A DNA stretch of 64,000 bases, from positions 1 through 64,000 of IMG/VR virus record IMGVR_UViG_3300021440_000013; one strand, written 5' to 3'. The translations under genes and the position numbers were made by a program. Below the pieces are notes generated by a model that did not search any database, had not been told where the DNA came from, and saw only the letters and a program-made list of their open reading frames with translations. The stretch is from a virus. This document shows positions 1-64,000 of this stretch, piece by piece; position 1 is the stretch's first letter; the number at the start of each line of letters is the position of its first letter.

Positions 1-24
1 TTTTTTTTTTTGCATAGGAAAGAG

Positions 25-58
25 GAGACGGGGCTAAAACCCCGTCTCTCTTGTTTTT
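25..58. terminator. Hairpin terminator at the 3' end of the first (-) gene
   Basis: A 9-bp perfect stem (25-33 with 40-48) with a CTAAAA loop is followed on the + strand by a T run at 54-58. It lies just beyond the stop of the (-) gene ending at 57. The T run favours termination of + transcripts entering from the left; on the (-) side the U tract is weak, so it may act mainly as a barrier. Confidence 0.6.
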
Positions 59-872
59 ATAAACCTGGGTCTATTTGGAGTTTGAGAATATCCTCATAGA
101 CTAAGCGATCGTTCATGTTGCCGATTGCCATCCATTCTTCTTTCAGGTAATCCTGATACATCTGTTCCGCGTCACTTAACCCATCGATGTACGATTTCAC
201 AGAACCCAACTCCTGACCTCCTTCAATATAACCTCGGTCAAGTTTGATCAAGAGCTCATTGTAGATGAAGCTCTTGACCGCTAACTCACACAACTTGGCA
301 AAAGCATGCGCATTTCGGATATTGATGTTAGTGAGACGCTCTTCGTGCGTAACGACACAGCGGGCTTGAACGACGCTCGCTGTGATGAGGTGGTTTCGGA
401 TCATGATGGTGTAAGGACCCACCACGATGCCTTCCGCGTTTGATACGATCGGGATGTTGCTTCTCGAGTCCATCGCGCGATGCGCTGCGCTCGTGACGTC
501 GTTGATGGCAGCTGGCGTCGACGGGCTGGTGCCGGGCATATAGCTATTGCAAACGCTGTTATACGCCATGTAGTTGACAGACAAAACCGAGAGGATCGTT
601 CTGAAGTTGATTCGCTGAGGCGGAATCTCAAAGATGTAGTTATACTTATCAAGCATCTTTGGAGTTAGATCCTTCAGATCGACAATGATCGTCTCACCCC
701 CGCAGATGTTCGTATCGACGATCACCCTGGCGTTAATGGTTTTGCGCCGGATCTGTTCATCGAGACTGATCGGTGCTGCATGAGGATTATAGGTGCCGTG
801 GTAGGCAAGCCTCAGGACCTCATAGGGGATCCTGAACTTAATTTCATCGATCGCTTTTGAAATGATATCCAT
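57..872 (-). CDS. Hypothetical phage protein, probably virion-associated (271 aa)
   Basis: A 271-residue protein with no motif I recognise. It is mixed alpha/beta in character, with no signal peptide or membrane segment. The ATG at 872 is preceded by an AGAGGT ribosome-binding sequence. It lies 14 nt downstream of the (-) gene ending at 887, so the two form an operon. Such paired medium-sized genes without enzymatic motifs are usually structural or assembly proteins in jumbo phages, but that is inference from context only. Codon use matches the rest of the window. Confidence 0.75.
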   Translation of the reverse strand: MDIISKAIDEIKFRIPYEVLRLAYHGTYNPHAAPISLDEQIRRKTINARVIVDTNICGGETIIVDLKDLTPKMLDKYNYIFEIPPQRINFRTILSVLSVNYMAYNSVCNSYMPGTSPSTPAAINDVTSAAHRAMDSRSNIPIVSNAEGIVVGPYTIMIRNHLITASVVQARCVVTHEERLTNINIRNAHAFAKLCELAVKSFIYNELLIKLDRGYIEGGQELGSVKSYIDGLSDAEQMYQDYLKEEWMAIGNMNDRLVYEDILKLQIDPGL

Positions 873-886
873 GGTTTGAAATACCT

Positions 887-1966
887 CTAAAGGTCGGGTT
901 GTACATGACGCGTGAAGAAATTCACTTCGTCAAAGAGTTCGATGGGGAGCCGCTGCTTAAAAACGTTGTCCGATCTAAAGCGTTTGAGTTCGATCTTAAG
1001 TTGACCGATCGCTGCTTGGTTAAAATGGCGACCTCGCTCACCCGCCACATCCCATAAAAACATCATGGTTTTGATTCGAGCGATATAAAGCGCCCACCAG
1101 ACTTGAACCGTTTCAGCGATATCAGGCATCCTAAAAGGCTTGTCGCTAAAAATACGTGGAATCTGATTTAGGATCACCCCGTACTCTGTCTGTGCGTTAG
1201 AGATGCGTTTAAGCACCTCTGTGAGGACTTTATCCAAGTTGAGCGTATAATCGCTCACTTGGAAAGGATGGCGTTTAACACTATCACCCATAGGCGCGCC
1301 ATAATACAAATTCATCAAACGATTCACCAGCACGATGTCGGTCTGACTCTTCAACATATTTGGGATGACATAACGTGCCACAAACTGACCAACGCTTGCG
1401 ATGGGATGACTGGGGTTTAACAATGCTCGATTCTTTTGATCAAAATAAAAAGCACGATACTGCACCATCAGTTTCGGAATATCGATCTCAATGAAAGCAT
1501 AACCGTGCTCTGTGTTGTGAGGATGTCCGCTTGGAAGCATGTATTTCATGTTGGATACCGGATGGTCAAGCACCCGCACCGCTTCCACATTCCGCCAGTC
1601 TTTCACGATCTCACGCGGATCACTGTCGTCCGTGATCCCAAAGATGATCTCTTTGGATCCATGGTAGAACACCCCATCAAACCATTTGCCGCGACTCACC
1701 GAGGATGTGAGTTCAAAAAGTGTCGCTACCTGTAGGGCTCTGAGTGAAGCGACATCGTAATATTGTTCAAGTGGATACCCGAGTGGTACACTAACAGTGT
1801 TGATGAGTCTGACAAGGAGATGGTCATTCTTCACAGAGAATGCACCATCTCGGTAGTAATCAATAACACGGGTGACATCCTCGACAGTTCGCGCTTCAAC
1901 GTTATTAAAGCCCGCTGGTACGATGTAACTTCCGTATGCCTTAGTTTGGTTAAATAGACCGTACAT
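887..1966 (-). CDS. Hypothetical phage protein, probably virion-associated (359 aa)
   Basis: An unrecognised protein of about 359 residues, first gene of a two-gene (-) operon. I place the start at the ATG at 1966 (MYGLFNQ...), which has AAAGGG 9 nt upstream; an in-frame GTG at 1990 has no comparable site. A TATCTTGACC motif on the same strand at 2007-1998 sits about 30 nt before this start and resembles the putative promoter motif found elsewhere in the window. No enzymatic motif, membrane segment or repeat is visible; a structural or assembly role is a guess from context. Confidence 0.75.
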   Translation of the reverse strand: MYGLFNQTKAYGSYIVPAGFNNVEARTVEDVTRVIDYYRDGAFSVKNDHLLVRLINTVSVPLGYPLEQYYDVASLRALQVATLFELTSSVSRGKWFDGVFYHGSKEIIFGITDDSDPREIVKDWRNVEAVRVLDHPVSNMKYMLPSGHPHNTEHGYAFIEIDIPKLMVQYRAFYFDQKNRALLNPSHPIASVGQFVARYVIPNMLKSQTDIVLVNRLMNLYYGAPMGDSVKRHPFQVSDYTLNLDKVLTEVLKRISNAQTEYGVILNQIPRIFSDKPFRMPDIAETVQVWWALYIARIKTMMFLWDVAGERGRHFNQAAIGQLKIELKRFRSDNVFKQRLPIELFDEVNFFTRHVQPDL

Positions 1967-2269
1967 AGATCGAAGCCCTTTAAAAGTCACTAGATCTGGT
2001 CAAGATAAAAGTAAGGTAAAAAAAGTTTCTCAAATATACATATAAGTTGGAACCTAATTACCTTGCGTTTATAGACGCATGGGACGTAACGTTCTATGTG
2101 CGTAAATATGGCAATCATCCTGTTTCTAAAAAAAGATTGGCCATGTACATATTACTTGACACCTGATGTTATAAGTGTCGCTAGCGATCCTTGAGCCATA
2201 GTTCCGTGGTTTAAGATAAACGATAATGAGGTTGTGCACAAACCTCAAACTTTTTAAATGGAGTAACAT
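1967..2269. promoter_or_regulatory. Divergent intergenic region with promoter-like motifs
   Basis: A gene-free stretch of about 300 bases between a (-) operon and the highly expressed (+) gene at 2270. It is AT-richer than the flanks. On the (-) strand TATCTTGACC occurs at 2007-1998; on the + strand TATTACTTGAC occurs around 2149-2160, about 110 nt before the (+) start. Both fit the TATCTTGTGAC-like motif seen before other genes. A short open frame on the (-) strand through 2126-2356 overlaps the start of the next gene and looks spurious. Confidence 0.4.
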
Positions 2270-4126
2270 ATGGCCACCAACTTCATCAACCCGAATGCCA
2301 ACCAAACCGCCGAAGGTGCTGAAAAGCAACCCGCTCAGCGCACCTGGTCTTTCCACAGCTCCAACCTCCTAGGTTCGCCCGTGGCAGCCGGCGTGGGTGG
2401 TGAGTATCTCCAGAAGTTCCGCCAGACGCTGGCTGAGATCTATAAAGAGATCGTCCCTGGCGTTGAAGTTCAGATGCTGACCCTGAACCGGCAGAACACC
2501 CCGGCACTGCGTTTCTCCGCGATCATCATCGCGTGCCGTATCCCCGAAGTCAGTGTGAACCACGTCGCGTTTCATACGCTGATTCTGGAGGCTACCGGTG
2601 AGCGCCTCCAGCCGGTGATGCGTAACATCGATAACCAGCAAGTCCGGGTAAACCTGGTGACGCCCGACGCGTTCGACGAGGTCCTGCGTAAGATCGCCTA
2701 CGACGCAGTCTCTGAAACGTACCCTGGCGCACCGGTGGTTGTGGCTGAAGGTATGGTGGTTCCGGCTTCCATCGTCCCGAGCAACAAAGATACGATCGAG
2801 AACATCGCCCGTAACGCCGCGATGGCGTGCTTCTCGGAGCTCTCGGTACAGACCAACAACTTTGGTCAACTGAACCTGGCTTACATGGAAAAAGATGTTC
2901 GATTCACCATCGACGTCTCTTTCGGTAACCATCAGGTGACCGATTTCACCGGTATGCCCCAGCGTGCTTCGGTGCTGATTGGCTTTAACAGCCAAAAGAA
3001 GATCGCGGGTCAACAAGGCTGGGGTGTCGAAACGATCAACATCCCGGATTCGGTGTCGCGTATTTGCGAACTGGGCGGTTTCCTTAACCCGATCTGGGCA
3101 CCGGTGGCTCAACAGAACGCCTATGGCCTGGGTTACGGTAACTACATGCAGCCGCAGCAAATCCAACCCACGCAAAAGTTCGCGGCGGAGTTCGTGATTA
3201 CCAGCGTGCGCAGCGACCATGCAACGAGCCCGGCTGCCGTTCTGCTGGCGCTCTCGTCATTCCTCTCCATCGTTGACAACGACACTTGGATCCAAGGTTT
3301 CTTGCCGCGTGGTGGCCAGCGTGATCGCAACCAGATCGATATCACGGATATCGGTGCCCTCAACATCACGGCCAATTTGGCTAACGAAAAGGACCAAGGT
3401 GATTTCGGTACGCCGATCGACACGGCTCCGATGCGCAGTGACCTGCGTGAAGCCAACAAGTATCTGGTCTCGCTGTTCCAGCCGGGTGTAGTGGTGTCGA
3501 TGGACTGCCCGGAAGTGGGTCCGTCTTCGTGGTACATGACGCCCTTCGCGCTGGCTTCGATGGGGATCGGTGACAATGCTGACCGTATCTACAACGCCGC
3601 GATGGAGCTGACCAACGGTAACTTCGGTAAATACTTCGATCGTAAGACCCGGATGTTCAGCAACAGCCAACGTGTTCCGCTGGGTTATTACACCGTCGGT
3701 GATAAGCAGTTCGATATCCGCAGTATCGATTACGTGGCCATCTGCAATCAGTTCCGCAATAACCCGCAGATGATCCATGAGTACAGCAACACCTTCGTGC
3801 CGCGTCAAGGTGTCTCCCCGGCGCGTAACCTCGCGATCCGTGAAGGCATCATTATGCAGGCTCTCAACGAGCAGGCAGTCATCACCGGCTATGCTTCTCG
3901 TGTGACCTTCAGTCGTGAATTTGTTGAAGCGCTCTCGATGGCCATGTCAGATTGCAAGCTTCCCGTGACCGTCAACACCCCGCTCAATGCAGACCAACTG
4001 CGCTCGGGCGTGGCTGCGCCTGACTTCATCAGTGGTTCTCTGGCCCGTGGCACCCATACCTTCAACAGCGGTTATGGTGGTCAGCGTGTTCAGACCAACT
4101 ACACGGGCAATGCGTTCCGTCGTTAA
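2270..4126 (+). CDS. Very highly expressed 618-aa protein; candidate nuclear-shell (chimallin-like) or major structural protein
   Basis: A soluble 618-residue protein with no signal peptide or membrane segment and a Gly/Asn/aromatic-rich, probably flexible C-terminal tail. Its codon use is strongly biased (CTG, CGT, GGT, AAC, AAG), as in the capsid gene at 7436 and the internal-protein gene at 33771 and unlike most neighbours, which indicates very high expression. It has its own promoter-like region and a strong terminator. It lacks recognisable tail-sheath features. phiKZ-like phages make one abundant non-virion protein of about 600-630 residues, the nuclear-shell protein; length, abundance and monocistronic layout fit, but I cannot confirm homology by eye. 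Alternative: a major virion protein. Confidence 0.4.
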   Translation: MATNFINPNANQTAEGAEKQPAQRTWSFHSSNLLGSPVAAGVGGEYLQKFRQTLAEIYKEIVPGVEVQMLTLNRQNTPALRFSAIIIACRIPEVSVNHVAFHTLILEATGERLQPVMRNIDNQQVRVNLVTPDAFDEVLRKIAYDAVSETYPGAPVVVAEGMVVPASIVPSNKDTIENIARNAAMACFSELSVQTNNFGQLNLAYMEKDVRFTIDVSFGNHQVTDFTGMPQRASVLIGFNSQKKIAGQQGWGVETINIPDSVSRICELGGFLNPIWAPVAQQNAYGLGYGNYMQPQQIQPTQKFAAEFVITSVRSDHATSPAAVLLALSSFLSIVDNDTWIQGFLPRGGQRDRNQIDITDIGALNITANLANEKDQGDFGTPIDTAPMRSDLREANKYLVSLFQPGVVVSMDCPEVGPSSWYMTPFALASMGIGDNADRIYNAAMELTNGNFGKYFDRKTRMFSNSQRVPLGYYTVGDKQFDIRSIDYVAICNQFRNNPQMIHEYSNTFVPRQGVSPARNLAIREGIIMQALNEQAVITGYASRVTFSREFVEALSMAMSDCKLPVTVNTPLNADQLRSGVAAPDFISGSLARGTHTFNSGYGGQRVQTNYTGNAFRR

Positions 4127-4149
4127 TCGCAAGCGGTAAGCCTTAAACT

Positions 4150-4190
4150 AGGTGGAGGGGTCAAACCCTCCACCTATTCTTTTTTCTTTT
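4150..4190 (+). terminator. Rho-independent terminator after the 618-aa gene
   Basis: A perfect 10-bp stem (4150-4159 with 4166-4175) with a short loop is followed by a long T-rich run. It lies 24 nt after the stop at 4126 and just before the ribosome-binding site of the next gene, so it isolates the highly expressed gene as its own unit. Confidence 0.85.
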
Positions 4191-4203
4191 GAAGGTATTT
4201 AAA

Positions 4204-5004
4204 GTGGATATAAAGGAACTTGAAAAGCTCGTCAAAAGGATCACAAAGCCCGCCTGGATCCAAGAGACATTTAAAACCACCGACCAAGACGGTAAACTCA
4301 CCGTTTATTTAAAAAGCCCAGAACATATCCCTAAAAGCACCACAGTTAAGAATCTGTTTTCCTCATTCAGGAAAACAGAAGATCCTTTTCCGAGGATCGC
4401 GTGCTTTTGTATCACCGCCATGGTTGAGGAAAAAAAGCAAACGGTCTTTATTAGCTACTTTAGAGTCGCGCTAGGGACAGGTACCGCGACCTATCAGTTG
4501 CGTTCAATCTGGGTAGCGGAACCCAATCACCGCTTTATTAATTTGACGCACTTTAAAGACGGTGATGTGATCATCACTGTGGCAACATTGTCGAGTCAGT
4601 CGCCGCTCGGTTACATTCAGGCTAAGCTTGATCAGGAGGGCGCCTACACGGATTCCTTATACACCCCTGAGTCCATGGTCAGCTCTGAAAAAGAATCGCT
4701 CCTAGAGGCTGCTAAACCACTTAGTTTCGGTGAATCTTTACTCGCCCTAGAAGAGTACACCCTGGAAGAGCTTGAAATCCTAGAAGCCCGCATCCAATGT
4801 CTTCGGAAAAAGAAAGAAGTGCAGAATTTGGCCAACGAGCTCCTGAATGCACTTAACAAAATCGACAACGAACCACTTAAGTACATCGCCAAGATGATCC
4901 CTGAGGGGTTGAAGATGGTCGACATCGGTGAAGCACCTTCTGTAATCGATACACAACTTAACGCTATTCGGCGGCTTATTGCCACTTTCAAAGAGCTATT
5001 TTAA
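4204..5004 (+). CDS. Hypothetical protein (266 aa)
   Basis: A protein I do not recognise. I choose the GTG at 4204 because GAAGG lies 8 nt upstream; the in-frame TTG at 4189 has no such site and sits in the T run of the preceding terminator. The N-terminal half is beta-rich and the C-terminal third (about residues 175-225) is Glu/Leu-rich and probably helical or coiled coil. It ends at a hairpin shared with the convergent helicase gene. No membrane segment or catalytic motif is visible. Confidence 0.75.
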   Translation: MDIKELEKLVKRITKPAWIQETFKTTDQDGKLTVYLKSPEHIPKSTTVKNLFSSFRKTEDPFPRIACFCITAMVEEKKQTVFISYFRVALGTGTATYQLRSIWVAEPNHRFINLTHFKDGDVIITVATLSSQSPLGYIQAKLDQEGAYTDSLYTPESMVSSEKESLLEAAKPLSFGESLLALEEYTLEELEILEARIQCLRKKKEVQNLANELLNALNKIDNEPLKYIAKMIPEGLKMVDIGEAPSVIDTQLNAIRRLIATFKELF

Positions 5005-5013
5005 ACGTTGATG

Positions 5014-5046
5014 CGTTAAGAGAGGGGTTTGGCCCCTCTCTTAACG
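5014..5046. terminator. Bidirectional terminator between convergent genes
   Basis: A 14-bp perfect stem (5014-5027 with 5033-5046) with a TTTGG loop lies between the (+) gene ending at 5004 and the (-) helicase gene ending at 5061. Its symmetry and position suit termination from both sides. Confidence 0.75.
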
Positions 5047-5060
5047 GTTAGTATCTACAC

Positions 5061-6590
5061 TTAGAACAGACTGTCAGAGCCGCCTTGATAACCACTGCCT
5101 CCACGCGGAATTTTACGAAGCGGGCGATAGTTCTCTATATGGAGGTTACTCGGGATCGGCATCTTAGAGGGCGGGAAGGGCAAGAAGAAAGAGCGCGCTG
5201 ATCCTTCAACCGGTGTCGGGAAGCGGTGCTTATCGAGTACGACATGAAGGTAATCACCATTCTCTGTCTCGACCTTGTGGATGAGTAGGCCGATGTCGTA
5301 GATCCGATCAAGACCTTTGGTCTTCTCGAAGTAGCCACCCCCTTTAATGGTATTGAGGAATTGCTCATGCGGCACCCCTTGCAAGAGCCGTTTAGCATCG
5401 GTCGAGAGTTGATGCGGAGTGATGAAAAGAATGTTATTGGCTGCTGAGAACGCCCGGATGCGTGAAAGCATATCCATGACATCGTCACCCATGCTACCCT
5501 GGTTGCAGCCCGTAGTCGGAAGCTTCGAGAGATAATCCACCTCCAAGACTTCGATTGAATAACCCATCGATTCAAGCTCAACCACGCGGTTGATCAATGA
5601 TTGATAGGTCCAACTGGTGGGATTCACCTCATCCATCAGGATGTGGTAGCCATTGACCTGTAGGCACTGCTTAACATAGGAGATCATTTCGTCGACCGTT
5701 ACTTTCTTAACGTCGACGAAAATACCCGTTTCCTGGTATTTAAAGAGCTGATACAAAAACTGTGCGTTATTACGGAGCGGATCTTCGAAGGTCACCCGGT
5801 AGAGCAGCGGCTTTTTCTTCGGATCTTTGGTTTTGGGTTTGTTGAAAAGTGCGATGTGGGCAAACAGGGACAAAGCGAAGCCGGTCTTGTAGTTGTGTTG
5901 AAGTGCGCCAATGACCACGGTGTCACCTGGACGAGGACCCCCCTGAAGCGCTTGGTTGAGTTCTTTCCAACCCGTCGTAAACGCCAAGCCTTCTGAGTTC
6001 GACGCTGCCACCGTGTTGAAGATTTCTCGCATGGAGGTGTCGTCACCGATATCGAGACTGCTGGTGATAGCGGGGTCTTTGGCTACGGCTTTACTTGAAG
6101 TCACTTCGAGCTCCAGGATAATGTTACGAATGTACTCACCCATGTCAGAAATGGTGTGGCGTTTAAAGTTGATGTCGGCGTGTGCCCGCGCAACGATCTC
6201 GGCTAAGCGCAGCTCTCTAAAGTAGTTGAGAAGCGTTTTTCGAAGCGTGGTGATGGTGCGTTTAAGGGTGGGTGGATTCAGTTCACCTTCGAGACCTTGA
6301 GAGATCGCTGTGTAGAGATTGAGATCTCCGTTAGTGATAATCCGAATCTGTTGAAGCAGCTCGAGTAGATCGTACTCGTGACCGATTCGGTTATTACCCA
6401 TCTCGAGCGCAAGCTTACGAAGCTCAAGCGATGTGTCACGACGGGTCGGGATACCGATCACTTTGTCGTTGATCTTGACTTTCTCAAGAATAGTTTTCAC
6501 GAGACCGGAGCTATTCTCGGTCGCGTTTTCAAGTTGCGACTCACGGAACAAAAGCGTGATGCATTTAGAGAGTAGGAGATTGACTTCCAT
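5061..6590 (-). CDS. DnaB-type replicative DNA helicase
   Basis: A 509-residue RecA-fold helicase that would unwind DNA at the phage replication fork. The N-terminal ~200 residues are mostly helical; the ATPase core starts near 'GWKELNQALQGG' (207-218). It shows a degenerate Walker A loop GALQHNYKTG (228-237) with the lysine and a hydroxyl residue kept, a VTFED segment (266-270) with the likely catalytic glutamate, Walker B VLEVDYLSKL (348-357) and an FITPHQLS segment (389-396), as in DnaB/gp41-type helicases. The ATG at 6590 has no clear ribosome-binding site. The Walker A departs from the usual GxxxxGK[ST], as is common in jumbo-phage DnaB relatives. Confidence 0.75.
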   Translation of the reverse strand: MEVNLLLSKCITLLFRESQLENATENSSGLVKTILEKVKINDKVIGIPTRRDTSLELRKLALEMGNNRIGHEYDLLELLQQIRIITNGDLNLYTAISQGLEGELNPPTLKRTITTLRKTLLNYFRELRLAEIVARAHADINFKRHTISDMGEYIRNIILELEVTSSKAVAKDPAITSSLDIGDDTSMREIFNTVAASNSEGLAFTTGWKELNQALQGGPRPGDTVVIGALQHNYKTGFALSLFAHIALFNKPKTKDPKKKPLLYRVTFEDPLRNNAQFLYQLFKYQETGIFVDVKKVTVDEMISYVKQCLQVNGYHILMDEVNPTSWTYQSLINRVVELESMGYSIEVLEVDYLSKLPTTGCNQGSMGDDVMDMLSRIRAFSAANNILFITPHQLSTDAKRLLQGVPHEQFLNTIKGGGYFEKTKGLDRIYDIGLLIHKVETENGDYLHVVLDKHRFPTPVEGSARSFFLPFPPSKMPIPSNLHIENYRPLRKIPRGGSGYQGGSDSLF

Positions 6591-6735
6591 GGTTTAATGA
6601 GTCCGTTTGGCTGTTATTCAAGTTATACGTGGGTCAGGATCGTGGTCTAAAAGATTTAGAGTCATACGAATTTTAAATTCCTTCTCGTTAGGCATCGGTC
6701 ATAAATCTCTTCTCTTTAGTAAAGGATATCGAGAC

Positions 6736-7389
6736 ATGTACTTCGAAACCACTGCGGATACTTCCGTACTCAATTACACACATCCGAGTTATTTTGTGAT
6801 ACCCGGTTGGATCTTTGACGCTTTTACGCGTCGCTTCAGTCTTTCTGAGATCCACGAATATGGGAAGCTGCGTCAAGTAGCCTCCATTCAAGATGTCGCA
6901 CAACTCGAGATCTATGTGACCGCCCTCTTTAATAAAGGCGGTCTGGGAGATATAGATTGCTATGAATTGTCTTCTTTGATCTTTGGGTCTCATTCACGCA
7001 TCGATAACGTGGATCTGCCTAAGGTGACTGAGGAAGAACGCATCGAAATCCAGTCAACACTTAAACTGCTTCTTAAATCTGAGGCAGCGCGTCACGAAGC
7101 CCTTAACAGGCTTCGTAATGTGGAGCGAGGTGAAGAAGGTTGTCTTATCGCCAGCTTAGGTTTTCCTCAATCCAGTGAGAGTGCTGATCAAGTCCCTTAC
7201 CGTATCATTACGCGTGAGGATTGCTTGTATATCATTGTGGAGGAAGGCTTTCTCTCGCATTTTGAGGGTAAAGCCGCGCGGCTTGCCTTCCTTACCCAGG
7301 TCTTGAAAGCGGCTTATGCGATTTACCCGCTGGAAGTAGTGAATCGCAGTGTGTGGTACTCCCACTATGTTCAAGCGCTTCGGCCTTGA
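6736..7389 (+). CDS. Hypothetical protein (217 aa)
   Basis: An unrecognised protein. I choose ATG 6736 (MYFETTAD...) because AAAGGA lies about 10 nt upstream; the frame is open back to a TTG at 6607 without a ribosome-binding site. The upstream part of that frame is probably the leader between this gene and the divergent helicase gene. It directly precedes the major capsid gene (46-nt gap, no terminator visible), so co-transcription into the capsid gene is possible. No motif or membrane segment is seen. Confidence 0.7.
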   Translation: MYFETTADTSVLNYTHPSYFVIPGWIFDAFTRRFSLSEIHEYGKLRQVASIQDVAQLEIYVTALFNKGGLGDIDCYELSSLIFGSHSRIDNVDLPKVTEEERIEIQSTLKLLLKSEAARHEALNRLRNVERGEEGCLIASLGFPQSSESADQVPYRIITREDCLYIIVEEGFLSHFEGKAARLAFLTQVLKAAYAIYPLEVVNRSVWYSHYVQALRP

Positions 7390-7435
7390 AACTCGTTTTA
7401 AACTTTGCAAAGTTCAACACAAGAGGTAATTCCCT

Positions 7436-9607
7436 ATGAGTATCAAATCCAACTCCCTTCGGGGCGGCCAAGTTCATTCGAGCTCCCAAGATGCTCGTTT
7501 CCTGGGTGAACTGAACGCCGCACTGCTTGACAGCGCTCCGGTTCCGGGCAACATCAGCCGTCGCCTCTTCGCTACCGAAGCGATCAGCGAAACCGACATG
7601 ATCCAGATCGACAGCGCCGCTTCGAACCTGGAAGCCACCCTGCGCTCTGTTTCTGGCAAGCTCAACCTGAATATCGCCGGCAATTCCATCTGGGTGGCCG
7701 AACAAGCTGCTGTTCAAGGTGGTCTTCTGGCCAGCGATCCGGCCGCTTTTGCTGGCCGTTCTTCCGACTTCCCGCAGCACAGCACCGCTGACAAGTTCGT
7801 GATCGGTGCTTCCGGTGATCCCGGCTATGTGGGCAAGCGCTCCACCGTCTTCGCAACCGAAGCGTTTGACAACCGTGAAACGCGTAACGCCGTACTGTAC
7901 ACGATGGCGTACAACTACTCGGTGGCGCGTCAAGATGAATTCGGCGAAACCGTGTGGCCGACCCTGACTCTGCCGGCTGACCAAGTGGGTTTTGGCATCG
8001 TCGTGAACCGTCTGACCATCCATCGTGGTGTGACCCATACCGTGGACGGTAAGATCGTTGACTTCAACAAGAAGGATCTGATGCGCGCTGAAGCGGATCA
8101 CACCATCCTGCTGAAAGACAAAACCCGCATCTACCCGGTGGTGCGTCCGGCAGCGATCAATAAGTTCGTTGATGCGGCCCTGATCGCCCCTTACGCCTAC
8201 GACAACGAAGGCGTTGTGATCAACACCGCTCCGTACCGTGTAGGTGAAGAAATCGGCATCGTCGGTATCTCCCAGACCGACGCTCAGCTTGATGCTGGCT
8301 CGGCCAACCAGACCGACACCGTGGATCCGGCCATCTCGCTGGAAAACCTCTACGTCAAGATCGGTAATGATATCATCACCTTCCCGGTCTACAGCCAGCC
8401 GACGGCAAACTTCACCTACGCACCCCAGGGTCTGGACAAGCTGCGTGTGCTGAACTTCCGCAGCAAGGCCGTCTCGATCTCCAACAAGACCAAGCAGTTC
8501 AACGGCGCCGCACTGGTGGCTCTGGCTGACGTTGTGACCAACAACTACACCGTTGTGGTTGAACTGGTTGCTACCGGCGAAGCCAACACCGAGTTCGGTT
8601 CGGTCGTGGTCTATGGTAACAAGGTTGCCATCGTCAAGGTGCAGGATGCTGACGGCAAGCTCATCGCTGACAGCAACCCCGTGGTCCAAGATGTGCGTGC
8701 CGCTTTCTCTGGCGCTCAGATCATCGGCTATGACCTGCGTGCTTACAAGACCAACATCAACATGCGTGAGCGTGGTGATTTCATCGATCGCACCCACTTC
8801 ACCCAGCTGTATGAAGTGCCCCTGCTCTCCCCGATCACGGCTCAGCGTCCGCAGAACACCGACGGCCAACTGGACGCTGGAGACTTCGAAGCCCTGGTTA
8901 CCGCCACCCGTTTCCGTCTGAAGAACGATGCCGTTACCGCAATCTTCGAATGCTCCAAGCGTCTGCAAGAGCATATCGAAGGGGGTTCGGCAGGTGAAGA
9001 AATTCCGGCAGCCATCGGTGCCGCACGTTACCATGTTCGCCCGACCTTCTACGCACCGGCGCCGTACGACGTCACCGCCATCGTTCAGAGCCTGAACAGC
9101 TCCGATCTGGCCTCCGATCTTCAGTCCGCTATCGTGAACATCGTGCGTGACCTGGCTTTCCGCATGTACGTACATTCGGAATATCAGGCTGCTGCTTCCG
9201 CACTGGGTCAAGTCGGTAACCCGACGGTGACGATCGCAACCGATCCGATCCTGCATCGTTACCTGATGATCAATGGCGATCTGCGCACCCTGACCGAAAA
9301 GTTCAGTGTTCGCATCGTCTCGACCCTGGACCGCCGTTTCACCGGCAAGATGTTCATCACCTTCGGTGTGTTCGACGAGAACCGTAACCAAGCGCCGAAC
9401 CTGCTCAACTGGGGCAACCTGGTGTATGCGCCGGAAGTCGTGATGACCGCCTCGGTGCCACGTGGTGAATCGCTGTCGCGCGAAACCATCGTGCAGCCGC
9501 GCTACAAGTTCGTCAACCATCTGCCGATCGCCGCCATGCTCTCGTTCGTGAACGTGCCGGATCTGTTCGCTGACGGTCAAGCGTTCATCACCACCGTTAA
9601 GCCGTAA
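7436..9607 (+). CDS. Major capsid protein
   Basis: A 723-residue HK97-type major capsid protein that builds the head shell; length is close to phiKZ-family capsid proteins (about 750). Supporting features: the 'TEAFDNRETR' and 'ARQDEFGE' segments (about 141-167) typical of jumbo-phage capsid proteins, beta-rich central domains and a C-terminal 'SFVNVPDLF' segment. Codon use is strongly optimised for expression. AATE-like processing signals occur at FATE (45-48) and again at FATE (139-142), directly before the conserved AFDNRE block; proteolytic removal of the first 142 residues would match maturation seen in phiKZ relatives. AAGAGG precedes the ATG and a terminator follows. Confidence 0.85.
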   Translation: MSIKSNSLRGGQVHSSSQDARFLGELNAALLDSAPVPGNISRRLFATEAISETDMIQIDSAASNLEATLRSVSGKLNLNIAGNSIWVAEQAAVQGGLLASDPAAFAGRSSDFPQHSTADKFVIGASGDPGYVGKRSTVFATEAFDNRETRNAVLYTMAYNYSVARQDEFGETVWPTLTLPADQVGFGIVVNRLTIHRGVTHTVDGKIVDFNKKDLMRAEADHTILLKDKTRIYPVVRPAAINKFVDAALIAPYAYDNEGVVINTAPYRVGEEIGIVGISQTDAQLDAGSANQTDTVDPAISLENLYVKIGNDIITFPVYSQPTANFTYAPQGLDKLRVLNFRSKAVSISNKTKQFNGAALVALADVVTNNYTVVVELVATGEANTEFGSVVVYGNKVAIVKVQDADGKLIADSNPVVQDVRAAFSGAQIIGYDLRAYKTNINMRERGDFIDRTHFTQLYEVPLLSPITAQRPQNTDGQLDAGDFEALVTATRFRLKNDAVTAIFECSKRLQEHIEGGSAGEEIPAAIGAARYHVRPTFYAPAPYDVTAIVQSLNSSDLASDLQSAIVNIVRDLAFRMYVHSEYQAAASALGQVGNPTVTIATDPILHRYLMINGDLRTLTEKFSVRIVSTLDRRFTGKMFITFGVFDENRNQAPNLLNWGNLVYAPEVVMTASVPRGESLSRETIVQPRYKFVNHLPIAAMLSFVNVPDLFADGQAFITTVKP

Positions 9608-9640
9608 CCAAGTAACACCGCCACACGACGTGTCAAACCA

Positions 9641-9675
9641 CACCACCCAGTCCGTAAAGGCTGGGTGGTGTTTTA
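9641..9675 (+). terminator. Rho-independent terminator after the capsid gene
   Basis: A 10-bp perfect stem (9641-9650 with 9661-9670) is followed by TTTTA. It lies 34 nt after the capsid stop codon. Confidence 0.8.
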
Positions 9676-9724
9676 ATCACTTCTTAAGATCGAATGACAC
9701 GGCCCCTTAGGTAGGAGAAAGAAA

Positions 9725-11401
9725 ATGCCCAGTGTTAGTACCACGCTTCCCGATATTGAACAATCGGTTGCTCGACCCATTATCTTCACTGTCGTCAACC
9801 AAATCTTTGATATCACGGGTCTTTCTAAAGACACCGAAGTGATTTATGCGGGTGTCAGAAACGTGGTGCGTGCACCTGGCACCACGATCGATGACGAAGG
9901 TGATAAGGATGCTAAATTTCAGGCAAGCAGGATGACCTTTGTCGAGGTGGATGAAACGTATAATCCCGCAGCGATGCAGGAGATCCATACGCATTCTTTC
10001 GAACACATCCCTGTTTTTGAAGATAACGCACTTTGTTTTTCACTACGTCCCATTTACACCCCGTCTGATGTTGAGATTAAAATTCGGTATCGCTCAAACA
10101 GCGAGACCGAAGTGAAGCGTTGGCAAGCCGAGATGTTTCTTAAGAGCAGTCGTGGCCAAGACGTTAATCTTCACACGGTCGAATATAGCTACCCAATCCC
10201 ATATGGCTTTTTAATGCTGGTTGAGGATGTGTGGAAACTACGCGAAGCGGTATCGCCTTATGGGCAAAGCTTTAAAGAGTACATGCTCACGCACAGTACG
10301 GATCGCCTGACGGTGCTTTCTAATCAAGCGGGTGAGTATGGACACCTTGTGGTCAAAGAGAAACAAACCCGGATTCAGGGGTTCTTTGATTTTGTTGCTG
10401 TACCTGAAAAACCTTCGCGGGACGAAGAGACCGGAACATGGGAAATCAACTTCGTCTATAGGTTTAACTACCAGCGCCCCGATGCGGTATTTATACATTA
10501 CCCGATCAGTGTGCATAACCAACTTATCCCCGAGCGGTATGTGGAACACATCGGAAGTGAGCCAGATCCGTTCTTTCAAAATCCGACCTATTCAAAGAGC
10601 TATGCGGCTTTAAATTATTTTGAAGCTGACACGATCGCGATGCAGGTGCGTGCTCCACATCCAATCATCAAGATCCCAAGCTATGATGATTTTAAGTTTG
10701 GTAACACCGCCCCTGGTACGGCCAGTGTGATTTCGGCACTGTGTTTTATCGAGGAGGATAAAAAGACACTCCTCGATTTAAACTATCTGGATGAGTTTAT
10801 CATTGATTCGGATATCATGACCTTTCTTAAAGGTGAATATCCCTACATGACAAAGCTCTATCATTCAGTTTTTCACATCGCGCTTTACTGCGGTGAATAC
10901 CCAATGGTCGATACCAGTATTGAAGTCACGCCCGACCTGGTTGTGAAAGCAACGCGTGAACTTGACCCACGCAAGGTCTATCACTTGCGGATTTCGATGA
11001 TGGTCGAAATCCAGATGTTGGTGAAAAGTGCACTGGATCGTTTGGCACTCTACCCTAGGGCGTTTACGAAGGTCATTTCAGCCATCAATGACCTTTTAAG
11101 AATCAATCCTGATTTTAATCACCTGGCCAATAAAAACCATATTGAGCCGTGGGAATTGACGAGCGTTTATAGAATCCTCACAGGAGGGCTTAGAACGAAC
11201 GCTATGGGACTTTCGACCTCTTTGGTAAGCTATGAGGTAGATAGCTTAAATAAATGGCCACACGGGCTTAAAAACGATTTTCTCTCCGATATCGATCAAC
11301 GCACGGTCAGAGAGTATCTGAGGCAAAAACGACGAGGTCAATTGACGGTGATGTTTGCAGGGATCATTGTGCATAAACTTCCATTGAGTAAAGTGGCATA
11401 A
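9725..11401 (+). CDS. Hypothetical virion-type protein downstream of the capsid gene (558 aa)
   Basis: A 558-residue protein with no catalytic motif, signal peptide or membrane segment that I can identify. It is beta-rich in the first 300 residues and more helical after that. The start has GTAGGAG 8 nt upstream. It is a single-gene unit between the capsid terminator and a hairpin shared with the convergent (-) operon. Position next to the capsid gene suggests a head, neck or tail structural protein; this is inference. Codon use is ordinary, so it is probably a low-copy component. Confidence 0.7.
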   Translation: MPSVSTTLPDIEQSVARPIIFTVVNQIFDITGLSKDTEVIYAGVRNVVRAPGTTIDDEGDKDAKFQASRMTFVEVDETYNPAAMQEIHTHSFEHIPVFEDNALCFSLRPIYTPSDVEIKIRYRSNSETEVKRWQAEMFLKSSRGQDVNLHTVEYSYPIPYGFLMLVEDVWKLREAVSPYGQSFKEYMLTHSTDRLTVLSNQAGEYGHLVVKEKQTRIQGFFDFVAVPEKPSRDEETGTWEINFVYRFNYQRPDAVFIHYPISVHNQLIPERYVEHIGSEPDPFFQNPTYSKSYAALNYFEADTIAMQVRAPHPIIKIPSYDDFKFGNTAPGTASVISALCFIEEDKKTLLDLNYLDEFIIDSDIMTFLKGEYPYMTKLYHSVFHIALYCGEYPMVDTSIEVTPDLVVKATRELDPRKVYHLRISMMVEIQMLVKSALDRLALYPRAFTKVISAINDLLRINPDFNHLANKNHIEPWELTSVYRILTGGLRTNAMGLSTSLVSYEVDSLNKWPHGLKNDFLSDIDQRTVREYLRQKRRGQLTVMFAGIIVHKLPLSKVA

Positions 11402-11403
11402 GT

Positions 11404-11434
11404 TGACGAGGAGGGCACTAAGCCCTCCTCGTCA
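11404..11434. terminator. Bidirectional terminator between convergent units
   Basis: A perfect 13-bp stem (11404-11416 with 11422-11434) with a short loop separates the (+) gene ending at 11401 from the (-) operon ending at 11436. Confidence 0.75.
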
Positions 11435-11435
11435 G

Positions 11436-11909
11436 TCACGACCCTTTTAAAGAGTCTTTTAACACCTGCTCAGCATTTTCTACCGCCTTCACTTTTCTCT
11501 CATGGACCGTGTCAGTTATTTCACGAAGCATCTTTGTCATATAACACGGCAGATTCAAGAATTCCGTCAGGTTCAACCCCCAGATCTCCTTGTAATTCTT
11601 CTCAGCGTAGTTAATCAAAGAATCATACAGCATTCCACCCTCAGTAAAGTTCTCCGAAGGATGCATCGCTACGCTCGCTAGCGGTCTAGCATCAGAAGGC
11701 TCACGTGGACTCAGGTGGTCGTATATCCCATAGCGTGTTTCATATTGATCGTACATGACGATCTTACTATCCACGCGGTTAAGGGCAGGTAGATTTTCAA
11801 GGGCATGCTCAATCAGATCTCTCGGATCTCGATCTAACCCAAAGGTCAGATCGAGAATAGAGCGCTTTACCGATTGTCGGCTCGTCCAAGACGCTGAGCG
11901 ACTAGGGCG
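11436..11909 (-). CDS. Probable -1 frameshift extension of the upstream 542-aa gene
   Basis: An open frame of 157 codons whose first stretch overlaps the 3' end of the upstream gene in the -1 frame. No ATG, GTG or TTG occurs in this frame until the GTG at 11774, and neither that GTG nor the ATG shortly after has a ribosome-binding site, yet the codons before 11774 read as ordinary protein (…LTFGLDRDPRDLIEHALENL…). The frame is entered exactly at the slippery T_TTT_TTC at 11915-11909. I infer it is translated as a C-terminal extension, giving a fusion of about 686 residues. If not, it is an independent gene from 11774 (112 aa). Function unknown; an assembly chaperone is plausible by analogy with frameshifted lambda gpG/gpGT. 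Confidence 0.65.
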   Translation of the reverse strand, partial: RPSRSASWTSRQSVKRSILDLTFGLDRDPRDLIEHALENLPALNRVDSKIVMYDQYETRYGIYDHLSPREPSDARPLASVAMHPSENFTEGGMLYDSLINYAEKNYKEIWGLNLTEFLNLPCYMTKMLREITDTVHERKVKAVENAEQVLKDSLKGS

Positions 11910-13495
11910 AAAAAAACCTGAAGGATATCGATAGGAATAATCGAAGCGTGCCTCGGGTACTCATCCGAGGGCGCTTGAGGTTTTCCACACACCGGGCAAT
12001 CAAAGGACGGCACACCGATAACAGCGAGTGTCGATTCATTAATGTACTTGATCGTCTCATCCGTAAAGGCTTCACGAATAGAGTCGGTCGCTGAGAGAAC
12101 GCTTAGGACGTTCTCAATGGTTTCTCGGTCAGTGATGAGTTTGATTGAAGCCTCATCACCGCCTTCTTCGTTAAACTGACCGTATTCAATTGAATCCACC
12201 CAGTGAATGTATTGCCGAAGACTGGTGGCTTTACTGACACGGTTGATTTCGTTGTTACGATCTTCAACCGAGGCGTTCATTTCAAGCGCAGCGCTGATAC
12301 TCTCAACGATGCCTCCGATCCAGCGGTGGCCTTGTTCGATGTACTCGGTTATCGTTGGCGTTTTGAGTGTAAACGCCAACTCATGTTTAGTGCCCTTATT
12401 GACCGTGATGCGTCTTTTCTGTGAAAGCTTGAGCTCGTCTTTGTAACGCTTGATCGAATCAAGACTTTTTGAATTGGCAGACATACCCGTCATGTGGGTC
12501 TTTTGCCAATCGGTCAGTGCGGATTCATCGACCCATTGAAGCTTGGTGATGTTGAGGGTTTCTTCAACCACATGGGTGCACTTAGTCGGGTCAACTACGC
12601 AGCCGGTCGAGTAATGAAAACCGCTTGGGTAGTTGGCAGAGAGAAAACCCCAGATAAAGCTGTAGATGTCCTGCGGCGCTACCCAGTTTTTAAGTTCAGA
12701 GAGCGGAAGCTCCTCAGAGCGCACGCTGGTGTTATACACATGGCGCAAGGCGAACTCGAAAACCCGATCGAGCGTGTAAACGATGTTGTTAGATAACGCC
12801 AAGCCGTAGCTGTAGCGACCCATCTTGATCTTGTCTGATGCGATTGCGCGGTTGAGCTCCAGAAGCTCAACCTCCGTAGCGGGCTTAAAGGTTACCCAGA
12901 TACCACTGTTCCAAAGCGGGGTTCTAAAGAGACCCCCCACACCAAGGTGAGAGACGATCTGCAAAAGTGCAGCTTCGCCTTCGATCTCTCTGGTACCCGC
13001 TTCTTTTTTAAAGCTGGGTGCGATACCCCGAAGCTTAGTGCCGTTGTGTTCAACCTGCTGTTTAAAGCTGGCGCCAACCTGCGTAAGACGTGAATTATAG
13101 AAGTTGCCTTCGGGCAAAAAACGCAGGCTCTCATGCATCACGTAAAGCCACTTGCGCTGATTCTTACTGACGACATTATCGACGTTAGGCTGGTTGTTAA
13201 GCCTCGCTTCGATTTCATCCGCCGCTGCCGGAGGAATCATCACCATGTCGGGCGTGCCTTTTTCACGCGCCGAGCTCGTCGGGTAGTCCTGTAGCGCATT
13301 TTCAACGCGATTAAAGCTCTGTAAAGGAACTTCGGGTTTTGTTTCCTGAGACGAGGTTTCTTCAGTGGAAACCTCGTTAGCAGAAACCGGCTCCTTAACC
13401 TCAGGCTCCGCGCCCTTGGCTTCCAGATCACTTACGATCGGCTCACCCGCCTCAACTTCAGGCTCAGTGGACGCACCGTTATTTTCATTACTCAT
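11867..13495 (-). CDS. 542-aa protein with C-terminal Cys pair; zero-frame partner of a -1 frameshift
   Basis: A 542-residue protein with an acidic, low-complexity first ~60 residues and a CPVC pair (500-503) near the end that could bind metal. The start ATG has AAGGA 8 nt upstream and overlaps the end of the preceding (-) gene by 8 nt, so they are translationally coupled. At codons 527-529 (V-F-F) the mRNA reads G_GTT_TTT_TTC, containing the heptamer T_TTT_TTC; a -1 slip enters a long open frame, whereas the zero frame stops 13 codons later. Abundant short and rare long forms are typical of phage tail or baseplate assembly chaperones. Identity is not established from sequence. Confidence 0.75.
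   Translation of the reverse strand: MSNENNGASTEPEVEAGEPIVSDLEAKGAEPEVKEPVSANEVSTEETSSQETKPEVPLQSFNRVENALQDYPTSSAREKGTPDMVMIPPAAADEIEARLNNQPNVDNVVSKNQRKWLYVMHESLRFLPEGNFYNSRLTQVGASFKQQVEHNGTKLRGIAPSFKKEAGTREIEGEAALLQIVSHLGVGGLFRTPLWNSGIWVTFKPATEVELLELNRAIASDKIKMGRYSYGLALSNNIVYTLDRVFEFALRHVYNTSVRSEELPLSELKNWVAPQDIYSFIWGFLSANYPSGFHYSTGCVVDPTKCTHVVEETLNITKLQWVDESALTDWQKTHMTGMSANSKSLDSIKRYKDELKLSQKRRITVNKGTKHELAFTLKTPTITEYIEQGHRWIGGIVESISAALEMNASVEDRNNEINRVSKATSLRQYIHWVDSIEYGQFNEEGGDEASIKLITDRETIENVLSVLSATDSIREAFTDETIKYINESTLAVIGVPSFDCPVCGKPQAPSDEYPRHASIIPIDILQVFFALVAQRLGRADNR
11909..11915 (-). promoter_or_regulatory. Slippery heptamer T_TTT_TTC (candidate -1 programmed frameshift)
   Basis: Seven consecutive T residues on the (-) strand followed by C give T_TTT_TTC in the correct phase of the zero frame. 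Zero-frame translation ends 13 codons later; the -1 frame stays open for 157 codons. Both tRNAs can re-pair after a one-base slip at this type of X_XXY_YYZ site. Confidence 0.6.
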
Positions 13496-14030
13496 CTTGC
13501 TTTTCCTTCACATCGATAACTTCAGCGTTTTCTTTATCAAGTTTTGCTTGAGCGCGATCCTTAGCTTCAAGCGCAAACTCAGTAAAGGTGATCAGGGTGT
13601 GCTGCATGGTTCCGTTTAGGTGTGCGCTAAACTGTTGATAGTTTTCAAAAAGATTAATGCACAGTGATAGCTCATCATTACTCCTGACGATCCCGTGTTT
13701 GGTGTTGTGTTGATTACGGATCTTGATAAAATCATCCGTAAACTTATTAAGATCACGATTAACGGCTTCAACCGCGATGTTAAACTCACGCACATGCGTG
13801 CAGCCATAGTGACGCACAAGCTGCGCGGTTTCATGTACTTCAGAAGCAATCGTGCTAATCTGATTAGCGATCGCTTCTGAGATTTCGTTGAGCTCTTCCC
13901 ACGTTTGCTGGGCGACTTTACTCACATCGCCTTGCGTGATTAAGGATTTTGCATGAACACTTGGATACGCCGCCGCTACCAACGTAGCGCCCACGCTGGG
14001 CATAATCATCTTAAGCGTGTTTTTTTTCAT
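13488..14030 (-). CDS. Hypothetical protein with hydrophobic N-terminus (180 aa)
   Basis: First gene of the (-) operon. The N-terminus (MKKNTLKMIMPSVGATLVAA) has a basic end followed by a hydrophobic stretch and an A-x-A-like region near VHAKS, so it could be a secretion signal, although the operon context suggests a virion or assembly role. The rest is helical and rich in Glu/Lys, ending in a charged tail. It overlaps the 542-aa gene by 8 nt. Alternative start: Met at codon 8. No family recognised. Confidence 0.7.
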   Translation of the reverse strand: MKKNTLKMIMPSVGATLVAAAYPSVHAKSLITQGDVSKVAQQTWEELNEISEAIANQISTIASEVHETAQLVRHYGCTHVREFNIAVEAVNRDLNKFTDDFIKIRNQHNTKHGIVRSNDELSLCINLFENYQQFSAHLNGTMQHTLITFTEFALEAKDRAQAKLDKENAEVIDVKEKQDE

Positions 14031-14070
14031 GATCTTTAGTTTCCAATTGGTTTAAGTGCGTTGATGAGGG

Positions 14071-14081
14071 TATCTTGTGAC
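14071..14081 (+). promoter_or_regulatory. Promoter-like motif TATCTTGTGAC
   Basis: The 11-mer is identical to one at 55594-55604 and similar to sequences upstream of 2270, 35322 and 38005. It lies about 120 nt before the start of the (+) gene at 14203 in a divergent intergenic region. A role as a phage RNA polymerase promoter is inferred from repetition and position. Confidence 0.35.
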
Positions 14082-14202
14082 TTTTTGGATCAAGTTAATC
14101 CAAACCTAATACTTGGGTGCGGCGCGAGTTCTTTCGCTCATAAACATTGGTTTAACGTGTTATATTTTTACTCAATCTTTCTTTGAAGGGCGTGTTCTCA
14201 CT

Positions 14203-15090
14203 ATGGACCAAAACACCCAAGAACTCATCGATACCTACATCGATGAGAATTTCAGCAGTGAGCTACAAAAAGACTTAAACGATCTACTGGCCCTCTGTGA
14301 TGCGTTTGAATACAGTGCGCTTTATCGTGAATTCCCCGATGTGATCTATGACGTTGAGGCGGAGGACAAAGATCAGACACGTCTTAAAGTGCTCTCGCTT
14401 TTTATCGAAGCGAGTGATGCGCTTTTTTCTGCACACCAAATCAAAGTCGTTGATTTCGCTACGCTCAGCGAACGAAATCAGATCCTCTCTGTGCTCCATG
14501 TTTTGCAGTCAATCGAAGATCCAACACCTGTCTTACGTATCCTCGAATCTTCTTTTTCTGAGGAAGAGCAGTTTGGTAAGATCATTGAGAGTTACTCCAC
14601 ACTCGACTTAGCAAGGGTGCTCACAGTGGTTGAATCGATCGACCCATCGACACTCAAACTCTTACAGAAGCTTCTCTATCAAAAAGAAGAGCTGATAGAG
14701 GAGGTTGGGACACTCACAGAAGAAGTTAAAGCCCGGCTTGTGAGTAATTTGAAAGATTTCTTTCATGTTCATGGGGACGACAATATTGCTTTTGAGATGA
14801 TCCAGAACGGCATCACGATTGGTTTTCCACTCAGGCTTTATTACCCGTATGTGGGTGAACATCTGGTGCTTGAAAGCGATGAGGCCACCGCCAAGAATCT
14901 ACTCTCATTCTTTTTCATGTCGTACGATACCTTTAATGACCCTCTGAAAGTGTATTACGCACACAGCGAGAGTCTCTTAGGTGGGAAGGGACATAACCGA
15001 ATCCAGAAGGTTGAGCAGCTTTTGATGAAGCTGCTCAGTGATTTACGGAGTTATCAGAAAGCTAAAGATGACGCAGCGCGTCTAGGCTAA
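14203..15090 (+). CDS. Hypothetical acidic helical protein (295 aa)
   Basis: A 295-residue acidic, largely helical protein rich in Leu and Glu, with no motif I recognise. The ATG at 14203 (MDQNTQEL) follows GAAGGG; the frame is open to a TTG at 14113 but that has no ribosome-binding site and its translation looks non-coding. It is the first gene of a (+) run that continues, 14 nt later, into the RNA polymerase beta'-like gene, so a role with the transcription machinery or simple co-transcription are both possible. Confidence 0.7.
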   Translation: MDQNTQELIDTYIDENFSSELQKDLNDLLALCDAFEYSALYREFPDVIYDVEAEDKDQTRLKVLSLFIEASDALFSAHQIKVVDFATLSERNQILSVLHVLQSIEDPTPVLRILESSFSEEEQFGKIIESYSTLDLARVLTVVESIDPSTLKLLQKLLYQKEELIEEVGTLTEEVKARLVSNLKDFFHVHGDDNIAFEMIQNGITIGFPLRLYYPYVGEHLVLESDEATAKNLLSFFFMSYDTFNDPLKVYYAHSESLLGGKGHNRIQKVEQLLMKLLSDLRSYQKAKDDAARLG

Positions 15091-15104
15091 GAGGTCACTG
15101 AAAA

Positions 15105-16415
15105 ATGAAACTGATCGACTATCTTCTCTTTGCGATTCAAGAGAAGTGTTATAAAAAGAAAGCCTGGGTGATAAGCGTCTTTTCAATTACCCAAGAGAGC
15201 GATGAACAAAAGAAAAACACCTATCCCGGCAAGCTAATACGTGAGCCGTTTGGTTTCTTTACCGTCACCAAAGAGAATGAGAAAGTTCAGATCGAGACGA
15301 AGAATCCTTTGACCGAACCGCTTTTGACGATCAAAGAGCGTCTGACAATCACCAAGGCCTGGATCGGTTCGTTACGGGAAGACAGTTTAGAGACGAGTAT
15401 TGGCACCCTCTTGGTCAACCTCATCTGCCTTTACGAAGCATTTGGGGATAAGTTCCCGTATAAGGCGGGAACTTTTAGCCCTAAGGATCTTGAAAAAGAG
15501 ATCGTTAAAAAACTCCAAGACACGCCTAAGCCTGGCGCGGCTCGTGAAGAAGGGGTGTATTATGTCGACGAATATCTAAAGTTCTGTGAAGGTATTCTTT
15601 TTCTAGAGAGCTTTACACAGATCTTTACGCACTCCATCACTCGCCAAGGTCTTCTTCCGGCGCCTGGGCGTAAAGCTTTTCGTGAGGAGTTGGTTAAGAA
15701 GTATGGCGACACCCTGCGCGACCCGGTCACGATGGCTAAGTTTGAAGCTGAACTATCGGCTTTTGATAAAGCGTACTTAAAGAGCGATCCTGCCTATGGT
15801 AAATTCATGTCTGGCAAGGTGGCTAAGAGCCGCATGAAGGCCTACATGACCCAGGGCGGTGAATCGAATAGCTTTATCCAGGCCATGGAGGTTACGCCCA
15901 TCGTCCAGCCACTGGAGGAGGGTTTCCCGATCGATAAAGAAGGCTTCACGGCCGTATCTAACACGATCCGTTATGGTTCTTTTTCACGAGGCTCAGAGAC
16001 CGTGAACGGCGGCGTCACCGCTAAAGCACTGATGCGTGCCGCAGACAACTGGAAGATCACCGAAGGCGACTGTGGAACAACCCTGGGTATCCGGCGTCTT
16101 TATCGAGAAAATGAAATCGAACACCTCGTCGGGCGCTATGTTATTCAAAACGGAAAGAGCGTTGTCATCGAGACGATGGATCAGGCACGCGCCTTTATCA
16201 ACCAGAAAATTGTTCTGAGAAGCCCACAATACTGTAGGAGAAGTGGCACACAAACCTGTGAGGTCTGTGCCGGGCTTGCACTTGCTAAGTACCCCACTGG
16301 CCTGCCGATCCCTCTTATGGAGGTCTCCGGCGGCATCCTAACCGACAGTCTTAAGTTGATGCACAACACAACGCTCGTAACCGAAGTCGTGCATCTGCCC
16401 AGTGTAATCACCTAA
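15105..16415 (+). CDS. Phage multisubunit RNA polymerase, beta'-like C-terminal fragment
   Basis: A 436-residue fragment corresponding to the middle/C-terminal part of the bacterial beta' subunit. It has TEGDCGTTLGI (319-329), matching the EDDCGT segment of beta', and C377, C385 and C388, which together with C323 reproduce the four ligands of the second beta' zinc site in correct order and spacing. The following 'PLMEVSGGILTDSLKLMHNT' aligns with the segment leading into the trigger loop. The catalytic NADFDGD motif is not in this protein and must be encoded elsewhere, as in phiKZ-like phages, where beta and beta' are split into several genes. Whether it belongs to the virion or the non-virion polymerase cannot be told. 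Confidence 0.8.
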   Translation: MKLIDYLLFAIQEKCYKKKAWVISVFSITQESDEQKKNTYPGKLIREPFGFFTVTKENEKVQIETKNPLTEPLLTIKERLTITKAWIGSLREDSLETSIGTLLVNLICLYEAFGDKFPYKAGTFSPKDLEKEIVKKLQDTPKPGAAREEGVYYVDEYLKFCEGILFLESFTQIFTHSITRQGLLPAPGRKAFREELVKKYGDTLRDPVTMAKFEAELSAFDKAYLKSDPAYGKFMSGKVAKSRMKAYMTQGGESNSFIQAMEVTPIVQPLEEGFPIDKEGFTAVSNTIRYGSFSRGSETVNGGVTAKALMRAADNWKITEGDCGTTLGIRRLYRENEIEHLVGRYVIQNGKSVVIETMDQARAFINQKIVLRSPQYCRRSGTQTCEVCAGLALAKYPTGLPIPLMEVSGGILTDSLKLMHNTTLVTEVVHLPSVIT

Positions 16416-16432
16416 GAAAGAGATAGACAGCT

Positions 16433-17182
16433 ATGAACAACGGGACGACTTTCCCAAACTTCTCTGGTCAAGACGAACGTCCCAGTGCTGGGGGCGGTGA
16501 GCAGCGGTCTTGGAGTGGCAATGGCGCTAACACGCCTCGCAACAATGAACAAAGACAGTGGGGTGGTGAGAAAAAGGCTTGGGGTGGTGGAGGCGGTGGT
16601 AACCGCACTTTCCAACGCGCACCTGAGACCGACATGACGCTCTACAAACCCTACGCCGTTGTTTCTAACAACGATACGCCCCAACCGATCCTGGATCGTT
16701 TTATCGAGATCGCTAAGCGTCTTGACGCACTCGGTTACACTGCGCGTGTCGGGGGAAATAACAGTGGCGTGGATCAGCTGGTCGAGGACACCGTGTCTAA
16801 GAAGGAGGTGATTCTTCCTTGGCGTGGTTTTAACGACAAAGAGTCAAAACTGACCTTTACGCTTGAGCGCGCCAAAGCGGTAGCCAAGCAGTTTCATCCG
16901 GTTTACGAGTCGATGAGCGATGGCGTTAAGATGTTTCTTGCGCGTAACGCACGTCTCGTGATGGGTGACAAAATGGTCAACCCCGCCCTCTTTGTTTTGT
17001 GCTGGACTGAAGATGGTGTGGAGACATATCGTGAACGCAACAGCAGGTCTGGCAATGCTGGCCATCCGATCGCTATCGCTTCTGCGGCAGGTATCCAAGT
17101 CTTCAACTTGGGTAAACCTGGCGCCTATGAGCGACTGAACATGTATCTGGAAGAGCGCCGCAACGAGCAGCCTGTACTTTAA
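16433..17182 (+). CDS. SLOG/DprA-like Rossmann-fold protein with Trp/Gly-rich N-terminus
   Basis: A 249-residue protein. Residues ~1-65 are low complexity, rich in Gly, Asn and Gln with recurring Trp-Gly pairs (RSWSG, RQWGG, KAWGG). The rest fits a SLOG-type nucleotide-binding fold: 'TARVGGNNSGVDQLVED' (GG..GVD loop), a 'LPWRGFN' segment, 'ALFVLCWTEDG' and a terminal 'GNAGHPIAIASAAGIQVFNL' in which the second phosphate-binding Gly-rich loop is recognisable. SLOG proteins include DprA, which loads recombinase on single-stranded DNA, and nucleotide-metabolising enzymes; which role applies is unknown. It lies 17 nt after the beta'-like gene in the same (+) operon. Confidence 0.6.
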   Translation: MNNGTTFPNFSGQDERPSAGGGEQRSWSGNGANTPRNNEQRQWGGEKKAWGGGGGGNRTFQRAPETDMTLYKPYAVVSNNDTPQPILDRFIEIAKRLDALGYTARVGGNNSGVDQLVEDTVSKKEVILPWRGFNDKESKLTFTLERAKAVAKQFHPVYESMSDGVKMFLARNARLVMGDKMVNPALFVLCWTEDGVETYRERNSRSGNAGHPIAIASAAGIQVFNLGKPGAYERLNMYLEERRNEQPVL

Positions 17183-17195
17183 TAGGTCTTTTAAA

Positions 17196-17978
17196 ATGGC
17201 TAAACGTAACCGAGGACGAGTAATGAACACCCAAGAAGCAGCCCAATCCGAACAAACTGAATTTCCTTCTACCGAAGGTGAAGTGAACACTGACACCGCT
17301 GTGCAAGACGGCGCGCTCGAGGCTACGGAAGCCGCGCAGGAAAGTGGTGCGAAAGAGCCCGCTATCCCGGCACCGGAACCGGAAGTAAAGCAGCCTGAAG
17401 TCAGTGTGGTCGAAACGGTAAAAGAAACCGTTGTGCTCACGCCTGAACCTGTGGTGGATACCGAAGCGCTTGCACCCGAAAAGAGCGTTCAGCTGACCGA
17501 TGAAGAAGCCTACATCGAGAAGATTCGTACCGAAGGAACGGTTGAGCAAAAGCGCATTCTTGCGGCCGTGGAGAGCTTTTCAGAAAAGCTGAATCCGCGT
17601 CGCCCTGCAACCGACGCAATCATCAACGAAGCCCAGCAAGAGTTCCTTGGCCATCTTCAGTGGGCACTCAACAAAGACTACGAAGTCTTTCGTCAGGTCT
17701 GGAACGTGATCTTGGTGTATTTTGCTATCCATCACGGCAAACCCACCCAGGCCAACTACAGCGCGATCTCTGAGTACAGCACCAATCGCTCCCTCCATTC
17801 GTGGAGTAAGGGTGAAGAGAAGTGTGACGCTTACAGAAACCTGCTGACGTTGATTCGCATGACGCGCCATTCAGCGACCCGCAAACATGACGTGAAGGCC
17901 GTCTCCTTGGAAAAGATCGCTCCGAACGTCGTAGCCCAAAAGCAGCTGGAAAACCTGCAAAAGTTCTACCAGTCGTAA
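17196..17978 (+). CDS. Hypothetical protein with disordered Pro/Glu/Val-rich N-terminus
   Basis: Last gene of the operon starting at 14203. About 100 N-terminal residues are acidic and Pro/Val/Thr-rich (repeated PEP and VVET-type runs), followed by a compact helical domain of ~150 residues with no family I recognise. Two starts are possible: ATG 17196 (260 aa) with a weak AGG upstream, or ATG 17223 (251 aa), which has GAGGACGAG just upstream and may be the better one. A terminator follows. No membrane segment. Confidence 0.75.
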   Translation: MAKRNRGRVMNTQEAAQSEQTEFPSTEGEVNTDTAVQDGALEATEAAQESGAKEPAIPAPEPEVKQPEVSVVETVKETVVLTPEPVVDTEALAPEKSVQLTDEEAYIEKIRTEGTVEQKRILAAVESFSEKLNPRRPATDAIINEAQQEFLGHLQWALNKDYEVFRQVWNVILVYFAIHHGKPTQANYSAISEYSTNRSLHSWSKGEEKCDAYRNLLTLIRMTRHSATRKHDVKAVSLEKIAPNVVAQKQLENLQKFYQS

Positions 17979-17989
17979 TCACCACTAAC

Positions 17990-18022
17990 GAGATGAGAGA
18001 GGGTTTAGCCCTCTCTCATCTC
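17990..18022 (+). terminator. Terminator at the end of the 14.2-18 kb operon
   Basis: A perfect 14-bp stem (17990-18003 with 18009-18022) with a TTTAG loop, 11 nt after the stop codon at 17978. The T tract is weak but the stem is strong. Confidence 0.75.
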
Positions 18023-18078
18023 AAGTCAGTAAATTCTTTTTAACCTCTGAGATAGTCTGGTGGAATGAATCTACTCGG

Positions 18079-18226
18079 CTAACACTCACTAGCTGAAACA
18101 CTGTGTTAGTTTTCTTACTAGAACGCTAGCACAGGAGCATGAGTATTTTTTCATACGTAAGAAAACAATGCTGCACGTGTCAGCGGCACGTGCAGCAACC
18201 TCCCTAGGGTCTACATCATTAGGGAG
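18079..18226 (+). repeat. Cluster of four inverted repeats upstream of tnpB
   Basis: Four successive inverted repeats: 18079-18085/18103-18109 (7 bp), 18109-18118/18157-18166 (10 bp), 18169-18179/18187-18197 (11 bp perfect, 7-nt loop, centred on CACGTG arms) and 18200-18206/18220-18226 (7 bp). They fill the otherwise gene-free 285 bp between the operon terminator and tnpB. Subterminal hairpins of this kind mark the ends of IS200/IS605-type elements, but a structured leader RNA or operator would look similar. Confidence 0.55.
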
Positions 18227-18263
18227 TGTAAACTTTTTTACCCTTTACGAAAAGAAGTTTGGT

Positions 18264-19424
18264 ATGGCTAAACCATCTAATCGTATTATCAGAGGTTTTA
18301 AGTATTGTATCCATCCCTCGGAGGAACAAAAGGTAGAGTTAAATTCTATTTTAGAAGACTGCCGACGCATTAGAAACAAAGTCAGCAAAGTCATGCATAC
18401 GTTAATTCCCAGAAATCAAAACTGGGAAGACGTCTTTAAGCTAGAAGATGCACTTAAAGTTGCCCAAGGAATTAAAACCCAGTTCTTTAAAACAACAAGA
18501 GCACCCGCACGTTCACTCACAACAGCCATCGAAATACTTTACCAGCTTCATAAGAAAGCGATTAAGTTGCGTGTTAAGCCGCCAGGCTACAAACACGAAG
18601 AAAGTCACTTGGCGGTTCACTACCCACACGAACTCTATAAGCTCTGTGGCGATCATCTTACACTCTCAGGTATAACGGGCGATATTCGTATAAACCTAAG
18701 CAGACCTATGCCAGATGGTAAAGTTCATAGAGTCGTGGTGAGTCGCGATATCTCTGGAAGGTACTTCATTTCGTTTACGATCTGTTTTGTTAAACAGATC
18801 GAACATGGTGATAAGACCATCGGTCTAGATCTCGGTGTCGATGACCTTGTCACGACGTCTGAAGGGGTTCGCTTCGAAGCTAAACTCAAGGCAACGGATG
18901 TTCAGCTTAAGTTGAACTGGTATTTCGATCTTCTTAGACGCAAGACAGTGATGTCTAGGTCTTGGAAAGCGCTAAAAGAAAAGATCCGCAAATACAAAAC
19001 ATGGGTGATGAATACTCGGATCGAACAGTTCTATGAGATCGCCACTGCTGTTGTAAAATCAGCATCAGCGATTTCGATGGAAAGGCTTAACATCACCAAA
19101 CTTTTGACTCAGCCGCGTCGGGCTTTTCAGATTTCACACTCTGGCTGGAATGATTTGAAACGAATATTGGTTGCTAAAGCCGAAGAAGCACAGATCGTGA
19201 TTGGATTTGTAGGGCAGTATTACCCAAGCACTAAGACGTGTTCACGTTGTGGCTATGTTTTGCCAAAATCACTTCCTCTCACAATTCGTTCATGGCAGTG
19301 TCTTGAGTGCTCTTCAATCCATGATCGCGATGTTAACGCCGCGATAAATATTCGAGACTGTCTTTCGAGCTGGATAAAACGAGGCGTGTATAAAACCCAA
19401 CATAAAGTTGTTCTCTTAAACTAA
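18264..19424 (+). CDS. tnpB: TnpB family RNA-guided nuclease (IS200/IS605- or IS607-type accessory protein)
   Basis: A 386-residue TnpB. Known members are RNA-guided DNA nucleases that promote retention of their transposon. The RuvC nuclease motifs are complete: IGLDLG with D189, SMER with E273, and HDRDVNAA with D356; a four-Cys zinc ribbon is intact (C326, C329, C346, C349). The N-terminal helical/OB region is present, giving full length. I start at ATG 18264 (MAKPSN); the open frame extends to 18168 through the hairpin cluster, which is not coding. No TnpA tyrosine or serine transposase is nearby, so this is a solo TnpB: either a relic that relies on a transposase in trans or a phage homing nuclease. 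Codon use is more AT-rich than in flanking genes, which suggests transfer. Confidence 0.85.
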   Translation: MAKPSNRIIRGFKYCIHPSEEQKVELNSILEDCRRIRNKVSKVMHTLIPRNQNWEDVFKLEDALKVAQGIKTQFFKTTRAPARSLTTAIEILYQLHKKAIKLRVKPPGYKHEESHLAVHYPHELYKLCGDHLTLSGITGDIRINLSRPMPDGKVHRVVVSRDISGRYFISFTICFVKQIEHGDKTIGLDLGVDDLVTTSEGVRFEAKLKATDVQLKLNWYFDLLRRKTVMSRSWKALKEKIRKYKTWVMNTRIEQFYEIATAVVKSASAISMERLNITKLLTQPRRAFQISHSGWNDLKRILVAKAEEAQIVIGFVGQYYPSTKTCSRCGYVLPKSLPLTIRSWQCLECSSIHDRDVNAAINIRDCLSSWIKRGVYKTQHKVVLLN

Positions 19425-19455
19425 CGATCCATAGGCTTTGAGGCCTATGGATCGT
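19424..19455. repeat. 13-bp perfect hairpin at the 3' end of tnpB
   Basis: ACGATCCATAGGC (19424-19436) pairs with its exact complement at 19443-19455 across a 6-nt loop. It begins at the last base of the tnpB stop codon and runs into the start of the next open frame. No T run follows on the + strand, so it is unlikely to be a simple terminator; it could be the element's right-end hairpin or part of the guide RNA scaffold that TnpB genes carry at their 3' end. Confidence 0.6.
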
Positions 19456-19842
19456 CGTGTCTGTACAAATGCTATTCAACGTCAGCTTGAAGAATTAACC
19501 GCAATTGTCAAACAAAAGTTTGACAGCATGAGCGCTTTGCAACAGCTGTATTTCAAGGGAATTCACAGTCGTGTCGACTTGATTCGGGCATGCCCGATCG
19601 AGAAGATGAGCCACCTTCTCGAGGAATTAAACCTCGTCGACCAATTTATTAAGGTCGTCGAGCAGGCTTTTAAAGATATTGAAAGACCCGCCCGTGAACA
19701 CAGATCTGCTGGCCGCCCTGATGTGACTTGGCATCAGGAGCAAAATCAGTTTCACCGCCAGCAATGGCAAATGCTGCATCAAGAAACTGTGAACCAGTTT
19801 CAACATCAGCAACACATGCAGCAGCAGCAGCATTTTTACTAA
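19447..19842 (+). CDS. Hypothetical small protein with Gln/His-rich C-terminus (131 aa)
   Basis: An unrecognised 131-residue protein: helical N-terminal two thirds, then a tail rich in Gln and His (…HQQHMQQQQHFY). ATG 19447 has GAGG 5 nt upstream, which lies in the loop and arm of the hairpin at 19424-19455, so translation may be modulated by that structure; a later Met (19528) is possible. It is followed by a strong terminator. Codon use is phage-like. No membrane segment. Confidence 0.65.
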   Translation: MDRRVCTNAIQRQLEELTAIVKQKFDSMSALQQLYFKGIHSRVDLIRACPIEKMSHLLEELNLVDQFIKVVEQAFKDIERPAREHRSAGRPDVTWHQEQNQFHRQQWQMLHQETVNQFQHQQHMQQQQHFY

Positions 19843-19847
19843 ACCCT

Positions 19848-19878
19848 ACGAGGGGTGTGTATTTGGCACACCCCTCGT
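19848..19878 (+). terminator. Hairpin after the 131-aa gene
   Basis: A 12-bp perfect stem (19848-19859 with 19867-19878) located 6 nt after the stop at 19842. The T run is poor, so termination may be partial and the small genes that follow may be read through. Confidence 0.65.
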
Positions 19879-19894
19879 CTATGGAGTATACCAG

Positions 19895-20023
19895 ATGTCA
19901 TTGATTGAACAACAATTGAAGGCCAACAGCGCTAAGCTCGCCACGGCCTTTAGTGAGTATAAAAGCTTCTGCGCCACTGAGCAGCAGAAGCTGGCTGCCC
20001 TTAAGCTTATGCTCACCAAGTAA
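19895..20023 (+). CDS. Small hypothetical protein (42 aa)
   Basis: A 42-codon frame (MSLIEQQLKANSAKLATAFS…) that would form one or two amphipathic helices. GGAG at 19883-19886 lies 8 nt before the ATG. Its codon use resembles neighbouring genes and it fits between a terminator and the next small frame, 10 nt away, which argues that it is expressed. Function unknown. Confidence 0.55.
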   Translation: MSLIEQQLKANSAKLATAFSEYKSFCATEQQKLAALKLMLTK

Positions 20024-20033
20024 GGAGCACGTC

Positions 20034-20141
20034 ATGAAAGTCCAAACGACAGGACCAGGCGGGTGTTTATACACCCCCTGGTTTTCTTTTTTGTTTAAAA
20101 AGAAAAAAGGACTGACTCCCAACAAAGGGAGTCAGTCTTAA
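20034..20141 (+). CDS. Possible small peptide (35 aa) overlapping terminators
   Basis: A 35-codon frame (MKVQTTGPGGCLYTPWFSFL, then a Lys-rich stretch) with an AAGGAG site 7 nt upstream of the ATG. Its coding sequence runs straight through two terminator hairpins, so it may be a fortuitous frame or a leader-type peptide. The good ribosome-binding site is the only strong support. Confidence 0.3.
   Translation: MKVQTTGPGGCLYTPWFSFLFKKKKGLTPNKGSQS
20054..20092 (+). terminator. Rho-independent terminator, + strand
   Basis: Stem 20055-20059/20077-20081 plus 20061-20066/20071-20076 with one unpaired base, followed by TTTTCTTTTTTG. It terminates the (+) small-gene unit. Confidence 0.8.
20102..20136 (-). 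terminator. Rho-independent terminator, - strand, for the DNA polymerase gene
   Basis: A 10-bp perfect stem (20111-20120 with 20127-20136). To its left the + strand is A-rich, so on the (-) strand the hairpin is followed by CCTTTTTTCTTTTT. It lies about 115 nt beyond the stop of the (-) DNA polymerase gene and back to back with the (+) terminator. Confidence 0.75.
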
Positions 20142-20251
20142 AGAACGGAGAGCTCAATACAACCAGGCGTTAGCACGTCCCACACCCTCGAGGGAAGGGT
20201 GCTCACAGATTGTCCAGACCCGCGAAATGCTTTCACCACAAGATAAATGTT

Positions 20252-21991
20252 TCAAAGATCGTCAAAGTAACCCAGTGCGGCCTGTGGCGGCGGCAATCCA
20301 TGCATCACCGACACATACTCAAGTGCATTCACATGCCCCTGCATGAGGTTAATATTCTGACACCGAAACTGAACTTCATCCACACCAACGATATCGACGA
20401 TCTCTTTGACGGTCGTTTCACGAGACACATTACCGACCGCTGTACAGCTTGGATAGGCTGACACAGCATCAGAGTCATAGACAAAACACCGGATCAGGCT
20501 GTGAAGTCTAGGGTTTTCAAGAATACACTGTCGACCCAGCACAGACATATGTGCAGGAAGTGTTACAATCCATCCCCGTAAAGACATGATTTCTGTCTTT
20601 TCAACATAGCGCTCTTCGTCCCCTGTGTTTTCTTCATCCTCGTCTTCAACGATTTCATCATCTGCCTCTTCGACAATCTTAGCGCGTGGAGGAATCGTGC
20701 CGATCACTTTTCCTCTTTCTAGGAGGAAAAAGTGATAGCTATCAGCAAACCGCTTAGTCTGCTTATCGAAGAACATAAAGTCAGACACATCTGAGTTCAC
20801 CGGAACGGAGGATTGAAGATCGTTGTTTTTCTCTTCTAACTCCACCATCCCGATACAGTCAAACATGTTGTAGACAATGTATTCAAAAGGATACTTTGAC
20901 TGCATGAGCTCATGCCACTCTAGCTCAACATACCCTTCAGCTTCTTGAAAGTTAAGTTTTCTTAACCCGAGTTCATCATTGAGGATACTGTCAAGTTTGT
21001 ATTCAGGGCGTTCCTGTTCACCTTGTCGAACAAATCGAAACGCACACATCGCATCGATTACGTAAAAACCCGATGGACAGATAAGGGTGTGCCACTGCTC
21101 CGATGGGTTCTTGGGTTTGACCTGTCCGGATGCGGTGATCTTCTTGGTTGAGCCTTTCTTATACCGTGAAAAGCGAAACTCAGTGGGTAGTTTTGGATCA
21201 CTGAAGACCTCTTTGGGGTCAACGCCATATTTTTCAAGCGTCTCAATGATACGCGGTATGTCGAAGTCGATGTTCCAGATGGCTAAGAAATCCGGAACCA
21301 ACTCATGTGCTTTAGCAAAGACCCCTTTAATCAGATCGACCGGTGTCGCGCACTCCGTAAAGACGATCTCATAGTGATGCTTGTCGATGTAGGTCTGAAG
21401 GTATTTTTTAACGGCTTGATCAAGCTGGTGTGTTGGGTTACTGTACCCAGCGATAAAGCTCGTAAGGCAAAAGGTGTAAATCGTCTTACCAAAGATCAGC
21501 GTGGCGAGAATAGGGTCATTGGTGCCGTGGAGCACGTCCGTCTCGATGTCAAAGAAACTCACCGTGAAGGGCGAAACAAGATCAGGAAACTTCTTTCTAT
21601 ATTCGTATTTGATAATTGAACTACTGGAGACATCAGAGCCGTAAAGATAGGGTGACTCAGCGAGCTGCTGAAGCTCAGCAGTGGACCACGCCTCATCGAG
21701 CGCCTTAGCCACACTACGACGCAGGTTCGATTGAGTGCATTCAAAACGAAGGAGTTTATCGACGACTTCGTATTCTTTTTTTTGCTGGTGATTACGGTAG
21801 GGTTTTTTAGTGACCCAGAAGGGACGCTTAAAGTCAAAAATATACCGGATGTTAGGTTTAACCGTTCCGTCATCGTAATGGATGACTTCTTTGATGAGGT
21901 GAAGGTCTTGTCTATCGGCTTGGCGTGTCGGGATATGGACAACAAACCGACACTCCCGACCAACTTCTTTTTTAACTTCTTCTAGAGCCAT
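20252..21991 (-). CDS. Family B DNA polymerase, N-terminal half (exonuclease domain and motif A only)
   Basis: A 579-residue protein matching the first two thirds of T4-type family B DNA polymerases. The N-terminal 'FKRPFWVTKKPYRNHQQKKE' block is typical of phage members. The 3'-5' proofreading exonuclease is complete: Exo I DIE (148-150), Exo II NIDFD (240-244), Exo III YNMFD (374-378). Polymerase motif A is present (VYDSDAVSAYPS, 504-515) with the usual N-[IV]-S-x-ET that follows. The protein then ends ~70 residues later, before motif B (K...NxxYG) and motif C (DTD). It cannot polymerise alone; a second gene must supply the rest of the palm, fingers and thumb, and none is in this window. 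AGGA lies 9 nt before the ATG. An acidic insert occupies ~440-462. Confidence 0.8.
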   Translation of the reverse strand: MALEEVKKEVGRECRFVVHIPTRQADRQDLHLIKEVIHYDDGTVKPNIRYIFDFKRPFWVTKKPYRNHQQKKEYEVVDKLLRFECTQSNLRRSVAKALDEAWSTAELQQLAESPYLYGSDVSSSSIIKYEYRKKFPDLVSPFTVSFFDIETDVLHGTNDPILATLIFGKTIYTFCLTSFIAGYSNPTHQLDQAVKKYLQTYIDKHHYEIVFTECATPVDLIKGVFAKAHELVPDFLAIWNIDFDIPRIIETLEKYGVDPKEVFSDPKLPTEFRFSRYKKGSTKKITASGQVKPKNPSEQWHTLICPSGFYVIDAMCAFRFVRQGEQERPEYKLDSILNDELGLRKLNFQEAEGYVELEWHELMQSKYPFEYIVYNMFDCIGMVELEEKNNDLQSSVPVNSDVSDFMFFDKQTKRFADSYHFFLLERGKVIGTIPPRAKIVEEADDEIVEDEDEENTGDEERYVEKTEIMSLRGWIVTLPAHMSVLGRQCILENPRLHSLIRCFVYDSDAVSAYPSCTAVGNVSRETTVKEIVDIVGVDEVQFRCQNINLMQGHVNALEYVSVMHGLPPPQAALGYFDDL

Positions 21992-22093
21992 TTTTGGTAT
22001 CCTAAGATTGTGTGGTTAATCCGGGAGGAGTCACCTCATCTTGGATCGGTAAAGGTTTTTGATTGGATCAATCGGAATAAGGATATTTCTACT

Positions 22094-23416
22094 ATGGAAC
22101 TTACGCTTAAGCGGCCAACGCGACTGATGGCGCTGGAAACGATCACGGTGCAAGACGATGGCTTTGGTGAACGCCTTGAGTCACTGATGCGCCTTCTTTG
22201 TGAAGATATTAACCACAACGTCATCACACGCCCTTCGGATACGATCGATCACCCGGTACTGAAGAAACTCGAGTCAGAGATCTTCTCACGCCTGGGTATC
22301 AAGGCCAAGATCATCACAACGAGCCATGCGGCAGCGGTCATCCCGTTTTACGCTAATAAAAACCACGTCTTCCTGAATGAATATATTCGAGGTGACTTTA
22401 ACATCCGTGAGCAGCAAAAGCTCTTGAAGAATATGCAGGGTAAGCGCGGTACGGTGGATTTGGATAAAGCCAAAGTCACCGGGATCTTCAGTGAATACGT
22501 CCATCCGGTTTATTTGAATTTCTTCTTTCTCGTTAAGACGATGGGGATGAGTGCGGCGCAGATCGCCGCCGTCACGCTTCACGAACTGGGACACGCTTTT
22601 TACGCATGCTATTACGCTAACCGTACCGATGAGACCAATCAAGTTTTAGCCAGTATCGCTAAAAACATCATGGGGACCGAAACCGGCGAAGTAGAGTATA
22701 TCTACCGCGAGCTTGAAAAGATCAACCCGAGCGTCACTAAGGGTGAGATCGATAAGATGCTCAATGGACCTCGGGTGGTGGCCGGCGCAACATGGTTTAA
22801 GATCGTGGTAGGAATTGTGCGTAGTCAGTTTGTGGATGACACGTATAACCAGACTGCCTTTGAGCAAAGAGCCGATAATTTTGCCGCACGCTTTGGCTAC
22901 GGCAAAGAAATCGTTTTAGCGCTCGATAAGCTTTATCAGTTTGCACCAGAGAAAAACAGCTCAATGCGTTTGTTTGTGCAGATGGTCTCCGCCACTACGT
23001 TTATTGTGGGCTGCCTTTTGATTTTCTCACTGATTGCGACGGCATCGGTTGGGGTGGCGCTTTTCTTTGCGGTGATGAAGTTTATTATGCTGCAAACCCA
23101 CCGTGAAGACATGAAAGATCACACGTACGACAATTTGAAGATGCGCTACCTTCGCATCCGCCAAGACGTCATCGACCAACTCAAGGATAAGGAGCTCGAC
23201 AAGACCCAGGTCAAGGAGATGATCGATGTGATCACTGAGCTCGATTATTCGATCAAGACCACCTCCACGGTTAAGGTTTTGCCTGAGTACGTCGCCAACT
23301 TTCTTTTCTCGGGTGCACGCCAAGCCGAGAAATCCATCACTGATCAGCAGCTGATGGAAGAGCTCGCTTCAAACGAGCTCTTTGTTCAAGCAGCACAATT
23401 CCGAGTCGAACACTAA
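22094..23416 (+). CDS. Membrane-anchored zinc metalloprotease (HExxH type)
   Basis: A 440-residue protein. A zinc-protease helix TLHELGHAF (161-169) gives the HExxH motif at 163-167, and FEQRADNFAARFG (256-268) supplies a plausible third ligand glutamate, an arrangement like M48-type and related gluzincins. Two closely spaced hydrophobic segments (about 296-330) would anchor it in a membrane, with a charged helical C-terminal region. I start at ATG 22094 (MELTLKRP) with AAGGA 10 nt upstream rather than the GTG at 22010. It opens a (+) operon with the genes at 23447 and 23993. It is not the usual head-maturation protease; target and location are unknown. Confidence 0.65.
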   Translation: MELTLKRPTRLMALETITVQDDGFGERLESLMRLLCEDINHNVITRPSDTIDHPVLKKLESEIFSRLGIKAKIITTSHAAAVIPFYANKNHVFLNEYIRGDFNIREQQKLLKNMQGKRGTVDLDKAKVTGIFSEYVHPVYLNFFFLVKTMGMSAAQIAAVTLHELGHAFYACYYANRTDETNQVLASIAKNIMGTETGEVEYIYRELEKINPSVTKGEIDKMLNGPRVVAGATWFKIVVGIVRSQFVDDTYNQTAFEQRADNFAARFGYGKEIVLALDKLYQFAPEKNSSMRLFVQMVSATTFIVGCLLIFSLIATASVGVALFFAVMKFIMLQTHREDMKDHTYDNLKMRYLRIRQDVIDQLKDKELDKTQVKEMIDVITELDYSIKTTSTVKVLPEYVANFLFSGARQAEKSITDQQLMEELASNELFVQAAQFRVEH

Positions 23417-23446
23417 ACACCCCACACTTTTTAAGGAGACTCTCTA

Positions 23447-23980
23447 ATGAGCGCCAATCTGTACTACCTGGCTAAACATAGCCGTCAAACGATCGATTTT
23501 CTGAATAGCATCGCGAATTCTGGATGTAATCGGTCCAAGTCTTTTGAAGTGGCGGTTGCTTATTCGCTCGCCTCAAAGCTCGCTCTTCCGACCGATAAAG
23601 TCGATGATATCACGATGTATTTCCGCATTCAACACGAAGCGGCTATCCTTGGCCGACTGAATCACTTGAACGAAATTCTTCCCTTTAACACCAAAGCCGC
23701 TAAAGAAGCCGCGAAGGCTTTTTATAACCTTCGTGTTTATCAGGCCAATCCGGCCGAGATTCCGCTTGCGTTCATTAAAGGCCAAGAGCTTAAGGATTTC
23801 TTCGGGATCAATCATTGCCTGCCGGCCGAGGTCATCGAGACGATTGAAAACGAAGGCGGTAAGATCACCAATCTTCTAAATGGTGTCGCTCAGTTCTATA
23901 AGGAAATCCAGGAGAAACGCGTGAAGGATGTCCAGTCCTACATTAGCCAGCGATCCGAAGATGTCTACACCGCAAACTAA
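23447..23980 (+). CDS. Hypothetical protein (177 aa)
   Basis: An unrecognised, mostly helical 177-residue protein with a strong AAGGAG site before its ATG. It sits 30 nt after the metalloprotease gene and 12 nt before the next, in one operon, so the three may work together. No membrane segment, signal peptide or metal-binding motif. Codon use is moderately optimised. Confidence 0.75.
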   Translation: MSANLYYLAKHSRQTIDFLNSIANSGCNRSKSFEVAVAYSLASKLALPTDKVDDITMYFRIQHEAAILGRLNHLNEILPFNTKAAKEAAKAFYNLRVYQANPAEIPLAFIKGQELKDFFGINHCLPAEVIETIENEGGKITNLLNGVAQFYKEIQEKRVKDVQSYISQRSEDVYTAN

Positions 23981-23992
23981 GAGGAGCTCACC

Positions 23993-25099
23993 ATGAGCCT
24001 CAATGACGAAGCGGTTGAAGATCTTGACGTCGATGTGGTTAAGGAGCCCGGTGAAGAGCCGGGTGAAAACCCAGCGCAGAGTACGATCGAAGTGATCGTG
24101 TCGCCTAACAGCACGGGTGAGACATCGGAAGAGCGTGCCGCCATCAGTGATCTGGATGAAAACCACGTGCTTCTTCAGACCGTCGAGAAGGGCGTTACAC
24201 GCGTCCACGACATGGAAGATGTCGTGACCACGGTTCTTTCTGAAGAATCGATCTCACGTACGACTGCGCGTACGCTGGCGGCCTGCTTTGAAGACTTTGC
24301 CGAAGCGGTCGCTAAGCCGATCGAGTTTACCGAAAGACCTACCGCCACGAATCTGAAAGTGACGCAGGCTTTCATTAAAACGCGCTATACCGAAGAAAAA
24401 GAAAAGCTGGTCGATAGTTTTTCTAAATACCTTCACTCGACACTGGGTTCGATCAAGTGTGTTGTCGGTGAAATCGAAAACAAGCTACTGCCCGAAGCGC
24501 ACGTTACGCTAGAGGCGCTGCGTGTTCAGGCACTGGCGGATCTAGCCAGTGTTCCGCTATCCAAAGCGTTTTATCTTTACAACAAAGAAAAAACACTGAC
24601 GGACTTGCGTGCTCGTCCGATCGATTACACGGTTGAGAAGGAGGATTTTCCTGATGTGGATTTATCGATCTTTCCTTCAAATGCGTTGACACGCGCCCTT
24701 CACACGGAGGTTTCGAACCCCATCATTCGAAACCTCTTGCGCCTAAGTGAACTTCAACTCAATGACCCTCGGCGTCTTGTCAGGATGTTTAGAACCGAAG
24801 GCGAATACCAGGTGCTGACCTACCAGAAGCTCCTTGGCGTATATGCAAGCGGCGGCTTTTTGACGGTGTTCACTAAAGTAGGTGAGTTTTACAAAGGCGA
24901 AGCTCAGCGTGTGCTCGGCCTCCTTGAGAAAGATTTTTCTGAGGGACAGACCTACACGTTTGAAGAGGTTCAGGAAGCCATTGAGCCTTTGTCGGATTTC
25001 GTTAATGAGATCGCGCTTTTTCATAACGTTCTTCTGAGCACCAGGACGTTCTTTATGCTCTCCGGTGAACTCTTGTCACACTACCGTAAACTTCTGTAA
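23993..25099 (+). CDS. Hypothetical protein (368 aa)
   Basis: An unrecognised protein with an acidic, Pro/Glu-rich first ~50 residues followed by a long helical region. AGAGGAG precedes the ATG. It is the last gene of the metalloprotease operon and ends at a bidirectional terminator shared with the convergent baseplate-type operon. No catalytic motif or membrane span is evident. Confidence 0.75.
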   Translation: MSLNDEAVEDLDVDVVKEPGEEPGENPAQSTIEVIVSPNSTGETSEERAAISDLDENHVLLQTVEKGVTRVHDMEDVVTTVLSEESISRTTARTLAACFEDFAEAVAKPIEFTERPTATNLKVTQAFIKTRYTEEKEKLVDSFSKYLHSTLGSIKCVVGEIENKLLPEAHVTLEALRVQALADLASVPLSKAFYLYNKEKTLTDLRARPIDYTVEKEDFPDVDLSIFPSNALTRALHTEVSNPIIRNLLRLSELQLNDPRRLVRMFRTEGEYQVLTYQKLLGVYASGGFLTVFTKVGEFYKGEAQRVLGLLEKDFSEGQTYTFEEVQEAIEPLSDFVNEIALFHNVLLSTRTFFMLSGELLSHYRKLL

Positions 25100-25103
25100 A
25101 ACT

Positions 25104-25135
25104 TTAGAGAGGAGGGTTTAGACCCTCCTCTCTAA
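25104..25135. terminator. Bidirectional terminator between convergent operons
   Basis: A 13-bp perfect stem (25104-25116 with 25123-25135) between the (+) gene ending at 25099 and the (-) gene ending at 25144. Confidence 0.8.
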
Positions 25136-25143
25136 GTATGACT

Positions 25144-28068
25144 TTAATCCATCTTATTCCACTCGAAAACAACCGCGTCACTAACGAGCGTCGTCTTATC
25201 GGGCTGCACCACCAGTTCTTTTTTGATACACAGTTTCGTATTGGGATTCACCAGACGCACCACCTGGTAATTCGAACCCCCTCCCAGACCACTGAGACGC
25301 ACCGAACTGACAGAGTCAGCATAATAGACACGGAGATAATCTTCAATCTCCGATACGTTTACTCGATTCTGACCGATGTAGGTGTTAAGGATCTCGATGG
25401 TCGATCGTTCAAGCTTTTCTCGTACCGCAAGATTTTCGTAGATAGCTTTAGGTACGTAGAGCGAAACAGTAAGGACTTGCTCGGCGTCTAAATAATCCTC
25501 GGCATCGTTCGGCGTATAAACACGTACCAGACCCAGCGTCGTCTTAGGGTAAAAGTAAATCCGTGTCTGCTCTAAAAGTTCTTCAGAGATTGCGCCAAGA
25601 CCATCCACGATCCAGTCTGTCAGGATCGATTCAATTTCTTTTCGATAACTCACGGTTGCTGTATCGGTTGCAAAGAAGTAGCGCGCATCCACAACAAGCA
25701 GGTCACACTCACGCCCCGTCTTAAGATCAACGTCATAGACAGGTTCGCCCGACTCATCTAAGAGTACGTCTCCGGCCCGGTACTTATAGACCGGGTTTCC
25801 ATTCGTATCAAGAACCGGTTCTCCTACCCGGTGTAGGTACTGGTAGACGATCTCACCGTTTTCGATCGTAAAGGCACTTCCTGTAACGGGATCGGCATTA
25901 AAAACAACCTCTTCGTAAAGGAGTGGAACATCAACCTGATGGGTTCGGTAGATGCGGTCTGTTTTAAAAGACCGCGAGCGCGACCACAAGTTTTTAAGCG
26001 CATCACCAAAATGAAGGGTGAGCTTTTCAAGACTGTTGCCAACATGTCCCGGTGTAAGAAGAAACTTACCCAGAAGCAGGTCAGTTGCATCGTACGTAAA
26101 GTTTTCAGTCAGTGAGTTCGTGTGATGGATCAGGTTAAACTCAGTGGTTAGATCCACCCACGCTGTATAGTCCGTGATGCCTTGAACTTGACTGTTGGTG
26201 ATAGCAAGAAGATGTTCACTATTTAGATCGTGGTTCGTTTCGATCTTAAAGCTAAAGGTGCGCTCACCGTCCGAGCCTTTGGTTTCGAGTACGCCATTGA
26301 TGTATGCGTAGGTTGATTCACCCATGGGGTTAAACGCAAGCTGAACACCGATCTGTCCATTATCCAAGTTCTGATAATAGTTACCGCTCTTCGTTGTGAT
26401 CTTGAGAATAAAGCCGTCACTGACCTTTGTGATGCTGTACGCACCCGTGTTTACAAAGAGCTGAAGTGTTTGGTTTTGCCTAACGAAATTAAGGTCTTTC
26501 GCATAGGGCTGATCGAGCGCATAGGAGCGAATCTCAAACTCATCCCCACTTGCATCGAACACCGTGTAAAAGGGCGTGTAAAGATAGCTACCGCTATTAA
26601 CAGCGTCCACCATGGCGGTTTGATTAAGCGCGTAGAGCTGATTAATCTCAGCGCTGTCCATGAGGCTTAATTTTCCATTCACGCTCTTAAAGAGAGATTT
26701 AGAGAGAATGGTGGCCCTTGCACCATTACCAACAACGCTGCTCTTAGCCACGAGCTCTTCTAAGGAGCTCGTGAAGGTCACGATACCGATGTTTGCCGGC
26801 GTGATCAGTTTGCTGTTTTTTGGTGTGGGGAGTTCACGTGTTGCTTGAAAGACACGATTTGTCACCACGTCAATATTTTTAACGATCTGAAAGCCGTTGT
26901 TTTCGACACTGGCTTCTTGTTGGAAGTTCGTGATCGGAAGCACCTGAGGTCCAACGGAGTTATAAATAACACGTTCACGCAATGTTTCAAAGTCGATCGC
27001 GCTTTTACCACCAGTGACTACATCGAGACTATAGCAGTAGTATGAAACCCCGGCCATGGCGTTGGTGTAGTTAGAAAGATCGCGCTCCTCATCGATCGCT
27101 TTGAGTTCAACTACAAAAGCATCTTGACGATAGTTCTGGAGGTTAAGTGATAGTTCACCCTTTGTGGTATAGAGGTCTACACGAAGCTGACCACTGATCA
27201 ACCCACTGGTGATATACACAGCAGGGATTTCCACCAACACCGTGTCTTCCAGCACTTTTAGAAGCGCCGTGGGCTTGGTGATATCGAAAACCTGCTCGCT
27301 GTGTGTGGTGAGGATCTCAACCCATTCTTTAGCCGTGTTTTCATTTTGATAGAAAACACGTGCGTGAAAGAAGTCGTCAGTGTAGACGATAGACTTCTTA
27401 AAGTTGTACGTTTTCTCAATAACGAAGTAGCTTGTTGAGATCGCGGTTTGAAGCGCAGGGATGGTAAAGAAGATCCATTCATCGCCATTGGCAGCGCGCC
27501 GTGAGGTCGGTTCGATGATGGTATTTTTAAGGCTGCTCACCGGGTTACTGATACTCGGATCATAGCTAATTTGCACAACACCGTTGCTATAGCGACGGAT
27601 CACGATGGGGTAGAGTGTGGTAAAGGTCACTCCATCGACCGTGATGGTGGAGTCCCGTGGAAACTCCACCTTGTAGGTTTTTTCAACCGTGTCGTAAACC
27701 ATCTGACTGATGAGATCACTGACTTGAATTGAAAAGGTAAAGTTACCCGTCGCCGGAGAAGCAAAGCGGTTTAGGTAATCTTCGTCGCTCATGTGGTAGT
27801 AGAGCTCTTCGATCGTCACGGCCAATGACGGATACTGTTTACGTAAAAGCGCAGCGTTTTCTTGAATGCAGTTCGAAGCCAGTACCGCGGCCATCTCAAG
27901 AATGAGCACCGCAGGGTTAGTGGCATCAACCAAAAGCGCTTTGTTGTTGGTGATTTCTTCAATGGTTTCAATTTCCGTTTTGATCAACATCGTCGGATCA
28001 AAACGAGCTTCATTAAAGCGTTCACGCACGCTTGAGATCGCGGTGGGAGTATAGTTTGTGAGGTCCAT
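25144..28068 (-). CDS. Baseplate wedge-like protein (gp6/J-like), 974 aa
   Basis: A 974-residue protein whose overall plan suits the baseplate J/T4 gp6 class: a helical N-terminus (…LLVDATNPAVLILEMAAVLA…), long beta-rich middle, and a C-terminal region with 'GLVRVYTPND', 'LTVSLYVPKAIYENLAVREK' and a final 'RVNVSEIEDYLR…VSSVRLSG' resembling the conserved end of J proteins, in which the chain runs through a helix followed by a beta segment. It is co-transcribed with the gene at 28074-29162, 5 nt upstream. The assignment rests on pattern, size and context and is moderate. No membrane segment. Confidence 0.5.
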   Translation of the reverse strand: MDLTNYTPTAISSVRERFNEARFDPTMLIKTEIETIEEITNNKALLVDATNPAVLILEMAAVLASNCIQENAALLRKQYPSLAVTIEELYYHMSDEDYLNRFASPATGNFTFSIQVSDLISQMVYDTVEKTYKVEFPRDSTITVDGVTFTTLYPIVIRRYSNGVVQISYDPSISNPVSSLKNTIIEPTSRRAANGDEWIFFTIPALQTAISTSYFVIEKTYNFKKSIVYTDDFFHARVFYQNENTAKEWVEILTTHSEQVFDITKPTALLKVLEDTVLVEIPAVYITSGLISGQLRVDLYTTKGELSLNLQNYRQDAFVVELKAIDEERDLSNYTNAMAGVSYYCYSLDVVTGGKSAIDFETLRERVIYNSVGPQVLPITNFQQEASVENNGFQIVKNIDVVTNRVFQATRELPTPKNSKLITPANIGIVTFTSSLEELVAKSSVVGNGARATILSKSLFKSVNGKLSLMDSAEINQLYALNQTAMVDAVNSGSYLYTPFYTVFDASGDEFEIRSYALDQPYAKDLNFVRQNQTLQLFVNTGAYSITKVSDGFILKITTKSGNYYQNLDNGQIGVQLAFNPMGESTYAYINGVLETKGSDGERTFSFKIETNHDLNSEHLLAITNSQVQGITDYTAWVDLTTEFNLIHHTNSLTENFTYDATDLLLGKFLLTPGHVGNSLEKLTLHFGDALKNLWSRSRSFKTDRIYRTHQVDVPLLYEEVVFNADPVTGSAFTIENGEIVYQYLHRVGEPVLDTNGNPVYKYRAGDVLLDESGEPVYDVDLKTGRECDLLVVDARYFFATDTATVSYRKEIESILTDWIVDGLGAISEELLEQTRIYFYPKTTLGLVRVYTPNDAEDYLDAEQVLTVSLYVPKAIYENLAVREKLERSTIEILNTYIGQNRVNVSEIEDYLRVYYADSVSSVRLSGLGGGSNYQVVRLVNPNTKLCIKKELVVQPDKTTLVSDAVVFEWNKMD

Positions 28069-28073
28069 GGTCT

Positions 28074-29162
28074 TTAATCACCGGTCATGTCGTTATAGGT
28101 GGGATCGTCAGAGATCGAATTCAGGTAATTGCCCGCAACCTTATTATAGGTGTTTAGAAACACCCACCATTCGAGCTCGGTCGTGTCGGGGTTAATTCGA
28201 GGGTAACCGTAGTTATTAAAAGCCTGAATCAGACTGTGTGGGACCTTGATCATGCTGCCACCCCGAAGCTGATCGTGCATGCTCGGGTTAAAGATCACCA
28301 CAGTTTCGTTAAACTCTTTAACTAGGATGTCGTCAAAATAGTCGACCCCCATGCATTTAAAACGCATGGAGATCTCTTGGTTCGCGTCAACGTAGGGTTT
28401 GTCACCCGGAACGTTAAAGGCTTCACCCACCGGCACGCCTGTCGGAAACGCCGCATTACACGCAGTAATCTTTGTAACATACCGGCGCTGGTAATCGAGC
28501 ACCAAGCGATAGATGCGAGTGTTGTAATCGATCTCGTTCTCGGTGATCATATCGAGATACGGAACAAGCTTACCTTCAAAAACCATCGATGCATAAAAAA
28601 CCCAGACATAGAACAGATAAAGAACCGGGTCGCCGCGTGTGTTTCTAAAATTAGCCGTGAGATCGAAGACTTCTTTATTAACGACCCGGCCATCGACCAT
28701 GGCGTAGCCCTCATTATAGAGCCCTGGCGTCGAGGTGAAGGTGGGGACAGAGATATCGGGCCAACCACTGATGCTTGTGAGGTTGTTCGTGAGGATGGGG
28801 ATAAAGGCGTTCATGTTGTCCACGATGGGACAGCTGATCGAAGGGATCGATCCGTTCTGATAATGCACCCCAGCGATCAAGCGTGGATCCAGCATAGTGC
28901 GGATATAGCTTTGGATGCTCACGGGGTTATCTGAGAGTAGCGCGGACATCTGGCGCACATTTCTTAGGTTATCTTTTTGCATGTTGAGCTGAGGCCTTAC
29001 AAAAAAGGTCAAGCCCGGCATATCGCGGTTCATGGGCACCATGCCCTGAACCTGACGATGATTGATTCCTCTTAGGTTATTTAAAATCGCTCGATCTAGG
29101 GAGCCTGAGGGCATCGCAGAGAACAGCTCATCGATTGTTCGTGTGGTGATACTGTCAGCCAT
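28074..29162 (-). CDS. Virion structural protein, probably baseplate-associated (362 aa)
   Basis: A 362-residue protein, first gene of a two-gene (-) operon with the baseplate wedge-like gene. I choose ATG 29162 (MADSITTR) because AAGGA lies 10 nt upstream; the frame extends to a TTG at 29189 without support. It contains no enzymatic motif. The C-terminal 'AFNNYGYPRINPDTTELEWW' region is rich in aromatic residues. A structural role is inferred from the tight pairing. Confidence 0.65.
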   Translation of the reverse strand: MADSITTRTIDELFSAMPSGSLDRAILNNLRGINHRQVQGMVPMNRDMPGLTFFVRPQLNMQKDNLRNVRQMSALLSDNPVSIQSYIRTMLDPRLIAGVHYQNGSIPSISCPIVDNMNAFIPILTNNLTSISGWPDISVPTFTSTPGLYNEGYAMVDGRVVNKEVFDLTANFRNTRGDPVLYLFYVWVFYASMVFEGKLVPYLDMITENEIDYNTRIYRLVLDYQRRYVTKITACNAAFPTGVPVGEAFNVPGDKPYVDANQEISMRFKCMGVDYFDDILVKEFNETVVIFNPSMHDQLRGGSMIKVPHSLIQAFNNYGYPRINPDTTELEWWVFLNTYNKVAGNYLNSISDDPTYNDMTGD

Positions 29163-29330
29163 CTTGCTTAAATCCTTCGCTAAAAACAAAAAGCATTTTA
29201 TTCAAAAGGACGGCATGCCAAATATAGTGACCTAGAAAGCGGCTGTAGTGGAGGGTCTTGTCCCTACCCACGCTTTATCCGGCTAATACCGTTTTTATTT
29301 CCTTATCAAAATCCTCGGAGGCACTCCACC

Positions 29331-30455
29331 ATGGCCGTAGACATTCTTCAGACCGCGAACGCCACTCTGACCGCAGTGAGTAAAGCGATCGATTACGTTA
29401 AGAACAACATCGTTGGACACGTTCATGACAGTTCCCTCACCGAGGTGACTAAGCTCACGCGTGCGGAGCCTCTTACGATCATCTCACAAGATTGTTCGAA
29501 CCTAGAGTATCTTCCTGACGTTTTGAATGTGGTGGCAAGCATCTACTCGGGTTACTTTTTGCAAGCGGTAGCGATGCTGACGACGGTGAATAACATCGAA
29601 GTCGTGCGCATCTTGGATCGCCTTAACCCAGACCGTGATTCAACAGGTTTTTTGCTTCAAGGCCGAATGACGACGGAGTCGATCGGTCTACAGATGAAGG
29701 ATAACTATAAATACAGCTTGCCAACCAAGAGCGTGCTTGCTATGGAAGCTGCCCTTCAAGATGACCGGGGCTTTGATACTTCGAACTCGAAGAATATTTA
29801 CGAGACCTCTAACCTGGCTGTTGGTAAGCTGATCAACGTAGGCATCACGGTTAAAGATAACGAGGGATCAAGCCAGATCGTGAACGTGCCGGTCTCTGTT
29901 CGTCTCTCGCCCGCGATTCTCAATGAAGAGACGCTGACACACATCTTTACGCACCGTAAGCTTGACACGGGCTTTGTAGAGCGTTATCACTCATGGCGAT
30001 CGGGCAGGATCTCCCTGATTAAGGATATGATCTTCTGTCAAGATCTTATCTCGGCTTATCGGCGTGCCGCCATTAAGGATAAGTCCGGTACGCTTAATGA
30101 GATCGTGCGTCGTGTTAACAACGCACGTGCCTATGGCCTTCTGACCCAGAACCCGTCGCTCGCCGTAGCAAGCAATATCTATATCCTGTCGAAAGATTCG
30201 GCACAGGCCATCGAAGCTAAGGTGGGGCAGCGTTTTAACAACCAGAAGGGTCGTGAAAAGCTTCTCGAGGACACCTACGCCATGATCGTCTGCATCATCG
30301 ATCCAGAATGGGAGCAGGCCACGGTGTATTTTAACGGCATCGCTTACCCTTCGACGATTTCACTGCGTGCCATTAAGAGCGGTAGCAAGAACAAGGGACC
30401 TGACGTGGGCGATATCATGCGCTCGCTGCTTGAAGGTCGCGCCCCCACGTTTTAA
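29331..30455 (+). CDS. Virion-type structural protein (374 aa)
   Basis: First gene of a long (+) block (29.3-33.6 kb). A 374-residue mixed alpha/beta protein without recognised motifs. CGGAGG lies upstream of the ATG and codon use is moderately optimised, suggesting good expression. The upstream region contains ATATAGTGACC at 29222-29232, a weak match to the promoter-like motif. Tight packing with the next three genes suggests a common role in virion assembly; exact function unknown. Confidence 0.7.
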   Translation: MAVDILQTANATLTAVSKAIDYVKNNIVGHVHDSSLTEVTKLTRAEPLTIISQDCSNLEYLPDVLNVVASIYSGYFLQAVAMLTTVNNIEVVRILDRLNPDRDSTGFLLQGRMTTESIGLQMKDNYKYSLPTKSVLAMEAALQDDRGFDTSNSKNIYETSNLAVGKLINVGITVKDNEGSSQIVNVPVSVRLSPAILNEETLTHIFTHRKLDTGFVERYHSWRSGRISLIKDMIFCQDLISAYRRAAIKDKSGTLNEIVRRVNNARAYGLLTQNPSLAVASNIYILSKDSAQAIEAKVGQRFNNQKGREKLLEDTYAMIVCIIDPEWEQATVYFNGIAYPSTISLRAIKSGSKNKGPDVGDIMRSLLEGRAPTF

Positions 30456-30473
30456 TCTCCCTGGAGTCCACAA

Positions 30474-31388
30474 ATGAATATCCTTAATTTCACCAAGAAG
30501 CTCCTCCCACGCATTGAGCGCCACACGGTCTTGGAAGATCTACGCACGACAGAAAAAGAGTGCGTCAATATCGCCATACCAACCTGGAGCGCAGCGGCCG
30601 ATCACTTCAAGATGCTCGGCTTAAAGTCCGATCGCCTTGAAGACATGTCGTTTAACTTCTATCGCAACTTCAACCTGAATAAGGCTTCGAAGGGCGTTAA
30701 CTTCGTTCAAGATATCGCGCGGCGTCTCGAAAACTTTCACAACAACGTGGTGTTTTTGCAATCAGTGATCGATAAGTATCTGGAAAAAGATATCATCGCT
30801 GAAGGCTTGACGATCCGTTCGGCTTTTGTGCTGCGCTCGGGCTCGAACATGTCGTTTGTGTCCCGCTACGTGCTTAACCTGCTTAACTACATTTACACGG
30901 TTGAGGCGGAAGCGGTGGATGTGAAACTGGATGCCTCGCTTCAGATCTCTCCGGCCGAGATGCGTTACGTCGAACAAAACTTTGTTCGTTTTGTCAAGCT
31001 CTTTAGTGACTACTCGATCGATCCGAAGGTCTATAAAGCCCGTGTGGGTGAAAAGCCTGACGTCTTTTTGGCTTCAAACAACGGGCAAGCTGTGTCGGGG
31101 TTTTTTGCAGGCTCGACCGTGGACTCACTGGACCAAGTCGGCCTGGCAGGTTTCGTGGGTAATCCGATTTATCGTATTCGCTTGGTGGTGGCTAAATGGC
31201 AGAATGATCGCTATGAGTCCGCTAAGGCTAAGAAGCAGCAGCTTGAGCTGCGTCTGACTTACCTGAAGAGCCACGAAGAACACACAGAAGACCCCAGTAT
31301 CGGTCGCGAGATTGAACGGCTTCAGTCGCGCATCGAGGGCTTCGATAAGTATCTGCGTGAAGTTGAAGAATCCATCGCCGAGGAATAA
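30474..31388 (+). CDS. Virion-type protein with C-terminal coiled coil (304 aa)
   Basis: An unrecognised 304-residue protein. About 60 C-terminal residues (…KKQQLELRLTYLKSHEEHTE…IERLQSRIEGF…) form a probable coiled coil. CTGGAG precedes the ATG. It lies 18 nt after the preceding gene and 3 nt before the next, so it is part of a co-translated set. Codon use is moderately optimised. Confidence 0.7.
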   Translation: MNILNFTKKLLPRIERHTVLEDLRTTEKECVNIAIPTWSAAADHFKMLGLKSDRLEDMSFNFYRNFNLNKASKGVNFVQDIARRLENFHNNVVFLQSVIDKYLEKDIIAEGLTIRSAFVLRSGSNMSFVSRYVLNLLNYIYTVEAEAVDVKLDASLQISPAEMRYVEQNFVRFVKLFSDYSIDPKVYKARVGEKPDVFLASNNGQAVSGFFAGSTVDSLDQVGLAGFVGNPIYRIRLVVAKWQNDRYESAKAKKQQLELRLTYLKSHEEHTEDPSIGREIERLQSRIEGFDKYLREVEESIAEE

Positions 31389-31391
31389 GTC

Positions 31392-32000
31392 ATGACACGT
31401 GTTTTTGTGCTGCAATCTGGTTTTGTGACCACCGTGGCCGATAAGCTCGTGCGTAGTGCCGACAAGGACATCAGCTTCAGGGATAGTCTTTTTGTGCTAG
31501 ATTACCGTGTCACCGACACGAGTAATTATTACGACGAAGAAGTCGAGCAGCTCTTTCAGCAATTCAGGCGTGATAACTCGGTTCTGGAAAAGTTCGAGTT
31601 CCGAGAAGGCGTCTTACGCACGGTGTATCGTCTTTTTAAAAGCGAAACCATCGTGCCGTGGCTTCGACTCCAGATGGAGCAGCGCACGGTTGGATATCTG
31701 CATAAGCGTTTTTTGCGTGATGTGCTGGAAAATATCCTTAGCGGTAAAGCTCGGGAAATGGAGAACTACCAATACTACCGCTTGCTTTTGGCAAGCGAGA
31801 TTTCTCGAAACGCTCCACATAAGCCGGACGATACTGACGCGCTTTTAAAAGTCTTCATTGACAGCGAACACTCGAATTTGATCTCCGACATTCTTTGTAG
31901 CTGGACACGCAACATGCGTGGAGTCGCAGATGTGATCGGCGTTCTACACGTGCTTTTTGGTCCACGGCACGGCCCGGTGAGTGTTGCCTCTGGAGCATAG
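31392..32000 (+). CDS. Hypothetical protein (202 aa)
   Basis: An unrecognised 202-residue, largely helical and charged protein. Its ATG lies 3 nt after the previous stop, with GAGGA inside the end of the upstream gene as ribosome-binding site, so it is probably translationally coupled. The next gene starts 4 nt after its stop. No motif identified. Confidence 0.7.
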   Translation: MTRVFVLQSGFVTTVADKLVRSADKDISFRDSLFVLDYRVTDTSNYYDEEVEQLFQQFRRDNSVLEKFEFREGVLRTVYRLFKSETIVPWLRLQMEQRTVGYLHKRFLRDVLENILSGKAREMENYQYYRLLLASEISRNAPHKPDDTDALLKVFIDSEHSNLISDILCSWTRNMRGVADVIGVLHVLFGPRHGPVSVASGA

Positions 32001-32004
32001 CGCC

Positions 32005-33621
32005 ATGACGATCTACGCGATTGAAGAGCTTCAAGGCTTTGATGGGCTTGAGATCGAGGAGTTGGTCAATAAGGAGCAAGAAACCGCTAAAACCGGTGAG
32101 TATGCAGAACTTAAAGACTACGTTGACGGTGTCGTCGAGGCGCAGCAAGAAAGTGACGACACGTCAGACTCAGGTGAAAGTGATCAAGGTGAAACGGGCG
32201 AGCAAACCGATACTGATAGTGGCGCTGATCCATCTAGTGGCAACGACGCTGATGGCGATGAGTCGACCGGTGAGTCTTCTGACGATGGTTCCTCCGATTC
32301 CGACGACGGCGCTTCTACCAAGGAGGATCAGTCAAAAGGAGCAGGTGAGGATCAAAAAAACGATCCTGAGAGCAAAAAAGACAGTAAAGAGAACACGGAT
32401 GCCGAGGACGAAGAAGACGGTGCGCTAACTGAGAAAGACGGTAAGCGCACTACTGTGGCGGCTGAAAGCTTACGCGAAGAGTATTACGATCGACTGATCC
32501 TTGAAAGTATTGACGGCCAGGACGTCAAAGACGTACTTCATAGCGGGGTTAGGTTGTTGGGCTCGGCTGCCGTCGTAGTGGGGCAGTTCGGCCTTGAGAC
32601 ACTTGGACGTCTTGCAGCGATCCTGCGTGATCTAGGGATCCAATACTCACCAGTGGTCATCAAAGCGATCAAGATGGGTGCGATCTACCTTTTTACCAAA
32701 TCGGTCACATCGCTCTTCAAGCTCATCGTGGGGGTCTCTGACTGGGGTAGACGCTATTATCGAAACATCGATAAACGTCAAAAAGAGATCCGTGATCTTC
32801 GTGCTGCGCTTGAGAAGCTTAAGACCTTGGAGGAAAAACCCAGCCTCGAGGGTAAACGTTTCGTACAAAGCGATGTTCTTTCATGGCTCACCACCAAGTC
32901 TGGCGTGAGTCCTATGAAGTCGGCTGACGTGCTATCCCGTTTTTTTAAAACGGCAGTCACTGAAATCGACCGCGCCATGCAGTACGATGTGGGTTTGGTT
33001 AAAAAGCTGATCGAACTCTCAGAAACCGGAGTTCGTGGTGAACTCATCGGCTACCTGAAGGTCCAGCCTTTTTCCGGAGCGTTTCTTAAGCGCAACGTCA
33101 AGGGCTATGTGAAGGATCCTGAGCTCGTGGAGAGCTTCGTTTATCGCGAAGCTCTCCCAGATTCGGTTCTCTTTGTGGCGACGCTGCCACGTAGTGATCT
33201 GAAGGATATGGAGGTGATCGGACACGCCTACACGGCGGCAGGGATCTTTTTAGCCGTCGACGATCAGTCTAGACCTTCGGCTGACGGTATAGATTATATG
33301 GACATTGAGGCATTGATAAAATACCTAGATGTTCTGGAGGGACTTTGCGAGACCGCCAAAACCCATAAGGCGTTCTTTGCACGCGTCGTTAAAGACGCCG
33401 AAGCGCTCAAGTTCGGTTATAAGCACTACTATCAAAAAATGGTTGAAAGTAAAGAGCAAGCGACAGTTAGATCGTCCTTGGTCGAATACGTCTACCATAA
33501 GCAAAGCTTCACCACCAAGGTGTATGCGCCCGCTGCGATGGATGTGCACGATTACATAACCGCCTATCTGTTGAGAGCGCTTCGTTTTGCTAAAGATAAC
33601 GTAAAAGCGTTGTCGCCGTAA
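32005..33621 (+). CDS. Internal head-type protein with acidic propeptide (538 aa)
   Basis: A 538-residue protein whose first ~150 residues are extremely acidic and low complexity (Asp/Ser/Glu/Gly), followed by a basic/hydrophobic mature part with a helical hydrophobic region near 165-240. At the boundary sits VAAE|SLREEY (A152-A153-E154), an A-x-E signal like those cut by phiKZ-type head maturation proteases. A long acidic propeptide removed at such a site is typical of internal (inner-body) proteins packaged in jumbo-phage heads. I choose ATG 32005 with TGGAG upstream; GTG 31981 is also in frame. Function inferred. Confidence 0.55.
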   Translation: MTIYAIEELQGFDGLEIEELVNKEQETAKTGEYAELKDYVDGVVEAQQESDDTSDSGESDQGETGEQTDTDSGADPSSGNDADGDESTGESSDDGSSDSDDGASTKEDQSKGAGEDQKNDPESKKDSKENTDAEDEEDGALTEKDGKRTTVAAESLREEYYDRLILESIDGQDVKDVLHSGVRLLGSAAVVVGQFGLETLGRLAAILRDLGIQYSPVVIKAIKMGAIYLFTKSVTSLFKLIVGVSDWGRRYYRNIDKRQKEIRDLRAALEKLKTLEEKPSLEGKRFVQSDVLSWLTTKSGVSPMKSADVLSRFFKTAVTEIDRAMQYDVGLVKKLIELSETGVRGELIGYLKVQPFSGAFLKRNVKGYVKDPELVESFVYREALPDSVLFVATLPRSDLKDMEVIGHAYTAAGIFLAVDDQSRPSADGIDYMDIEALIKYLDVLEGLCETAKTHKAFFARVVKDAEALKFGYKHYYQKMVESKEQATVRSSLVEYVYHKQSFTTKVYAPAAMDVHDYITAYLLRALRFAKDNVKALSP

Positions 33622-33627
33622 AGATAT

Positions 33628-33709
33628 ACCGGTTACACGTGGCTCGGTGTAACCGGTTTAGCCATCTTACGTCTGTTAAGGTGGTGGCCCACCTGTTAAA
33701 GGTGGGCCA
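33628..33709. promoter_or_regulatory. Two consecutive hairpins before the internal protein gene
   Basis: Two perfect inverted repeats lie in the 149-nt gap between genes: 33628-33638/33647-33657 (11 bp) and 33685-33693/33701-33709 (9 bp). Neither is followed by a good T run on the + strand. The first may terminate the upstream operon; the second lies about 60 nt before the ATG of a highly expressed gene and could stabilise its mRNA or mark a processing site. Confidence 0.45.
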
Positions 33710-33770
33710 AAACCCCTAGAGCCTCCAAACGTTTGGAACAAACCTTTTTTCGAAAAACAGGAGTATCACT

Positions 33771-35138
33771 ATGCGTTACAATTCTGGCCTGATCGCTTCC
33801 ATGGAAGAAATCGACAACGACCCGATCACCAATGATGTCGAAGCCGCTGAAGTCGCTGCGACCGTTGCTGACGAGTCCGCTGAAATCCAAACCGAAGGTG
33901 ACGAAATCGGTACTTCCGTCACCGAGATCGAAGATGCTGTCCAAGGTGGCGAAGAACTCGAAGCCATCGGTGAAGTAGCCGTCGACGCCGTCGAATCCGG
34001 CGAAGGTCTCTCCGAAGATGCCGCCGAAGTGGCCTCGATCGCTATCGAATCGATCCGTAACCGCCTGGGCTTCCGTGCCGATACCCGTCTGGTGCCGGCA
34101 ACCGAATCCTTCGGTAACAGCAACACCCGCCTGATGTCGACCCGCCTGGTTGTTGAAGGCGTGATGGACTCCATCAAGAAGATCTGGGCAGCCATCAAAG
34201 CCGCCGTGCTGCGCGTGTGGGATAAGATCAAGTCCTTCACGGCCAAGCTCTTTAACAGCGCCACCATGCTGGGCAAGCATGTCGAAAGTCTGCGTGCCCG
34301 TGCGCGCGATCTGCCTTCGAACGCCAAGCTGAAGGAGAAGAAGATCTCCACCGGTATCGCCGGTCAGATCAATGACGGCAAGACCGCCAACATGGCTTCG
34401 TTGAAAAAGATCTCTGAAAACACCCTGGCTCTGGTTGGTGTTGCCGGCGATATGTCCGAAGCTCAAAAGACCGTCTCGGCCGAAGCTCAAACGCTGGCTT
34501 CCGGGGAAATCAACCAGGCTTCCGTTAAGAAGTTCCTGGCTGCCCAATCTGCTGCAAGCTCCAAGATCCTGGCCGCTCTGTCCAAGATCAATGTCTCCAA
34601 TGAGCTGGCTGCTCAGGCTTCTACTCGTGGTCCGAAAGCAGCCAAGGGTTCCAAGACCATCACCAAGGCCTTTGGTCCGTTCGTGGGTAACACCCTCCTG
34701 GTCGTGGATGAAAACGAAAGTGAATTCCTGGGCACCAAGGTTTCACGTATCACTCTGTCCTTCCAAGCCCCGAAGGGTAAAGCTGCCGACAAGGTCGATG
34801 CACTGAATCCCGGTGAAATCCAAGAAATCCTGGGCATCGCCAACAAGATGGCTCTGGTGCTGCAAGACTTCAAGAAAGTCCAAGGCAACTACGACACCAT
34901 CACCAAAGCCACCACTAAGCTGGCTGACACCGTGATGTCGAACAGCCAGAAGATCCTGGATAAGACCGGTTCTGATTCCGAGACCCGTCAAGGTCTGCAA
35001 GAACTGAAGACCGAAGTCAATGCCGGTATCGCCGCCATGAACGCTTTTGGTAGCCGCGCCCCGGCACTGGTGTTCCAGCTGGTGAAAGCCATGGCTGACT
35101 ACGCTTCGATCAGTATGCGTAACCTGGAAGCCGCCTAA
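33771..35138 (+). CDS. Abundant internal head (inner-body type) protein with cleavable propeptide
   Basis: A 455-residue protein. The first ~110 residues are strongly acidic and repetitive (Glu/Ala/Val-rich); they end at LVPATE|SFGN with the A-x-E signal at 110-112, after which the chain becomes basic, helical and Lys/Ala-rich. This layout is that of phiKZ-type internal virion proteins, which are cut by the head maturation protease after A/G/S-x-E. Codon use is as biased as in the capsid gene, so copy number is probably high. AGGAG precedes the ATG. It is a single-gene unit with a terminator at 35181. Role in DNA packaging or ejection is inferred. Confidence 0.6.
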   Translation: MRYNSGLIASMEEIDNDPITNDVEAAEVAATVADESAEIQTEGDEIGTSVTEIEDAVQGGEELEAIGEVAVDAVESGEGLSEDAAEVASIAIESIRNRLGFRADTRLVPATESFGNSNTRLMSTRLVVEGVMDSIKKIWAAIKAAVLRVWDKIKSFTAKLFNSATMLGKHVESLRARARDLPSNAKLKEKKISTGIAGQINDGKTANMASLKKISENTLALVGVAGDMSEAQKTVSAEAQTLASGEINQASVKKFLAAQSAASSKILAALSKINVSNELAAQASTRGPKAAKGSKTITKAFGPFVGNTLLVVDENESEFLGTKVSRITLSFQAPKGKAADKVDALNPGEIQEILGIANKMALVLQDFKKVQGNYDTITKATTKLADTVMSNSQKILDKTGSDSETRQGLQELKTEVNAGIAAMNAFGSRAPALVFQLVKAMADYASISMRNLEAA

Positions 35139-35180
35139 TCGGCCGGTGGTATTTAATCTTCTCTCTATGAGTAGATAACT

Positions 35181-35213
35181 CTAGCTGGAGGGCGTGAGCC
35201 CTCCAGCTAGTTT
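35181..35213 (+). terminator. Terminator after the abundant internal protein gene
   Basis: A 13-bp perfect stem (35181-35193 with 35198-35210) followed by TTT, 42 nt after the stop at 35138. Confidence 0.8.
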
Positions 35214-35250
35214 GATCACAATCCTGTTCCTAAGAAAACTCAAACATATA

Positions 35251-35264
35251 TATCCTACTTGACC
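35251..35264 (+). promoter_or_regulatory. Promoter-like motif (TATCCTACTTGACC)
   Basis: A variant of the TATCTTGTGAC-like motif, located between a terminator and the next gene and 58 nt before its ATG. Its position makes it the expected promoter of the gene at 35322. Confidence 0.35.
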
Positions 35265-35321
35265 GATACTTACACAAGTATCACTTTTCTGTAGTAAAAC
35301 CTGATCAAGGAGAAACAGATC

Positions 35322-36290
35322 ATGTCCGCATCCATCCTGAGTACCGCCCTTTCCGGTGTCAAGCTCTTTAACCTTTTCGATGAGGTTAAAGTAAAGAAAG
35401 CCGCCAAGGGACCCACGGTGCCTGTTGTTGAAAGTCTGACGAACTCGGCGGTTGACTTCGCGACGCAATTCAACATCGGCATTAACCCCTACACGGGAGT
35501 AAACCGCAACCTGCCTTTCTGGAAGGCAGGAGGCTACTCCAGTATGGCAGAGAAAGTTCTGGATCATGACCGGTTTTGTCTTGAAAAAGACATTCGTGAC
35601 ATGGTAAGTGAGCTCTCCGAGCTGGAGAGTGATTTCGTCGCCGCCAAGCGAAAAGAAGCAATTTCGCTTGAAAAGAAAATAGGTGAGCTGAAACTGAAGC
35701 TGGCCAAAAAGGTCTTGAAGTTGGAAAGCGTTGTAAAGAAGTTGGTGAAAGAATACGGTTTCCAGAGCTGGTATGGCGATTTGTTTTCTTATCCCACCGA
35801 TGCTCAGGGCACTGACGTCGCCGCCGTGCCCCAAGCCACAACCAGCCCGAAGGCAGAGAACGTCGCTCCTGAAACGGTGGCCACTCCGGCTCCGGTACTC
35901 CTGTCCGGCGAGGAACTTGCCAAGCGTTTTATGGAAGAACTCCTCAATACGGCGTTTTTGGCTGAACTCGCCAAGAAGCAGCCAGGCGAAGCAGAGCTGG
36001 CTGACCACATCCGGCACCGCGGTGAAGCTGTCATCCTTGGCTTGAAGGACCAAACTGACCCCGACGACTTTAAAGTTTTCTACGAAGCATTTAAAGAAAA
36101 CTACTCTTCTTCCGAGGAGCCGGAGCTGAAGGTGATCGAACCTGCCATCGTTGAGGTGGTCATGGAGGATGGCGAGCCTCGGAGCTTGGAGGAGCTGGTG
36201 AAAGCCGCCGGACCCAGCAGCGCCACGCTCATGGCTGAGAAGTTGGCCAAAGCCGCGAAGGCGGTCCAAAAGGCTAAGCGGAGGAAATAA
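35322..36290 (+). CDS. Hypothetical charged helical protein (322 aa)
   Basis: A 322-residue protein with a long Lys/Glu/Leu-rich helical stretch (about 90-150, probable coiled coil), an Ala/Pro/Thr-rich linker (about 165-195) and a basic C-terminus (…KAAKAVQKAKRRK) that might bind nucleic acid. AAGGAG precedes the ATG. It is monocistronic, between its own promoter-like motif and a terminator. No family recognised. Confidence 0.7.
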   Translation: MSASILSTALSGVKLFNLFDEVKVKKAAKGPTVPVVESLTNSAVDFATQFNIGINPYTGVNRNLPFWKAGGYSSMAEKVLDHDRFCLEKDIRDMVSELSELESDFVAAKRKEAISLEKKIGELKLKLAKKVLKLESVVKKLVKEYGFQSWYGDLFSYPTDAQGTDVAAVPQATTSPKAENVAPETVATPAPVLLSGEELAKRFMEELLNTAFLAELAKKQPGEAELADHIRHRGEAVILGLKDQTDPDDFKVFYEAFKENYSSSEEPELKVIEPAIVEVVMEDGEPRSLEELVKAAGPSSATLMAEKLAKAAKAVQKAKRRK

Positions 36291-36305
36291 GCCTTAATGG
36301 AAAGC

Positions 36306-36347
36306 GCTGGGGAGAGTAAAAACTCCCCAGCATTCTCTATTTTTTTG
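36306..36347 (+). terminator. Rho-independent terminator
   Basis: A 9-bp perfect stem (36306-36314 with 36323-36331) followed within 10 nt by a run of seven T. Confidence 0.8.
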
Positions 36348-36383
36348 GTAGTTTAAAACTACCCTTTAAAAAGGAGACAAATC

Positions 36384-36809
36384 ATGGCTGCCGTGATTGG
36401 ACCCAATCATTACGTGACTGGGCAGGTACTACGTTGTCCGTATGGTCAGGCGTGTGATAAACATGAAGAACGCCTCGCTGAAGTGCGTGTGGTAGGTGAA
36501 ACAGATAGCTCTGGAAGCGAACTGGTCGATATGTGCCAGGAATGTTTTCAAGATTACCTGCGCGATAAAAGGGACGCGCAAGACGAGTTGGTGCGTTGTC
36601 AGCTGTGCGGTTCATTGACAGACACGTGCAAAGCGTGGAAAGACCCCGAAGAAGGCTGGGGTGGTCCGCAGTATCAAGCCTGTCAAACATGTCGACACCA
36701 GCGAGAAGAGGCGTTTGCTGAGTCGCTCATCGATGAGGCTGAGGATAACAGCGACGAAGTCGACTATGATGAACTCGTTTTTGGTGTTGAACTTGAAGAC
36801 GACGATTGA
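36384..36809 (+). CDS. Small zinc-binding protein (141 aa)
   Basis: A 141-residue protein with nine cysteines that fit two zinc sites: C18, C24, C51, C54 and C72, C75, C100, C103 (CxxC pairs). The C-terminal 35 residues are very acidic (…EDNSDEVDYDELVFGVELEDDD). AAAGGAG precedes the ATG and a strong terminator follows. Such small zinc proteins with acidic tails often modulate host enzymes or transcription, but no specific function can be assigned. Confidence 0.7.
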   Translation: MAAVIGPNHYVTGQVLRCPYGQACDKHEERLAEVRVVGETDSSGSELVDMCQECFQDYLRDKRDAQDELVRCQLCGSLTDTCKAWKDPEEGWGGPQYQACQTCRHQREEAFAESLIDEAEDNSDEVDYDELVFGVELEDDD

Positions 36810-36814
36810 TAGCC

Positions 36815-36856
36815 AGGTGGGGTGGGTTTTGGCCCACCCCACCTTTTTCTTTTTTA
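36815..36856 (+). terminator. Strong rho-independent terminator
   Basis: A 12-bp perfect GC-rich stem (36815-36826 with 36833-36844) followed by TTTTCTTTTTT, directly after the zinc-protein gene. Confidence 0.9.
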
Positions 36857-36900
36857 TCTCTTTCTATGGTGTGACCAGTCTTTTATGGATAGAGTGTAAA

Positions 36901-37398
36901 ATGGAAAGTCCGTATGTGTGTAAAATAAGAGAGCTTTTAAAGAACGTCACCTTGGTTCTGATGGGGGACCTGGATAAGATTTGTGACCACGAGATTCTGC
37001 GATCGATTAAGACGATCATCGATGAAATACCTTCCGATTCAATTGACTGGGGAGAGGTCGTGCCAATTCGAATTAACCTCACCAAAGTCAACTTTACTTT
37101 GGCGCATTATGCCGCACTGTCTGGGAGCCTTCCTAAGGGCTTTATAGCGTGGTCGATCAGTGCGCTGATAGGTAACCGCAGTGTGAGTGTAGCGGAGATT
37201 GCAGCGCGTTTTAATAGCCTTCCTGAGGATTTTAAAGACTGGCATCTCGCTGATGAAAAAGGATGGTCGGTTGCGCACGTCTACGCATCACTTCGACCCA
37301 TGCCAGAAAGTTTTACCCAGTGGGACTTATCCACTGTAAACGATGTGACGGTGCGTGATATCGCGCAGTATGTAAACTCGACAGGCTACCCTCAATAA
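36901..37398 (+). CDS. Small repeat protein, ankyrin-like pattern (165 aa)
   Basis: A 165-residue protein whose residues ~47-160 consist of about four related units with a pattern LPxxFxxW.L…..V(A)…A near residues 50-75, 77-105, 107-133 and 134-158; the third contains GWSVAHVYASL, similar in spirit to the ankyrin G-x-T-x-L-H-x-A-A signature. I start at ATG 36901; the frame is open further upstream but that part overlaps the zinc-protein gene and its terminator. No good ribosome-binding site is visible. A protein-interaction role is the natural inference. Confidence 0.6.
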   Translation: MESPYVCKIRELLKNVTLVLMGDLDKICDHEILRSIKTIIDEIPSDSIDWGEVVPIRINLTKVNFTLAHYAALSGSLPKGFIAWSISALIGNRSVSVAEIAARFNSLPEDFKDWHLADEKGWSVAHVYASLRPMPESFTQWDLSTVNDVTVRDIAQYVNSTGYPQ

Positions 37399-37416
37399 AA
37401 GAAAGGTTTTTTAAAA

Positions 37417-37875
37417 ATGCAAGAAACCGTACTCGACATCGAAGACGCTGTGATTGTGAATGAGACTTCGCGTGAAGCGGTCGCTAAGAAACCGACGCTG
37501 GTCGTGAAGATTGATCGACATTCACCCTTTACCCCTTTGCCGTTTGTCTTTCTGGGTATGGGGGATGTGAATAAGCGCTACCATGCGTGGCTTAACCAAA
37601 AGGTTAAAGACACGCTAAACGATCTGGGTCACGAGACCAATAAAGAAGGCAAGCTGCGTAAGCGCTATATGGAGGCGGTTAACTTCATGCGCACGCTGGT
37701 CTTTTTGGCTGACAGTCTTACGAGCCATGAAGGGTTTGAGATCGTCTACACGGGTGTTCCGCTGCCCAAGAAGATCGAGTTCACGCCGGCGGTGCGTCAG
37801 GTGGTAGAGGACAGCAAAGAGCTGTTCTTGGCGTTGAAGGGGTATTATGCACCTGAAGTTAAACAGGCTGGATAA
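37417..37875 (+). CDS. Hypothetical protein (152 aa)
   Basis: An unrecognised 152-residue protein, 18 nt after the repeat-protein gene, preceded by GAAAGG. It is mixed alpha/beta with no membrane segment. A strong terminator follows at 37896. Codon use matches the moderately expressed genes around it. Confidence 0.7.
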   Translation: MQETVLDIEDAVIVNETSREAVAKKPTLVVKIDRHSPFTPLPFVFLGMGDVNKRYHAWLNQKVKDTLNDLGHETNKEGKLRKRYMEAVNFMRTLVFLADSLTSHEGFEIVYTGVPLPKKIEFTPAVRQVVEDSKELFLALKGYYAPEVKQAG

Positions 37876-37895
37876 ATAAAGTCTTAACAGAGATC

Positions 37896-37932
37896 GGGAT
37901 ACAGGGGCTTTACGGCCCCTGTATCCCTGTTT
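37896..37932 (+). terminator. Rho-independent terminator
   Basis: A 13-bp perfect stem (37896-37908 with 37915-37927) followed by TGTTTG, 20 nt after the stop at 37875. Confidence 0.8.
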
Positions 37933-37952
37933 GTAAATCGTTTTAGACCATG

Positions 37953-37968
37953 TACATCTTACGTGAAT
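37953..37968 (+). promoter_or_regulatory. Promoter-like motif (ACATCTTACGTGA)
   Basis: A variant of the repeated TATCTTGTGAC-like motif, lying between a terminator and the next gene, about 37 nt before its ATG at 38005. The preceding bases CCATGTACAT are shared with the copy upstream of 2270. Confidence 0.35.
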
Positions 37969-38004
37969 CTTTACCCCTACTCTTTTTTACGAGGTGTTTT
38001 TATC

Positions 38005-39444
38005 ATGGAAACGACTCAGCAAAACAAACCCAAGAAATCACGCCGTCCTGTCCCGGTCCCTCCTCGGTTCGTGGAGATGGACTCCACGCCTTCGAAGCAA
38101 AGCACGTTCGGGCAGTTTGAAAGAACGATGGTGATACACAACTTCACCAACCATCTTCTCTACATCCGTGACTCACGCGACTTTGTGTCGGTCGTTGAGC
38201 CCGAGAGCACAGTCAGACCGCGCCATACGAATATCGGTGGACACATTTCAGTTACTGAGACCTACACGATCCGTGGGGTAGATGCGGCTCGCCTTAACGC
38301 GATGCTTGTCGATCAGCATGTCTTAACGTCAACCATCAATCCTAACGTCGCAACAGCGTTTAAAAACTGTTACGACGAAAAGATCAAGGATGCGCAGGAT
38401 CGCTACGGCAGTCAACTTGATCCGAGAAGGATCAAGAACATGGTGGTCTCTTTCTCGCTGATTTGCACCTACACGCTTGAAAACCTCCGCATCAACCAAG
38501 TCATTCACTGTAAAGACGCGGGTGTGGTGATAGGTCTTAATGAGGAAGCTCTTGGTCACGTCTATCCGAACTCTGAGTTTTTGATTCAGACCAAGGATTT
38601 TACCGATGGGAAGTTTTACCGCGACGAAGTGTATAGCTCACTTCGTCTGGTCGACAATCACAATGAGATCGGCGATCAATACATCTGGCTTTTGAATGGT
38701 GTGCGCCACATTCCTGCGGTAAAGGACAGCTCGGTGGAGTCAGGGCTTTACGTGGTGGCGCCGCGTGCATGCACTGGTGAGATCGTGCATAGCGCAACGC
38801 GTTATTCGTTCGCTGACGCGCAGCGCTTGTTCCATATTCGCAGTACACAAAAAGAAGCCGTCGAGGCAGGTAACCCTCAGGTGTCTGAAGAAGTCGCTGT
38901 TAAGACCATTGAGAAAGAGACTAAGCTTCTTTCTGCCCAGGGTAAAAAGGAAGAGGCAGAGCACTCCACGCTCAAGAACCTCATTCAGAGTCTTCTGGCC
39001 TCCAAGGGCCTTGAAGACAGTCTTAATAAGTCTAAGGAAGAAAAGCGCCTTTCAGAAGAAAAGGCGCGCTTAGAAAGCGAAGAACGCGAGCGTAAAGCAA
39101 GCTACGAAAAACGTCGTATGGAGATGGAAGAAGCCGAGCGTCAACGTAAGGCTGAGTTTGAAGACAGTGAGCGTCGGCGCCGGCTTGAACTTGAAGAGTT
39201 CGAGCGTCAGCGTAAAACCCAAGCTGAAGATCTTGAACGCCGTATCAAACTGGAGTTTGAACAGCGTAAAGTGGAGCTTGACCGAATCTCGCAACTTAAC
39301 AAGATGAATACGGAGAAACGACTTAACCGGAACAAGGAGCGTTCCGAGAAGACCAAGATTCTTGGTGACATTATGAAAGCGGCGCCGGCGATATTCTTGG
39401 GTGCCTTGGGGTTATTCGCGATCTTTAAAACGCGAAGCGCCTAA
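38005..39444 (+). CDS. Coiled-coil protein with C-terminal membrane anchor (479 aa)
   Basis: A 479-residue protein in three parts: a globular N-terminal domain (~1-290), a long highly charged Glu/Arg-rich coiled coil (~300-450) with repeating ERxRK and FERQRK-type units, and a short hydrophobic segment near the C-terminus (AAPAIFLGALGLFAIF) followed by KTRSA. That is the layout of a tail-anchored membrane protein. I choose ATG 38005 with GAGGTG upstream; a GTG at 37963 in frame falls inside the promoter-like motif. Function unknown; tethering a phage structure to a membrane is one possibility. Confidence 0.65.
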   Translation: METTQQNKPKKSRRPVPVPPRFVEMDSTPSKQSTFGQFERTMVIHNFTNHLLYIRDSRDFVSVVEPESTVRPRHTNIGGHISVTETYTIRGVDAARLNAMLVDQHVLTSTINPNVATAFKNCYDEKIKDAQDRYGSQLDPRRIKNMVVSFSLICTYTLENLRINQVIHCKDAGVVIGLNEEALGHVYPNSEFLIQTKDFTDGKFYRDEVYSSLRLVDNHNEIGDQYIWLLNGVRHIPAVKDSSVESGLYVVAPRACTGEIVHSATRYSFADAQRLFHIRSTQKEAVEAGNPQVSEEVAVKTIEKETKLLSAQGKKEEAEHSTLKNLIQSLLASKGLEDSLNKSKEEKRLSEEKARLESEERERKASYEKRRMEMEEAERQRKAEFEDSERRRRLELEEFERQRKTQAEDLERRIKLEFEQRKVELDRISQLNKMNTEKRLNRNKERSEKTKILGDIMKAAPAIFLGALGLFAIFKTRSA

Positions 39445-39554
39445 CACTAAACCTTAAGGAGAACTTTTTTCTGGTAAAGACCAGATCCCCTGGTCTCTAA
39501 TAATCGGAGATTGAAAAACACTTAACCGCTTTGAATAATAAGAAGGGAAACATC

Positions 39555-41189
39555 TTGAATCACCTTTTTTCAAGAATGACCAAACGCTATACCCCGCCGA
39601 TGAATCGAGAGATCATGGAAGGGATGGCGATCAGCTCGATGCGCTTCTTAGAAGAGTATTTAGATGCGCAGATTCGTTCGGTCTGCGATGGTCTCCCGGA
39701 TTGTGTTAAGTATTTAAGTTACGAGCGCTGTACACCCGAAGAGGAATTTCAAGAAATCACCAAAGTCCGGAATAACCGTAGAAGCTTTGATCTGGCTAAG
39801 TCCAGTGTTTATTTGGTCAAGTATCACTTTGAGTTCACTGACCAAATGGACCATGTGCATCAGATCACGCGCTACATCTTTTTGCCCTTCGTTAATAACA
39901 CGGGCATTATGCACATCGGCGGGACCCAATATCACATTGTCCCTGTGCTGTCAGACAAAGTCTTTACCCCCGGACGTGACAGTATCTTTGTGCGCCTTAT
40001 GCAGGACCGTAACAACATGTTTCGGATCTATCACACGCTACATATTGATGGAAAGCGTGAATCCAGATACGTGGTGTGGGCGCTTATCTATCGTGGAGAA
40101 AATAAGGATGCGAGAATCACTCGCACCACCAATGCAAAAACGACCCTGTCTCACTACCTCTTCGGTAAGTATGGTTTTTCAGAAACCTTTAGACGCTATG
40201 CAGGCAGTGTGCCTGTCGTAGGTGGTGATGAAATCAACCACGAAACCTATCCGGCGAGTGACTGGATCATTTGTGAGTCAACCGGTGTTAAACCCCTTAC
40301 ATGCACAGATAAGCTTTACCAAAAGAGCCCGATTCGCTTAGCTGTGAAAAGAACGCAGTGGAACGCGTCGATGGAAACGCTGGTTGTAGGTTTTTACTAC
40401 ATCATCGATCACTTCCCGACACGCTTTCAACCGATCGTAAAACACCTCGACATGAGCAGTGAATGGAAGATCATGATTGGCTTCATTCGCTTTAGTGCCC
40501 AGTATGGTGAGGATAAACTCCATCGAGAAATCGTAGAACACTATGAGACCGTCGATGGCTACCTTGACACGGTGGCTAAAAATAAACTCGGAGAAGAAGG
40601 GATCGCACTAGAGAACTACTACGACTTATTACACTACATTCAAGTCAACTTCGGGAACATGGTCAAAGAGAACGAAACCAACGGTCTCTCGGTCTATGGA
40701 AAAACACTTGAAGTCCTGTACTATCTTCTTTATGACATTCTGTATGGTTTTACGATGGTGAAGTTTCGCCTTTGTAAGATTGTGAGTCGTAAAAAGATGC
40801 TTACGCTTAAAGATGTGACGGAGAACTTCCATCGCCGGGTGCGCATGGGCACCGTCTTTAGGCTCTCTTCGAACAAGATCATTACTGAGGCGGTCAGTTA
40901 CGGCGGCGATAACATTTACCCAAAAATCACAGCGATCATCGCGGAGCAAGAAAATCGCGCTGGCGCTAATCGAGGAACTTCTGATCGTGTCGTAGTGGGT
41001 CCGCAACATCGGATCGATTTGTCGATGGTCACGGTCGGCAGTGTACTTAACCTTCCTAAGAGCAATCCTACCCCGCTTGCTCGCATTAACCCTTGGGTAA
41101 CACTTGACCCTAAGACAGGCACGGTCATACCTAACCCCAAGTTCGAGAAACTTCTCGAAGAGAATTACCCGCTCTTTAAACTCTCGTAG
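39555..41189 (+). CDS. Probable phage RNA polymerase beta-like N-terminal fragment
   Basis: A 544-residue protein that resembles the N-terminal half of the beta subunit of multisubunit RNA polymerases. The segment 'TGIMHIGGTQYHIVPVLSDK' matches the beta 'GTFIINGTERVIVSQL' block in position and character, and the C-terminal 'SNPTPLARINPWVTLDP' resembles the 'NPLSEITHKRRISALGPGG' region before the second half of beta. The catalytic C-terminal half is not here, as expected for the split polymerases of phiKZ-like phages. The assignment is by eye and moderate. I choose TTG 39555 because AAGGGA lies 6 nt upstream; TTG 39531 and ATG 39576 are alternatives. Confidence 0.5.
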   Translation: MNHLFSRMTKRYTPPMNREIMEGMAISSMRFLEEYLDAQIRSVCDGLPDCVKYLSYERCTPEEEFQEITKVRNNRRSFDLAKSSVYLVKYHFEFTDQMDHVHQITRYIFLPFVNNTGIMHIGGTQYHIVPVLSDKVFTPGRDSIFVRLMQDRNNMFRIYHTLHIDGKRESRYVVWALIYRGENKDARITRTTNAKTTLSHYLFGKYGFSETFRRYAGSVPVVGGDEINHETYPASDWIICESTGVKPLTCTDKLYQKSPIRLAVKRTQWNASMETLVVGFYYIIDHFPTRFQPIVKHLDMSSEWKIMIGFIRFSAQYGEDKLHREIVEHYETVDGYLDTVAKNKLGEEGIALENYYDLLHYIQVNFGNMVKENETNGLSVYGKTLEVLYYLLYDILYGFTMVKFRLCKIVSRKKMLTLKDVTENFHRRVRMGTVFRLSSNKIITEAVSYGGDNIYPKITAIIAEQENRAGANRGTSDRVVVGPQHRIDLSMVTVGSVLNLPKSNPTPLARINPWVTLDPKTGTVIPNPKFEKLLEENYPLFKLS

Positions 41190-41249
41190 TGTCAGTAGCA
41201 GCTAACGCAGCGCGGCTGCACCCATTAAAAACCATCGGAGTCATGAACC

Positions 41250-43052
41250 ATGTCGATCTTCCCCATAGCCTCTCAGTACACACAAGCGGCGCCACCGTTT
41301 GTCCCGAACATACAAGTTTTCCCTCAGTATAGCCAGTTGGTCATCCCGGCGTGCTCGTTGGTGGCCAATCTTGCTGAGCAAGCAGCGCAGATGACCCAAG
41401 TGCGCGCGTGGATGCTGCAGATTCTCTCGAGCAACGCATGGCAAAATCAAGACTACGCCACAGCGGTTAAGTTTGCCATCGATTACCACATGCACCGAGT
41501 GCTCTCAGGCAAAAGTAGCTTTGGTGATTCTCTCACCAACGACGCCGGTATCGCCCTGACCCTCTACACGAGCTTTGTGGTCTGTACGACCACGGGGTTA
41601 CTCGACAGCGTTGATCCTAATCAACGCCAGCATCTGCAGTCGAACTCAGCACTTTATGTAAGCTTGGTGCAGGAGATCCAAGGGCTTTATCAGAACCAAA
41701 ACACACCTATTGGCCAACAGTCTTTTCAGCGCCCTGGGTTCTGGCAGGGCGCGGTACAACAAAGAGGGGGTGCGTTTGGTCAAGCGCATGTCAACCCGTC
41801 GGCATCTCAAACCTATATGGGGCGAAACACCACGGTACCAACATCTGTTCCGCGTCAAGGGGTTGTGCGTAATGTAACGGGTGAAGCGGCTGTCACAAAG
41901 GCCACTCCTAAGAGAACGCGTGGAAACAACTATGGTGCCGTGATCATCAACCCCATCAAAGAGATGGAAATGATCGACACGTCTCCTCTTGCGCCGGTGT
42001 TCGCTGAGGATGATAAAGTCTTTGATATCTCAGACGACGGTCCGGATTATAGCCGGACCGAAGAGCATGACCCCGTTTCTAGTGGGAAGAAAAACATCAA
42101 TCTCATCGACGCATATCTCGGAGAAAGCGGCATCATGGATCGTGAACTACATAGTCTGCCGTATTTTGGTGAGCACTACGAGACCCTCAAGCCCGTTGGG
42201 CGTGATGTTTTTGAAGCGATCGTCAACGCTGAAGAAGCTGAGGCAGAAAAAGAAGAGATCACTGTAAACGACGTCTGGTTTGTCGAGGCAACGCTCTCTG
42301 AGCTTTTGAATGTGGCATGGGTAAAAGCGCTGGGTAGCCCTCCTGGTCAAACACCGGTCCAACACTTTCACGGCTTCGTGGTCACGCCGGTGATTGGTCG
42401 AGCCAACCTGAAAGCCTATTTCGAGAAGATCCGGCCGGTGGTGACATTTGCCGACTTTTCGATTCAGTCCAAAGCATACATCAAGGCTGTTTCTGAAAGG
42501 ACAGATGGCGCGCGTGAACTGAAAGACACACTGGCCGCCATCGCACAGGTTGATCGCGTCTTGACAAAGATGCTGAATCACTTTTTGCTCGAAGTGATCC
42601 CGGTGCCGGTGTTTTCGATCGACAGCGCGATCCAAGACGGCTCTGAGGTTGTTAAAAACCTGAACGCAAGCGAAGCCAGTGGTTACCTCAACACCTTTAT
42701 GCGTTATCAACGTGCGGTGTTTGAGACGTTCTTCAAACACACCCGTCTTGAAAACGACAGTTTCTCTGGCGTAGTGGAGTACGAGCACGATGAAAGCGTC
42801 TTCATTGATCAGATCGCGGAGTCGTACTCGATCCTTTATATGGATGGTTCTCCTGGGGAGTTTAAGCTGTTGGAACACGACAGCCAGCTCGATATCACAT
42901 TGCATCAACTGATGCGCCGACTTGTGGAGGCAACCAGCGTGCTGGATAATAAAAAAATCATGGCAACGCGTCACATCTTGCTGTTTAGCGACGGCAGCCA
43001 TTACGACATGGTGAAGAAAGCGGATGGCAATCACCAACTGAAGCGGATGTGA
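41250..43052 (+). CDS. Hypothetical protein (600 aa)
   Basis: An unrecognised 600-residue protein. The first ~220 residues include a Gln/Pro/Gly-rich, probably flexible part (about 145-215); the rest is mixed alpha/beta and acidic in places. CGGAG lies 9 nt upstream of the chosen ATG. It is followed without a gap by the gene at 43053, so the two are translationally coupled. It may also be co-transcribed with the RNA polymerase beta-like gene 60 nt upstream. No catalytic motif seen. Confidence 0.7.
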   Translation: MSIFPIASQYTQAAPPFVPNIQVFPQYSQLVIPACSLVANLAEQAAQMTQVRAWMLQILSSNAWQNQDYATAVKFAIDYHMHRVLSGKSSFGDSLTNDAGIALTLYTSFVVCTTTGLLDSVDPNQRQHLQSNSALYVSLVQEIQGLYQNQNTPIGQQSFQRPGFWQGAVQQRGGAFGQAHVNPSASQTYMGRNTTVPTSVPRQGVVRNVTGEAAVTKATPKRTRGNNYGAVIINPIKEMEMIDTSPLAPVFAEDDKVFDISDDGPDYSRTEEHDPVSSGKKNINLIDAYLGESGIMDRELHSLPYFGEHYETLKPVGRDVFEAIVNAEEAEAEKEEITVNDVWFVEATLSELLNVAWVKALGSPPGQTPVQHFHGFVVTPVIGRANLKAYFEKIRPVVTFADFSIQSKAYIKAVSERTDGARELKDTLAAIAQVDRVLTKMLNHFLLEVIPVPVFSIDSAIQDGSEVVKNLNASEASGYLNTFMRYQRAVFETFFKHTRLENDSFSGVVEYEHDESVFIDQIAESYSILYMDGSPGEFKLLEHDSQLDITLHQLMRRLVEATSVLDNKKIMATRHILLFSDGSHYDMVKKADGNHQLKRM

Positions 43053-43685
43053 ATGATGAGTTCAGAACTGGAATGCCATCGTTTCCGTTCTGAACTGAGT
43101 TCCGTACAAGAAGAGAGCGTCAAGTGTTACCTGAGTCGAACGACGCTCCTTTGGAACTACATTGTTCAGGCGATGACGCAAGACGCGCGTGAGTTTGTTA
43201 AAGAGCCGGCATCGGAGGCTTCGGATGTTGTGTTTTTCACTAAGCTCATGGCGCATTTTGACTTGATCACCACGGGAGATATCGGTAAGGTCGAAAACAA
43301 ATGGAAGAAGTTTGTTTCTCAGTTACGTGAACTTCCTCAGTCGGTGCTTATCCACCGACTGAAGGATCTGGTTTGGGCGTATGAGACCGCTAAGAAACAC
43401 TACAGCTCAGACATCAAGAACCCGACACGTCTTCCTAAGAATAAAACGGTCAATAGCAGTCAGTCCGTTCGTTTCAGTCCGACGCACTTTACGATCAATG
43501 GTGACATGGTAACGATCGAGGCGCCCTTTAAATTTGAGATCATGCTTTCGGGTTTGAATGAAAAGCGGGATCCCGACAAGCTCTATACCTTCTCGATTAC
43601 CCGACGTCAGGTCAGTTTTGAAGAAGATATGGGACCTGCGCCAAAGAGCACCTCGTACGTGTTTACATTGAAAGAGATTGAATAA
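43053..43685 (+). CDS. Hypothetical protein (210 aa)
   Basis: A 210-residue unrecognised protein, starting directly after the stop of the 600-aa gene (ATG at 43053 or 43056). It is helical in the first two thirds with a beta-rich end. The immediate abutment suggests coupled translation and a shared function. A terminator follows. Confidence 0.7.
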   Translation: MMSSELECHRFRSELSSVQEESVKCYLSRTTLLWNYIVQAMTQDAREFVKEPASEASDVVFFTKLMAHFDLITTGDIGKVENKWKKFVSQLRELPQSVLIHRLKDLVWAYETAKKHYSSDIKNPTRLPKNKTVNSSQSVRFSPTHFTINGDMVTIEAPFKFEIMLSGLNEKRDPDKLYTFSITRRQVSFEEDMGPAPKSTSYVFTLKEIE

Positions 43686-43695
43686 GTGACATCGG

Positions 43696-43738
43696 ATAAG
43701 AGAGGGGCTAAAACCCCCTCTCTTATTTTCTTTTTTAC
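43696..43738. terminator. Terminator between convergent units
   Basis: A 12-bp perfect stem (43696-43707 with 43715-43726) with a CTAAAAC loop, then TTTTCTTTTTT. It ends the (+) operon and lies just before the stop of the convergent (-) portal-like gene at 43745. Confidence 0.85.
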
Positions 43739-43744
43739 CTTTAT

Positions 43745-46594
43745 TTAACCAAAGGGGCTGTTATTTGACATTTCATCAGAAGGCGATTCCGTTGAACCTT
43801 CCTCTTTAGCTTCAGCGCCTTGAGGCGCAGCTTCTCCCGCACCGAGTTCTTCATCAGCGCTCTCAAAGGGATTACCACCCCCCATCTCGTCGGATCCCTC
43901 TTCGCCCCCAAACGCGCCACCGTCAGAAAACTCTTCTGAACCCCCTTCTTCACCGGAATCCGAACCACCTGAACTTCCGCCTCCGCTGGGCTCAGCACCG
44001 ATGGCTGCAAGATCCTTATCCGACGCAGCTTTAGCAGCCTGCATCTTCTTTAGGAAGCCTGCGATATTGAGCATCACATTCTTGTTGTAAGAAGTGACGG
44101 TGGTGAGAAGATCCGCCATGGGCTTACCGTCCTCGGCGATGTCGGTAATATCGAACGCTTCAGGCGTGTAGTTATTCTCCGCCATCCACTTACGCATGAG
44201 CGCTGCTTTCCACGCCGTTTTGATGGTATCGGCATACTGGCTTGACTGACCCGCCAGATCGCTCGGCAACACATCGGCACTAAAGATGTACTGGAGCGAT
44301 TTATCCAGCGCCTCTTCATACTGCTCAAGCGCGGCTTTTTGCGAAGCGTTACGGGTACTCTCAGGCTTAGGTAGATCCACCTCTAACGAGTCGATAAAGA
44401 CCTCCAGCACGTAGCCAATAAAACCATTTGGATTAGCTGCCAAGAATTCACGCTCTTCGTCTCCTAGGACACTTTCAATCTCGCCCTTATTTTCAAGGAT
44501 GATCTTCATAAGCCCCTTCAGGATTTCTTGGTCATGCTTGATGAGCTTTTGAACAAAGTCGGTCAAATCCTTCGAGAAGGTGTTTGAGAGCGACGTGATC
44601 CGTCGCGCAAAGAGGATACTGTTTTGCTCGATGGTCGTAGCGAACTCGGCTTTGGCTGCTGAGTCAACCGTTTCAGGTGAAAGACCCAGATGCATATATT
44701 GCTGATAGCGCAGCATCTCATCGAGGTCATCATCTGGCATGGTATGCTGGATGTTCTTTGACTCAAAATTAAACGAGGTCGTAGGCAAGCCTGGGTGGTT
44801 CTCAAAGGCAAATTCAATACCCGCTCTCTGAATCCAGTCGGTCAGATCGACCACGCGGTTAAGCCCGTGTGGGAAATACTGCTGCCGAGCTTTGGCAACC
44901 AAGTGCTTTGCCATCTCGATGGTCTTAACGGGATCACGGTCTCGTTCATCGAGTTTGATCGTTGCTAAGGTTGTCGTTATAGACGACTTAACCTTAGCCA
45001 TGACTTTAGAGAAAAGCACCATCGCGCGAAGGCTGGTGATGTTCGACAAATCGTCGAGGTAGGATTTACCGACACCGTTACGATGAAAGTTAAACGCGAA
45101 GTAGGTGACGTAATCCGCCGGAATATAGATCAAGCGAGTGTATTGACCTGAGAGCGTTCTAGCGAGCATGACGCGATAGATCTCGTTATTACGTCCAATG
45201 GTGAGCTTGCGGCTGTAGACGCCCTTAGAGAGCCTCTCAAGTAGGTCAGCTTCGATGATATTGGCGTAGAGTTCAGAGATATGGTCGATCACGGGCACGA
45301 AGCTGTCGCTGCCTAGATTTCTTTTTGCTTTCTCGGTCAAGAGGCTGGCTGTCGTGGTGTTGGAGCGATCCGATTGAAGGATCGATGACAGACCCCCTCC
45401 GGAGTCATACCCGACCGAGTCCACCGTGACAGGGTTGCCATCCACATCCGACGGAATAAAGTAACCGATGTGTTCTGACGGATTACCGGGAACATGTACA
45501 GGGATGGCCGCCTCAGAAGGAATGGTCATCACTAGAGGACGCCCCACGCTCTTACGCTTAAGGTTAAGGGGTGTCGGAATGCGTACAAAGGGTTTATAGT
45601 CAGCTTTGCCTGACTTATAGACCATACTGCCAATCTCACCGGGTGTGGCTTTACCTTCTTTTTTCTTTTCTCGGAATTCGTAATACGACTCCATGGCCAA
45701 AGCGCCAATCTCACTGAGCGCCGAGGGCGTGAGCCTTTCAATTTGCTGACGAGTGGCCTTTTCAATTAGGCGAGGTAGCTTAAGCGCATGGTAATTATCA
45801 GAGACCTCAATACTCGTTGATAAAAGCTCTTTAAACTTATCGAACTCAACAACCTCGCTCTTGTGTGTAAAGCCGATATGAAGCGCGCCATTATAGGTCT
45901 CTTTAGCGGCACTGCTAAACATCGATTCAAGCGCAAACTTAGCTTTGGATTGGGTGTCGTTGGTGTCACCCAGGAAGCCCAGGTTACGTAACACAAAACG
46001 ATCTTGTCGTTGACTAAAGATATCGGACGAATAGATCGATTCGGTTGAAATGACCTTTGCGGAATTAATGAGTTCGTCGACAGCGGATTCAGGGAGCGTA
46101 AGCCGTACGTGAGAGCCTGTTTTAAAAAGCGCGTCTCTTAAAATGGTCTGTAGGTCATCCTTAAGCTTATATTGCCCATCGACTTCAGCGTGAACATATT
46201 CAACTAACTTCGCTGTAACCTGAGAAGGAAGAACCGACGTAGCGGTTCGGTAGATAAGCTCGTGGCCGACCATATCCTTTGGTGACAGGACCGAGCTGAC
46301 TACAATCTGAACGGCCAGTTCAATGTCGGGAAAGAGTTTGAAGATATTTTCATTATCCTCGACCCTCGACATGACGACTTTCGAGATCTGCTCGATCCCA
46401 GTGCTGATCATCCCGACTTCAGCGTTTTCATCCGTGAGACGAAATGTTCCGCGGTCTCTACCCGGTTTAACGAGCTTACTGATCAGTGCGGCTTGATCGA
46501 GATTTTTGAGGATGGCGCTGGCAGGTTGTGTGGAGCCCGCTTTATTGGCGATCCCTCGAAGTTCAGCGATTACACTCTCATCGGTCTTTGGCAT
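43745..46594 (-). CDS. Portal protein candidate (949 aa)
   Basis: A large protein whose middle (about 400-720) has the plan of T4 gp20-type portal proteins: 'LIYIPADYVTYFAF', then 'GVGKSYLDDLSNITSLRAM' leading into a long helix, then stem-like helices and 'FEFAFENHPGLPTTS'. The last ~80 residues are a Gly/Ser/Glu-rich low-complexity tail. phiKZ-like portals are of similar size (about 870). I choose ATG 46594 (MPKTDES); upstream Met 46642 would overlap the divergent gene. Portal rings form the DNA entry pore at a unique vertex. The call is moderate: gp20-like segments are recognised by eye only. Confidence 0.45.
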   Translation of the reverse strand: MPKTDESVIAELRGIANKAGSTQPASAILKNLDQAALISKLVKPGRDRGTFRLTDENAEVGMISTGIEQISKVVMSRVEDNENIFKLFPDIELAVQIVVSSVLSPKDMVGHELIYRTATSVLPSQVTAKLVEYVHAEVDGQYKLKDDLQTILRDALFKTGSHVRLTLPESAVDELINSAKVISTESIYSSDIFSQRQDRFVLRNLGFLGDTNDTQSKAKFALESMFSSAAKETYNGALHIGFTHKSEVVEFDKFKELLSTSIEVSDNYHALKLPRLIEKATRQQIERLTPSALSEIGALAMESYYEFREKKKEGKATPGEIGSMVYKSGKADYKPFVRIPTPLNLKRKSVGRPLVMTIPSEAAIPVHVPGNPSEHIGYFIPSDVDGNPVTVDSVGYDSGGGLSSILQSDRSNTTTASLLTEKAKRNLGSDSFVPVIDHISELYANIIEADLLERLSKGVYSRKLTIGRNNEIYRVMLARTLSGQYTRLIYIPADYVTYFAFNFHRNGVGKSYLDDLSNITSLRAMVLFSKVMAKVKSSITTTLATIKLDERDRDPVKTIEMAKHLVAKARQQYFPHGLNRVVDLTDWIQRAGIEFAFENHPGLPTTSFNFESKNIQHTMPDDDLDEMLRYQQYMHLGLSPETVDSAAKAEFATTIEQNSILFARRITSLSNTFSKDLTDFVQKLIKHDQEILKGLMKIILENKGEIESVLGDEEREFLAANPNGFIGYVLEVFIDSLEVDLPKPESTRNASQKAALEQYEEALDKSLQYIFSADVLPSDLAGQSSQYADTIKTAWKAALMRKWMAENNYTPEAFDITDIAEDGKPMADLLTTVTSYNKNVMLNIAGFLKKMQAAKAASDKDLAAIGAEPSGGGSSGGSDSGEEGGSEEFSDGGAFGGEEGSDEMGGGNPFESADEELGAGEAAPQGAEAKEEGSTESPSDEMSNNSPFG

Positions 46595-46608
46595 AGGAGT
46601 TCTTTCAA

Positions 46609-48810
46609 ATGGAAAGTATTCAAAACGGCTACCTAGGTGCATACATGGAGAACAACTTACTCCTTGTGCGCACGATGGTAGTCAAACTAAAAGAAGCAGC
46701 GAGTCTTTTTAATGAAGCTGTAGTCACGCGATATGGCATGGATGCCGTAAATACACTCTACCCTAAAACGTGGAAGTATTACATGAACATTGCGGGGCTC
46801 TATCACCCCACTGACACCATGATGGTCGTACCGTCAATGGATACCTTGGAATTGATAGAATTTACAAAAGAAAACCTCGAGATCCATACCGCAACAAAGA
46901 AGGCGTATCAATTTGGTTCACGGCAATACTATTCCCTTGTCACGCAGTATCCGGAGCAGGAGTTTTTGATTAACGGGGTTCTTAACCCGGTTGACATGGA
47001 TCTGGCGATAAAAAGCGAGAACGGCACGATCCTAGGGTATCCTCGAGGTCTCGTCGAAGATAACGAGACCTCGTTGATCAGTGAACTCGAAGGGTTTATA
47101 AAGAGTCAGATTCATCGCTGGTTCAATACTCAGTTCATCATGTCGGACAATTTGTTTTGCAGCGTGTTCTTTACGTCGCTGCATGCGTTTGTTTTACCCA
47201 AGCTGTTAAATTTACGTTTAAAGCGCTGTAAGACCAACGAAGTGCATAGCTTTCATGTACGGATGTACTTGGCAAGCCACTTTGGTTTAGACCGATATCT
47301 GCCCTATCTCACGCAAAAACAAGCCCTTTGGCTATATCGAAATATCCGCTATATTGAACGCAACCCCGGTAAAGCCAAGACGCTCTTTAAACTGATCCAA
47401 GAAATCCTAACGCGGCGTGGAGTTCCGATCGGTGAATACTCGGTCAGGCATCTCGATGCGTTTAATGACGATTACACGCCTAAACAGATCGCACGGATCA
47501 AACTCATCAATAACGATCAAAATACCCTCTCAAGCGACACCCATTCGGTTGAGGCACTTTTTGATAAAGAGCTTAACAAAGCTTCTGGTAACACCGATTA
47601 TCTTGATGCGTTTCGTGAACGCGATCTTGAGAGACTAAGAACTTCGAGCTCAGCGATCACACAGACCAAGGTGCTTCACTCATCGATGGTGGATTACGGC
47701 GGATCGATTCCTGAGCCTTTTGAAATGATCGCGCTGCGTGAATGGTGTCATCTTTCAATGTCGGGGCACTACGAGGTCTCGGTCTCTTTTAAGGATCCCA
47801 AGACCTCAGAGACCCATACGCTCTTTGCCAAAGATGCATTTGCCTACATGCAGTATCTTGCGTTAAATGCGGCGGGATTGACGTTGGAGGTATTTCCCGA
47901 TTACCTTAACATGCAGCAGCGGCGCCATCCAAAACCCACTGTTAGCGAACTGCTTTCTTTGGTTGATTTTAAGAAGCGTGATCTTTTTAAAGTCGCACAG
48001 CGCTTAATCAGTGGCCAGCCTAGTATAGAGGCGTTTTACTCGGTGACAGCCTTTAGAAACTATGTCGAGACCCTCACCGATGAGGCGTACTACCACTGGC
48101 TACTGATCTCTTCAATCGAAGATCATTTTGAGCGTGCGTTAGTTGAAAATATGGTGCGTCGTCTTTATGAGGATGAGCGCATTACGTTTACGTTAAAAAC
48201 CCTTAACGTGGATGAGTGGTTAGCGTCGCTCAATCTACCCCAATACGACAGAACATCGGCCGACGCTGAGAGTCTAGTCCAGTTAATCTTTGAGGCATCA
48301 ACGGGGTACTCGGTCGATTCAGCACGAATGCTTAAGAATATTCAGCGCTCACTGATTGATCTAATGACGGAGCTCTCAAGTTATACGGTTCAATTTACGC
48401 GCGAGATTAATGAAGACCGCATTATTAATGTGGCGTGGCCCGCTGTGCGCTTTGGCAACCAGAGCGCACAACAATCCGATTTTCGCTATGTTGACAACGG
48501 TGTCATTTCTACTTCATCGAGTGGATCTCTGTCATCAAGTTGTCAGATCGGCATCGATACCAGCACCTTACTTGAAACCAAGCCTTCAAATACACGACTC
48601 AGTACCGTCGTGCAAATTGACCCAGCGAGCTCACACGTCTCAAGCATGCGTTTGATTGAGGGTGTCGATCTGGTTGGACCCCCCATCGAAATGCGTATCA
48701 CCTATCCTGGGCAAGACATGGCGTTGGAGATAAAGACACAACTTCCAGGCTATACGACATTTGATCGTCTGCCTGAGTCCGCCCGTTCTCAGTTAAAATC
48801 CATCTACTAA
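46609..48810 (+). CDS. Virion-type structural protein (733 aa)
   Basis: A 733-residue unrecognised protein, divergent from the portal candidate with only 14 nt between start codons. AGGAG lies ~10 nt upstream of ATG 46609. It is mixed helical with no membrane span; the C-terminal 130 residues are Ser/Thr-rich and beta-prone. Co-transcribed with the gene at 48822. Structural assignment is from size and neighbours. Confidence 0.65.
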   Translation: MESIQNGYLGAYMENNLLLVRTMVVKLKEAASLFNEAVVTRYGMDAVNTLYPKTWKYYMNIAGLYHPTDTMMVVPSMDTLELIEFTKENLEIHTATKKAYQFGSRQYYSLVTQYPEQEFLINGVLNPVDMDLAIKSENGTILGYPRGLVEDNETSLISELEGFIKSQIHRWFNTQFIMSDNLFCSVFFTSLHAFVLPKLLNLRLKRCKTNEVHSFHVRMYLASHFGLDRYLPYLTQKQALWLYRNIRYIERNPGKAKTLFKLIQEILTRRGVPIGEYSVRHLDAFNDDYTPKQIARIKLINNDQNTLSSDTHSVEALFDKELNKASGNTDYLDAFRERDLERLRTSSSAITQTKVLHSSMVDYGGSIPEPFEMIALREWCHLSMSGHYEVSVSFKDPKTSETHTLFAKDAFAYMQYLALNAAGLTLEVFPDYLNMQQRRHPKPTVSELLSLVDFKKRDLFKVAQRLISGQPSIEAFYSVTAFRNYVETLTDEAYYHWLLISSIEDHFERALVENMVRRLYEDERITFTLKTLNVDEWLASLNLPQYDRTSADAESLVQLIFEASTGYSVDSARMLKNIQRSLIDLMTELSSYTVQFTREINEDRIINVAWPAVRFGNQSAQQSDFRYVDNGVISTSSSGSLSSSCQIGIDTSTLLETKPSNTRLSTVVQIDPASSHVSSMRLIEGVDLVGPPIEMRITYPGQDMALEIKTQLPGYTTFDRLPESARSQLKSIY

Positions 48811-48821
48811 GGAGTGCTATC

Positions 48822-49679
48822 TTGAGTAATACCAACGTTGTTCGTACCGCCATCGCTTCATTGATGCAAACCGGTCAGTATATTGGCACCAGTGTTCCGA
48901 AGCTCCCTAACTCCACACTCAACCAGAAGCTCGACATCCATCAAGATATCGAGCTGGCTGCGGGTGATGTACCGAGTGTGCGTTATCTGGCCATCGGGAA
49001 CGGCGGCCATGGTTTTATTGTAGGTGCCAACGGTCATGTGAAATGGAAGGCCGTTCATCATAAGGCCCGTCATACCGCGTTGTACAACCAACTGCCTTTT
49101 GTACTGCGGCGCCTAGATGAGGATCTCTCACCGACCGAGCGTTTGCGGTATCGTCTACGTCGTATTGAAACCCACAATGGTGTTCAGTACGCCGCTTATT
49201 ATCTGCGTGTACTCGATATCAGTACGACCGATGTGCTCGCTGAGCTTCGTCACGTGGAAGACGGTGTTACCACGTCGACCCCCTGGACGCCGACACTCGA
49301 GGATCTGAACCCCATGCCGCCGACTCTGGTAGCGGGTGAAGCGGTTACGACCACCGGGGATTATATCGCCTCAACCGCTAAGATCCCTTTCTTGATGTCG
49401 GCTGACGATGTTGCGGAGTTTGTCAATGCCGTCAAGATTATTGAAGGCGACGATGGCTATGCGGTTATTAGTGAGGTGGCCACGGTCTCGGGTGTCGATC
49501 GCTCCGTAGTTGGTAATATTGGTGGTGCAAACCAAGCTTACACCGATGTAATCTACGCCCAAGTTACTTCGTTTATCTCTACGGCCTGGGTGATGGAATA
49601 CCAGACCGACGGCGTCGCCTTGACCATCGACGTGGGTAACGTCGAGGCACTTCTCGATGTGTCCGTAGCAGGTATCTAA
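48822..49679 (+). CDS. Virion-type structural protein (285 aa)
   Basis: A 285-residue beta-rich protein that starts with TTG at 48822, chosen because AAGGAG lies 7 nt upstream. It follows the 733-aa gene by 11 nt and is followed by a terminator. It contains no enzymatic motif; composition (Val/Thr/Gly-rich) suits a tail or neck component. Not identified to family. Confidence 0.65.
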   Translation: MSNTNVVRTAIASLMQTGQYIGTSVPKLPNSTLNQKLDIHQDIELAAGDVPSVRYLAIGNGGHGFIVGANGHVKWKAVHHKARHTALYNQLPFVLRRLDEDLSPTERLRYRLRRIETHNGVQYAAYYLRVLDISTTDVLAELRHVEDGVTTSTPWTPTLEDLNPMPPTLVAGEAVTTTGDYIASTAKIPFLMSADDVAEFVNAVKIIEGDDGYAVISEVATVSGVDRSVVGNIGGANQAYTDVIYAQVTSFISTAWVMEYQTDGVALTIDVGNVEALLDVSVAGI

Positions 49680-49687
49680 AAAGACTA

Positions 49688-49726
49688 GACTATCCATCCG
49701 TCTAAAAACGGTGGATAGTCTTCTTT
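49688..49726 (+). terminator. Terminator after the 285-aa gene
   Basis: A 9-bp outer stem (49688-49696 with 49712-49720) plus a CCG/CGG inner stem, followed by TTCTTT. The GTG at 49711, an apparent upstream start for the resolvase gene, falls inside this hairpin and is therefore unlikely to be used. Confidence 0.75.
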
Positions 49727-49734
49727 ACACGACT

Positions 49735-50307
49735 ATGTTTACGCTACCCAGTCATCAAAAAGCAATGACCCTTTTGGCGATCGATCCGGGTTTAAATAAC
49801 ACGGGTGTCGCTGTTTTTAAGCTCAACCTAGATCCCTTTGAGATTGTGTCGATCAATGCGCTCACGCTTCAAGCACAGCGTTTGATTGATACGAGCGGGC
49901 TGGATGATGAAGACTACGCGGAGCGGGCACATAAACGTTACAGCATGGCGCATGCTTTAAAGTCAATTATCGTTCGAGAAAACCCATCAGCCATTGCGTG
50001 TGAGAGTCCTTTTTTCGATCGAAGAAAACCATCGAGCTTCGCGGTGTTGACAGAAGTGCTCATCACCTATTACGACACGGCGGTTAAGGTAAACCCAGCG
50101 GTCCGTTTCTCCTACGTGGAACCCCTCCTAGTTAAAAAGATTTTAGGCGTGGCAGGTCAAAAAGGCAAGGAGCCCGTTCGAGAATCTATGGAAAAACAAG
50201 ATTTTCTAAGTAAGTTAACGCAGCGTCTAGACGATCTGGATGAACACGCGGTTGACGCCATCGGGGTAGGGATCACGTACATTAAAGTTAAGAGCGGTCT
50301 GGTATGA
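49735..50307 (+). CDS. RuvC-type Holliday junction resolvase
   Basis: A RuvC/RNase H-fold nuclease that would resolve branched DNA before packaging. Visible motifs: LLAIDPGLNNTGVAVF with the first catalytic Asp, AIACESPFF with the catalytic Glu, and LDDLDEHAVDAIGVGI near the C-terminus with the last acidic residues (DEHxxDA). The length (about 180-190 aa) fits the family. The start is uncertain: ATG 49735 or ATG 49765-region (MTLLAIDPG); neither has a strong ribosome-binding site. Its TGA overlaps the ATG of the next small gene (ATGA), so translation is coupled to the lysis-type genes downstream. Confidence 0.75.
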   Translation: MFTLPSHQKAMTLLAIDPGLNNTGVAVFKLNLDPFEIVSINALTLQAQRLIDTSGLDDEDYAERAHKRYSMAHALKSIIVRENPSAIACESPFFDRRKPSSFAVLTEVLITYYDTAVKVNPAVRFSYVEPLLVKKILGVAGQKGKEPVRESMEKQDFLSKLTQRLDDLDEHAVDAIGVGITYIKVKSGLV

Positions 50308-50399
50308 AAGAGTTGGCTTTTCTTTTGGGCGTTATCGCCGCCGCGGGCACTTTTCTCTATTGGTTTGTAGAAAGTGGAACGATCAAGTATCTTAATTAA
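50304..50399 (+). CDS. Small single-span membrane protein (31 aa)
   Basis: A 31-residue frame (MKELAFLLGVIAAAGTFLYW…) that is almost entirely one transmembrane helix with a short polar end. It overlaps the resolvase stop by 4 nt (ATGA), typical of translational coupling, and sits 14 nt before the inner-membrane spanin. A lysis or membrane role is possible from position; too short for family assignment. Confidence 0.55.
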   Translation: MKELAFLLGVIAAAGTFLYWFVESGTIKYLN

Positions 50400-50413
50400 A
50401 GAAAGGGATTAAC

Positions 50414-50884
50414 GTGTTATTTAAAGCAAGTGGTCCGGTGTCGACATCGGGATATATCATCGTTTTTTTACTGATAGCGTTAGCTGGGATGTATGGCTAC
50501 CAGCATTACACCGTAGAGTTAGCGAACTCAAAAGTCACTGAGACCAAAGCGGTTTCACAAGTTGATCTGATCCTGAGGCGTGCACGCGAGGCTGAAAGTA
50601 AACTCGAGACGGCTGAGGATGCGAACACCAACCTTAAGGGTGTCATTGAACTTCGTGATAAACTTGACGAAGTTAAGAGAGAGACGACACAGCTTCAAAA
50701 GATCGAAGTCAAAAAGACTACTGCTCACACCGAAGCCCTTAAAAAGACGCTGCCGATCGTTTCAAAAACAACCTTATCCATAGCAGAAGCGGATAAGGCA
50801 TCACTGATGCGCATTAACGCCATCTGGGATGCATACTGCTATCCAACTCAACCCGGTGTAAACTGTACGGAACAAGAACAATGA
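50414..50884 (+). CDS. Inner-membrane spanin (Rz-like)
   Basis: A 156-residue protein with one N-terminal transmembrane helix (about 13-30) followed by a long charged coiled-coil region that would lie in the periplasm. That is the plan of i-spanins, which link to an outer-membrane lipoprotein and fuse the two membranes in the last step of lysis of Gram-negative hosts. The GTG start at 50414 has AAAGGG 8 nt upstream. The end overlaps the o-spanin gene by 4 nt (ATGA). Two Cys residues near the C-terminus (C-x-x-…-C) could form disulfides. Confidence 0.75.
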   Translation: MLFKASGPVSTSGYIIVFLLIALAGMYGYQHYTVELANSKVTETKAVSQVDLILRRAREAESKLETAEDANTNLKGVIELRDKLDEVKRETTQLQKIEVKKTTAHTEALKKTLPIVSKTTLSIAEADKASLMRINAIWDAYCYPTQPGVNCTEQEQ

Positions 50885-51228
50885 AAACACTTCTTTTGAT
50901 CAGTTTGGTTTTTCTTCTGTCCGCTTGCGCAACGGTCGAACCCCCTAAAGTGTTTATTCAAAAAGAGATCCAGCTTTTTGAACCCAACCCGAGTTTCTTG
51001 GAGCCGTGTATTAAGCCCAAACCGCCCGCGGTTGACACCTTCATGATGGCTTCTGTAAAAGAACGTGAAGACCTTTTAGCGCGTTTAATCCTTGATCAGT
51101 ATAAGTCAATCACTCTGTGTAATATACAGCTCTCGAGTCAGCGTGACCAGCTCCAAAAAGAAAGAGATCTCGTGAAGAAACATAACGAAGACGAAGCGCT
51201 TCGCATGCGAGCCTATAAAGAAAGGTAA
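50881..51228 (+). CDS. Outer-membrane spanin lipoprotein (Rz1-like)
   Basis: A 115-residue lipoprotein: basic N-terminus, hydrophobic stretch, and a lipobox LLSAC with the acylated cysteine at residue 16. The mature part has a Pro-rich segment (…EPCIKPKPPAV…) and a helical, charged C-terminus. Together with the overlapping upstream gene it forms a classical separated-overlapping spanin pair. It supports a Gram-negative host. Confidence 0.75.
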   Translation: MKTLLLISLVFLLSACATVEPPKVFIQKEIQLFEPNPSFLEPCIKPKPPAVDTFMMASVKEREDLLARLILDQYKSITLCNIQLSSQRDQLQKERDLVKKHNEDEALRMRAYKER

Positions 51229-51234
51229 ACCATT

Positions 51235-51873
51235 GTGGCTACGAACGAAACTGAACTGTGTTTTTACGCAAAGGTAACGCGCCCAGAAGGTTATAAAGAA
51301 GCCGCCGATATCGAAGAGCACGAGCAATGGGAATTTAAACCCCTTGTCAAGGTAGATGGTTCGTCGCGCGGTAAGATGCGTGTGCGTAAGACCACGCGTA
51401 ATGGCGCCAGTAAGTTTGAACAGACCATCAAGCTGCCTTCGGGTGAGGGTGGGGCTGCTACTGGGATGACGGAGTTTAACACCGTCATCGATGAAGAAGT
51501 CTTTGAGGCTTGGAAAAAAGCTTTTGGTGAAAAAGGCTACATCAAGACGCGTTATACATTCATCTCAAAGAACGTGGAGCTCGACTACGATGGACGAACA
51601 ATCAAGCTGCCGGAGATTAAATACGAGATCGATGCCTTTTATAATCAAAAGGGACAGCGTGGTAAATGGGTCAAGATCGATATTGAGATCGATCACTTAC
51701 TCGATTATCTCGACGACCAACACCCCGATCTAGGAAAGTTTGGCCTCTCGGTTAAACTCTCGAGTCTGCCACTGGGTCTTGAGGACGCGATCTCAGCCGT
51801 TACGAAGAATGCTGAAGAGTGTTCAGCGATCTCTACGTTCTGGGACACCTTTGCTCACAAGGAGATTTCGTGA
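51235..51873 (+). CDS. CYTH-like domain protein (212 aa)
   Basis: A 212-residue protein resembling CYTH-type triphosphate-tunnel enzymes, which hydrolyse or cyclise triphosphates using alternating acidic and basic residues. Suggestive segments: N-terminal ETELCFYAK (E-x-E-like and K), KMRVRKT (basic strand), IKYEIDAFYNQKG (E-x-D strand) and KWVKIDIEI. The N-terminal E-x-E-x-K signature is not perfect, so it may be a divergent member. GTG start; it follows the o-spanin by 6 nt and overlaps the next gene by 4 nt. Confidence 0.45.
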   Translation: MATNETELCFYAKVTRPEGYKEAADIEEHEQWEFKPLVKVDGSSRGKMRVRKTTRNGASKFEQTIKLPSGEGGAATGMTEFNTVIDEEVFEAWKKAFGEKGYIKTRYTFISKNVELDYDGRTIKLPEIKYEIDAFYNQKGQRGKWVKIDIEIDHLLDYLDDQHPDLGKFGLSVKLSSLPLGLEDAISAVTKNAEECSAISTFWDTFAHKEIS

Positions 51874-52340
51874 GTGAGAAACTGGATCGTAGGAGAACTC
51901 ACCGTTTAACGATCACGCAGGTCTTAGATGAGATGCAGCAGATCGCCGACACGGACTTTCAGGGTGATCTACCCGACAATGCACTGAGTGTATTTAATAC
52001 ACTGAGTGAAGATGATCGAAAAACCTTTTTACGAAGGTCGCTTGAACTACATTGGAAGAACCAGATCGAACTTGCAAAGAACGGCATGCAGGATGTGGTC
52101 GTTGAACACGAAGTGGTGATCGATCCAGTCTCTGTCGAGAAAGAGCGTAAGTCGATCGAAGAGGTTGAAGTCGAAGAGCAGCTTCGACTCAAGACTTGGA
52201 TGAGTAAGGTGACCTTCACACTGGGGCTAGTGGTCTTTGGTGCGATCATTCTGATCACATACTTCTATGGAGGGTCTTCGGCTAACATCACCGATATCCT
52301 TAAGCGTTTGAATGGTGTTGCGGATCTTTTACTTAAATGA
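51870..52340 (+). CDS. Hypothetical membrane protein (156 aa)
   Basis: A 156-residue protein that starts with GTG at 51870, overlapping the previous stop (GTGA) and with AAGGAG 6 nt upstream; the longer frame from 51819 lies inside the preceding gene. The N-terminal 100 residues are charged and helical, then one transmembrane segment (KVTFTLGLVVFGAIILITYF) and a short tail. A terminator follows. Function unknown. Confidence 0.7.
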   Translation: MSEKLDRRRTHRLTITQVLDEMQQIADTDFQGDLPDNALSVFNTLSEDDRKTFLRRSLELHWKNQIELAKNGMQDVVVEHEVVIDPVSVEKERKSIEEVEVEEQLRLKTWMSKVTFTLGLVVFGAIILITYFYGGSSANITDILKRLNGVADLLLK

Positions 52341-52341
52341 C

Positions 52342-52377
52342 ACGAGGAGAGGGCTCTAAGGCCCTCTCCTCGTCTTT
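52342..52377. terminator. Bidirectional terminator
   Basis: A 13-bp perfect stem (52342-52354 with 52361-52373) directly after the (+) stop at 52340 and next to the stop of the convergent (-) fibre gene at 52376. Confidence 0.8.
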
Positions 52378-54301
52378 AAATGTGAATTACTAAACTTCCT
52401 GCCTCATCACCGCCATTCTGTGTAAGATAAGCGATAAAGCCCATTGTGCCATCATAACTCAAATAGAGACGGTAGCCAAAGTAGCTGTTTGGGTAGGTCG
52501 CGGGTGGCGTGAACTTGTTCGAGAAATTGAACGCCGTTCCATCGAAAGTATAGACATAAACTTCACCTGAGTTGACATACGGGGTTTGTTTAAGATTAGC
52601 GACGAGCATCTTATTACCCTTAAACTCAACCCGCCCACCAAACTTATCGTTTGACGCCAGATCGTTCGGAACGATCTTCTGTACCTGAGTCCACGTAGTG
52701 CCACTGCGTTTAAAAACATAGATCGCGCCATTAGGCGTATTAGCCGTGGGGTAACACCCTGTGACAACGATGTTTCCGTCACTAGAAAGACCTCCGCTGC
52801 GGGCGCTAAGCATTTTTGAAGTCTCGGAATCAGAGGCTACGAGCTTAGCTTGCTCACTCCATGTTGAACCCGTTCGGGTGTAAATGTAAATGCATCCCGC
52901 GTCTATAAAACCGGAGATATCTGCACCGTGCGCTCCAGCGGCTAGAGTATTTCCATCGCTTGAAAGCGAGAGAAGCTGCCACGCCATATCCTGCCATTGG
53001 TCTGTCTGGGACGGGGAGACTTTAGATTGGAGCGTCCATGTGTTGGAAACGAGGGCGTAGATATACACCGCCCCCTTACCAGCGTCAGCATATGCAGCAC
53101 CTATAGCTATTGTGGTGCTGTCTCGAGAAATTACGGCGGTTGAGCCGTAATGTGCATCGGGCAATAGGTCAGACGGAGTGAGTTTCTGGACAAATAACCA
53201 CACATCCCCTGTACGAGAATAAATGTAAGCGGAACCTTTGTTGATAGCAGTGCCTGTCCAAGCCGGCGCGCAGATAACAGCCAGCGTTCCTTCCGGGTTC
53301 ATTGCCACCCAAAGACCAAACATTTCAGAGGTCAGTGGAACAGGTGCTTTAATGTACTGCTTGTTAGTGTAAACGCCGTTGACGCGTTTATAAAAATAGA
53401 CCGCACCACTATCTAAAGCAGTGTTATCGTCGTTATACGCACCGATAAGGATGTAGTCTTTGTCGTCACTTACAGCAAAGCTGTTGCCAAAACGACTATC
53501 TGGGTAATAGTTCTGCGCAACAAGGCGTTGAATCTCAGTGTTAATCAAACCGTCGTTCCCGGTGGTAAAAGCCACCGGGGTACTCCACGCACTCACCAGA
53601 CCACTTTGGCTCCGGTAGCGGCAACGTACAAAATGTTGGGTTAATTCTTTTATATAGGTAGGCGCCCATTGCGTTAAATCGTTCGAGTTGTAGACACTTT
53701 CAAGGAGTTGATTAAACTCCGTGTTTAAACTAAGCTGCCAGTCACTTCCACTATGTACCGCGTTAGTTTGATCGAGGTTAAAAGTTGACGCAACGATTAA
53801 TACCTTTGAGAAAGAAATCGTGTCACCATTTAAAGGTGACTCAATAACAGGGGTTTCAATCTCAGGCAGAATGATCTGAATGGGATAAGTGCGGCCGTTG
53901 ATGATGATCGCACCGGGTCCTGGTGTCGAGTTTGCCGTGAAGGTGATGACATCCACCTCTCGACTGAGCACTCCGCCTAGACCGATCGCTGTGTAGATCG
54001 CTGAGGTGTCGTAATTGGTGATCGTGTACTGGACGGTTTTGGTCGTGATGACTTGATCTGGTCCAAAGAGGCTCGGAATACTTGGGTCAGAGATCTCAGG
54101 TGGGAAGATATCGCGGGGTAAGAAACCCTGTGCATCGCGCGCAACCGCGCCATTCGGTTTATTAAGGTCTTCCGAACCCAAAAGACGAAGTTTAGCACGC
54201 GCACCCTTAGCGCTAACGCTCCCGGTGCCGCCCTGTTCGATAGGAAGCGCCTCGAGATCACTAAGTTCAGGTCCAAACAAAAAACGGGTCTTAATATCCA
54301 T
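52376..54301 (-). CDS. Tail fibre protein with seven-bladed FG-GAP-type propeller
   Basis: A 641-residue fibre. The N-terminal part contains the GGTGS motif (about 24-28), which occurs in many tail-fibre attachment modules, then an Ig/fibronectin-like domain ending in LVSAWSTPVAFTT, then seven repeats of ~55 residues of the form …FG…S.DG….VGA…(S/A)G(A/S)(V/I)Y(I/V)Y.R…W, ending at the stop codon. Seven repeats would close one beta-propeller, likely the receptor-binding tip. AAGGAG lies 10 nt upstream. It is co-transcribed with the gene at 54316. The same design recurs in the (+) fibres at 57885 and 59870. Confidence 0.75.
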   Translation of the reverse strand: MDIKTRFLFGPELSDLEALPIEQGGTGSVSAKGARAKLRLLGSEDLNKPNGAVARDAQGFLPRDIFPPEISDPSIPSLFGPDQVITTKTVQYTITNYDTSAIYTAIGLGGVLSREVDVITFTANSTPGPGAIIINGRTYPIQIILPEIETPVIESPLNGDTISFSKVLIVASTFNLDQTNAVHSGSDWQLSLNTEFNQLLESVYNSNDLTQWAPTYIKELTQHFVRCRYRSQSGLVSAWSTPVAFTTGNDGLINTEIQRLVAQNYYPDSRFGNSFAVSDDKDYILIGAYNDDNTALDSGAVYFYKRVNGVYTNKQYIKAPVPLTSEMFGLWVAMNPEGTLAVICAPAWTGTAINKGSAYIYSRTGDVWLFVQKLTPSDLLPDAHYGSTAVISRDSTTIAIGAAYADAGKGAVYIYALVSNTWTLQSKVSPSQTDQWQDMAWQLLSLSSDGNTLAAGAHGADISGFIDAGCIYIYTRTGSTWSEQAKLVASDSETSKMLSARSGGLSSDGNIVVTGCYPTANTPNGAIYVFKRSGTTWTQVQKIVPNDLASNDKFGGRVEFKGNKMLVANLKQTPYVNSGEVYVYTFDGTAFNFSNKFTPPATYPNSYFGYRLYLSYDGTMGFIAYLTQNGGDEAGSLVIHI

Positions 54302-54315
54302 GGTTGAATTACTCC

Positions 54316-55548
54316 TTAAGAATACGCACCCAGCTCAAGGAGAACACCTTGGCTATAGTGATAAGGCTGTTGACAATACATCTGGTCGGTGATGTTTTCA
54401 AGGGTATCGCGGGCTTGAAGGGTATGGACGTAGTTCCGATAGTAGCTATCGACCACTGTCACCGACCACACCCCGTCTTCTTTGACTTTCCAATACTCTG
54501 CAAGTCGACCATGACCAACGATAAGTGGATAGGTCGGATCCTGATAGGTACTAAAGATACCTGGAGACTGTATTTGACGAATGCTGATTTTATTAGAAAA
54601 GAGGTTGGGTGTGTCGATAACGACCAAGAAACTCTGTGAAAGCGTCAAGTACCGCTTAAGGACTGCGTCACTATAGACTTCATCGAGATTAATGAGTCTG
54701 TCACTAAGCTCACTCTGGGTGAGCTTAAGTGGACTCAAGTCGATATATTGACGTGCCTCAAAGAGTCGTTCGAGGTAGGGGAGTTGGTTGATATCGAGCT
54801 CAAAGCTTTTATCGCCCGTCTGATAAAAGATGTTCTCTTGCGGCAAAACCATCACGCCGGCTAAGACCAAGATGACGGATTTATGCGTAAGATCCTCTTC
54901 AACAGAGAAGAGGATCTTATCTTTCAGATGCATGTTAGGGCGTGAGGTGATCTTTTCAGGATCAAGCTTAACTTTTGTAACGGCACCGATGTCTAAGAAG
55001 CTCGTTAAACCAAAGTGATTGTGGTTGCAGATTCGGCTACTGACACCCCCGTCGACGATGTAAGCAACTTGGCCATCCGTGTCGGTCATGTGGTAAAAAC
55101 CATTGACCGACACCAGCGCATGACTATGGATCAGTGAGAGGTCCGTGTCAAACTGAGGGCGCGTCAAAACGATGTCGGGTAGTTCTTCACGCGGATAGTT
55201 TTCAGGTGTCACAAAGCCGCGCTTAGCTAAATGTGTCTGATAGCAGGCCCGGTGCATATCGCCATACTTAACGTAGCTTACCTTTTGATCAGGTAAGCTT
55301 GCAAGCGTATCGAGTGTTCGGTTCCCTAAGACTTGAAGTAAGACATTCAGGGTGTTGCCATACGTGGCGTATTCGTCTCGAAGCTGCTCCATATTGACAA
55401 AAACATCTTCGCCAGAAAGATTCAACGTAAGGATGATTCTTCTATAATTCAAAAACAAATTGATCACCAACTCATTTCCGAGACTGGGCGAAACCCATTG
55501 ACTCGCACTTTGGTTGGGTAGTGCGTGCGCTCTAACGAGGCTGTACAT
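54316..55548 (-). CDS. Virion-type protein in the fibre locus (410 aa)
   Basis: A 410-residue protein, first gene of the (-) fibre operon, 14 nt before the fibre gene. AAGGAA lies 6 nt upstream of ATG 55548. It contains a His-rich segment (CNHNHFGLTS) that could bind metal and no catalytic motif. Position between fibre genes suggests a baseplate or fibre-connector component; inferred. Confidence 0.65.
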   Translation of the reverse strand: MYSLVRAHALPNQSASQWVSPSLGNELVINLFLNYRRIILTLNLSGEDVFVNMEQLRDEYATYGNTLNVLLQVLGNRTLDTLASLPDQKVSYVKYGDMHRACYQTHLAKRGFVTPENYPREELPDIVLTRPQFDTDLSLIHSHALVSVNGFYHMTDTDGQVAYIVDGGVSSRICNHNHFGLTSFLDIGAVTKVKLDPEKITSRPNMHLKDKILFSVEEDLTHKSVILVLAGVMVLPQENIFYQTGDKSFELDINQLPYLERLFEARQYIDLSPLKLTQSELSDRLINLDEVYSDAVLKRYLTLSQSFLVVIDTPNLFSNKISIRQIQSPGIFSTYQDPTYPLIVGHGRLAEYWKVKEDGVWSVTVVDSYYRNYVHTLQARDTLENITDQMYCQQPYHYSQGVLLELGAYS

Positions 55549-55593
55549 ACCGATTCCTTTTTAACAAGCTTGTTTATGAGGGTGAGAAGCCGC

Positions 55594-55604
55594 TATCTTG
55601 TGAC
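55594..55604 (+). promoter_or_regulatory. Promoter-like motif TATCTTGTGAC
   Basis: An exact second copy of the 11-mer at 14071. It lies in the divergent region between the (-) fibre operon and the (+) fibre operon, about 60 nt before the GTG start at 55665. Confidence 0.4.
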
Positions 55605-55664
55605 AATGAAAGCTTATTAATATGCTTTCTCTTTGATTAAAACGCCTTCTAAAGGAGAATCTCG

Positions 55665-56396
55665 GTGAGTAGTGTTACCTATCCGTTTGATTCATCGGGG
55701 GTAGCCCCTGAGAATCTCGTGGCAAACGAGCTCCATACGGTAACTGCGATCAACGCCGTCCCGTACCGCATCCTCATCCCTATCTTTGCACCATTTTATC
55801 TCCACAATCTCAAGCTGGAGCACGTCGACTTGACAGGTGTTGTAAAACCCCTGGATGAAGGCGTGGATTTTTATCCTTCGCTTCCTTATATGGCGGCGAC
55901 GCGATCGATCGGTCAGTATCTGTATGGCGGTCTTGTCTTTAACAACGATTTGATGAATGGCACGATCCGCGTTACCTATCAGACGCTGGGGGGTGAGTGG
56001 TGCGCCGATGTAGACTACGTTCACGGCCAGCTCCTTGAAAGTATCTACAACTCGCGTGTCGTCTGGTGGGATCAAATCACCGATAAACAGGGCGTCTTTC
56101 CGCCGATTGAACACAGTCATGATGTAGGGAGTTTTTATGGTCACACGGAGCTTCTGCTGCGCTTAGAAGCGATCCGTGAAGCGATCATGACCGCACCTGC
56201 TTCGGCGCCGGCATCGTATCTTGCACATCTTCTGGATAGCCAAAACCCACACCAGACCAATAAAGCCCAGGTCGGTTTGGGTAACGTACCCAACCTGGCG
56301 CTTGCAACCGACGCTGACGTAGCAAATGCGCTTTTTGAAGACAAGTTTATCACCTTGCGTCAAGTGCTTTTGCTCATGGGTAGAACGCCTCAGTAA
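55665..56396 (+). CDS. Tail fibre/baseplate connector protein (243 aa)
   Basis: A 243-residue protein that opens the (+) fibre operon. Near the C-terminus it has 'HLLDSQNPHQTNKAQVGLGN', a form of the NPHxxxKxQVGLGNVxN motif common in tail-fibre N-terminal and repeat regions of myoviruses. The GTG start has GGAG 8 nt upstream. It probably links fibres to the baseplate or is itself a short fibre subunit. Confidence 0.65.
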   Translation: MSSVTYPFDSSGVAPENLVANELHTVTAINAVPYRILIPIFAPFYLHNLKLEHVDLTGVVKPLDEGVDFYPSLPYMAATRSIGQYLYGGLVFNNDLMNGTIRVTYQTLGGEWCADVDYVHGQLLESIYNSRVVWWDQITDKQGVFPPIEHSHDVGSFYGHTELLLRLEAIREAIMTAPASAPASYLAHLLDSQNPHQTNKAQVGLGNVPNLALATDADVANALFEDKFITLRQVLLLMGRTPQ

Positions 56397-56453
56397 TACA
56401 AAATCCATTCTCATCTTTTTAAAACTTCTTCAAAGATACCGGAGTATACAAAC

Positions 56454-56762
56454 ATGAGCGGTCTTAAGAACAAACTGATTTCCGATGGCACTGTCCAGCT
56501 TCTGGGTACGGTAAGCGACAGCGTCCTGTTTTCCCTGACGACGATCCGGGCCGTGAACCCAACCGCCACGGTTAAAGAGATCACGATCTGGGTCTCTACG
56601 TCACCGACGCCAAGCGACGTTGATTTGGTTGAAGCACCGACGAGCCTTACGCCCAAGGGCCGGTACGAGCAGAACAACCTGCAACTCTCTCCGGGTGAAA
56701 AAGTCTTTGTGTTTGCCCCGGCAGGCGTGGTCTTTCGCATGGAAACCGTCGACGAAGCTTAA
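56454..56762 (+). CDS. Small beta-rich fibre-locus protein (102 aa)
   Basis: A 102-residue protein, Val/Thr-rich and predicted to be all beta, with GGAG upstream. The sequence (VLFSLTTIRAVNPTATVKEI…) would suit a small capping or attachment domain. It lies between the connector gene and the truncated fibre gene in the same operon. Codon use is moderately optimised. No family recognised. Confidence 0.65.
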   Translation: MSGLKNKLISDGTVQLLGTVSDSVLFSLTTIRAVNPTATVKEITIWVSTSPTPSDVDLVEAPTSLTPKGRYEQNNLQLSPGEKVFVFAPAGVVFRMETVDEA

Positions 56763-56794
56763 CTCTTCTCGTTTACGCTTTGGAGGATTAAGCT

Positions 56795-57757
56795 ATGCCG
56801 AGACAGTTGCAGCAAGCGGATCCCTTTATCACTAACTTCACCGATGTCGCCTCCGTTGACAAAGGCGGTACGGGAAGTACCAGTGTGGAGGGTGCCGTAC
56901 AAAACCTCGGTGGGGTCTCACGCGATCTTTTGGGAGTGCCAAACGGTATCCTTCAGACCGACGAACGTGGATTTATCCCTACCGCGGTTCTAAGAGAAGC
57001 GGGCTTTACGATCGGCTACGCGCTTGAAGGACCCGAGTCTCTTACTCACGGTAATGTCAGTGTTTTTCGCATCACTAACTTTAACAGCTTAGCGAAACCC
57101 GTGGTCTCTGTTGACCATGGTTCGGTGAGTGTGGTGGGTGAAGAGATCTTTATCACCGCGCCTCTTTTTGGCGACGCGGTAGTTTTAACCGTTAATGACC
57201 GGCGGATCACCCTTCCGATTTATCAGGATGGGCCCATCCCGCCTAAGATCGTTTATCCGGAAGCGGGTCTAAAGATCCGTAAACGCTCTACGATCGTGTG
57301 TCGTGCGTTTCACAGTGAACCTGAAGCATACAGTGCATGGACGCCTATCGATGCAGTAGGCGGGCTCTATGCCCCTGTGCCGAGCTTGGCAAGCGGTATC
57401 GAAGTGCTGGGTAAACGAGGTCAAGCGGGTGCGGCCTATGTCCGCACTCAGGTAGGCACACACCAGCTCGGTGAGTCGATCACTCGGCGCCGTATCTTTA
57501 AGACACAGGACTCGGAGTTCTATTTCTTTAAGTCAGGTAGTGGTGAGATGCGTTACCGCTGGATCTACCCGATCGCTGAACATGTTTCGACCGATTGGGA
57601 AGTGGCGACCGACAGCGCATTTAGTCAAATCGTTTTTAGTCGCTACTACGATACAGAAAACCTGACCACCTGTGAAGTGAATCTACCGGAAGGGGCTTAC
57701 TTTGTGAGAACGCGCTTTAATGGGCGGCTTGCAGGGGGTACTCCGATTCAAAGTTAG
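56795..57757 (+). CDS. Tail fibre N-terminal half, apparently truncated (320 aa)
   Basis: A 320-residue fibre stem with the GGTGS module near residue 25-29 and an Ig/fibronectin-like region, which stops abruptly inside the second beta-domain: YFVRTRFNGRLAGG…QS then TAG. In the other two fibres the same strand continues with SEWSD/SAWST and then the propeller. Here the TAG occupies the position of the Glu codon of SEWS and is followed by TGG AGT (W-S). The missing remainder is found at the start of the gene at 59870. Strong GGAGG site upstream. It may still make a propeller-less fibre. Confidence 0.65.
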   Translation: MPRQLQQADPFITNFTDVASVDKGGTGSTSVEGAVQNLGGVSRDLLGVPNGILQTDERGFIPTAVLREAGFTIGYALEGPESLTHGNVSVFRITNFNSLAKPVVSVDHGSVSVVGEEIFITAPLFGDAVVLTVNDRRITLPIYQDGPIPPKIVYPEAGLKIRKRSTIVCRAFHSEPEAYSAWTPIDAVGGLYAPVPSLASGIEVLGKRGQAGAAYVRTQVGTHQLGESITRRRIFKTQDSEFYFFKSGSGEMRYRWIYPIAEHVSTDWEVATDSAFSQIVFSRYYDTENLTTCEVNLPEGAYFVRTRFNGRLAGGTPIQS

Positions 57758-57775
57758 TGGAGTGTTAACAGATGC

Positions 57776-57813
57776 GAGTGACGGGCTTAACGGCCCGTCA
57801 CTCTTCTTTAATG
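57776..57813 (+). terminator. Terminator after the truncated fibre gene
   Basis: An 11-bp perfect stem (57776-57786 with 57793-57803) followed by a T-rich tract. It isolates the truncated fibre from the next fibre gene. Confidence 0.75.
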
Positions 57814-57884
57814 TTTAAAATAGGCTTGGGCAAATGGTGTGGTTGGGCGTATAAAACGCTTATTAAGAGATAAGGACAGTGGTG

Positions 57885-59768
57885 ATGAAGACAATCGGTG
57901 TTGTGAAGACGGTGGGTTTTCCGAGTAACTTGGGTGCTGGTAAACTTGCTTTGGTTAAAGAAGACGGCCACCTGAACCTGGAATATAAAGGCACTCAGGA
58001 CACTAAGAGCATGCGGGCGAGAAGATCGATTCGTCTTAAAGGAGACGTCTCGATCCCACGAAGCTATCCTGGCCACCCCTACACCTATCAGTATTTGGTC
58101 GAGAACTACGACAGCTTTACCGAGTACAGCGGCTCTACAACGGCCGGCTCAATCGATGTGTCAGGTGAAGGCGTTAACCTTACTACACCGACGACGGGTG
58201 ATAGGCTCTATATCACGATCAATGGTGAAGTCTCACGCGTGATGCTTAGGCAAGCGGTGATTGGAAAACCCATCATCACCTACCCGTTAAACAACGGTGT
58301 CAATGCCCCTTTGGCGTTGGATGTGCTTTTGTCTGGCTATTTTCCGGAAGTTCCTTCTGAGCCCTTCGAGCTTGTTGAGTGGGTGATTGCGTCCGATATA
58401 AATTTCACACAAAACGTAAAGACTTATTCGAAGTCAAGCGCTACCCCACTTTTAAATCTTTCTATCTTTGGTCTATTCAGTAATACACTCCATTATCTTA
58501 GAGTAAGATTTAAAGGAATGCTCTCGGGTTATTCTGAATGGTCGGATACAGTGAGTTTCACTACGGTCTTTTCAGAGATTGTTGGTGTTGAGCAAACAAA
58601 ATTAATCGCAAACGATGGTATAGCCACCGATAACCTAGGTCGTTTTGTGGCGTTAAGTGGTGATGGTAACACCGCCGCATGTGCTGCACCCTACCGAGAT
58701 GATGTTGTAGCAAACTCTGGAGCAATCTACATTTATGTCCGGAATGGTGCTTCTTGGACTTTTCAAACAAAACTTTTAGTAAGTGATCCTACCGTAACTC
58801 TCACTGTGGGGTATAATCTAAAACTCTCTTACGACGGAAACACGCTTGCGATAGGTTCTCCCTTCTCTACTAATAACGGAGCAGGAAGTGGTGCATTCTA
58901 TATCTTTACAAGGAACGGCACGACTTGGAGTCAAGAAGCCAAAGTGTTTCCGGTCGACGGAGTCGCAAACGCTAATTTTGGCTATGCGTTGTCTTTAAGT
59001 CCGGATGGCAATACACTAGCAGTTGGGGCACGAACAGACGACGATTTAGGCACCAACTCAGGGAGTGTTTATCTTTATCTACGGTCAGGTAACACCTGGA
59101 GTAAACAGGCTAAACTGATCGCTGATGATGGCTCGAGTGGCCACGTATATGGTTGTTCTGTTGCTTTAAGTGGGGATGGCAGTACATTGGCAGTAGGGAG
59201 TCCTATTTCTAATGGTATCGTAAATGGATCAGGCTCTGTCTATATTTACATTTTAAGTGGATCGACGTGGATAAAACAGAGTAAACTCATTGCCAATGAT
59301 GGTGTAAACGGCGACAACTTTGGTTATGTAGTCTCACTTAGCGCAGATGGTTCAACCGTACTGATTGGTGCTCCGATTAAAACAACAAGTGGTTCTAATG
59401 GAGGGGGCGCATATATTTTCAAACGCGCAGGGATAAGTTGGTCCCAGCAATCCCATATATTACCCTTGGATAATGCAGCTGGTGATAAATTCGGCTATAC
59501 GGTTTCTCTTTCATATAACGGGCAACTGGCAGCGATTGGGGCGCCCTATAATAACAGCAAAGGAATAAACAGTGGATCCGTCTACATCTACACAGTGGTC
59601 AATACTGTATGGGATCAAAAGCTTAAACTTTCAGCCAGTGATGGCATTGCTGATGATAACTTCGGTATCTCAGTAAGCCTTAATCGAGATGGAAATCAAC
59701 TACTAATCGGATCATGGTATAGTGACCCTAAAGGCTCTAGTAGCGGAGCTGCATATATCTTCATCTAA
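57885..59768 (+). CDS. Tail fibre protein with seven-bladed FG-GAP-type propeller
   Basis: A 627-residue fibre. Residues ~1-120 form an attachment/stem region unlike the GGTGS module of the other fibres; a beta-domain follows, ending at YSEWSDTVSFTT, and then seven FG-GAP-like repeats ending in (S/G)G(S/A)(V/A)Y(I)(Y/F) strands, which would form one propeller. Start at ATG 57885 with AAGGA upstream (two GTG codons precede it). From about 58390 onward the DNA is clearly more AT-rich, with ATA, TTA and AGA codons that are rare before that point, so the propeller appears to come from another source. It lies between the two halves of a split fibre gene. Confidence 0.75.
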   Translation: MKTIGVVKTVGFPSNLGAGKLALVKEDGHLNLEYKGTQDTKSMRARRSIRLKGDVSIPRSYPGHPYTYQYLVENYDSFTEYSGSTTAGSIDVSGEGVNLTTPTTGDRLYITINGEVSRVMLRQAVIGKPIITYPLNNGVNAPLALDVLLSGYFPEVPSEPFELVEWVIASDINFTQNVKTYSKSSATPLLNLSIFGLFSNTLHYLRVRFKGMLSGYSEWSDTVSFTTVFSEIVGVEQTKLIANDGIATDNLGRFVALSGDGNTAACAAPYRDDVVANSGAIYIYVRNGASWTFQTKLLVSDPTVTLTVGYNLKLSYDGNTLAIGSPFSTNNGAGSGAFYIFTRNGTTWSQEAKVFPVDGVANANFGYALSLSPDGNTLAVGARTDDDLGTNSGSVYLYLRSGNTWSKQAKLIADDGSSGHVYGCSVALSGDGSTLAVGSPISNGIVNGSGSVYIYILSGSTWIKQSKLIANDGVNGDNFGYVVSLSADGSTVLIGAPIKTTSGSNGGGAYIFKRAGISWSQQSHILPLDNAAGDKFGYTVSLSYNGQLAAIGAPYNNSKGINSGSVYIYTVVNTVWDQKLKLSASDGIADDNFGISVSLNRDGNQLLIGSWYSDPKGSSSGAAYIFI

Positions 59769-59820
59769 AAGACCTAGGTCTGTTAGATGATGTGGTAAAA
59801 GGAATGATTGAGTTTTTAAA

Positions 59821-59844
59821 GAGGTGAGTTTAAAGACTCACCTC
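59821..59844 (+). terminator. Hairpin after the complete fibre gene
   Basis: A 9-bp perfect stem (59821-59829 with 59836-59844), about 50 nt after the stop at 59768 and 26 nt before the next ATG. No clear T run, so partial read-through is possible. Confidence 0.55.
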
Positions 59845-59869
59845 TATCACTTAACAAGGAGTGAGCAGT

Positions 59870-62800
59870 ATGTCGACATTGGTTGCAAGTGAATGGAGCG
59901 ATGCCGTTGAGTTTACGGTGCGTCCTTTGGGTGAAGGCTATTCAGAAGTGGCAAAGCTGATTCCGATCGAAGGCCAGTCTGACAGTAAATTTGGTCGAGG
60001 TTTGGCTGTCGATGGTGAGGGTGAGTTTATGCTCGCTCCGCTAATGCATTACAACACGCCGTATGTTAAGGCGGGTCGGGTAGATGTCTATCAGCGTTTA
60101 AACAACGTCTGGAAGCGTGTTACGACGATCCAGTCGCCTACGCCTGCGCTTAATGAAGGCTTTGGAGTCCACGCAGCGCTGTCCCGCGACGGCCTGACGG
60201 CCTATATCGGCGCAGAAGGCAATGCGGTAAAGGGATCTAACACGGGCTGCCTTTACATTTTTACCCGACCGACGAAGACGTCTAATAACTGGGTGTATCA
60301 GACGGTGCTTTATCCGGATGACCCCCAGATCAACGGCTACTTTGGAACCTCTGTTGCGGTTTCAAGCGATCAGAAGACCCTTGCGGTCGGTAAAGTCGAA
60401 GACCCGCGATACATAAACGCTGGTATTACTTCTGGTGCGATCTACATCTTTAAAAAAGGCACTGATGGTCTTTGGTATCAAAACCAAAAACTGGTGAGCA
60501 GTGATCTTGGCGGTACGGCACGTCTGGGTCGCGCCATAGCGCTCTCGGGCAATGGTAAAGAGTTGGTTTCCGTAGCGCCCCGCGTATATACCGAAATAAA
60601 CAACCCCTATAATAACACCATCTATCACTTTAGCTTGGTGGGGCCTGTTTACATCCAGACAGCTGTTACGCACTTTCCTGATTCCAAGGACGGTGTGGTT
60701 AATGGCGGTGGCGTGTGTCTTAATGAAGACGGCACGATTATGGCGGCGAGTAACAACTACGACGCCGCGCGTGGTGTGGCTTATACGGGCGACGTCTATA
60801 TCTTCGAGAAGACCGCTTTTTCAGTTTGGACACCCAAACAAAAAATCATCCCGAGAACGGATGCGGCACTCTTCGGAACTGACGTTGCTCTAACCAGCGA
60901 TGGCTCCATCTTGATGGTGGGTGCACGTCTTGACGATACGGCGTCGACCGACTCGGGTGCGATCTATTTTTATGACCGCATCAACGACGGTTTTCAATAT
61001 CAGCAATCTTTGCTACCAAAGACCCCCACTGCTGAAGACCGCTTTGGTCGCGCTATTGCGCTAAACAGCACCGGTGACATGATGATCGTTGGTGCTTTCT
61101 GTGACGACGATGACACGGACCCTACGACGTATCCTGGACTGGGTTCGGCTTACGTCTTTATTCGAAATGGCTCAACCTGGACACAAGTACAAAAGATCAT
61201 CCCTAGTGCCAAGACCGCTTGGGCGTGGTTTGGTATCGATGTGGCTGTAAGTCAGGACGGCGCGATCGCTGTGATCGGTTGTCCGGGTGAGTTGAGCGGT
61301 GGCGTCTCTAAAGGTGGTTTTTACTACTACAAGAATGTGAATGGCTCCTGGGTAGAGACCGCTAAGGTATTTTCGCCCGACGGTGTTTCTGGAGATCAGT
61401 TTGCTACATCTGTTACGCTTGACGCATCTGGAAGCTACCTTATTGTCGGTTGCGCGAAAGATGACACCGCTGCTTTAAACGGTGGTTCAATCTACATTTA
61501 CACACGCTCAGGTGACACCTGGACATTCCAACAAAAGATTACCAGCCCCGAATCCGAAGCTGAAGGTTACTTCGGCTATCGCACAGCGGTTAATGGCGAT
61601 GCTACCGCCATGGCGGTAGGCTGCTATTCTAAGGATGTTAGTGGGCTCACTGACTCAGGCGCCGTTTATTACTACACGCGTTCTGGATCAGCCTGGACAT
61701 ATCGTACGCGCATTACTTCACCACGCTCAGCTGCTGGCGCTGGGTTTGGGCTTGGTTTGGCAATGACGCAAGACGGCAACACGCTCTACGTGGGTGCCTT
61801 TAACGACCTGAATAAGGGTGCAGTATTTATCTTTAACCGTAATGGCTATGTCTGGAACTACGATCGTGAGCTGACTGATCCGCTCCCCATGAGCCTGGCC
61901 CGATTTGGTATTGGACTCGCACTCTCTGGCGATGGTTCGATTCTTGCTGTGGGTGCTGATAATGCTTCGGAAACCCTGCTTCGCGCAGGACGCGTTAACG
62001 TCTATATCAAACCCTCTACCTTCGAGCAGAAGCTTCTCACCGAGCCGTTCATTGAACGCTCTAAGTTCTATGCAGATGACACCAGTGCAGGAGACTATTT
62101 TGGTGTCTCCTGCACCTTAAACGCAGAAGGCGACTACGCGATCGTGGGTGCCTGCTATGACGCAGATAAGGGCACTAACGCAGGTGCCTGCTACGCGTTC
62201 AAGCGCGTAGGGCACAACTGGGTTCAGAAAGCCAAGTTTTATGGCCTAAATACTAAAGAAGGCGATCTTTTTGGCGTCGCGGTTTCGATGAACTCGGATG
62301 CGAACTTCTTGGTTGTTGGTGCACCGGTAGGTAGTACGGAGGGTCGAGTTAATAGCGGCGCGATCTATCTGTTTGATCGTGAAGGTGAGACGTGGCGTCA
62401 ACGTGGCTTGCCTTGGGCACATAGTGAAGCCATCGCTAACAACGGCCGGATCTTTGCTCGGTCGGTGGCCGTTAGTGATGATGGTGTTCACCTTCTTATT
62501 GCCGCCTCTGCGGCTGATCAGGCTCCTGGTGGTCCGGCGTCAGGACTGGTTTACTATGTAACCTATGACGGTTCTGATTTTACTGAGCGTCAGAAGTTCT
62601 GGAGTAGCACCGCAACGCAGAGTGACTACTTTGGCCATGGTCTTTCCATGAGCAAAGATGGTTTGATCGCAATCGTCGGTGCGCCTTATGATGATAATGG
62701 TGTCTTGACCGACGACGGCTCAGCCTTTGTCTTTACTCGGAGTGGTTACACTTGGACCCAGGAACAAAAACTGATTGCGCCTGAGGCAGCTTCAGGTATG

Positions 62801-64000
62801 ACGAGTCTTTGGACTTCCGCGATATCGGGAGACGGCAGCATCATTCTTCTCTCCAGTAATAACAGCGCTGGAATGGGTGCGTTTTATCTTTACAAGCGTG
62901 TTCTGAGTACCTACACGCTGGTTAAGAAACTTTACAGCAAGGATGGCCAGGCGGGAGACGCGCTTAGTTTTAGCTTGGCGCTAAACTACGACGGTGCGGT
63001 AGCGCTCTCTGGCGCGGTGGGTGACGACGATCGGGGTTCTTCCGCTGGCGCAGTCTACACATTTGGGACTGGTGATATCGTCGGAGAAGGGTATCGCCTT
63101 TGCAACACGATCTATTGCCCTGAAGATCAGCGTAGCGTGGGCGATAATTTTGCCGCTGGCGTTGCGCTCTCTGGCGACGGCAACTATGCATTAATCGGTC
63201 GAACCTTTGGCAATGCTAAAAACGGCGATTTCTTCGCATTTGAAAGAAGTGGGGTCGACTGGATCAGCAAAGGTAGTTTCACCGCAAACGATCTTTCTAA
63301 CACCGATTTGTTCGGACTGCAGATTTCAATGAGTTTAGACGCTCAGCATGCGGTCATATCGGCGCAAATGCAGAGTGCTTCATCTCAGCCTGAAGTAGGT
63401 TCAATTTACTACTTCACCCGCAGTGGCGACACCTGGATCCAACAACAAAAGATCGTTTGCCCGGATGTAGAAGCCTACGCTAACTTTGGTGCTGGCTTGG
63501 CAATCTCTGGAGACTCTCTTCACCTTTTAGTTGGTGCTGAAAATAAAGACGTTGGAGGAAACACCGTGGCGGGTAAAGTTTACTACTTTACCCGAAGTGG
63601 AAACACCTGGACACTTGCAAGCAGTTTTACTCAACCCACTGGGCCTGTCGAACCGTGGCGTTTTGGCGGCGGTATTGCGCTTAACTACACGGGTGATTAC
63701 GCCATGGTGGGTGGGGTCTTCACATCGCTAACGGGATACGCTTCCGGCGCAGTGAATGTCCTTAACCGCAGTGGAAACACCTGGACCGGAACAGGACTGA
63801 TTGAAAGCCCTGAAAAGAACAGTGAGTCAACTGCGTTTGGTATTGGTATTGCGATAAGCCGCGATCTTAAGATCGCACTCATCGGCGCTTCGATTGCAGA
63901 TGGACTTTATCGTGACGAAGGTGCGGTTTACCTCTATGAGCGTAACGCCATCACCTATAAGTGGGACTTCGTACGCAAAATCGCACGGCCATTCAGGAAT
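59870..64000 (+). CDS. Giant tail fibre with many FG-GAP-type propeller repeats (partial, runs off window)
   Basis: The frame is open from ATG 59870 to the last base (1377 codons, no stop). AAGGAG precedes the ATG. The protein starts with MSTLVA and immediately SEWSDAVEFTV, i.e. in the middle of the beta-domain that precedes the propeller in sister fibres, so it lacks its own attachment stem. I count 23 complete FG-GAP-like repeats of 53-65 residues and the start of a 24th; if blades close in sevens as in the sister fibres this is three propellers and part of a fourth. Codon use is GC-richer than in the fibre at 57885. It is likely a receptor-binding or adhesin component. Confidence 0.75.
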   Translation, partial: MSTLVASEWSDAVEFTVRPLGEGYSEVAKLIPIEGQSDSKFGRGLAVDGEGEFMLAPLMHYNTPYVKAGRVDVYQRLNNVWKRVTTIQSPTPALNEGFGVHAALSRDGLTAYIGAEGNAVKGSNTGCLYIFTRPTKTSNNWVYQTVLYPDDPQINGYFGTSVAVSSDQKTLAVGKVEDPRYINAGITSGAIYIFKKGTDGLWYQNQKLVSSDLGGTARLGRAIALSGNGKELVSVAPRVYTEINNPYNNTIYHFSLVGPVYIQTAVTHFPDSKDGVVNGGGVCLNEDGTIMAASNNYDAARGVAYTGDVYIFEKTAFSVWTPKQKIIPRTDAALFGTDVALTSDGSILMVGARLDDTASTDSGAIYFYDRINDGFQYQQSLLPKTPTAEDRFGRAIALNSTGDMMIVGAFCDDDDTDPTTYPGLGSAYVFIRNGSTWTQVQKIIPSAKTAWAWFGIDVAVSQDGAIAVIGCPGELSGGVSKGGFYYYKNVNGSWVETAKVFSPDGVSGDQFATSVTLDASGSYLIVGCAKDDTAALNGGSIYIYTRSGDTWTFQQKITSPESEAEGYFGYRTAVNGDATAMAVGCYSKDVSGLTDSGAVYYYTRSGSAWTYRTRITSPRSAAGAGFGLGLAMTQDGNTLYVGAFNDLNKGAVFIFNRNGYVWNYDRELTDPLPMSLARFGIGLALSGDGSILAVGADNASETLLRAGRVNVYIKPSTFEQKLLTEPFIERSKFYADDTSAGDYFGVSCTLNAEGDYAIVGACYDADKGTNAGACYAFKRVGHNWVQKAKFYGLNTKEGDLFGVAVSMNSDANFLVVGAPVGSTEGRVNSGAIYLFDREGETWRQRGLPWAHSEAIANNGRIFARSVAVSDDGVHLLIAASAADQAPGGPASGLVYYVTYDGSDFTERQKFWSSTATQSDYFGHGLSMSKDGLIAIVGAPYDDNGVLTDDGSAFVFTRSGYTWTQEQKLIAPEAASGMTSLWTSAISGDGSIILLSSNNSAGMGAFYLYKRVLSTYTLVKKLYSKDGQAGDALSFSLALNYDGAVALSGAVGDDDRGSSAGAVYTFGTGDIVGEGYRLCNTIYCPEDQRSVGDNFAAGVALSGDGNYALIGRTFGNAKNGDFFAFERSGVDWISKGSFTANDLSNTDLFGLQISMSLDAQHAVISAQMQSASSQPEVGSIYYFTRSGDTWIQQQKIVCPDVEAYANFGAGLAISGDSLHLLVGAENKDVGGNTVAGKVYYFTRSGNTWTLASSFTQPTGPVEPWRFGGGIALNYTGDYAMVGGVFTSLTGYASGAVNVLNRSGNTWTGTGLIESPEKNSESTAFGIGIAISRDLKIALIGASIADGLYRDEGAVYLYERNAITYKWDFVRKIARPFRN

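Follow-up and report, generated by a model that had tools for sequence, protein, structure and literature searches.

A candidate programmed −1 ribosomal frameshift in the gp077 gene family of phiKZ-like jumbo phages

The 542-aa gene encoded on the minus strand of the viral DNA analyzed here and the open frame that follows it appear, judging from sequence comparisons, to constitute a single gene with a programmed −1 ribosomal frameshift (we put the probability at about 0.95). The comparative evidence for such a shift is very strong, and the frameshift reading that had been proposed earlier from the letters of this DNA (hereafter, the original prediction) is supported by the −1 phase found in 79 of 79 loci, the open overlap of the two frames, the slip site and the conservation of the −1 domain. 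The explanation as a whole, in which the gene gives rise to a short and a long form that would serve as tail assembly chaperones, is also likely.

The analyzed DNA (the window) covers the initial 64 kb of a virus record with a length of 216,876 bases. Among its products are a major capsid protein of the phiKZ type (PF25620, E = 9.5e-157) and a nuclear shell protein (phrog_4795), and pieces of RNA polymerase are also present; because of these genes, we group the window with phiKZ-like nucleus-forming jumbo phages. The neighbors of the 542-aa gene are genes of the major head protein and of an RNA polymerase subunit. A transposase-like gene is found elsewhere in this phiKZ-like genome, at positions 18168-19424 of the plus strand (phrog_506, E = 1.5e-59). 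Coordinates of the features considered below are listed in Table 1.

Table 1. Features of the proposed frameshifted gene and its surroundings in the window
Feature	Coordinates	Strand	Remarks
Preceding gene, 180 aa	13488..14030	(-)	phiKZ gp078-like by position; same direction, 8-nt overlap
Zero-frame gene, short product of 542 aa	11867..13495	(-)	phiKZ gp077 / PhiPA3 gp074 family, phrog_4585
Slip site T_TTT_TTC (U_UUU_UUC)	11909..11915	(-)	zero frame GTT TTT TTC = V-F-F
Dual-coding overlap	11867..11908	(-)	13 zero-frame codons and TAA; −1 frame codes here too
−1 frame domain, 157 codons and stop	11436..11909	(-)	codons 11909-11439, stop 11436-11438; phrog_12109
First NTG of the −1 frame (GTG)	11772..11774	(-)	45 codons past the slip, ~22 past the conserved FG

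The minus strand around the slip site reads ...CTT CAG GTT TTT TTC GCC CTA..., with the heptamer in the X_XXY_YYZ phase of the ORF 11867-13495; the position (11915-11909) and phase originally assigned to T_TTT_TTC in the 542-aa gene proved to be exact. The same is true of the earlier figures of 13 zero-frame codons after the slip, of 157 open codons in the −1 frame and of 45 codons to its first GTG (11774), while the first ATG is 51 codons in. In the window, ORFs with at least 200 aa contain 63 in-phase X_XXY_YYZ heptamers, and T_TTT_TTC is the sole one at which the −1 frame outlasts the zero frame by a large margin, +144 codons, the runner-up reaching +7 codons.

Relatives comprised 26 annotated phage regions and 70 IMG/VR loci, the latter retrieved with sub-alignment queries (a single-protein query gave no match in IMG/VR). 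Together with the window, 79 loci were left after near-duplicate removal; they reach down to about 21% identity and are statistically non-independent. The same Phe-Phe, located 3′ of a LIPLD-like stretch and CPxC, occupies one alignment column in nearly all relatives. In each of the 79 loci, the −1 frame encodes the second domain and can be followed upstream past the slip site without a stop. Downstream, the −1 run spans 150-203 codons in 78 of 79 loci; the zero-frame remainder is 9-44 codons (median 14) and the median for the +1 frame is 10. The alignment of relatives for the heptamer and the overlap therefore bears out the original prediction, the −1 phase, the open overlap and a U-rich slip site being kept throughout, and no relative among the 79 loci has lost the heptamer while providing its second frame with a proper start.

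The same phase is seen at the level of annotated genes: the downstream gene is at phase −1 in 25 of 26 phage records. As a control, we used orthologues of the preceding gene; the phases of the gp078→gp077 pair in the same 26 records are 8/9/9, i.e., random. The exception is Pseudomonas phage RVTF4 (locus L027), which is explained by an internal phase break: ~52 codons past the slip, the −1 domain continues in the other frame. This break likely stems either from an error in the record or from a recent mutation.

Codon choice at the slip site deviates strongly from that expected from codon use of the same genes. The codon preceding Phe-Phe has T as its third base in 66 of 78 loci (25.0 expected), with the encoded residue being of at least 10 kinds (V, I, T, A, G, L, Y, S, N and H among them), and the first Phe codon is TTT in 78 of 78 (28.9 expected). 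When 248 aligned columns are ranked by the excess of third-position T, the slip-site codons take ranks 1-3 (z = 12.1, 10.8 and 5.6), and the next column has z = 2.7. The strict T_TTT_TTN is present in 61 of 79 loci. The 18 deviant sites (G/A_TTT_TTY, A_CTT_TTT, T_TTT_ANN and T_TTT_TCC) all still permit re-pairing of the P-site tRNA-Phe one base back. Since the slip variants of loci L041, L042, L055, L058 and L060 (T_TTT_ATT, T_TTT_ATC, T_TTT_ACC and T_TTT_TCC) keep the −1 layout, re-pairing in the P site only is indicated. The five bases after the heptamer are also strongly conserved in relatives, with the consensus A-C/T-C-C-T; they specify Thr/Ile-Leu when read in the zero frame and Tyr-Pro when read in the −1 frame. 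The conservation may reflect either a protein or an RNA constraint.

One can suppose that the two frames are separate genes and that the downstream protein starts by itself at GTG 11774 or later, perhaps via translational coupling, as most records annotate a downstream CDS of its own and in a few relatives an in-frame ATG precedes the conserved region or lies close to it. The conserved part of the −1 domain, however, opens ~20 residues past the slip with 'HV....FG', and this stretch lies upstream of any NTG in many relatives: 48 of 79 loci are without ATG, GTG or TTG from the slip to the Phe that is conserved in the −1 domain, and none of the 79 has, from the slip up to the conserved region, a start preceded by an SD-like site, in line with the earlier statement that the second frame lacks a credible start or ribosome-binding site. 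The first NTG of the −1 frame is as far as codon 136 in locus L038 and codon 85 in L016 (Churi), and L050 is without any ATG. Separate genes would also leave unexplained the excess of T at the slip codons, and the −1 phase of all 79 loci is non-random, with the frame always open back past the slip. We therefore consider independent translation of the second frame extremely unlikely.

Very unlikely, too, is transcriptional slippage, whereby the phage RNA polymerase would add or drop a U on the T-run and the long form would be made from the altered mRNA. Phages related to phiKZ do use their own multi-subunit RNA polymerases and the T-runs are up to 8 bases long, but runs of 5-8 bases are short for slippage. 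Polymerase slippage is disfavored because the runs are mostly of 6-7 bases (7 in 38 loci, 6 in 22, 8 in 12 and 5 in at least 6) and because sites interrupted by A or C (TTTTATT, TTTTACC) retain the −1 arrangement; conservation, moreover, follows the codon phase, X_XXY_YYZ. An error of sequencing or assembly in the homopolymer, such that the gene is really continuous, might come to mind given the 7-T run in the IMG/VR contig. It was rejected, with a negligible residual probability, because the same codon is broken in 79 genomes with differing run lengths, those of EL, PhiPA3, SPN3US and phiKZ included.

In the programmed frameshift that we favor, most ribosomes would read V-F-F and reach the stop after 13 further codons, releasing the short protein. 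A minority would slip back one base on U_UUU_UUC, with tRNA-Phe re-pairing in the P site and, at complete heptamers, in the A site as well; these ribosomes would append the 157-residue, mostly helical domain, yielding the long form. We infer that the short form predominates. In E. coli, U_UUU_UUA and U_UUU_UUU are described as far less shift-prone than A_AAA_AAG (Atkins et al., PMC5009743), and a low yield of the long form is therefore expected. Such a yield would fit a situation in which the short form greatly outnumbers the long one.

The original prediction proposed a check for a downstream RNA structure, and no general one was revealed across the 79 loci: the mean z in 60-nt windows downstream of the slip was −0.56, compared to −0.14 to −0.84 at other offsets, i.e., no excess stability, and consensus folds of two sub-groups of loci contained no covariation. 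Lineage-specific pseudoknots may be present. SD-like stimulators upstream of the slip were detected in 3 of 79 loci, fewer than at control offsets. A phage protein, phiKZ gp014, has been reported to bind host ribosomes in infected cells (PMC11849849).

The short product consists of an acidic disordered N-terminus (approximately residues 1-64) and a folded core, and its AF2 model has a mean pLDDT of 85 and a pTM of 0.83. The CPVC pair, which was earlier regarded as unusual, instead corresponds in the C-terminal alignment to the conserved CPxC of the phiKZ gp077 family. Together with an upstream PCxxDxxKC, CPxC apparently makes up a candidate four-cysteine metal site. The predicted long form (~686 aa) combines the short product with the 157-residue −1 domain, a member of the PhiPA3 gp073 family (phrog_12109). 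The −1 domains of relatives align as a single family that begins shortly past the slip. By AF2, the domain is mostly helical, and its last ~60 residues, which form the C-terminal helices, have pLDDT values of 92-98. A Foldseek search with this domain returned same-family members and weak matches to small uncharacterised phage proteins only.

By analogy, the two forms are probably the tail assembly chaperone pair of phiKZ-like phages. By sequence arrangement, a short form and a longer form share the N-terminal part, as in G/GT pairs. The short form matches a T4-like baseplate hub assembly protein in Foldseek (probability 1.00, E = 3e-3); phrog_150 (baseplate hub) matches 2 of 53 family members (best E = 4.4e-4) and PF12322 matches 1 of 53 (E = 0.0079). 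The DT01 orthologue was labelled T4 gp26-like by its depositors. Profile-profile comparison with T4 gp26/gp51 was non-significant (hhalign probability 23-44%), and solved structures provided no relevant match to these proteins. The gene is not adjacent to that of the tape measure protein: a 2556-aa ORF at about 163866-170867 of the minus strand of the contig (G000:C1; ~164-171 kb) is a relative of the probable tape measure protein of SPN3US, an ORF that we take as gp239 from gene order and size, and the two genes are not adjacent in SPN3US either. Because the matches are remote, the profiles are non-significant and the tape measure gene lies apart, we hold the chaperone role as probable and do not rate it higher. 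The likeness to lambda gpG/gpGT suggested by the original prediction is thus plausible in view of the remote fold and family matches.

It is also conceivable, if rather unlikely, that the frameshift is real and yields not a tail assembly chaperone but, e.g., a baseplate, neck or head assembly factor with two isoforms. The distance from the tape measure gene, the proximity of the major head protein and RNA polymerase subunit genes, the ~540-aa size of the short form and the weak sequence link to T4 gp26/gp51 all agree with such a product, but the remote fold and family matches indicate T4-type hub-assembly proteins, and a short/long layout with a C-terminal helical addition fits chaperones.

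If the two forms are tail assembly chaperones, the short one would coat the tape measure protein and the long one would recruit the tail tube, as for lambda gpG/gpGT. The slip site of lambda is G_GGA_AAG. The gene described here resembles gpG/gpGT and their counterparts in long-tailed phages in that a −1 shift close to the 3′ end of the first ORF would yield two products, one short and one long, and in that the added domain lacks a usable start; it differs in having U_UUU_UUN, a short form of ~540 aa and a location apart from the tape measure gene, with no sequence similarity shown. The lambda gpG protein binds to the tape measure protein, while gpGT, the −1 product made at a low level, brings in the tail tube protein, and both are absent from the virion (PMC5009743). 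G-T frameshifting is described as widely conserved except in T4, and the account of it given by Atkins et al. 2016 makes no mention of phiKZ in the text examined (PMC5009743).

The two chaperone forms of T4-like phages are reported to come from separate genes, gp26/gp51 (Vladimirov et al. 2022, as cited in PMC10885494). Both T4 proteins contain PF12322, and gp51 is longer by a C-terminal extension of about 45 aa. The similarity to our case is that two forms have one common domain and the longer one is C-terminally extended; the end of T4 gp26, CPECG...EFFELL, also resembles CPxC...FF by eye, a resemblance without a test. In contrast, T4 has two genes and does without frameshifting, and the profiles are non-significant. 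Tentatively, all phiKZ-like phages might share a large metal-binding tape-measure chaperone pair that combines lambda-type frameshifting with the T4 gp26/gp51 type of protein, is encoded at a distance from the tape measure gene and relies on U_UUU_UUN without a conserved RNA stimulator, possibly with the help of phage-altered ribosomes.

A −1 frameshift that gives short and long forms of a phage gene product is already known. As far as the literature searched shows, with few subscription papers covered, the present gene family, its spread in phiKZ-like phages, the length of its short product, its separation from the tape measure gene and its consistent misannotation are undescribed; the same literature yielded no paper that names PHIKZ077 or joins a ribosomal frameshift with Chimalliviridae. 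The frameshift reading amends how a conserved gene is annotated throughout a group of jumbo phages that includes phiKZ, in which a domain of 150-200 residues is now absent, truncated or listed as unrelated. It also names the likely tail assembly chaperones of phiKZ-like phages, for which the literature searched contained no description, and a chaperone role, if true, would connect the lambda-type and T4-type solutions. In addition, it provides an example, open to direct tests, of a −1 shift that has no obvious stimulator and would take place in infected cells whose ribosomes are bound by a phage protein.

In GenBank, two genes are annotated instead of one. The orthologues in phiKZ are gp077 and PHIKZ076.4 (phrog_4585 and phrog_12109), and the −1 ORF there comes after a slip site that reads ACT TTT TTT ACT; they differ in that the annotation treats them as two hypothetical genes unrelated to each other and shortens the second to about 81 codons. 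PHIKZ077 and the −1 domain should be annotated as a single frameshifted gene. PHIKZ076.4 as it stands (L115:2322-2564; positions 71442-71684 of phiKZ NC_004629) covers the C-terminal part of the −1 domain only.
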